Positions 1 through 23,413 of a stretch of DNA of 23,413 nt are shown one piece after another. Under the pieces are notes generated by a model. The model searched no databases and was not told where the DNA came from. It worked only from the letters and a program-made list of their open reading frames with translations. This DNA is from a virus. The stretch spans positions 1-23,413 of IMG/VR virus record IMGVR_UViG_3300024518_001296. One strand, 5' to 3'. The position numbers and the translations under genes are program-made. Within the stretch, counting starts at the first letter, position 1. Each line of letters begins with the position of its first letter.

Positions 1-39
1 TTCCGCCAACTCAGCTGGTAGTACTCCGTTCTTAGCCAT
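1..39 (-). CDS. N-terminus of an unidentified protein (partial)
   Basis: Only the first 13 codons lie in the window; they read MAKNGVLPAELAE, and the gene runs off the left edge. The ATG at 39 is preceded on the minus strand by a strong AAAGGAG ribosome binding site, which also contains the end of the upstream gene (stop at 45-43). It is therefore the distal gene of the minus-strand unit starting at 965. Too little is visible for a family assignment. Confidence 0.6.
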   Translation of the reverse strand, partial: MAKNGVLPAELAE

Positions 40-42
40 GAT

Positions 43-612
43 TCATTCTCCTTTTATCTTAGCTACTGTTCCAATGTGTGCGTTAAAAATTTCCAAGTCG
101 ATCTCCTGCTTGCTTTCAATCCGCTCGCGTATAAGCTTCTTGAGTGTTTGAGGTTCGACCCAGGTTTTTGCCACGGTTTCAAAACCTTGGTTCTCAAGAT
201 CCGATTGCATCGCCCTTGCACGATTATCTTCACTCACGCCAAATCGAACGCTGACATCATTCTTAATAAAGTCAGCCGCCCCTATTTGTCGTAAGTGTTG
301 AAGTGCATTGTCGCGTTGCATTGGATCTTTAGGCATTGTACCGCTAACAAAGGTTGTCAGGCTTACCTTGTTGCCCTCTACTTCAACCTTATCAAGACCC
401 ATTTCAGACATCTTCGCCGGAATAAGGTCATATAAGTAACGCTCCCGCCTTCGCTTTGCGTCTTTCAGTGCATCCTCCGCAAGCCTGACCTCCTTCTCAA
501 TTGATCCCACAGTTTTGATCAACCCAGAAAGCTCTTTGCCTGTTTCGGTTGTAACATCATCAAACGCTTCCGCATCAGCGGTAATCGTACTCCACAAGTC
601 TTCTGTACTCAT
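43..612 (-). CDS. Phage protein of unknown function with N-terminal coiled coil (189 aa)
   Basis: I recognise no enzymatic motif. Residues about 25-65 are rich in Lys, Arg, Glu and Ala and look like a coiled coil, followed by a mixed alpha/beta region with a conserved-looking hydrophobic core. The ATG at 612 overlaps the stop of the upstream gene (TGATG arrangement), and GAGGAG lies at good distance, so translation is probably coupled. A TTG one codon earlier is possible but less likely. The charged coiled coil next to helicase and replication-type genes makes a DNA-metabolism accessory role conceivable, for example a Gam-like protein. That is inference only. Confidence 0.8.
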   Translation of the reverse strand: MSTEDLWSTITADAEAFDDVTTETGKELSGLIKTVGSIEKEVRLAEDALKDAKRRRERYLYDLIPAKMSEMGLDKVEVEGNKVSLTTFVSGTMPKDPMQRDNALQHLRQIGAADFIKNDVSVRFGVSEDNRARAMQSDLENQGFETVAKTWVEPQTLKKLIRERIESKQEIDLEIFNAHIGTVAKIKGE

Positions 613-965
613 CAACGTATCTCCTCGTCAGGTTTCAAGTTCTCAATGCCGCTGCCGCGCAGACCAATTTTCACGGGATAATAGGACTTCTCCATCTTGT
701 CCCACTTTAAAAGGTTGACACGCCCACGGTTTTCTTCCGCAGCAATAGCAAACGCCACACCAATGATCGCTGGATCACCCATAGCCAACAACCAATCGTC
801 ATCACTGAACCCACGAAGCTTCCGCCTGATTTGCGAAACCACTCGCGCCGGGTTTATATGAATTTGATCGAAGGGACTTGTAAGGGCTTCGAGATCACCC
901 CACTGCGAAGCTGACGTTATGTTCGCACGGGTGTTCTCTTGTGTGACAAATACTCTACTGTTCAT
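612..965 (-). CDS. Conserved phage protein, RVFVTQE type (117 aa)
   Basis: The start MNSRVFVTQE and the later segments FSDDDWLLAMGDPAIIG and NRGRVNLLKWD match, from memory, a small protein often found in tailed phages next to replication genes. Its function is not established. I chose the ATG at 965 because AGAAAGAAG lies upstream and a promoter-like pair (997-1025) is placed correctly. Reading further upstream would enter the divergent helicase gene. The gene is first in a minus-strand unit with the two genes to its left, and its stop overlaps the next start by one base. Confidence 0.82.
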   Translation of the reverse strand: MNSRVFVTQENTRANITSASQWGDLEALTSPFDQIHINPARVVSQIRRKLRGFSDDDWLLAMGDPAIIGVAFAIAAEENRGRVNLLKWDKMEKSYYPVKIGLRGSGIENLKPDEEIR

Positions 966-996
966 CGCTTTCTTCTTTCTCAGTTCTAACAACACG

Positions 997-1025
997 ATCC
1001 TAATGAATAAAAATTGTAATTGCAA
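997..1025 (-). promoter_or_regulatory. Sigma-70-like promoter for the leftward unit
   Basis: On the minus strand TTGCAA (1025-1020) and TAGGAT (1002-997) are 17 bases apart. Each matches 4 of 6 consensus positions. Transcription would start near 990, about 25 bases before the ATG at 965, and the leader would carry the AGAAAGAAG ribosome site. The -35 hexamer is self-complementary and shared with the divergent promoter. Confidence 0.45.
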
Positions 1026-1048
1026 TAGTAAATCATGGGATATATACT
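1020..1048 (+). promoter_or_regulatory. Sigma-70-like promoter for the helicase unit
   Basis: TTGCAA (1020-1025) and TATACT (1043-1048) are 17 bases apart; the -10 matches 5 of 6 positions. The predicted start point, about 1055, falls directly at the helicase ATG at 1056, so the message would be leaderless or nearly so. A CCATGCATGG palindrome (1050-1059) lies over the start point and could be an operator. Confidence 0.5.
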
Positions 1049-1055
1049 GCCATGC

Positions 1056-2504
1056 ATGGTCGACTACGAATATAAGACTAAACCATACCAGCATCAACAC
1101 GATGTTCTGATGCTTTCTTGGGACAAAAAGAACTGGGCCTACTTTATGGAAATGGGCACGGGCAAGTCTAAAGTGTGCATAGACAACGCCACCATGCTTC
1201 GGGAGCGTGGGGAGATCGACACGTTCATTGTTGTTGCCCCCAAGGGCGTTTACCGGAATTGGGCTAACCTTGAGATTCCGGCGCACATGCCGGATCGGGT
1301 TCGGGAGGATTGCCTGATGGCAATTTGGCGCCCAACACCACCACAGGCCTTGAAGCGGAACTTGTTGAGTTTTATGCAGCCGGCAGAGAACTTTCGCATT
1401 CTGGTGATGAACATCGAAGCACTGTCCACGGTCAAAGGACAAAAGTTTCTGGTCGGGGTTCTCAAGGCGTCACAAGCTCTTCTTGCGGTTGACGAGTCTA
1501 CGGCAATCAAGTCGCCCAAAGCCTCGAGGACAAAAGCCCTTCTCAAAATGTCGGAGCTGGCAAAGTACAAGCGCATCTTGACAGGCTTCCCGGTAACGCA
1601 GTCGCCTATGGATCTATGGGCGCAGTGTCGGTTTCTTGATAAGACCTTGCTTGGAGATTGCGGCGATAATTATTTTCAGTATCAGTATCGTTACGCTGTT
1701 ATGAAGCGTCAAAGCGTTGGCACACATTCCTTTAATCGGATTGTCGGGTACAGAAACCTGGAAGAACTATCTGGTTTTCTTAAAAGTTTTTCCAGTCGCG
1801 TAATGAAAGAGGAGTGCCTCGATCTTCCCGCCAAAATCTATACCCAGAGAAGCGTTACTCTCTCGGACGATCAGGCAAGAATTTATAATGATCTGAAAAA
1901 GTACGCTCTGGCGCACATAGAAGATGACGAGTTTATGACAGCCAATAATGTTATGACCCAGCTTCTACGGATGCAGCAAGTTCTCTCTGGTCATACAAAG
2001 TCCGACAGCGGCCAAGTGATGGAGATTAAGGACAACCGTCTCAACGAGCTTATGGATTGTCTGGAAGAAGTCGAAGGCAAAGCTATCATCTGGTCCCGAT
2101 TCCGGTACGACATAAAACGTATCTCGGAGGCCTTAACCAAGAAATATGGCTCATGGTCCACGGTTACCTACTTCGGAGACACGTCTGACGAAGCACGGTC
2201 CAAGGCCATTGAGAACTTTCAGGAAGGCGATGCTCAGTTCTTTATCGGCAACCCGCAGACAGGCGGGTATGGAATAACTTTAACGGCAGCGCAAACTGTA
2301 ATTTATTTTGCAAACAGCTTTGACCTGGCGATACGGATGCAGTCAGAAGATCGAGCGCACCGCATTGGCCAGACAGAGCATGTAAACTACATAGATTTGA
2401 TTTCGGAAGGAACTATTGACGAACAGATTGTCAAAGCCTTGCGAGACAAGATGGATATTGCCAGCGTGGTGATGGGAGAGGAACTTAAAGAATGGCTGAG
2501 ATAG
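1056..2504 (+). CDS. SNF2-family DEAD/DEAH-type helicase (482 aa)
   Basis: This is a superfamily 2 helicase of the SNF2-like type common in phages, an ATP-dependent DNA translocase or helicase used in replication or recombination. Visible motifs, counted from the ATG at 1056: a Q-like YQHQ near residue 11; Walker A MGTGKSK at 33-39; VVAPKGV (motif Ia); DEST at about 146-149 (motif II); LTGFP (motif III); and SEDRAHRIGQ in the C-terminal RecA-like domain (motif VI). The length suits the phage family. An in-frame ATG at 1035 would add seven residues, but neither start has a ribosome site. The promoter at 1020-1048 favours 1056. It is the first gene of a plus unit with four small genes behind it. 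Confidence 0.92.
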   Translation: MVDYEYKTKPYQHQHDVLMLSWDKKNWAYFMEMGTGKSKVCIDNATMLRERGEIDTFIVVAPKGVYRNWANLEIPAHMPDRVREDCLMAIWRPTPPQALKRNLLSFMQPAENFRILVMNIEALSTVKGQKFLVGVLKASQALLAVDESTAIKSPKASRTKALLKMSELAKYKRILTGFPVTQSPMDLWAQCRFLDKTLLGDCGDNYFQYQYRYAVMKRQSVGTHSFNRIVGYRNLEELSGFLKSFSSRVMKEECLDLPAKIYTQRSVTLSDDQARIYNDLKKYALAHIEDDEFMTANNVMTQLLRMQQVLSGHTKSDSGQVMEIKDNRLNELMDCLEEVEGKAIIWSRFRYDIKRISEALTKKYGSWSTVTYFGDTSDEARSKAIENFQEGDAQFFIGNPQTGGYGITLTAAQTVIYFANSFDLAIRMQSEDRAHRIGQTEHVNYIDLISEGTIDEQIVKALRDKMDIASVVMGEELKEWLR

Positions 2505-2520
2505 ATTAAAGGAGAAAATC

Positions 2521-2733
2521 ATGGGAGCCGTTAAACAAGCTATGTTAGACGAGTTGTGGAAAGAGGAATCAGAGCACGTTTTGGATATGTTTATTGAAGG
2601 AATGCGAAATTCTGGCTTTGATAATGAAGAAATAATCAAAGCCGTTATTGAGCGTTGCGACCCTGATCTGAGTCCCTTTTATGAAGAACTAGTACAACAG
2701 GAAAAACACATGAAGGAGATAACGAATGCCTGA
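2521..2733 (+). CDS. Small acidic protein of unknown function (70 aa)
   Basis: A strong ribosome site (AAAGGAGAA) lies seven bases before the ATG, 16 bases after the helicase stop. The product is mainly helical, with many Glu and Asp residues and no recognisable motif. Its end overlaps the start of the next gene by eight bases, which indicates coupled translation with the helicase operon. I do not recognise the family. Confidence 0.75.
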   Translation: MGAVKQAMLDELWKEESEHVLDMFIEGMRNSGFDNEEIIKAVIERCDPDLSPFYEELVQQEKHMKEITNA

Positions 2734-2917
2734 TATTAAGAAGTACAAAAGTGTAGCGGTGCCAATCCCGACATGGGAGAAGCTTTGGGAGATGGCTGAG
2801 AAGAACCACAGATCCCCCGCGCAGCAGATTGCTTTTTTAGTAGATGTTTCAGAGAACACGCCAAAGGATTCTGACGTGATGCATCTTTATTCTAATTTGC
2901 AGATTGCTGACGCATGA
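2726..2917 (+). CDS. Small ribbon-helix-helix-like protein (63 aa)
   Basis: The pattern YKSVAVPIPTWEKLWEMAEKN, a short beta strand followed by two helices, resembles the Arc/CopG/ParD ribbon-helix-helix DNA-binding fold, in which the strand contacts DNA. The beta segment is near residues 7-14 and the helices near 16-40. AAGGAGATAACG precedes the ATG, and the gene overlaps its upstream neighbour by eight bases and its downstream neighbour by four. It could be a transcriptional regulator of the phage or an antitoxin-like protein. No clear toxin partner is next to it. Confidence 0.7.
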   Translation: MPDIKKYKSVAVPIPTWEKLWEMAEKNHRSPAQQIAFLVDVSENTPKDSDVMHLYSNLQIADA

Positions 2918-3168
2918 ATTTAGAAAACTTTTACCAAGAGGTTCGGGCTACGGAAACCAGTTGCTCCGACCTCACGGGCGCGGGGAAAACAGTTGTTCTT
3001 TTTCGTGTTGCGCTTGAAACAGGTGCGAGGGAAATGGGGATGCTTTCCGTCTTGCATTTGATATCCAAGTTGATGACGGCAACTCTTGGTATTATGAACG
3101 ATGACGATGAATGTTCCTTTGAAGAAATTCTGGATGAATTTGAAGTGGAAAACAAGATATCCCATTAA
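2914..3168 (+). CDS. Protein of unknown function (84 aa)
   Basis: Translation begins in an ATGA overlap with the preceding gene. The middle (residues about 25-60) is hydrophobic and helical, and the tail is acidic (DDDEC, EEILDEFEVE). Residues LTGAGKT resemble a piece of a P-loop, but nothing else supports an ATPase in 84 residues, so I treat this as chance. Another protein overlaps its last 35 bases. Function unknown. Confidence 0.6.
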   Translation: MNLENFYQEVRATETSCSDLTGAGKTVVLFRVALETGAREMGMLSVLHLISKLMTATLGIMNDDDECSFEEILDEFEVENKISH

Positions 3169-3388
3169 TTGGGACTTACCCGTTCATTGGGCGGAAATTC
3201 TTTTTGCTATACGAAAAGAAAATAATCTGTCACGTAAAGATCTTGCTGAAATGTCCGGGGTTTCTTCAAGCACGATTGAAAACTACGAAAAGAAAAAGAT
3301 TAAAGAGCCCTCTATTTACAAGGTCGAACAACTCCTTAACGCCATGGGGTATGATTTGGATGCCTTAAAATACCGCAGACATCCCTAA
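3134..3388 (+). CDS. Helix-turn-helix (XRE/Cro type) DNA-binding protein (84 aa)
   Basis: A classic XRE helix-turn-helix is visible: IRKENNLSRKDLAEMSGVSS followed by STIENYEKKK, at roughly residues 23-55. Such proteins bind operators as dimers. The ATG at 3134 is chosen because the in-frame ATG at 3101 lies deeper inside the preceding gene, but 3101 is possible. It is the last gene of the helicase unit, and its stop overlaps the stop of the convergent cell-wall hydrolase gene. It is the best candidate in the window for a protein acting on the palindromic operators at the phage promoters. That link is inference. Confidence 0.78.
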   Translation: MNLKWKTRYPINWDLPVHWAEILFAIRKENNLSRKDLAEMSGVSSSTIENYEKKKIKEPSIYKVEQLLNAMGYDLDALKYRRHP

Positions 3389-3870
3389 CTACCCTTTTTG
3401 TTAGCGTAAAAAATATGCTCCCCTATCTGCTTTTTCTTTTTCAATACCAATGCCCACGATGGTTGGACTGATGTAGCATGATAATGGGTTGCGTCTTCTA
3501 ACCCTTCTATCTTTACACTACTTGAAATAAGCATCCCCGCTATATCGAGGGCCACGGTCCATGGTTTCTTTTCAGCTGGGCGCTCTGGCTTGCCATCACA
3601 CCAATAGCTGAACTGGCACTTGTGGCGAACAGGGTTACCCCTCCAGTATCGGCCCTGTTTTACCACACTGCAAATGTTATCTGGGTATCGGGGGTCATTT
3701 ACCCTATTTCTGATGACAACCCCCACCGCCAGCATCCCACGCCAACCTTGATCCCTGGCCTCGTAATAAACGGCTTCGGCTAGGCATATTCTGCCATCGT
3801 TGTCATCGGCATAAAGTCGCCCACTAACTACGGCCATCGTAATGACTACTACCATCGCAAACTTAATCAT
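3385..3870 (-). CDS. Cell-wall hydrolase, SleB/Hydrolase_2 type (probable endolysin, 161 aa)
   Basis: This resembles the Hydrolase_2 (SleB-like) family, whose members cut peptidoglycan as lytic transglycosylases or amidases. Key segments are LAEAVYYEARDQG (residues about 30-42, with the likely catalytic Glu37), GVVIRNRV, CQFSYWCDG and ATHYHA (about 127-132). An N-terminal hydrophobic segment, residues 3-20, looks like a signal peptide or a signal-anchor-release segment, so export through the Sec system is likely. It is the last gene of the long minus operon and overlaps its upstream neighbour by eight bases. It lies far from the spanin-like pair at 20.6-21.3 kb. Confidence 0.85.
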   Translation of the reverse strand: MIKFAMVVVITMAVVSGRLYADDNDGRICLAEAVYYEARDQGWRGMLAVGVVIRNRVNDPRYPDNICSVVKQGRYWRGNPVRHKCQFSYWCDGKPERPAEKKPWTVALDIAGMLISSSVKIEGLEDATHYHATSVQPSWALVLKKKKQIGEHIFYANKKGS

Positions 3871-4105
3871 TCATCACCCCTTGGCTGTCGCATTCTTGGC
3901 AAGGCTCTGTGACTGCCCAGTTCTTCCTGTCGAACAAATAACCAAGGCCTCGACAAACGGGGCACACTGTTCCCATGGGGTGAGCATATTGCCCTACGAC
4001 GCCGTTCTTTGTGCAGCTTGTTTCACCCATTTTCAAGCCGCCCGAAAGTTTGATCTGTCGCCGAAGATCAGCAGCCCCCATTATGGTTTCGTCGTAGACC
4101 GTCAT
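3863..4105 (-). CDS. Small zinc-ribbon protein, DnaJ-like CxxCxGxG motif (80 aa)
   Basis: CPVCRGLGY and CQECDSQG form two CxxCxGxG-like knuckles, as in the DnaJ central zinc finger; residues about 48-76. The N-terminus contains basic and hydrophobic residues but no domain I recognise. The protein is probably cytoplasmic and zinc-binding. The stop overlaps the start of the hydrolase gene. No good ribosome site is close to the ATG at 4105; AGGAAGGAG lies about 15 bases upstream, so the ATG eight codons later (MGAADLRR) is an alternative. Confidence 0.7.
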   Translation of the reverse strand: MTVYDETIMGAADLRRQIKLSGGLKMGETSCTKNGVVGQYAHPMGTVCPVCRGLGYLFDRKNWAVTEPCQECDSQGVMND

Positions 4106-4111
4106 TAAAAA

Positions 4112-4315
4112 TCAGTTCAACTCCTTCCTGAGACGGGCGCGGAGAACCTCCGCATGGCTTTCCCAAATGGCTTTAACCTCTGGATCACGCGCCCTGTCCC
4201 GTGCTTCGGTACATTTGAACGCTTTCTGAAGTAGCCTGTCTGGTTGAGGTTCAGATCCCTGTAACCGAGATCCAATCCACTCCATGCCTTTAAGAAACTT
4301 TTCTGCCTCATTCAT
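4112..4315 (-). CDS. Small helical protein of unknown function (67 aa)
   Basis: The start at 4315 (MNEAEKFLKGM) sits in an ATGAATGA overlap with the stop of the upstream gene, which makes coupled translation likely. The longer reading frame would cover most of the upstream gene and has no support. The product is Arg/Glu rich and helical (ARDRARDPEVKAIWESHAEVL), without a recognisable motif. Confidence 0.62.
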   Translation of the reverse strand: MNEAEKFLKGMEWIGSRLQGSEPQPDRLLQKAFKCTEARDRARDPEVKAIWESHAEVLRARLRKELN

Positions 4316-4550
4316 CGTCCGGTCCCAAGAACCAGTCATACTTATCAACCATTGCTTTACAGTTTGAACAACCCGAAGCAACCCAAGCAAAGTGGTAAGC
4401 GGTTTCGTTGTGTCCACAATGAGGACAAACAATAACCTTGCCTTTTTTACCAGCGCGACACCATTTATAAACACGCTTCAAACCCTTTGAATTAAACGGT
4501 TCTACTTTTTCTTCCTCAACACACCCAAATAACCATGTTAAAAATCCCAT
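4308..4550 (-). CDS. Small zinc-ribbon protein with hydrophobic N-terminus (80 aa)
   Basis: CPHCGHNE and CSNCK (residues about 42-65) form a four-cysteine zinc ribbon. The N-terminus MGFLTWLFGC is strongly hydrophobic but short. The ATG at 4550 is preceded by AAAGGAGAATGAA, the same ribosome site as found before position 39 and 2521, so the upstream ATG at 4574 is rejected. The gene lies just behind the PAPS-reductase-like gene. No function can be assigned. Confidence 0.75.
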   Translation of the reverse strand: MGFLTWLFGCVEEEKVEPFNSKGLKRVYKWCRAGKKGKVIVCPHCGHNETAYHFAWVASGCSNCKAMVDKYDWFLGPDDE

Positions 4551-4561
4551 TTCATTCTCCT

Positions 4562-5419
4562 TTATAATCCACACATTCCTTCACACTCATTTTGCATCAG
4601 ATCCTTAAACAGTTCTCCCTGTCCAAGTTCCTCCGCAGTACTAAAATCAACATCACGCAACGGAATACGTTTAGCGTGTAAGAACCGTGCGCCTTGAAAT
4701 CTTCCTTCACCTTCTCGAAGTAAATCATCCACAACGCAAGCTTCCTCAAACTCTTCTGGAAAATTATGTTTTAAATCCCTCCACTCATTATCATTGTGAA
4801 AGGGACAACCAACACAGGCGCTCTTGACCAGAACCCTGTCTGGATAGTTTTCGGTAAACCACTTCAAGCAATCGCGCCGTGTCATTTCTTTTTCTAACAA
4901 CGGCCAACGGTTTGTGACCCATGAGTCGGCGTTTTCCTTAACCCGCATCATCTCATCCCTGGATATCCCTATCCACATCTCCACCATTAAATCTTTAGGC
5001 GTTCTCTGGCGTGGTTTAAGGCCGGCTAACTCACGAACCTTTTTGCGTATGGGTTTGAGTTTATATTCACTTGTGCATTGTCGTCGGGCCATTCCCTTGC
5101 TGCCGTCTTCGTTAAGAATAAAAAACGGTATGGCGGCAAAACTGTGCCCTGTCGTGTTGATGTTTGTTTCAAGGTCGTTCTTGATATTCCCACGCTGGAC
5201 GCGATAAACAGGAAACGATAGTTGCTGTTCGAGCCACTCGAGATGCTGGTACACGGACAATGGTTCCCAGCCCGTGTCAGCAAATACGGCGCAATCAGGG
5301 CGAGGCCCAATCTCACCTTTTTCGGCTTTCAAAGCCATAACAGAAGACTGAACACCAGCACCCAAACTAATCACTCGCAGGGAGGCATTTTCTACCGGAT
5401 TGAACCAATTATTTTCCAT
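4562..5419 (-). CDS. PAPS reductase / ATP-pyrophosphatase family protein (285 aa)
   Basis: Residues about 15-30 (RVISLGAGVQSSVMA) match the PP-loop that binds ATP in the adenine-nucleotide alpha-hydrolase / PAPS reductase superfamily. CTSEYK (Cys115) and CVGCPFHND (Cys202, Cys205) are cysteines typical of the phage versions, possibly binding an iron-sulphur cluster or zinc. Members adenylate or reduce sulphur compounds, and some (DndC) act in DNA phosphorothioation. The substrate of the phage forms is not known. In this operon it lies with a C5-methyltransferase-like gene, so a role in nucleic-acid modification is possible. The family call is firm; the role is inference. Confidence 0.85.
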   Translation of the reverse strand: MENNWFNPVENASLRVISLGAGVQSSVMALKAEKGEIGPRPDCAVFADTGWEPLSVYQHLEWLEQQLSFPVYRVQRGNIKNDLETNINTTGHSFAAIPFFILNEDGSKGMARRQCTSEYKLKPIRKKVRELAGLKPRQRTPKDLMVEMWIGISRDEMMRVKENADSWVTNRWPLLEKEMTRRDCLKWFTENYPDRVLVKSACVGCPFHNDNEWRDLKHNFPEEFEEACVVDDLLREGEGRFQGARFLHAKRIPLRDVDFSTAEELGQGELFKDLMQNECEGMCGL

Positions 5420-5427
5420 AATCTATT

Positions 5428-5568
5428 TTAACCGTCTGTAGCATCTTCAAGCCAAGCCTCTTCCTCCGGCGTCTGGGGCGCAGTGTCATGCCACACAGGC
5501 CCGTCACCAAAAACCGCGATGACGGGCGTACCATCAGCAAGCCGTATAGGCATTCTCCATTTTTTCAT
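5428..5568 (-). CDS. Micro-protein of unknown function (46 aa)
   Basis: The product begins MKKWRMPIRLADGTPVIAVF and ends in an acidic, helical tail (TPEEEAWLEDATDG). The start overlaps the stop of the 20-aa gene (ATGA). The beta-hairpin-like N-terminus and acidic tail suggest a small folded cytoplasmic protein. Support comes from its exact fit between coupled neighbours and the 8-base gap to the PAPS-reductase-like gene. Confidence 0.6.
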   Translation of the reverse strand: MKKWRMPIRLADGTPVIAVFGDGPVWHDTAPQTPEEEAWLEDATDG

Positions 5569-5627
5569 AGAAAAAGTATCCCCACTACAACAGCAGTTAT
5601 CCAAAAGATGGCGTAAGCTTCCAACAT
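5565..5627 (-). CDS. Putative 20-aa single-pass membrane peptide
   Basis: The 21 codons encode MLEAYAIFWITAVVVGILFL, which is almost entirely one hydrophobic helix. GAGGTG lies eight bases before the ATG and overlaps the stop of the preceding micro-gene. The stop overlaps the next ATG. The tight spacing, clear ribosome site and membrane-helix composition support expression. Length is far below usual gene-calling limits. Confidence 0.5.
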   Translation of the reverse strand: MLEAYAIFWITAVVVGILFL

Positions 5628-5636
5628 AATATCACC

Positions 5637-5726
5637 TCAAAAATACTGGAAAAACCCAGCGATTAAAGAACCCACAAAAATCATAGCAAAATATTCCCAA
5701 CCCATTTTCTTCTTCCTCTTTTTCAT
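5637..5726 (-). CDS. Putative 29-aa basic membrane peptide
   Basis: MKKRKKKMGWEYFAMIFVGS is followed by LIAGFFQYF. Seven mostly basic residues precede one hydrophobic helix of about 18 residues, the classic topology of a small inner-membrane peptide with a cytoplasmic N-terminus. The ATG overlaps the stop of the zinc-ribbon gene (ATGA). It could be a small holin-like or host-interacting peptide; that is speculation. Confidence 0.5.
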   Translation of the reverse strand: MKKRKKKMGWEYFAMIFVGSLIAGFFQYF

Positions 5727-5872
5727 AAAATTAGATCCTCAAAACAATTCTTCTGTTCAGCCGTGATTTCGCCTTGGCAATCACAAGCGTCACAACCAGC
5801 AGTGCCTTCTTCGTCACGCACGTACCCGTTGCCGTAGCACACGGGACATGGAACTTTTTCTGTATCAATCAT
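5723..5872 (-). CDS. Small zinc-ribbon protein, DnaJ-like motif (49 aa)
   Basis: CPVCYGNGYV and CDACDCQGE form a CxxCxGxG pair like one repeat of the DnaJ zinc finger. The ATG at 5872 is preceded by GAGAGGAGAAATAG, a strong ribosome site; the longer frame starting at 5935 lies within the methyltransferase gene and is rejected. The gene starts one base after the methyltransferase stop and overlaps the 29-aa gene. Confidence 0.75.
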   Translation of the reverse strand: MIDTEKVPCPVCYGNGYVRDEEGTAGCDACDCQGEITAEQKNCFEDLIL

Positions 5873-5873
5873 T

Positions 5874-6632
5874 CTATTTCTCCTCTCTTTGGTTTGCCAA
5901 GAATACCGCCTTCGCAAAACCTCGCGGCGTTGCACTTCGGATGTTCTTGGTTTTCAGTGATTTCCCACCTGTCTTTGCTTGGATAGGGGATAAGTTGCTC
6001 CCTTTCTTAGGATCTTTTCGCTTGCATACCACGTTGATAAAAGGGACATCCTTTTTCTCTGGCATCGTAAAACCACTCCCTGTCCAAAGACAAGTGCGCT
6101 TTCGGTATGCATCCCGTGGCGGTATTATATCTGGCCAGCGTGGGTGCTGATCATCCCGTGGCAAATAACCCCCAAACTCATAGGGGTTAAACATATGATC
6201 TGGCTTTCTCCACAATCTGGACAAGGCGCCCACAGGGTTTTCAATGTAGTGGGGGCAACCAAACGCCGCCCCCAAGAACGAACATTTCATCACATGGTTC
6301 GCCGCCTCAGTTTGGAAGAAAGGGCGTTCTTTTGCCTTCTTTGACCACCACACAGCACCCGCCGCGCTCAGATCAGTGCAAGGCGGGAAGGCTGACATAA
6401 AAGCCACCTTCCCCGAATGCCGCACCAAAATTTCCAGCAACGTCTCGTGATCGTAAAGATCCGCATGAAAATAAAAAGTCGCCGGACCTTTCCTCATATT
6501 TTTCAGTCCTGTTATGTCCATTGGTTCAGCGACGTGCTGGATGTCATACGCGAAGCAGTCATAGCCGGCCTCTGCCCACGGTTGAAGTGCTTCGCCCGTA
6601 TAGTCATAAAGTGAGATGACTTGATTTTTCAT
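5874..6632 (-). CDS. DNA cytosine-C5 methyltransferase-like protein (252 aa)
   Basis: Residues 5-30 (VISLYDYTGEALQPWAEAGY) resemble motif I, the AdoMet-binding loop. SAFPPCTDLS at 80-89 carries the catalytic Pro-Cys (Cys85), and ENP at about 131-133 is motif VI. These point to transfer of a methyl group to cytosine C5. The protein is shorter than standard Dcm-type enzymes (about 350-450 aa) and a clear target-recognition domain is not visible, as in other short phage versions. The start at 6632 lies 29 bases inside the upstream gene and has GGAG/AAGGGA before it. Some phage relatives may modify nucleotides rather than DNA, so the substrate is uncertain. Confidence 0.72.
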   Translation of the reverse strand: MKNQVISLYDYTGEALQPWAEAGYDCFAYDIQHVAEPMDITGLKNMRKGPATFYFHADLYDHETLLEILVRHSGKVAFMSAFPPCTDLSAAGAVWWSKKAKERPFFQTEAANHVMKCSFLGAAFGCPHYIENPVGALSRLWRKPDHMFNPYEFGGYLPRDDQHPRWPDIIPPRDAYRKRTCLWTGSGFTMPEKKDVPFINVVCKRKDPKKGSNLSPIQAKTGGKSLKTKNIRSATPRGFAKAVFLANQREEK

Positions 6633-6906
6633 GTCCCTTGCTCCCAATAAAGGCCCGATTCACCGGCGATAATTCGTAATAGCCGCTTATTATCTCATCC
6701 TGCAGCTGGTCCTCCATTATCTCGGAGGAGCCGCCGCCGCCATTTACCAAACACATCAACGTGTAGTGATAGGAGGTGACGGTGCTGTCGCCTCTAGAGC
6801 GTGTCTCCGTGCGCGACAAAACACGCTCCTTGATTACAATTGTCTGGTAACCCAACAGCGTCTGGTTTTCTTGATCGCGAAGTATATATTCTGATCCAAT
6901 GAACAT
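6604..6906 (-). CDS. Protein of unknown function (100 aa)
   Basis: The ATG at 6906 follows AAAGGAGAAAGACA, an excellent ribosome site. The product is mostly beta-prone (IVIKERVLSRTET, STVTSYHYTLMCLV) and contains a glycine cluster at residues about 57-60. No family is recognised. It is followed, with a 29-base overlap, by the methyltransferase-like gene. Confidence 0.75.
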   Translation of the reverse strand: MFIGSEYILRDQENQTLLGYQTIVIKERVLSRTETRSRGDSTVTSYHYTLMCLVNGGGGSSEIMEDQLQDEIISGYYELSPVNRAFIGSKGHEKSSHLTL

Positions 6907-6973
6907 TGTCTTTCTCCTTTCTAAATGAATACTTAACGACGTTGGGTGTTTTCATTTAAGTGACCCCCGTTAA

Positions 6974-7372
6974 TTAATCTAAAATCTCACACTCGTCCTT
7001 GTAATAACTATGAAAAAGTTCAATGAAAGAACTAGTGTTATCTTCAAATTTTATTGTAGGTAAATCAGGATCCGCAATTTCAGAATCTCGAGCTACGACT
7101 ATTTCCGCGCATACAGATAAGAATGCTTGACTGATTTGCATTCTTGCACAAAACCAGCTAACAGTTTGTGTTCCCTCCGAAGCTTCCTGGGCTTCCTGGG
7201 AAAGTAAATTTTCATAAATCTCTGGTTGTATTTGTTCTATCCAAAGATTTAAGAAATCCTTGATATTATCACAAATCAAATTTATAGAATTATCAAAAGA
7301 TTCCTGTTCTTTTAAATTACTTCTTTGAATGATTTCTTCAGGATTTGGAAAATTTATTATTGTGCCTGTCAT
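6974..7372 (-). CDS. Helical protein of unknown function (132 aa)
   Basis: The start is in an ATGA overlap with the ParB-like gene. The product is acidic and helical, with several aromatic residues (FLNLWIEQIQPEIYENLL) and no recognised motif. Its codons are AT-richer than those of its neighbours, which may indicate separate acquisition. After its stop, 67 bases without an accepted gene separate it from the next start. Confidence 0.72.
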   Translation of the reverse strand: MTGTIINFPNPEEIIQRSNLKEQESFDNSINLICDNIKDFLNLWIEQIQPEIYENLLSQEAQEASEGTQTVSWFCARMQISQAFLSVCAEIVVARDSEIADPDLPTIKFEDNTSSFIELFHSYYKDECEILD

Positions 7373-8235
7373 ACACTTCCCTCAAAATCCTGTTTTTCTT
7401 TATCGGTAGCCTCTTCACCAGTGAACAGGCGCAGAGGCTTACCGGCATCCCACCGTAGGAATTGACCGCTGCCAAAGCTCTCTCCATTGAGCCTTGCATC
7501 CAAGGCACGCACCAACCAGTTCAACTTCAACAATTTATGGGGTTGCCTCTGTTTAGCCCTAGCGCCTAGAGCCATCTCATGGTAGCGGAATAAAGGATCG
7601 TTAAGGCTGTTCCACTGCCCTTGTGCAAGATCATTAAACAAGCTGATTGTGGCGGGTGCGTCAATTACTTTTGCCAACCGCCAAAAAACCACAGCGGCCA
7701 GTTCCAGCGAGCCTTCCGTTTTCTGTATCCGTAAGCCGTGTCTCATGGCGGCGTTAACATCGTCAAAGTTCTCGATGAGAAATCGCAGAAGTTCCGCAAC
7801 CGTAGGCTTTAATCCTGTACCACCTGAAGAACGCCAGTTGGTATTCTCCCATCGCCAACAGGTGTTTAAAGCTACTGATAATTTGGGCGCTCGTGCATGG
7901 CCCTTCATATGTAAGGTATTTGCCAGAGATCGCGGTCGGTTGGTGTCAATGGTTTCTAAGCCTTCGACTCCTCGAACAACGGCAGTCGTAAAAGATACGT
8001 TAGCGGTGATACAAGCCCATAGCCTGTGCTGGCCATCAAGGACATTTCCTTGTGGGCTTATCTTGATAGTCTCGCCATTTAATGTCCATTTTCCCGCTGA
8101 CATATCACGGGCAAGACTTTGAACGTGGCGATCCACAATGGGACGGTTGTTCTCCACAACATGCTCCAGCAATTTAGTTGCTTCGGCTGGAGTTATTGTC
8201 TCAATGGCGAAAGTAGGTTCTGGTAATATCGACAT
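7369..8235 (-). CDS. ParB/sulfiredoxin-superfamily-like protein with DGQHRL motif (288 aa)
   Basis: The segment ISPQGNVLDGQHRLWACITA (residues about 59-78) contains DGQHRL, the signature of ParB-like nuclease-fold proteins often found in phages. Upstream, RPIVDRHVQSLARDMSAGKW resembles the region that precedes it in the same family. The C-terminal two thirds are helical. ParB-like domains bind and hydrolyse CTP or cut DNA; the activity of this phage group is not known. GAGGAG precedes the ATG at 8235 at a rather long distance. It is the first gene of the long minus operon, behind the promoter at 8288-8318. Confidence 0.8.
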   Translation of the reverse strand: MSILPEPTFAIETITPAEATKLLEHVVENNRPIVDRHVQSLARDMSAGKWTLNGETIKISPQGNVLDGQHRLWACITANVSFTTAVVRGVEGLETIDTNRPRSLANTLHMKGHARAPKLSVALNTCWRWENTNWRSSGGTGLKPTVAELLRFLIENFDDVNAAMRHGLRIQKTEGSLELAAVVFWRLAKVIDAPATISLFNDLAQGQWNSLNDPLFRYHEMALGARAKQRQPHKLLKLNWLVRALDARLNGESFGSGQFLRWDAGKPLRLFTGEEATDKEKQDFEGSV

Positions 8236-8287
8236 GGTGTAATCATCTCCTCATTTTATCCCAGCATGATTGCCTCGATATAATGGT

Positions 8288-8318
8288 AGTATAAGCATGG
8301 ACCATGGTACACTGTCAA
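8288..8318 (-). promoter_or_regulatory. Promoter of the leftward operon with CATG palindrome in the spacer
   Basis: On the minus strand TTGACA (8318-8313) and TATACT (8293-8288) are 19 bases apart. Both hexamers are strong, although the spacing is longer than ideal. Three bases after the -35 box lies TACCATG-GTC-CATGC, an imperfect copy of the perfect palindrome found at the same place in the promoter at 12609. A repressor binding there would block polymerase. Confidence 0.6.
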
Positions 8319-8321
8319 ATG

Positions 8322-8393
8322 TTTAATCGGGGTCGGGTCGGGTTTAAATCGGGGTCGGGATCGGGTTTAAATCGGGGTCGGGTCGGGATCGGG
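8322..8393 (+). repeat. G-rich repeat cluster 1 (three tandem units)
   Basis: Three consecutive units begin with TTTAA(A)TCGGGGTCGGG and end with one or two more TCGGG or ATCGGG steps: 8322-8342, 8343-8365 and 8366-8393. There are ten runs of three or four G separated mostly by TC or ATC, well within G-quadruplex rules. The cluster starts four bases upstream of the -35 box of the leftward promoter, so its C-rich complement occupies about positions -40 to -115. Related clusters lie near 11.1 and 12.4 kb. Confidence 0.85.
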
Positions 8394-8400
8394 TCTGCAC

Positions 8401-8429
8401 AAAAAAGACCCCAGCTTGCGGCTGGGGCC
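8401..8429 (-). terminator. Intrinsic terminator of the 9475-8504 operon
   Basis: Read on the minus strand, CCCCAGC (8427-8421) pairs with GCTGGGG (8415-8409) around a five-base loop and is followed by a T tract (8406-8401). Two further hairpins lie between this and the stop at 8504: GAGCCGC/GCGGCTC at 8438-8464 and a GGGAG..GGGCG/CGCCC.TCCC stem at 8468-8500. Confidence 0.75.
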
Positions 8430-8503
8430 AGGTTTTCGAGCCGCTGCCAGGATCGGCGCGGCTCACAGGGAGAGGGCGACGATAATCCCGCCGCCCTCCC
8501 GCG

Positions 8504-8677
8504 TCAATCGTTAGAGGCGATCCGCTCTCTCAGTTCTTCGTCGTCATAAGCGCAGCAACAACTATCGCATATCCATTTGTCACCTATGACTTCGTGTGGC
8601 GAGTTGCGAGCGTCGAATACATCTTTGCACAAGTCGCACGTCGTATTGTCGCCATACATTGGATCATGGGTTTTCAT
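8504..8677 (-). CDS. Small zinc-ribbon protein (57 aa)
   Basis: The product begins MKTHDPMYGDNTTCDLCKDV. It carries CDLC (residues 14-17) and CDSCCC (37-42) spaced by 19 residues, a four-cysteine zinc ribbon, followed by an acidic helical tail. The ATG lies two bases after the stop of the preceding gene, and a purine-rich GGGGGCAGGGG stretch upstream can serve as ribosome site. It is last in its operon and followed by the terminator at 8401-8429. Confidence 0.72.
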   Translation of the reverse strand: MKTHDPMYGDNTTCDLCKDVFDARNSPHEVIGDKWICDSCCCAYDDEELRERIASND

Positions 8678-8679
8678 AA

Positions 8680-9216
8680 CTACGCCCCTGCCCCCTTGTA
8701 GATTGCAACTGCCTCTGATATCGAAACGTCGTTCAAGACAATTGCGTTCGGATACTTTTTAGCAATTACGGTGCGAATGTTAGAGTGCGATGGAGCTACG
8801 TTGTAGGTGTAGACCTTGCCATCATCAAAAATAGCGACCTTCTTTAGCATCTTCTTGACGTCTTTCATCGTCAACGCATTCTCTACCAAATCGCTTATAA
8901 GAACATCAGGGGATGTGTGAACCATTTCATCGTTACATTTCCATTTAGGTGACTCCATGCAAAATTTCGTTAGGGCGGATTGCGCGGGTGTCTGTTTGGT
9001 GACGACCTCGGTTCCCATCGTATTAGTAAACGTCGTTTCCACGCGCGCCAGTTCCTCGTCGTTCCAATGGAACTGTAAACCCCCTCCCCACCCATCTTCT
9101 ACGACGAACGCAACAAATTTGTTTGCCGGATCGTAAAGTTTGCATTCCCATCCGTAACCGTCGTGACCGTGAAAGCTTTTAATCGCTTTGACGCTGTATT
9201 CTTCTCTAGTAGACAT
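8680..9216 (-). CDS. Phage protein of unknown function (178 aa)
   Basis: The N-terminal part (SVKAIKSFHGHDGYGWECKL, then VVEDGWGGGLQFHW) resembles, from memory, a family found repeatedly in phages and without known function. It is beta-rich and has conserved-looking His, Trp and Gly residues. The start at 9216 is chosen because GGAGGGGG precedes it; the earlier ATG at 9258 lies in the upstream gene. It overlaps the upstream gene by 11 bases. The C-terminal half (ITMKDVKKML, SEAVAIYKGAGA) looks helical and Lys-rich. Confidence 0.78.
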   Translation of the reverse strand: MSTREEYSVKAIKSFHGHDGYGWECKLYDPANKFVAFVVEDGWGGGLQFHWNDEELARVETTFTNTMGTEVVTKQTPAQSALTKFCMESPKWKCNDEMVHTSPDVLISDLVENALTMKDVKKMLKKVAIFDDGKVYTYNVAPSHSNIRTVIAKKYPNAIVLNDVSISEAVAIYKGAGA

Positions 9217-9475
9217 TTTTGACCCCCTCCATATTGCGGATAGTGGTGTTGTTGGCACGATTAAATCCTATAACAGGCAAAGCGTGAGTCTTAACAATGC
9301 ACGTGGTCATAAACTTGGGCATGTCGCAATCTTCCTCAAGATATAATGTGTCGCCATCTCTGTAGGAAAATGCACTGAAATCATCCGGCTCCAGCCCTAT
9401 CTCAAAACAATCCGAAACAGGAACTTCTAGCCATCCGTGCGCTTTATCATGGTGGTGGGTGTATTCTTTTTGCAT
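9206..9475 (-). CDS. Conserved phage protein, HGWLEVP type (89 aa)
   Basis: HGWLEVPVSDC, DDFSAFSYRDGDTLYLEEDC and the following MPKF are the hallmarks of a short protein family I recall from many phages and mobile elements. No function is known. It is the first gene of a three-gene minus operon behind the promoter at 9508-9536. No strong ribosome site is seen before the ATG, although the distance to the predicted transcript start is about 25 bases. Confidence 0.8.
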   Translation of the reverse strand: MQKEYTHHHDKAHGWLEVPVSDCFEIGLEPDDFSAFSYRDGDTLYLEEDCDMPKFMTTCIVKTHALPVIGFNRANNTTIRNMEGVKNVY

Positions 9476-9496
9476 TTGATTATCCTTTAAAAGTTA

Positions 9497-9525
9497 TTGA
9501 CCATGGGAGTATATGGTAGTACTGT
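9497..9525 (+). promoter_or_regulatory. Rightward promoter, overlapped by the leftward one
   Basis: TTGACC (9497-9502) and TACTGT (9520-9525) are exactly 17 bases apart. The transcript would start near 9532 and lead into the gene at 9559, which has AAAGGTG before its ATG. Confidence 0.55.
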
Positions 9526-9536
9526 AGCAAGGTCAA
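9508..9536 (-). promoter_or_regulatory. Leftward promoter, overlapping the rightward one
   Basis: On the minus strand TTGACC (9536-9531) and TATACT (9513-9508) are exactly 17 bases apart. The start would be near 9501 and the gene begins at 9475. The two TTGACC boxes form an inverted repeat enclosing both -10 boxes, so the two promoters occupy the same 40 bases. Confidence 0.6.
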
Positions 9537-9558
9537 CAAGGTAATTTAAAGGTGTAAC

Positions 9559-9765
9559 ATGGAATACGAAATCAAAGATCAATGCCAAGAGTGTGAAGGC
9601 TTTGGAAAAATCGAACACCAGCGAAGCGAAACGCTGTTCTCAGTTTCGATTTGCCCCGAATGCGATGGTGAAGCATTTACCACGGTCCATGAAACATACG
9701 ACAGCATTCAAGATCTTCGCGCCGATTATCCAGATGCGATGGTTAAGGAAATGAAAAAGAGTTAA
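9559..9765 (+). CDS. Small zinc-ribbon protein, DnaJ-like motif (68 aa)
   Basis: CQECEGFGKI and CPECDGEA (residues about 9-38) form two CxxCxG knuckles like those in DnaJ. The remainder is acidic and helical. A ribosome site AAAGGTG precedes the ATG. The gene stands alone between the double promoter at 9497-9536 and a structured RNA that starts at its stop codon. It is the third protein in the window with this DnaJ-like motif. Confidence 0.8.
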   Translation: MEYEIKDQCQECEGFGKIEHQRSETLFSVSICPECDGEAFTTVHETYDSIQDLRADYPDAMVKEMKKS

Positions 9766-9937
9766 CTTTGAGGGAGTTGATGTGAGGCTAGCGTTGTGGT
9801 CATCAGGGGAAACCCCCTAAAATAGATATTCTGCCAGTTCGTTCCCTCAAAGTGGTTGGTATCTTTGCGAACAAGAATATCGAACAACGCAACGAAGATG
9901 CCCCCTAGCCATTATCGTGGTTAGGGGGTTTTCTTTT
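9765..9937 (+). ncRNA. Candidate structured RNA with its own terminator
   Basis: ACTTTGAGGGA (9765-9775) pairs perfectly with TCCCTCAAAGT (9843-9853). Inside lies AGGGG/CCCCT (9805-9818). Behind it, ATCTTTGCG (9861-9869) pairs, with a two-base bulge plus mismatch, with 9888-9899. The intrinsic terminator follows directly. GCGTTGT (9791-9797) is also complementary to ACAACGC (9884-9890), which would form a pseudoknot or an alternative fold. The region has no convincing gene. It may be an independent small RNA or a structured 3-prime end of the zinc-ribbon transcript. I do not recognise an RNA family. Confidence 0.5.
9901..9937 (+). terminator. Strong intrinsic terminator
   Basis: CCCCCTAGCCA (9901-9911) pairs over 11 base pairs (one G-T) with TGGTTAGGGGG (9918-9928) around a six-base loop, followed by a T-rich tract TTTTCTTTT (9929-9937). 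Confidence 0.88.
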
Positions 9938-10002
9938 GCCGTTCCATATATACAGGCGAAATGAAAAAAATGTTTTTGAAAATGAACTTTTGGACCTAAA
10001 AA

Positions 10003-10118
10003 AGTGTAAAAGTGTAACAAGCACTGAAAAACAGTAGCTAAGTTATTGAAATATACCAAAACTACTCGTAACACTACTCGTAACATGTCGTTACGTTTTA
10101 GGCTGTTTGGTTACACTT
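10003..10118. promoter_or_regulatory. Cluster of GTAAC motifs upstream of the small terminase
   Basis: The 250 bases between the terminator and the terminase gene hold no gene. They hold a perfect tandem 12-mer ACTACTCGTAAC (10061-10072, 10073-10084), a hairpin CGTAAC-ATGTC-GTTACG (10079-10095) followed by TTTT, plus GTGTAAC (10012-10018) and GGTTACAC (10109-10116) in the opposite sense. Five copies of one motif in about 105 bases suggest a regulator-binding array, an origin-like iteron block or a terminase-binding site. I see no unambiguous promoter here. Confidence 0.5.
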
Positions 10119-10194
10119 CACTAGCCGAGGACGTCCTTGAAATGATGGGAGACTAGGGTTAGTTTTGAAAAACGCTGTATATAGGGGCAACCAG

Positions 10195-10779
10195 ATGAAA
10201 AGACGAATTGATACCAAAGCAGAAGAAATTGAGGACTCTTACGGCAGGAAACTGACCAACCGTCAAAAGACTTTTGCAAGACACTTTGTTGATGGCACGC
10301 ACTCAAATGCTGAGTGCGCGAGGAAGGCCGGATATTCCGACAAGAATGGAATTGCGAAGATCCAAGCGCATAAACTTTTGAACCCCAAATATTTTCCGCA
10401 CGTTGCGGAGTATGTTTTGGAACTGCGGGAGGAACGAGAACGAAAATATGGCGTCACCCTTATGGGGCAACTAAAACGGCTAAGAGATCTTTCCTTGGGC
10501 GCCGAAGAAACCGGACAATTCTCTGCCGCCATAAATGCTGAAAAAACAAGATCTGCTTTGGGTGGTTTAACTACTGACAGGCGAGAGACAAATCACTTCC
10601 ACGCTATCGAAAATATGAGCCGCGAAGAAATAGAAACCCGACTCACTGAATTGAGAAAGTCACACCCAAACGTCTTTGATGCAGATTATGAGGTAGTAGA
10701 TGGTGCAAAAACCGGAGGCAAACTTCTGGAAGAAACTAAGGGAGAAGATGCCGAAGAGTTGGCACACCACACGAATTGA
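10195..10779 (+). CDS. terS: Terminase small subunit (194 aa)
   Basis: LTNRQKTFARHFVDGTHSNA followed by ECARKAGYSDKNGIAKIQAH and KLLNPKYFPHVAEYV is the terminase_2 pattern: an N-terminal helix-turn-helix DNA-binding domain (about residues 20-65 from this start) and a following oligomerisation helix. The protein recognises the phage packaging site and hands DNA to the large subunit. The ATG at 10195 has AGGGG eight bases before it; a TTG at 10165 would add ten residues and lacks support. The last 80 bases overlap the VRR-NUC gene. Unusually, more than 3 kb with two strand switches separate it from the large subunit. Confidence 0.85.
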   Translation: MKRRIDTKAEEIEDSYGRKLTNRQKTFARHFVDGTHSNAECARKAGYSDKNGIAKIQAHKLLNPKYFPHVAEYVLELREERERKYGVTLMGQLKRLRDLSLGAEETGQFSAAINAEKTRSALGGLTTDRRETNHFHAIENMSREEIETRLTELRKSHPNVFDADYEVVDGAKTGGKLLEETKGEDAEELAHHTN

Positions 10780-11200
10780 AAACCGCTATGGCGGCGGCGT
10801 TCCAGATGTTCATGTGTGCGCGGAAGGCATACCATTTTGGATAGAACTAAAAACAACCAACACTAACCGCGTAAATGTATCAGCCCATCAAGTCGCTTGG
10901 AATTTCGCCTATTGTCAGTCAGGCGGCGTAAGTTTTTACCTTGTTAAGGCCCTCTCATCCTCCAACCTATATTTGTTTGACGGGGTCCATGGTCGGGGGT
11001 TAATGGAACATGGCCTCAAGTCGGGCCGCTCGGGGTCTGGGGAGGTCGGGTCGGGGACCATTGTGCCTTGTCTTTGGTCGGGGGACAGTTGGTCGGGGTT
11101 GCTGGACCACATGATCGGGGTCGGTCGGGATCGGGTCGGGCCGGTCGGGTCGGGTTCGGGATCGGGTCGCCCCAGCAGCTGGCCTGGTCCGGGGGTATGA
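10700..11200 (+). CDS. VRR-NUC-type nuclease with repeat-derived C-terminus (166 aa)
   Basis: Residues 8-95 fit the VRR-NUC family (PD-(D/E)xK superfamily): RIENRYGGGVPDVHV (Asp36), FWIELKTT (Glu49, Lys51) and SAHQVAWNFAYCQSGG. Such enzymes cut branched or nicked DNA, and phage versions are often linked to replication or packaging. The usual phage domain ends near YLFDG. From about residue 96 the frame runs through G-rich repeat cluster 2 and reads low-complexity Gly/Ser/Arg (SGSGEVGSG, VGSGSGSGR). The true product therefore probably had an earlier end that was overwritten. The start lies 80 bases inside the small-terminase gene with GAGG before it. Confidence 0.8.
   Translation: MVQKPEANFWKKLREKMPKSWHTTRIENRYGGGVPDVHVCAEGIPFWIELKTTNTNRVNVSAHQVAWNFAYCQSGGVSFYLVKALSSSNLYLFDGVHGRGLMEHGLKSGRSGSGEVGSGTIVPCLWSGDSWSGLLDHMIGVGRDRVGPVGSGSGSGRPSSWPGPGV
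10983..11167 (+). repeat. G-rich repeat cluster 2
   Basis: Irregular GGGTCGGG, GGGATCGGG and GGTCGGGG steps cover this stretch. They are densest at 11114-11167, where at least eight G runs follow each other with two- or three-base spacers. The plus strand is again the G-rich one. The block occupies the end of the VRR-NUC gene and is followed by two strong hairpins. Confidence 0.8.
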
Positions 11201-11203
11201 AAG

Positions 11204-11263
11204 ACCCCGGAGGGGAGAAAGGAAAACCCTCCGGGGTAAACCTGGCCGGCACTGGGCCAGGTT
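11204..11263. terminator. Double hairpin between convergent genes
   Basis: ACCCCGGAGGG (11204-11214) pairs perfectly with CCCTCCGGGGT (11227-11237). AACCTGGCC (11239-11247) pairs perfectly with GGCCAGGTT (11255-11263). Read on the minus strand the first is followed by CTTTCAT, a weak T tract. It could terminate the leftward transcript of 12322-11305 or transcripts from either side. Confidence 0.55.
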
Positions 11264-11304
11264 GCGGCGCCTACTCGATGTGTCAACAACCGGCGCCGAA
11301 ATTG

Positions 11305-11583
11305 TCACTTAACAGAAAACCCTTCCTTGTTTCGTCGGTTCAATTCTTCCTTGGCTTGCTCGAGCCTTAATTCTTGCACTGAATCATTCAGCCAGGAATG
11401 CATGGATAAAGCTTTAACAATGTTTCTCAATTCCCATGACGGTTTTCGGTGTAAATTTTGCATTAGTTTAACTTTCTCTTTGGTTTTTGTTTTACCACAC
11501 AAGCCAAAAGTTTTAGGACCATTCCGATACTGAGGTAATTTTGTTTTGTATTGATGCGAAAATCTGGAAGCGTTTTTATACAT
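11305..11583 (-). CDS. Basic protein of unknown function (92 aa)
   Basis: The start lies immediately after the stop of the GP88-like gene (gap of one base), so it is cotranscribed. The product is Lys/Arg rich with a helical, charged second half (SVQELRLEQAKEELNRRNKE) that may form a coiled coil. The N-terminus (MYKNASRFSHQYKTKLPQYR) is strongly basic, which would suit nucleic-acid binding. No family is recognised. Confidence 0.65.
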   Translation of the reverse strand: MYKNASRFSHQYKTKLPQYRNGPKTFGLCGKTKTKEKVKLMQNLHRKPSWELRNIVKALSMHSWLNDSVQELRLEQAKEELNRRNKEGFSVK

Positions 11584-11584
11584 C

Positions 11585-12322
11585 TCAATAATCCCTCACC
11601 ACAAAACCGCTTGTGTCGTTTTTGGCTTTCTTGCCTTTGGGATCTAGTCCCACAATAACGGGTGACGGATCTAAGTGTCGCAAGTCATGTTCCGTTCCGT
11701 CAATCACGCGATGGCCTAAGTACGTAGCCGGCTGACCTTTACCAAATACTACCGCGACATTGTGGCCGTTAGCTAAAACGTGGATTGCCTCGTGCTCGTT
11801 AGTTTCGGAGCGGCTGAATGTTAGATGGTAATTGCTTGGCCTATTAGGATTAAGCATTCTTTGCATGTTTTTGGTATAGTCTACAAATTGAACTTCTGGA
11901 AATTGTTCTGGCAATGTTTGGCCGTCGCGGCCTTTGATATACTCGAAGCTTATGTCTGTTGATCCATTAGGACGAATTGCAAGCCTTTTGTTTTCGCGTT
12001 CTGCCTTGCGTGATAGCAATTCAACATGATGCGACATTTCACGCATAAAAGCTTGCCTATCGGATCTAAAGTATTTTGCTTTATTGATGCGACTTCTACG
12101 GGTATCGTTCATTCCGTTTTCAAGATCTTTGACCATTTCTGCCCTGCCGCTATACATTCCTAGACATAGATCACGACAACCCGCGCTTGAATGTGGGCAT
12201 AAATTGCCAACGCCACCCGTCGTATGAGGTGCCATGTAATTGATGCCATTTAGCCAACCGTACTTATCGGCCTTAATAGCCTTCGGGCTATCGGTACTGA
12301 ACAACCTTTTAAACTTAACCAT
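11585..12322 (-). CDS. Phage GP88-like protein (245 aa)
   Basis: The segment NYMAPHTTGGVGNLCPHSSA, continuing GCRDLCLG, has cysteines at about residues 42, 49 and 53. It matches the pattern of the Gene product 88 (GP88) domain seen in mycobacteriophages and other phages, whose function is not established. The cysteine arrangement would suit metal or iron-sulphur binding. Later segments (RLAIRPNGSTDISFEYI, VQFVDYTKNMQRML, HLTFSRSETNEHEA) look like alternating strands and helices of a barrel. The ATG at 12322 has AAAAGGGA before it and a promoter at 12354-12383; a start at 12370 would lie in the promoter. Confidence 0.72.
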   Translation of the reverse strand: MVKFKRLFSTDSPKAIKADKYGWLNGINYMAPHTTGGVGNLCPHSSAGCRDLCLGMYSGRAEMVKDLENGMNDTRRSRINKAKYFRSDRQAFMREMSHHVELLSRKAERENKRLAIRPNGSTDISFEYIKGRDGQTLPEQFPEVQFVDYTKNMQRMLNPNRPSNYHLTFSRSETNEHEAIHVLANGHNVAVVFGKGQPATYLGHRVIDGTEHDLRHLDPSPVIVGLDPKGKKAKNDTSGFVVRDY

Positions 12323-12353
12323 TATAAAATCCCTTTTAATTGTTGACGGGTTC

Positions 12354-12383
12354 AGAATACCACCATTCACGGGATAGTGTCAA
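12354..12383 (-). promoter_or_regulatory. Promoter of the GP88-like operon
   Basis: On the minus strand TTGACA (12383-12378) and TATTCT (12359-12354) are 18 bases apart. Transcription would begin near 12347, 25 bases before the ATG at 12322, and the leader carries the ribosome site. G-rich cluster 3 begins eight bases upstream of the -35 box. Confidence 0.65.
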
Positions 12384-12390
12384 ACAATTC

Positions 12391-12458
12391 GGGTCGGTCG
12401 GGTCGGGTTAAAATTTGCCCAGCTGGGCCGGTCGGGTCGGGGTCGGGTCGGGGTCGGG
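12391..12458 (+). repeat. G-rich repeat cluster 3
   Basis: Two blocks of GGGTCGG-type steps, 12391-12407 and 12425-12458, flank a TTAAAATTT stretch and the palindrome GCCCAGCTGGGC (12417-12428). The second block alone has six G runs of three or four bases separated by TC. The G-rich strand is plus, as in the other two clusters. Confidence 0.82.
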
Positions 12459-12470
12459 ATATGACGAATT

Positions 12471-12494
12471 ACCGCCGGCGGCGGCGCCGGCGGT
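12471..12494. other. Perfect GC-rich hairpin after cluster 3
   Basis: ACCGCCGGCG (12471-12480) and CGCCGGCGGT (12485-12494) pair perfectly around a four-base loop. No T tract follows on either strand, so simple intrinsic termination is unlikely. No gene is seen in the 176 bases from here to the start at 12671 apart from the promoter and palindromes at 12609-12649. Confidence 0.7.
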
Positions 12495-12608
12495 GTATGC
12501 GTATTAGTACGTATACAACTAATAAAACCAGGCTCGAGCTTGGTGGCTTGAACCGTAAACCTAGCAAATTGTGCCAAAAATTATTTTTGATTAAATGCAT
12601 TTAATCGT

Positions 12609-12638
12609 TTGACGCTATACCATGGATCATGGTACAAC
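12609..12638 (+). promoter_or_regulatory. Promoter of the 12671-13439 unit
   Basis: TTGACG (12609-12614) and TACAAC (12633-12638) are 18 bases apart. The -35 matches 5 of 6 positions and the -10 about 4. The predicted start is near 12646, 25 bases before the ATG at 12671. Confidence 0.5.
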
Positions 12639-12649
12639 ATGTATGTTGT
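12618..12649. promoter_or_regulatory. Two adjacent palindromic operators
   Basis: TACCATG-GAT-CATGGTA (12618-12634) is a perfect interrupted palindrome inside the promoter spacer. ACAACAT-GT-ATGTTGT (12634-12649) is a second perfect palindrome over the -10 box and start point. Both are placed where a dimeric repressor would block transcription. Confidence 0.55.
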
Positions 12650-12670
12650 CAACAACTAGAAAGAAAGAAA

Positions 12671-12940
12671 ATGAATACATCTAGATTAATAAATGATTTT
12701 GTTAAAGCTTCTAATAATAAAGCAAGTATTGAAAACAAAATTAAGGGACAAACTGAAGAATTACAGCAAGACTTGAAAGAGCAAGAAAAGCAAATTAAAG
12801 CCATGAAAATAGAAATCATGAAAGAAATGGCAAAGTCTAATTCTAAAAGAATAGCTAGCGCCACTAATTTTCTTGTTCATAGGCTTGTTCCTGTTAAATC
12901 CCACACTAAAAACTATATCCTTGTTAACAAAGAGAAATAA
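12671..12940 (+). CDS. Coiled-coil protein of unknown function (89 aa)
   Basis: Residues about 10-60 are a Lys/Glu/Gln-rich helix with heptad-like spacing, typical of a coiled coil (IENKIKGQTEELQQDLKEQE). A basic C-terminus follows. AGAAAGAAAG lies before the ATG at 12671; the earlier in-frame ATG at 12629 lies in the promoter. Its codons are AT-rich. It is the first gene of a three-gene plus unit. Confidence 0.7.
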   Translation: MNTSRLINDFVKASNNKASIENKIKGQTEELQQDLKEQEKQIKAMKIEIMKEMAKSNSKRIASATNFLVHRLVPVKSHTKNYILVNKEK

Positions 12941-12949
12941 ACCAAACAG

Positions 12950-12971
12950 GGGAGCGGCTACCGCCGCTCCC
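12950..12971. other. Intergenic hairpin
   Basis: GGGAGCGGC (12950-12958) pairs perfectly with GCCGCTCCC (12963-12971) around TACC. There is no T tract. It may stabilise or process the transcript between the genes ending at 12940 and starting at 12994, or attenuate it. Confidence 0.6.
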
Positions 12972-12993
12972 ACTAACTTAGAAAGATAGAACT

Positions 12994-13221
12994 ATGAGCA
13001 AACGAGCAGAACAAGCACTAGATGACGCGGTCGACGCATTACGCGCCGAAAATCCAAACGTAGATAATGAGATGGATTATTGGAACGGTTTGAACGCTAA
13101 GTATTTAAGCGAGTTGTTTCCCACGGTTAACTCACCTATGGAATTAAACCAACAGCAATTAGATCAATTAACCGCCGCTGTAGGTGCCGGCATGGTTGCA
13201 AAATTCGGAGAGGATAAATGA
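12994..13221 (+). CDS. Small acidic protein of unknown function (75 aa)
   Basis: The product is helical and acidic (MSKRAEQALDDAVDALRAEN) with a Gln-rich stretch (ELNQQQLDQLTAAVGAGM). No family is recognised. Only a weak ribosome site (AGAAAGATAG) precedes the ATG. The stop overlaps the start of the next gene by four bases, supporting coupled expression. Confidence 0.7.
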   Translation: MSKRAEQALDDAVDALRAENPNVDNEMDYWNGLNAKYLSELFPTVNSPMELNQQQLDQLTAAVGAGMVAKFGEDK

Positions 13222-13439
13222 ATAGATATAAACGCGATGACCTTGAAGCTTTACTTGCAGCACTAAACGCGAAGCTTAGACCTAGCGCTCAACTAGAATT
13301 AGATCACGCCGCTTGTTATGGTGGATATTGCCTAGTTTATAAAGAGGCAGCGGGACACCATGCCACGCCACGAAAGCCGATTAGGGAGATTTACCAATAC
13401 TTGCAAGGCGCCTTGGATTACGTGACGCCCGATAACTAA
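13218..13439 (+). CDS. Small protein of unknown function (73 aa)
   Basis: Starts in an ATGA overlap with GGAGAGG before it. The sequence MNRYKRDDLEALLAALNAKL followed by HAACYGGYCLVYKEAAGH and IYQYLQGALDYV reads like a compact alpha/beta fold, in which GGYCLVY would be a central strand. I do not recognise the family. The gene ends in a hairpin that includes its stop codon and is followed by a strong terminator. Confidence 0.75.
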   Translation: MNRYKRDDLEALLAALNAKLRPSAQLELDHAACYGGYCLVYKEAAGHHATPRKPIREIYQYLQGALDYVTPDN

Positions 13440-13487
13440 TCGGGCTTAGGTACTTAGGCCGTAGGTCGATTGATCTGCGGCCTTTTT
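13427..13487 (+). terminator. Hairpin plus strong intrinsic terminator
   Basis: GCCCGAT (13427-13433) pairs with ATCGGGC (13439-13445) across the stop codon of the preceding gene. The main terminator is AGGCCGTAGGTC (13456-13467) pairing over 12 positions, two of them G-T, with GATCTGCGGCCT (13472-13483), followed by TTTT. Confidence 0.85.
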
Positions 13488-13640
13488 GCTGCCCGTGGCA
13501 CGTCGGGCGCGCGCCGGCCTACTGTCAGACGGAGGATGATAGTAGTGTTTTACGCAAATAATTGCTGGTAATTATCATTCCCGGACCCCCCCACCTTGTT
13601 TTTGAAACAAAGTGGCCCACAATTTTTCACATATATAATT
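13488..13640. other. Non-coding stretch upstream of the large terminase region
   Basis: The stretch contains the palindrome GGCGCGCGCC (13506-13515), an ATAATT/AATTAT inverted repeat near 13557-13574, a run of seven C (13585-13591) and a hairpin CCACCTTGTTT-TTG-AAACAAAGTGG (13591-13615, one mismatch) with TTTTT seven bases later. No gene is supported. Position near the terminase gene makes a packaging (cos or pac) site conceivable, without direct evidence. Confidence 0.4.
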
Positions 13641-13823
13641 TCATTTGAGATCTTCTGGAACAAGGTAGATGGTTCCAAACAGCCGTATTTCGTAGTCAAT
13701 TTCGCAATTTACACATTGGGCCATGTTATCTGGATAGAGGAAAAATCTCATACCTTCACAGGACGGGCATTCAAGAGCCTTGGGTCCCTTGTCTTCTCCG
13801 TGTATATTCACGACATCTGCCAT
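13641..13823 (-). CDS. Small zinc-ribbon protein (60 aa)
   Basis: CPSCEGM (residues 19-25) and CVNCEID (37-43) give a four-cysteine zinc ribbon. It is the only minus-strand gene between two plus units and is divergent from the large terminase, with 35 bases between the starts. TAATATAAC just upstream could be a -10 element; no clear -35 was found. Confidence 0.72.
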   Translation of the reverse strand: MADVVNIHGEDKGPKALECPSCEGMRFFLYPDNMAQCVNCEIDYEIRLFGTIYLVPEDLK

Positions 13824-13858
13824 ATGTTATATTACATGGCTTCACATGGGATTTAAAG

Positions 13859-15322
13859 ATGTTAAATGCGCCTGATGACATTGTACGTGAGGTTTTGGCT
13901 TTGGAGGAGGCGAAGAGCACTTTGGACCTTCGCCAACGGGCCAAGGACGATTTCATGGTATTTGTGAAGCATGTATATGATGGGTTTATAGAGGGTACGC
14001 ATCACAAGCAGGTTGCGGAGAAGTTTGAGAAGTTGTCCAAGAACCCCGGTTCACGGATCATTGTCAACATGCCGCCTCGTCATACGAAGAGTGAGTTTGC
14101 TTCTTATTTGTTACCGGCGTGGTTGATAGGGAAGAATCCTGAGTTAAAGATTATTCAGACGACGCATACGGCTGAGTTAGCTGTTCGGTTTGGGCGTAAG
14201 GTGAGGAATCTTATGGGGATGGAGATATACCGGCAGGTTTTTCCTGAAGTGGAGCTTCGAGCGGATTCCAAGGCTGCTGGCCGTTGGGAGACGGGTCAGG
14301 GGGGAGAATATTTTGCGGCGGGTGTGGGTGGTGCGATTACTGGCCGTGGTGCGGATTTATTGATTATTGATGATCCGCATTCGGAGCAGGATGCGTTATC
14401 GGAGACGGCTTTGGAGAATGCGTATGAGTGGTATACGTCGGGTCCTCGCCAGCGGTTGCAGCCTGGTGGTTCGATTGTTGTGGTAATGACGCGGTGGTCG
14501 CTGAAGGATTTGACGGGGAAGTTGATCAAGGCACAGGCTTCGGACGTGATGTCTGACCAGTGGGACATTATAGAGTTTCCGGCGATACTGCCGAGTGACA
14601 ACATCCTTTGGCCGGAGTTCTGGAAGAAGGATGAGTTGTTAAGGGTCAAGGCTTCGTTGTCTTTGAGCAAGTGGAATGCGCAATGGCAGCAGAATCCTAC
14701 GGCGGAAGAGGGGGCGATTATCAAGAAGGAGTGGTGGAACAAGTGGGAGGATGAGACGATACCGCCGGTGAGTTACATTATGCAGAGTTACGATACGGCG
14801 TTTAGTAAGAAGGAGACGGCGGATTACAGTGCGATTACGACGTGGGGTGTGTTTCAGCCGGAGGAGGGTGGTGCGGATAATATTGTGTTGATGGATGCGA
14901 AGCGTGGCCGCTGGGACTTTCCTGAATTGAAGGCCAAGGCGATGGAGGAGTATGAGTATTGGGAGCCGGACATGGTATTGATTGAGGCCAAGGCTACGGG
15001 TACACCGCTCACGGACGAGTTACGGCGCATGGGGATTCCGGTGGTGAATTACACGCCTTCGAGGGGAAACGACAAGCACACGCGGATGCATATGGTGGCA
15101 CCGATGTTTGAATCTGGAAAGGTTTGGGCCCCGGAGAAGCGTTTCGCGGAGGATGTGATAGATGAATGTGCTGCATTTCCTAATGGCGACTATGACGATT
15201 TCTGTGATAGTATGTCGATGGCGCTTATCAGATACCGTAAAGGCGGTTTTGTTCATCTTGACAGTGACGAGGAAGACAGCGAGTCTAGCTTTTCCTTACA
15301 TGCTTCGAGACAATATTATTAA
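13859..15322 (+). CDS. terL: Terminase large subunit (487 aa)
   Basis: The packaging motor: an N-terminal ATPase and a C-terminal RNase-H-like nuclease. MPPRHTKSE (71-79) is the Walker A-like motif and LLIIDDPHSE (167-176) the Walker B with the catalytic acid. VVMTRWS (208-214) fits the coupling motif. The nuclease carboxylates appear as YDTAFSKKETADYSA (Asp312), VLIEAKATG (Glu376) and DDFCDSMSMAL near 450-460. Length and motif order match the family well. No strong ribosome site precedes the ATG; a weak TATTCA/TATATT promoter-like pair lies at 13805-13833. Codon use differs from its neighbours: almost all Lys are AAG, and TTG, ACG and GAG dominate. Confidence 0.95.
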   Translation: MLNAPDDIVREVLALEEAKSTLDLRQRAKDDFMVFVKHVYDGFIEGTHHKQVAEKFEKLSKNPGSRIIVNMPPRHTKSEFASYLLPAWLIGKNPELKIIQTTHTAELAVRFGRKVRNLMGMEIYRQVFPEVELRADSKAAGRWETGQGGEYFAAGVGGAITGRGADLLIIDDPHSEQDALSETALENAYEWYTSGPRQRLQPGGSIVVVMTRWSLKDLTGKLIKAQASDVMSDQWDIIEFPAILPSDNILWPEFWKKDELLRVKASLSLSKWNAQWQQNPTAEEGAIIKKEWWNKWEDETIPPVSYIMQSYDTAFSKKETADYSAITTWGVFQPEEGGADNIVLMDAKRGRWDFPELKAKAMEEYEYWEPDMVLIEAKATGTPLTDELRRMGIPVVNYTPSRGNDKHTRMHMVAPMFESGKVWAPEKRFAEDVIDECAAFPNGDYDDFCDSMSMALIRYRKGGFVHLDSDEEDSESSFSLHASRQYY

Positions 15323-15340
15323 CAATCAAAAGGTTTTGTT

Positions 15341-15511
15341 ATGGTTATAGTTGAGTGGATAATGGATCGTATGAAAGAACCTTCAAGCTATGCCGCTGCT
15401 GGCGGTGCTATAATAGGCTTGGGTATTATCTTTTCACAGCCCCTGCTTATATGGGCAGGTATTGCGGGTGGTGGTATAGGTTTTATTCTAAAAGAAAAGA
15501 ACATCATTTAG
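15341..15511 (+). CDS. Small membrane protein (56 aa)
   Basis: The product begins MVIVEWIMDRMKEPSSYAAA and continues GGAIIGLGIIFSQPLLIWAG before a second glycine-rich hydrophobic stretch and a KEKN tail. It thus has two short glycine-rich hydrophobic segments with charged ends, typical of a small inner-membrane protein. AAAAGG precedes the ATG. It sits between the large terminase and a structural-looking gene. A holin-like role is possible but unproven. Confidence 0.7.
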   Translation: MVIVEWIMDRMKEPSSYAAAGGAIIGLGIIFSQPLLIWAGIAGGGIGFILKEKNII

Positions 15512-15521
15512 GCACGGTATT

Positions 15522-16541
15522 ATGGCAACAGATCCACTTCAAAGCGGTCCTTTTGGTGTTGCCAATGGTGGGCCTGTTGCCGATCCGTTTGATTTTACAG
15601 GGATAACCACGACCCCGCAGACCACAGCGGAAAATGTTCAGGACCCTTTTAATTTTACAGGGATACCCTCAACCCCGTACGTTCCTCCAACTGTGCCAAA
15701 CATTTATCCGGTTGCAGCTGATCCGACAGCGATTGAACAAGTAGATGTCTGGAAGCCGGGACGACCAGTGACGCAACCTGCTGATCCTGACAATCCTCCT
15801 GCTGATCCTCCTGCTGATCCTCCTGCTGATCCTCCTGTAGATACAAGTTGGTGGAAAGACCACCTTCCAGGTTTTACATTTGATCCCGCAACCGGCAAAT
15901 TATCTCTTGCTGAGGGTTATGACCAAGGCCACTTAGGTCATGCTTATATGGAGTATTACGACAAGACCAACCTCCCAAGGGGTGAACTTGGAGGGGGTAA
16001 CTATATAGATAGAGTCGAAGGACAAGATGAAAATGGGGATAGTTATTACACATATACGCTAAGACATGGAGCCCTTTACAACCCATGGGAACCGCGACCC
16101 CCGTACGTTCCTCCATCCGGCACCACGGGAACTACAGCGGCGACTACACCAGCGCCAACTACACCAGCGGAATGGATGAACAGTCTTCCTCAAGGTATGA
16201 GATACTCCGGTGGGCGTCTTGAAATTGATCCTGCTTACTCTACTGGAGATCCTTCGGGTAGAAGATACGGTTGGAGCTACGACGATAATGCCGAAAGAGA
16301 CGTATTTAATTCACAAGACTATTTAGCCGCGCTTTGGTCGCGTATGTATGGGCGTCGTAGGGGTGATATTCCGGTTTTTGGCGGAGGCTATGGAATTTCA
16401 AGAGAAACAATGGAAGACGATCAATCCCAATGGGATGAATATTCTATTACAGGCCCCAACATGGCTGGTGGCGGAATGATCCGTGGACCAAGCTACTTGA
16501 GCGGCGGAATAGGAAGTTTAGGTTCTACATATTTAAGGTAG
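15522..16541 (+). CDS. Proline-rich repeat protein of unknown function (339 aa)
   Basis: No enzyme motif is visible. The N-terminus contains a duplicated segment (DPFDFTGITTTP and DPFNFTGIPSTP), followed by a PADPPADPP repeat encoded by four 12-base units (15795-15842), and the motif PPYVPPS/TPYVPPT occurs twice. The C-terminus is glycine-rich (AGGGMIRGPSYLSGGIGS). The position between the large terminase and the exported proteins, and the low complexity, suit a virion or decoration protein. That is inference. The repeat is a likely hot spot for length change. Confidence 0.75.
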   Translation: MATDPLQSGPFGVANGGPVADPFDFTGITTTPQTTAENVQDPFNFTGIPSTPYVPPTVPNIYPVAADPTAIEQVDVWKPGRPVTQPADPDNPPADPPADPPADPPVDTSWWKDHLPGFTFDPATGKLSLAEGYDQGHLGHAYMEYYDKTNLPRGELGGGNYIDRVEGQDENGDSYYTYTLRHGALYNPWEPRPPYVPPSGTTGTTAATTPAPTTPAEWMNSLPQGMRYSGGRLEIDPAYSTGDPSGRRYGWSYDDNAERDVFNSQDYLAALWSRMYGRRRGDIPVFGGGYGISRETMEDDQSQWDEYSITGPNMAGGGMIRGPSYLSGGIGSLGSTYLR

Positions 16542-16545
16542 TGCT

Positions 16546-17190
16546 ATGCGAAAGCTACTTGTAAAGTACGCTGTTATTGCAGCGGTTCTTTTGCCCTCGT
16601 TTGCTTTGGCAACGGATACAGTAACGACAACTAACACTGCTAATACAGTCAGTAGCTCGTCAAACACGGTCAGCAGTTCCTCAAACACGGTGTCGAATAC
16701 AACAGCCAGTAACACAGTATCCAGTAATACAACTGGAAGTACGGTGATTGACAAGACCCCGTCTACAGCATCTGCGCCATCCGTTATTGTTAATAACTCT
16801 GATGTTTGTGTGAGCGGAATGAGTTCTGCCGTTCAGACTTCTGTATTTGGTGCGGCGGTTGGTACTACTTTCAGGGACAAGAATTGTGAGCGGTTGAAGC
16901 TGGCTCGCAGTCTCTATGGCATGGGTTTAAAAGTCGCTGGTGTTTCCTTGCTTTGTCAGGACAAAAGAGTTTTTAATGCAATGATGGCCGCAGGGACTCC
17001 GTGCCCTTTTGAAGGAATGATAGGAACGCAGGCAAAACAAGCATGGTTAAAAAATCCCACGGCATCCCCGGAAGGCACAAAAATACGGGCTGATGCGATT
17101 GAGAAAGCGGCGAAAGAAGAATTAGAAAAGCAAGAAGCCGAAGAAAAGGCCGAAGAAGAAAGGCGAAAAGCTGAAGAAGGAGTGGACTAA
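16546..17190 (+). CDS. Exported Ser/Thr/Asn-rich protein with charged C-terminal helix (214 aa)
   Basis: A typical Sec signal peptide (LLVKYAVIAAVLLPSFALA) covers residues about 4-22. A low-complexity NTVSSSSNTVSSSS region follows. A compact domain with four cysteines lies near residues 87-155 (DVCVSGM, KNCERL, LLCQDK, TPCPFEG). The end is a long Lys/Glu helix (KEELEKQEAEEKAEEERRKA). The domain would form disulphides in the periplasm. Function is unknown; the location in the membrane/lysis block suggests action in the cell envelope. Confidence 0.78.
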   Translation: MRKLLVKYAVIAAVLLPSFALATDTVTTTNTANTVSSSSNTVSSSSNTVSNTTASNTVSSNTTGSTVIDKTPSTASAPSVIVNNSDVCVSGMSSAVQTSVFGAAVGTTFRDKNCERLKLARSLYGMGLKVAGVSLLCQDKRVFNAMMAAGTPCPFEGMIGTQAKQAWLKNPTASPEGTKIRADAIEKAAKEELEKQEAEEKAEEERRKAEEGVD

Positions 17191-18620
17191 TGAAGATTAT
17201 TTCCTCTGCACTCTTTGTTCTTTATTTCGCCTTACTTTGTATAGGAATTTTTGTTATGCACGGCATCGTCAAGGCGGAAGATTTGACGACTTCAAATCTA
17301 ACGTCAAGTATGGGCGATATGACTGCCTCCGGCGGAACTTCTGTAGGCACTGGGTACGGCTGTAGCCAAGGAAAATACTGCACCAGCGGTACTACAGAAG
17401 GTGGAGGCACTTATACATCGACCTTTGACGTGCCCCTAACTGAAGCAGAGTTGAATCAGGGTTTTACAATTAACAGTGGTGTGACTATCAACAGCCATTC
17501 TTCAAACAGCACACTACAGTCTTGTGCAAATGGCCTTTTGCAATCTGGAGATTGCCGAGATGTGTTTAAGCTTACGATTACGCTGAAGGATGACGGTACA
17601 ACGGTTGAGACTTTTGTGCACTCAGAAGAGTTAACCTGGAGTGGTTTAAAAGACTTCACATACGCAGATGCCGTTGGAACAAATAGTTATGGTGTTCTTA
17701 CAGGGATTTTTGAGCTGTATGGCATCGATGCCGGATATCCTACAGGTTACTACGGACCGCAGTTTTCTGATCCGAGCTTGACGATAGACTACCAGACAGC
17801 TTTGGTAACAGAAGACACGACCACCCTGATAACAGACGTTATACAAACAGCGACAGAAACGACGATAATGGATGCCGCGACGGGAGGAACGGGCGTCCCC
17901 CCAGTTTCTATAACTACAGTCGCAACTACTATTCCTGTTTTCCAGACATATACAAGTGCGGCTTCAACAACTCCAGTAGATACTCCATCTACTTCTGCTC
18001 CTGTAGTCACGGCCCCTGTAGATACAACTCCCCCAACAGAAACAACAATGAGTACTCCAGTTGTTGAAACTGCGGTGGCTGCTCCTACAATTGCTCCGGT
18101 GGCTCAACAAACTGAAACCCAGCAGGCAGAGGAGACTCAAGCGGAAGCACAGATAGAAACGGCCATGGCTCCTCAACCTGTAGCCGCTGAAACAACCGAA
18201 ACCGCCGTTGTAGAACCTTCTGAAACAACAGAACCAGCACCTGCCACCAAAACAGTTGCCAAAGCAAAACCTCAGAAAGCTAAAGCACAAAGAAAAACGG
18301 CTTCTAGTGCAACTGCTTCGGTAGCCCCCGTTGCGGTTCCTGTAACCCCAGCGGTTGCGGCCCAAGCTGTTGTGGATAATATTGCTCCTAGCCAAAAGTA
18401 TGGGAACAACGCTCAAACTATTACATTGGTCGCTATGGGTATGATTGCAAATAATAGAGGCTTGTTTAAAGCCTCTGCTCTTCCAGACACAGCTAAGTTT
18501 TTTAAAGACTCTTCTGTTCCTGACGGCCCTTCGATGGTTGATCGCATGACAAACTATCAAGTTTTCGGACAATCGAACGGGTTGCATAATGCACTTGTTG
18601 AAAGTCAATGGAGAAGATAG
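17190..18620 (+). CDS. Large exported Thr/Pro/Ala-rich protein (476 aa)
   Basis: The start overlaps the preceding stop (TAATG). An N-terminal hydrophobic segment (LFVLYFALLCIGIFVM, about residues 8-24) ending before AEDL acts as a signal peptide or anchor. The first half (30-210) is beta-prone, with cysteine pairs (GCSQGKYC; SCANGLL and DCRDVF). A ~150-residue Thr/Pro/Val/Glu-rich linker follows and then a Lys/Ala-rich stretch (KAKPQKAKAQRKTA). The C-terminal ~90 residues form a helical, folded-looking tail. The design suggests a protein that spans or binds the envelope. No known family is recognised. Confidence 0.78.
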   Translation: MKIISSALFVLYFALLCIGIFVMHGIVKAEDLTTSNLTSSMGDMTASGGTSVGTGYGCSQGKYCTSGTTEGGGTYTSTFDVPLTEAELNQGFTINSGVTINSHSSNSTLQSCANGLLQSGDCRDVFKLTITLKDDGTTVETFVHSEELTWSGLKDFTYADAVGTNSYGVLTGIFELYGIDAGYPTGYYGPQFSDPSLTIDYQTALVTEDTTTLITDVIQTATETTIMDAATGGTGVPPVSITTVATTIPVFQTYTSAASTTPVDTPSTSAPVVTAPVDTTPPTETTMSTPVVETAVAAPTIAPVAQQTETQQAEETQAEAQIETAMAPQPVAAETTETAVVEPSETTEPAPATKTVAKAKPQKAKAQRKTASSATASVAPVAVPVTPAVAAQAVVDNIAPSQKYGNNAQTITLVAMGMIANNRGLFKASALPDTAKFFKDSSVPDGPSMVDRMTNYQVFGQSNGLHNALVESQWRR

Positions 18621-18917
18621 ATGGAATATTTAATCCAAACGCTCGGAGCCAAGCTTTGTTGCATCATAAGCTCCTCGGTGGGAGGCTCAGTGAACGTGCT
18701 CGTCAAGAAGCAGTTTGACTGGATGGGGCTGAAAGATGTCGGGATTGCAATTGTTGTCGGAATTATCGCGGCAGAATGGTTTATTCCGCCTATTATGAAG
18801 CATTTTACACTTGATATGACTTGGGGTCCAGCTATGGCTTTTGTCATAGGGTATTGTGGTATTCGTTTGTTACCCATAATAGAAAATCGTTTAAAAAAGT
18901 TGATAAAAGATGACTGA
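18621..18917 (+). CDS. Membrane protein, holin-like candidate (98 aa)
   Basis: Two clear hydrophobic helices lie near residues 41-57 (VGIAIVVGIIAAEWFIP) and 70-86 (AMAFVIGYCGIRLLPII), and a weaker one may lie near 10-27. The C-terminus is basic (NRLKKLIKDD). Size, topology and charged tail resemble phage holins, which form inner-membrane lesions. The ATG follows directly after the preceding stop with GGAGAAGATAG before it. Confidence 0.7.
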   Translation: MEYLIQTLGAKLCCIISSSVGGSVNVLVKKQFDWMGLKDVGIAIVVGIIAAEWFIPPIMKHFTLDMTWGPAMAFVIGYCGIRLLPIIENRLKKLIKDD

Positions 18918-19530
18918 GGTCGAAGTTGGCGGTGTAAAGTTCAAAGGCGGCAAGATGCTTGCTGTGGTCATGGGCCTATCGACGTTTGTAGGTGGTTTAT
19001 ACGGCGCTTTTGAGGTTTACAAAGACTATATGGACATGAAAAAGCAGATTTCTTCCTATAGGGCCCCCGATATGAGCGGTTTTGATAAGAAACTAGCCCT
19101 TATGCGTAAAACAATGGGCGTTGTGACCAAGGAAATGGCGTCCGTACGGACTAGAGTTCTCGAAGTGCAGGAAATTGTACGTGATACGCGACAAGACACG
19201 CGATCTGACGCGGCGTCTCTTGAGACGGCTATCTCTGCCGTAGATAAACGTTCCAGAACCCTTGATTCTGAGACGAGATCTGCTCTTCGGCAGGGGGAAA
19301 AGACGATACGCAGTATTGTGTCTAGCGCAAATGAAAGATTTGACGCCAAGGTTAACAGCGTCACAGCCTCAACCCGACAATCCGAAAAGAACATGCGCGA
19401 TATTACAGAATCTGCAACCACAAGGTTTGATTCTAAGATCAACGGTATCGATGCCAAACTGAATGTGTTCGAAAAAAGGCAGGACAAGAAGCTGCGCGAC
19501 GCCTTAAACAATCCACTTTTGAAGAGGTGA
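18910..19530 (+). CDS. Membrane-anchored coiled-coil protein (206 aa)
   Basis: One hydrophobic helix lies near residues 15-35 (KMLAVVMGLSTFVGGLYGAF). A very long charged coiled coil follows (about 60-195) with repeating SETRSALRQGEKTI, ANERFDAKVNSV and ATTRFDSKINGI units, so internal repeats of about 35 residues are visible. It overlaps the upstream gene by eight bases. Such topology would span the periplasm or dock at the membrane. The function is unknown. Confidence 0.78.
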   Translation: MTEVEVGGVKFKGGKMLAVVMGLSTFVGGLYGAFEVYKDYMDMKKQISSYRAPDMSGFDKKLALMRKTMGVVTKEMASVRTRVLEVQEIVRDTRQDTRSDAASLETAISAVDKRSRTLDSETRSALRQGEKTIRSIVSSANERFDAKVNSVTASTRQSEKNMRDITESATTRFDSKINGIDAKLNVFEKRQDKKLRDALNNPLLKR

Positions 19531-19533
19531 CCC

Positions 19534-19695
19534 ATGACTTTCGAAGAAGCAAACGAGCATAAGAAATCTCTACTCTTGGAGGTTGAGATACTAAAGGATC
19601 AATATCAGCCTACAGAGACCGGAACATTGCGTACGGCAGTCCATGTTCTGGAATGGCGGATCAATGAGATCGATGAGGCTTTTGCGGAGGGTTAG
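19534..19695 (+). CDS. Small helical protein of unknown function (53 aa)
   Basis: The product begins MTFEEANEHKKSLLLEVEIL and ends in a second helix (VLEWRINEIDEAFAEG). The two charged helices are joined by a short turn, resembling a helical hairpin. GAAGAGGTGACCC provides a good ribosome site, and the flanking gaps are only three and two bases. No family is recognised. Confidence 0.7.
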   Translation: MTFEEANEHKKSLLLEVEILKDQYQPTETGTLRTAVHVLEWRINEIDEAFAEG

Positions 19696-19697
19696 AC

Positions 19698-20012
19698 ATG
19701 GCAAAACAAAAGAAACTGGAGAAAGACAGCGCGTTCGACGAACTTGACCTGGATGGCGACGGCATTGTCAGCGATGCAGAGTTGGCGGCGTCTGAAGCCT
19801 TGGCGAAACATGAGAAGGCTGATGCGCAAAGACAGATGGCGTGGGTGGCGATGGGATCAATGTTGTTCTTTACGCTTGCCGTGTTTCTGCCTATTTTTCC
19901 CGACGGTAGAATTAAGGCTCTATCGGATTTGTTCGGTCTGTTTTATATTGGCCAGGCTGGCGTTGTCGGAGCCTACATGGGCATGACGGCCTACATGTCT
20001 AAAGGTAAATGA
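19698..20012 (+). CDS. EF-hand membrane protein (104 aa)
   Basis: Residues 17-28 (DLDGDGIVSDAE) form a canonical 12-residue EF-hand calcium-binding loop with Asp at 1, 3 and 5, Gly at 6, Val at 8 and Glu at 12. Two hydrophobic helices follow: near 50-65 (WVAMGSMLFFTLAVFLP) and near 75-96 (LFGLFYIGQAGVVGAYMG). The arrangement suggests a small inner-membrane protein with a calcium-binding cytoplasmic or periplasmic head. Its position beside lysis-like genes makes a calcium-sensitive holin or regulator possible; that is inference. Confidence 0.8.
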   Translation: MAKQKKLEKDSAFDELDLDGDGIVSDAELAASEALAKHEKADAQRQMAWVAMGSMLFFTLAVFLPIFPDGRIKALSDLFGLFYIGQAGVVGAYMGMTAYMSKGK

Positions 20013-20051
20013 AGATAGCACTCTGTTTGAACTTTGACGGGAGATATAGCG

Positions 20052-20597
20052 GTGAAGTTATTAGCCATATTGTTTGCAACATTCGTCTTCAGTTCATCGG
20101 CGCAGGCTGGTGTGACGTTGTGTCAGGGTAAGTACGCGCTTTGCGCGGCTTCGACTTGTCAGCCGACGGGGAAGATGATTTCCACGAATGACGGCAAGAC
20201 GTACCCGGAGGTTGTCTGCAAGTGCCCGATCCTAGACGGCGAAGCCATTGCGGACACCAGCATGGGAAACATGCAGGGGTCGTGTGCTCCGACGGATAGC
20301 GAGCATGTGTGGAGTTTGTTCGCCCCTAAAAAGTACTACCGGCAAGAGGCGAGTGGGTTCAGCAGGCTCCCCGAGAAGATGAAAGCCGTGGCACAGCGAT
20401 GTGACGCAAGTTTGAATCAGGGGTATGAGGCGAGCAATTGCTTTAGTTTTAACTGTAAGGTTGGCCCTGACGGCATTGCGATCTGTCGTTGCCCCATGGG
20501 ACAAGTTCCCGCCGCCACAACATTCCTAACAGAAGCAGGGCAAGGTAACCCGGAAGCCTGCTATCAGCACCCTGTAAGTTTACCAGTCCAACAGTAG
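20052..20597 (+). CDS. Secreted cysteine-rich protein (181 aa)
   Basis: A GTG start at 20052 with GGGAGA before it gives a clean signal peptide (KLLAILFATFVFSSSAQA, residues 2-19). The longer TTG start at 20034 adds only six residues and lacks a ribosome site. The mature part has about twelve cysteines in pairs (CQGKYALC, CKCPILDG, CFSFNCK, CRCPMGQ), a pattern expected for disulphide-bonded periplasmic protein. No known family is recognised. It lies between the EF-hand protein and the spanin-like pair. Confidence 0.75.
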   Translation: MKLLAILFATFVFSSSAQAGVTLCQGKYALCAASTCQPTGKMISTNDGKTYPEVVCKCPILDGEAIADTSMGNMQGSCAPTDSEHVWSLFAPKKYYRQEASGFSRLPEKMKAVAQRCDASLNQGYEASNCFSFNCKVGPDGIAICRCPMGQVPAATTFLTEAGQGNPEACYQHPVSLPVQQ

Positions 20598-20610
20598 TCT
20601 GGAGAGATAG

Positions 20611-21000
20611 ATGCTCAAAATCTACCTTCTGGTTATCGTCCTTGGTCTTGTGGGCGGCTCTGTTTATGGTGGGTATTATTATTACCAGGATACGCAGAAC
20701 AAGATCAAGATACTGACCGAAAACACTGTCAAACTAGAACAGGCAAAAGAAGCGCAAGACAAGACGATAAAAACGCTTGTTAGAGATGCTAAAAAGTTTA
20801 GGAAGCTGAACAAAGACCTTGGCGTTAAGTTACAGAAGGCAGAGAGTTACAGGAACAAACTGATTGGGAAGTTACGAAAACATAATCTTACTCGATTGAG
20901 TCAGCAGAAACCGAAATTGGTGGAAAAGAAGATAAACCGTGGTACGAAAAAATTATTGGATAGTTTTAAGCGCCTTACTGCTGTCCCCGCTTCTGAGTAG
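20611..21000 (+). CDS. Inner-membrane spanin-like protein (129 aa)
   Basis: One N-terminal hydrophobic helix (YLLVIVLGLVGGSVYGG, residues 5-21) is followed by a long charged coiled coil (about 28-90) and a basic tail. This is the topology of an i-spanin, which spans the periplasm and helps disrupt the outer membrane of Gram-negative hosts. The next gene, overlapping it by 62 bases in another frame, encodes a lipoprotein. This nested arrangement is typical of i-spanin/o-spanin genes. The call rests on topology and arrangement, not on sequence homology. Confidence 0.65.
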   Translation: MLKIYLLVIVLGLVGGSVYGGYYYYQDTQNKIKILTENTVKLEQAKEAQDKTIKTLVRDAKKFRKLNKDLGVKLQKAESYRNKLIGKLRKHNLTRLSQQKPKLVEKKINRGTKKLLDSFKRLTAVPASE

Positions 21001-21328
21001 TTGTAGCGGCTGGGACGCATTAAAGCGTATTGAAGTCAAGACAGTTGAGGTAGACCGCGTAATTCCTACGCAAAATCGACCTCGTCAGCTTGATCTAAAC
21101 GATATTACCTGGTTTGTTGTCACGGATCAAAACTTCGCTAAATTTAAGGAACGATACACAAAACAAAATGGCAGCTTCCTGTTTTATGCAATCAGTGTCA
21201 GAGATTATGAAACGTTGGCTCTTAATATGGCAGAAATAAAACGGTATGTTGAGCAGCAAAAGCAGATTATAATTTATTATGAAAAAGCACTGGCCCCAAG
21301 ACCAAAACCTGAGAAAACAAGGAATTAA
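20939..21328 (+). CDS. Outer-membrane lipoprotein, spanin-like partner (129 aa)
   Basis: A GTG start gives MVRKNYWIVLSALLLSPLLS followed by SCSG. The hydrophobic segment and the lipobox L-S-S-C (Cys22) indicate a lipoprotein cleaved by signal peptidase II. The mature part includes DITWFVVTDQNFAKFKERY and FYAISVRDYETLALNMAEIK, a pattern I associate with a protein common in marine phages. It is longer than a minimal o-spanin (about 60-90 aa), so it may carry an extra domain. The start lies 62 bases inside the preceding gene, with AAGAAG before the GTG. Confidence 0.65.
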   Translation: MVRKNYWIVLSALLLSPLLSSCSGWDALKRIEVKTVEVDRVIPTQNRPRQLDLNDITWFVVTDQNFAKFKERYTKQNGSFLFYAISVRDYETLALNMAEIKRYVEQQKQIIIYYEKALAPRPKPEKTRN

Positions 21329-21330
21329 TT

Positions 21331-23413
21331 ATGGCTAGAGAACCAACTTCTCTTATTACGGATTCGATGCCTGCTTCAGGCGAGCCTCTTGAGGAGGGCC
21401 AAGACGTTACTATTGAGGATGACGGTGAAGATTTAGATTTCGGTGGTCTTTTGGGGGATATAATACCCCAAGAGGACGGATCAGTTCTTATGGGGCAGCT
21501 TGAAGAAATGGTTCGTCAGGATGTAGAAACCGACCCTGACGCAAACCTTGCCGAAGTCCTTGATGAACGTGTTCTTATGGATATCTCTTCCGACTTGTTG
21601 GGATATTATGAAGACGACAAAAGCAGTCGACAAGAATGGGAAGACGCTTACACGGAAGGTTTAAATCTTCTGGGGATCAGGTACGAAGAGAGAGAAGAAC
21701 CTTTCAGAGGTTCGAGCGGTGTGACGCACCCGGTTATTGCGGAAGCTGTAACGCAGTTTCAAGCGCAGGCGTACAAGGAACTTCTTCCAAGCTCCGGCCC
21801 AGTAAGAACGCAGGTTGTGGGCGCGGCTACTCCAGAAGTTCAGTCACAAGCGCAACGTGTCCAGGAGTTTATGAACTACCAGATAGTACACAAAATGGAT
21901 GAGTATGATCCTGAGATGGATCGTCTGCTCTTTTACTTACCGCTTGCTGGTAGTGCGTTTAAAAAAGTTTATTTTGACGACATGCTGGACAGGGCTGTTT
22001 CCAGATTTGTTCCGGCAGATGATCTTCTTGTTCCATACAACGCTACAGATTTGCAAAGCTCGTCACGGGTTACTCACGTAATCCGCATGAACTCGAATGA
22101 TATACGGAAACAACAGGCAGGAGGCTTTTATCGAGACGTTGATCTAGAGCCTTATGATCAGCAAGACGAAATTCGTGAGAAAGAACGGCGTCTTATGGGT
22201 GTTGAGAAAACAACCGCTGATGAACAGGACTGTACAATATTAGAAGTTCACACAGATCTTGATTTGGTTGGTTTTGAGCACCTCAATCCAATTGATGGAG
22301 AACAGACGGGAATTAAACTTCCGTATATTATTACCATTGATGAGGGAAGTTCAAAAATCTTATCAATTCGTCGTAACTGGGTTGAAGGTGATGATCTCTA
22401 TCGTAAGATAGAGTACTTTACTCATTTTAAGTTTTTGCCAGGTCTTGGCTTCTATGGTTTTGGCCTTCTTCATATGATTGGCGGCTTGGGTCGATCTGCA
22501 ACTTCTATCTTACGACAATTAATAGACGCCGGTACTCTTTCTAATTTACCAGCAGGGTTTAAAGCCCGTGGTATTAGAATCCGTGACTCTGACGAGCCGT
22601 TATCTCCGGGAGAATTTAGGGACATTGATGTTCCCGGTGGGGCTCTTAGAGAAAGTATTATGCCGCTTCCTTACAAGGAGCCAAGTCAGACGTTGATGTC
22701 GCTTCTTGGTTTTGTAGTGGATGCAGGTCGTCGCTTTGCCGCGATTACAGACATGCAGGTTGGCGATGGCAACCAGCAAGCGGCTGTAGGAACAACTGTT
22801 GCTCTGTTAGAGCGCGGTTCCAAAGTGATGTCAGCCATCCACAAAAGACTGCATTATGCGCAGAAACAAGAGTTCAGGATGCTGGCTCGTGTGTTCGCTG
22901 AATCACTTCCTCCGATGTACCCCTATAATGTTTATGGCGCAGAAGCGTCGATCAAGCAGATGGATTTTGACGAGCGTGTTGATATAATTCCAGTTTCTGA
23001 TCCTAATATCTTTTCTATGTCTCAGAGGTTGGCGTTAGCCCAGACACAGCTTCAGCTTGCACAAAGCAATCCTCAAATGCACAATTTATATGAGGCTTTT
23101 CGTAGAATATACGAAGCGATAGGCGTGCATAACATTGAGGCTTTGTTGCCTGCTCCCCAGCCGCCTCAACCAGTAGATCCGGCTACTGAAAATGCAGCTT
23201 CTGTAAATATGCAGCCGTTGAAGGCATTTCCCGGTCAAGATCACGACGCACATATGACGGCGCACATCATATTTATGAAAACACCCATACCAGGGTCAAC
23301 TCCACCCATTTTTGCAGCTTTACAAGGGCATCTGTGCGAACATATAGCCCTAAAAGCCCGTGAAGAGGTCGAAAAAGAGATGATGGCGGTGCAACAACAG
23401 GTTATGGAGGTCC
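21331..23413 (+). CDS. Portal protein, P22-type (partial, C-terminus outside window)
   Basis: The portal forms the dodecameric ring at the capsid vertex through which DNA is packed. The open frame continues for about 694 codons to the edge. After an acidic N-terminus, the segments RQEWEDAYTEGLNLLGIRYE, FRGSSGVTHPVIAEAV, FQAQAYKELLP and VQEFMNYQI are the recognisable part of the P22-type portal family. Later parts include GFYGFGLLHMIGGLGRSAT and RQLIDAGTLSNLPAGFK, also characteristic. AAGGA precedes the ATG. It lies about 6 kb after the large terminase, an unusually long distance filled with envelope and lysis-like genes. Confidence 0.88.
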   Translation, partial: MAREPTSLITDSMPASGEPLEEGQDVTIEDDGEDLDFGGLLGDIIPQEDGSVLMGQLEEMVRQDVETDPDANLAEVLDERVLMDISSDLLGYYEDDKSSRQEWEDAYTEGLNLLGIRYEEREEPFRGSSGVTHPVIAEAVTQFQAQAYKELLPSSGPVRTQVVGAATPEVQSQAQRVQEFMNYQIVHKMDEYDPEMDRLLFYLPLAGSAFKKVYFDDMLDRAVSRFVPADDLLVPYNATDLQSSSRVTHVIRMNSNDIRKQQAGGFYRDVDLEPYDQQDEIREKERRLMGVEKTTADEQDCTILEVHTDLDLVGFEHLNPIDGEQTGIKLPYIITIDEGSSKILSIRRNWVEGDDLYRKIEYFTHFKFLPGLGFYGFGLLHMIGGLGRSATSILRQLIDAGTLSNLPAGFKARGIRIRDSDEPLSPGEFRDIDVPGGALRESIMPLPYKEPSQTLMSLLGFVVDAGRRFAAITDMQVGDGNQQAAVGTTVALLERGSKVMSAIHKRLHYAQKQEFRMLARVFAESLPPMYPYNVYGAEASIKQMDFDERVDIIPVSDPNIFSMSQRLALAQTQLQLAQSNPQMHNLYEAFRRIYEAIGVHNIEALLPAPQPPQPVDPATENAASVNMQPLKAFPGQDHDAHMTAHIIFMKTPIPGSTPPIFAALQGHLCEHIALKAREEVEKEMMAVQQQVMEV

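Follow-up and report, generated by a model that had tools for sequence, protein, structure and literature searches.

The window, that is the whole stretch of 23,413 nt that was analysed, represents part of a tailed-phage genome and comprises the genes of a terminase small subunit (TerS) and a phrog_2165 protein, leftward genes, a terminase large subunit (TerL) and a portal (Table 1). The phrog_2165 protein, for which a Pfam search gave no match, is presumably VRR-NUC-like and is called so here. Among these genes lie three G-rich clusters, each an array of the pentamer TCGGG.

Table 1. Repeat arrays, neighbouring signals and genes of the window
Feature	Position	Strand	Details
TCGGG array A, 10 units	8327..8393	+	between leftward terminator and leftward promoter-like site
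Leftward intrinsic terminator hairpin	8407..8429	-	14 nt 3' of array A; 9 pairs, T6 tail
TerS	10165..10779	+	Terminase_2 / phrog_51
phrog_2165 protein	10700..11200	+	phrog match; overlaps TerS; array B in 3' end
TCGGG array B, 15 units	10993..11166	+	in coding sequence, through 3' part of VRR-NUC-like gene
GC-rich hairpin	11205..11236		39 nt 3' of array B; CCCCGGAGGG...CCCTCCGGGG
GP88-like protein	11585..12370	-	PF17338
Promoter-like site, TTGACA-18-TATTCT	12354..12383	-	leftward, adjoins array C; consensus match only
TCGGG array C, 8 units	12389..12458	+	upstream of leftward GP88-like gene; near-identical in L002
GC-rich hairpin	12472..12493		14 nt 3' of array C; CCGCCGGCG...CGCCGGCGG
TerL	13859..15322	+	strand common to all arrays
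Portal	21331 onward

The preliminary description had recognised three clusters of one common design, G-rich on the plus strand throughout and each followed by a hairpin within about 45 bases, and all three points were confirmed. GGGTCGG occurs 15 times in the window for 1.2 expected and a maximum of 5 in dinucleotide shuffles, and its complement CCGACCC once. Canonical G-quadruplex (G4) motifs number 4 on the plus strand and 0 on the minus strand, with 0.22 expected over both strands from 100 dinucleotide shuffles, and the polarity is conserved in relatives. The hairpins start at the distances given in Table 1; among relatives, a hairpin on the 3' side is no more than a tendency, a folding z below -2 being found for 39% of the 3' flanks, 20% of the 5' flanks and 12% of the background. 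The view that the clusters belong to no known repeat class also holds. An Rfam search of the arrays matched no family, and a blastn search of one array against phages, with the low-complexity filter on, gave no match. The arrays are apparently undescribed in the literature searched.

Relatives were collected as several hundred contigs from TerL scans completed by a pattern scan, and make up a large group of marine phages, mostly uncultured. One contig of 57,823 bases (L109/G001) matches the window with 2 mismatches and no gaps over 23,413 bases, is the same phage, and has the same arrays, array A included, so that they are no artefact of a single contig. Two contigs about 91% identical to the window (L158 and L002) keep the arrays with a changed copy number, array A being shortened in L158. 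In six roughly full-length contigs (about 55-58 kb), the arrays keep to a single zone some 4 kb long and to one strand; G002 has one weak exception of three units, and in G006 a cluster of three units lies outside this zone.

In a first set of TerL loci, all 78 TCGGG arrays shared the strand of TerL. With more contigs the proportion was 147 of 149, the two exceptions (L090, L119) being one shared array of a different unit; the 147 arrays are not independent events, as their flanks form 32 DNA-similarity families, one of them very large. Essentially all TCGGG arrays of the relatives are upstream of TerL, in several pieces that together span 2.5-4.5 kb, and an unbiased search for 5-mer arrays detected 140 upstream of TerL in 0.99 Mb and 4 downstream in 1.48 Mb. 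The arrays are thus real, conserved at syntenic positions in the TerS-TerL zone, and functional-looking. No such arrays were detected in the short stretch examined upstream of TerL in CRP-901/902 and CRP-810, whose TerL is about 35% identical. A search for hosts by TerL among genome contigs and a tRNA search in L205-L210 gave none. We also observed, in a contig without detectable TerL of this family (L101 / L474-L476, G014), a single small TCGGG array set among repeats of TTTTGGCAGACT.

Within the arrays (151 distinct ones, 1,068 units), TC stands before 96.7% of the GGG runs, and forms of TCGGG with one letter changed are rare; the arrays were defined by TCGGG, and therefore their ends are anchored while the interior runs are free. 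The spacing of units is mostly 5-7 and reaches 25, without phasing to the helix. Beyond the zone, TCGGG shows no enrichment and no consistent strand bias. T7-type primase sites (GGGTC) were considered and rejected: it is TCGGG rather than GGGTC that stays invariant, and the primase is of the AEP type. The G-run spacing that was said to fit very stable G-quadruplexes is present in the window itself, where the predicted G4 motifs have at least four G runs separated by short loops and G4Hunter scores are high, up to 2.3. Elements acting through such a structure, by R-loops, fork pausing or transcription blocks, are nevertheless a very improbable explanation: the TC before the G runs is nearly invariant yet unneeded for a G-quadruplex, so that conservation extends to the letters flanking the runs, and arrays of GCTTG occupy the matching sites in a sister clade. 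Since sister clades have non-G4 words in the same places, G-quadruplex formation is not the shared property. The arrays resemble the predicted G4 sites of dsDNA viruses (PMC8036883) in being G-rich tracts on one strand, and differ from them by a word conserved beyond the G runs and replaced by non-G4 words in sister phages.

TCGGG arrays were absent from the cultured relatives in which they were sought, the TerS-TerL zone showing other repeats instead. In the Pelagibacter phage HTVC027P, GCTTG arrays occupy the end of the VRR-NUC homolog and gaps separating leftward genes. In the group of this phage, 51 of 51 GCTTG arrays are on the TerL strand; in HTVC027P TerS is on the opposite strand, and the array polarity still goes with TerL. 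GCTCG repeats are found in the zone of 023Pt_psg01 and GGCCG/CCGTG repeats in that of the DSL-LC04 group, and the HTVC023P clade has only longer AT-rich direct repeats at these places. The unbiased search showed TCGGG, GCTTG and GGCCG to be each tied to their own clade. This clade-wide replacement of the word at the same places suggests a working signal rather than simply G-quadruplexes. As a separate observation, the zone of 023Pt_psg01 (L202) contains five dispersed GGGCCCACCC-type repeats, at 15417, 16230, 16987, 17770 and 17825.

Chi and KOPS are short G-rich words whose orientation matters, distributed genome-wide and set by the host. The arrays likewise consist of a short G-rich word in fixed orientation, but they are confined to one zone and clade-specific. 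A Chi-like signal for recombination or against degradation, read in one orientation near the packaging ends by a helicase-nuclease, would agree with a word that is short, polar, spacing-free, repeated and close to the terminase genes, and reading as a single strand would account for the polarity. Such a signal is improbable, given that the word lacks genome-wide enrichment and strand bias and that HTVC027P and HTVC023P share one host strain but not the word, which makes a host-set word unlikely.

The word is also imposed on coding sequence. Array B has 15 units where 1.5 are expected from the protein and codon usage, and 0 antisense. With expected counts computed in the same way, the 3' part of the VRR-NUC gene contains 520 TCGGG for 53 expected and 11 antisense (41 sequences), the word occurring in all three frames, and in the GCTTG clade the end of this gene has 127 copies of the clade's word for 19 expected and 1 antisense. 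In the TCGGG group without VRR-NUC, the excess is found in the TerS gene (40 for 2.6 expected). These expected counts are if anything too high because the amino acids there may be array-shaped. The arrays might instead be minisatellites produced by neutral slippage, or recombination linkers where exchangeable early genes meet conserved late ones, since copy number varies between near relatives and the zone borders a replaced replication module. This explanation is hard to reconcile with the strong coding excess, with a word and polarity common to several sites per genome and with a word replaced at all sites between clades, and we give it very little credit.

Transcription control, also put forward in the preliminary description, is unlikely because the polarity ignores the neighbouring genes and some arrays lie in coding sequence, others just past terminators. 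In G004, for instance, the arrays at 38011 and 38587 directly follow rightward terminators and therefore are probably little transcribed. Similar evidence bears on an RNA element of the rightward late transcript, in which UCGGG or GCUUG repeats would be bound by an RNA-binding or antitermination protein. The polarity is that of late transcription, the flexible spacing agrees with an RNA target, array B lies within a rightward gene and the 3' flanks are the more structured; yet many genes of the zone are leftward, some arrays come directly after rightward terminators and no Rfam family matches. We thus consider an RNA element rather improbable, and the indifference of polarity to local gene direction, with some arrays beyond terminators of either direction, favours a DNA target.

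Another reading is a replication origin, made of initiator iterons or of single-strand primase start sites on one strand. Window-type phages encode an AEP primase, a UvrD helicase, a SNF2 helicase and PolA, and polar, spacing-free arrays suit single-strand recognition. Sequence-specific AEP start sites are documented: the NrS-1 primase-polymerase recognises TTTGGTTA / GTG, short single-strand words (PMC8718748). SPP1, moreover, has dispersed direct-repeat origins, one of them inside a gene (PMC6316719). The comparison with two incomplete contigs, G019 (47 kb) and G020 (43 kb), weighs against this reading. Their TerL is 62-63% and their portal 54-55% identical to the window type (G020 capsid, 64%), and several structural proteins of their group are closer to the window type than to the GCTTG phages. 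Both have TCGGG arrays beside TerS with unchanged polarity. AEP primase, UvrD, PolA and SNF2 were searched for in these contigs and none was found, which is no proof of absence as the contigs are incomplete; G019 does have a replacement set, consisting of a Toprim/RecA-type primase-helicase, a Cas4-like exonuclease and a DEAD-type helicase. By this comparison the arrays go with the structural and packaging side, being kept with TerL and portal where the replication module is replaced. The short word and the AEP primase of window-type phages recall the NrS-1 start sites; as a difference, TCGGG persists in phages where no AEP primase was found.

An early-gene initiator common to both TCGGG groups was sought and not found; the best shared early protein was rejected as it resembles the Hydrolase_2 cell-wall hydrolase of the window. 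Where GC skew switches at the zone, it does so with gene direction, and HTVC027P, with rightward genes on both sides of the zone, shows no switch there, after which control the GC-skew minimum was dropped as origin evidence. We therefore regard an origin as unlikely, if less so than the Chi-like or RNA readings. Two further observations concern these genomes. The primase of L207 (15635-17209, minus) has a Pfam match to AEP-TOTE, the archaeo-eukaryotic primase of TOTE conflict systems, and adjoins Pam3-like proteins. In G019 (L466), the zone after TerS contains, by the TCGGG arrays, several copies of the palindrome CCGAACAATTGTTCGG, whose arm has TTCGG at its end.

The preliminary description had listed replication, packaging or recombination as possible roles. 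The list is still right and packaging is now favoured from it, the function being unproven. A packaging-start region is supported by the TerS-TerL position, by the TerL polarity despite an inverted TerS and by the independence from replication genes, and the arrays may be a working signal, most likely for starting DNA packaging. As a plausible though tentative model, we propose that the arrays are recognised at the DNA level, belong to the packaging module and together form an extended pac-like region. A trans-acting factor of the packaging or late module, which may be TerS itself or a TerS-TerL complex, would read as DNA the short strand-polar word (TCGGG in the window) that recurs across the TerS-TerL zone. 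Such a reader is needed because separate sites share the word and all change it between clades. The factor would load on many weak, same-direction sites; loading would mark the phage DNA for packaging and orient the process toward TerL and the structural genes. A broader and more doubtful possibility is a clade-specific one-strand address code, in which each clade's own pentamer arrays would label the TerS-TerL zone for a fast-evolving phage factor; all sites would then switch word together, with position and polarity fixed and the overlapping coding sequence bearing the word.

The nearest model for the arrays appears to be the headful pac of SPP1/SF6, which is located at the TerS gene, is partly coding, has direct repeats varying between relatives and sets the packaging start (PMC6316719, PMC4737164). 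The arrays share the position at TerS, the partial overlap with coding sequence and direct repeats that differ between relatives. They differ in that copies of a 5-mer may number 20 or more, in 3-5 arrays over kilobases, strictly polar and with a clade-wide word. They lie in or beside TerS and upstream of TerL, except in G040, where TerS adjoins TerL and the arrays are about 3-10 kb away. Contig starts vary between genomes, which fits permutation and equally assembly breaks.

The main weakness of the packaging model is a lack of correspondence between the DNA-binding domains of TerS and the word. Among the TCGGG phages there are two very different groups of TerS, one of them no nearer to the other than to the TerS of GCTTG phages, and a comparison of TerS helix-turn-helix sequences with the word found no co-variation of the recognition helix. 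This lack is not fatal, since the SF6 TerS binds pac weakly and with little sequence preference (PMC4737164). The spread in several pieces over kilobases, unlike compact pac sites, the distance from TerS in G040 and the solely AT-rich repeats of the HTVC023P clade also count against the model, and irregular spacing with many units 5 bp apart is awkward for helix-turn-helix proteins on duplex DNA.

Phages of the HTVC023P type rank with the most abundant of the ocean (PMC10149686). Such a polar repeat signal, defining a part of the genome, bending the neighbouring coding sequence and switching its word between clades, would offer a new handle on how these phages mark their own DNA. Direct testing is possible because one branch is cultured (HTVC027P on strain HTCC1062).

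A second dispersed motif, ACCATGG / CATGGTA, often ACCATGGNNCATGG, was seen in the window at 8294-8312, 9498-9520 and 12622-12640. In the zones of six genomes ACCATG occurs 39 times for 11 expected and CATGGTA 13 times for 1.75 expected, in or near promoter-like sites, and the motif is possibly an operator. The window also includes a phosphoadenosine phosphosulfate reductase-like auxiliary gene (4562-5419, phrog_424). Finally, at 1035-1442 a SNF2 helicase ORF (plus) overlaps a Pam3 gp32-like ORF (minus) by about 400 nt, and one of the two starts may be wrong.
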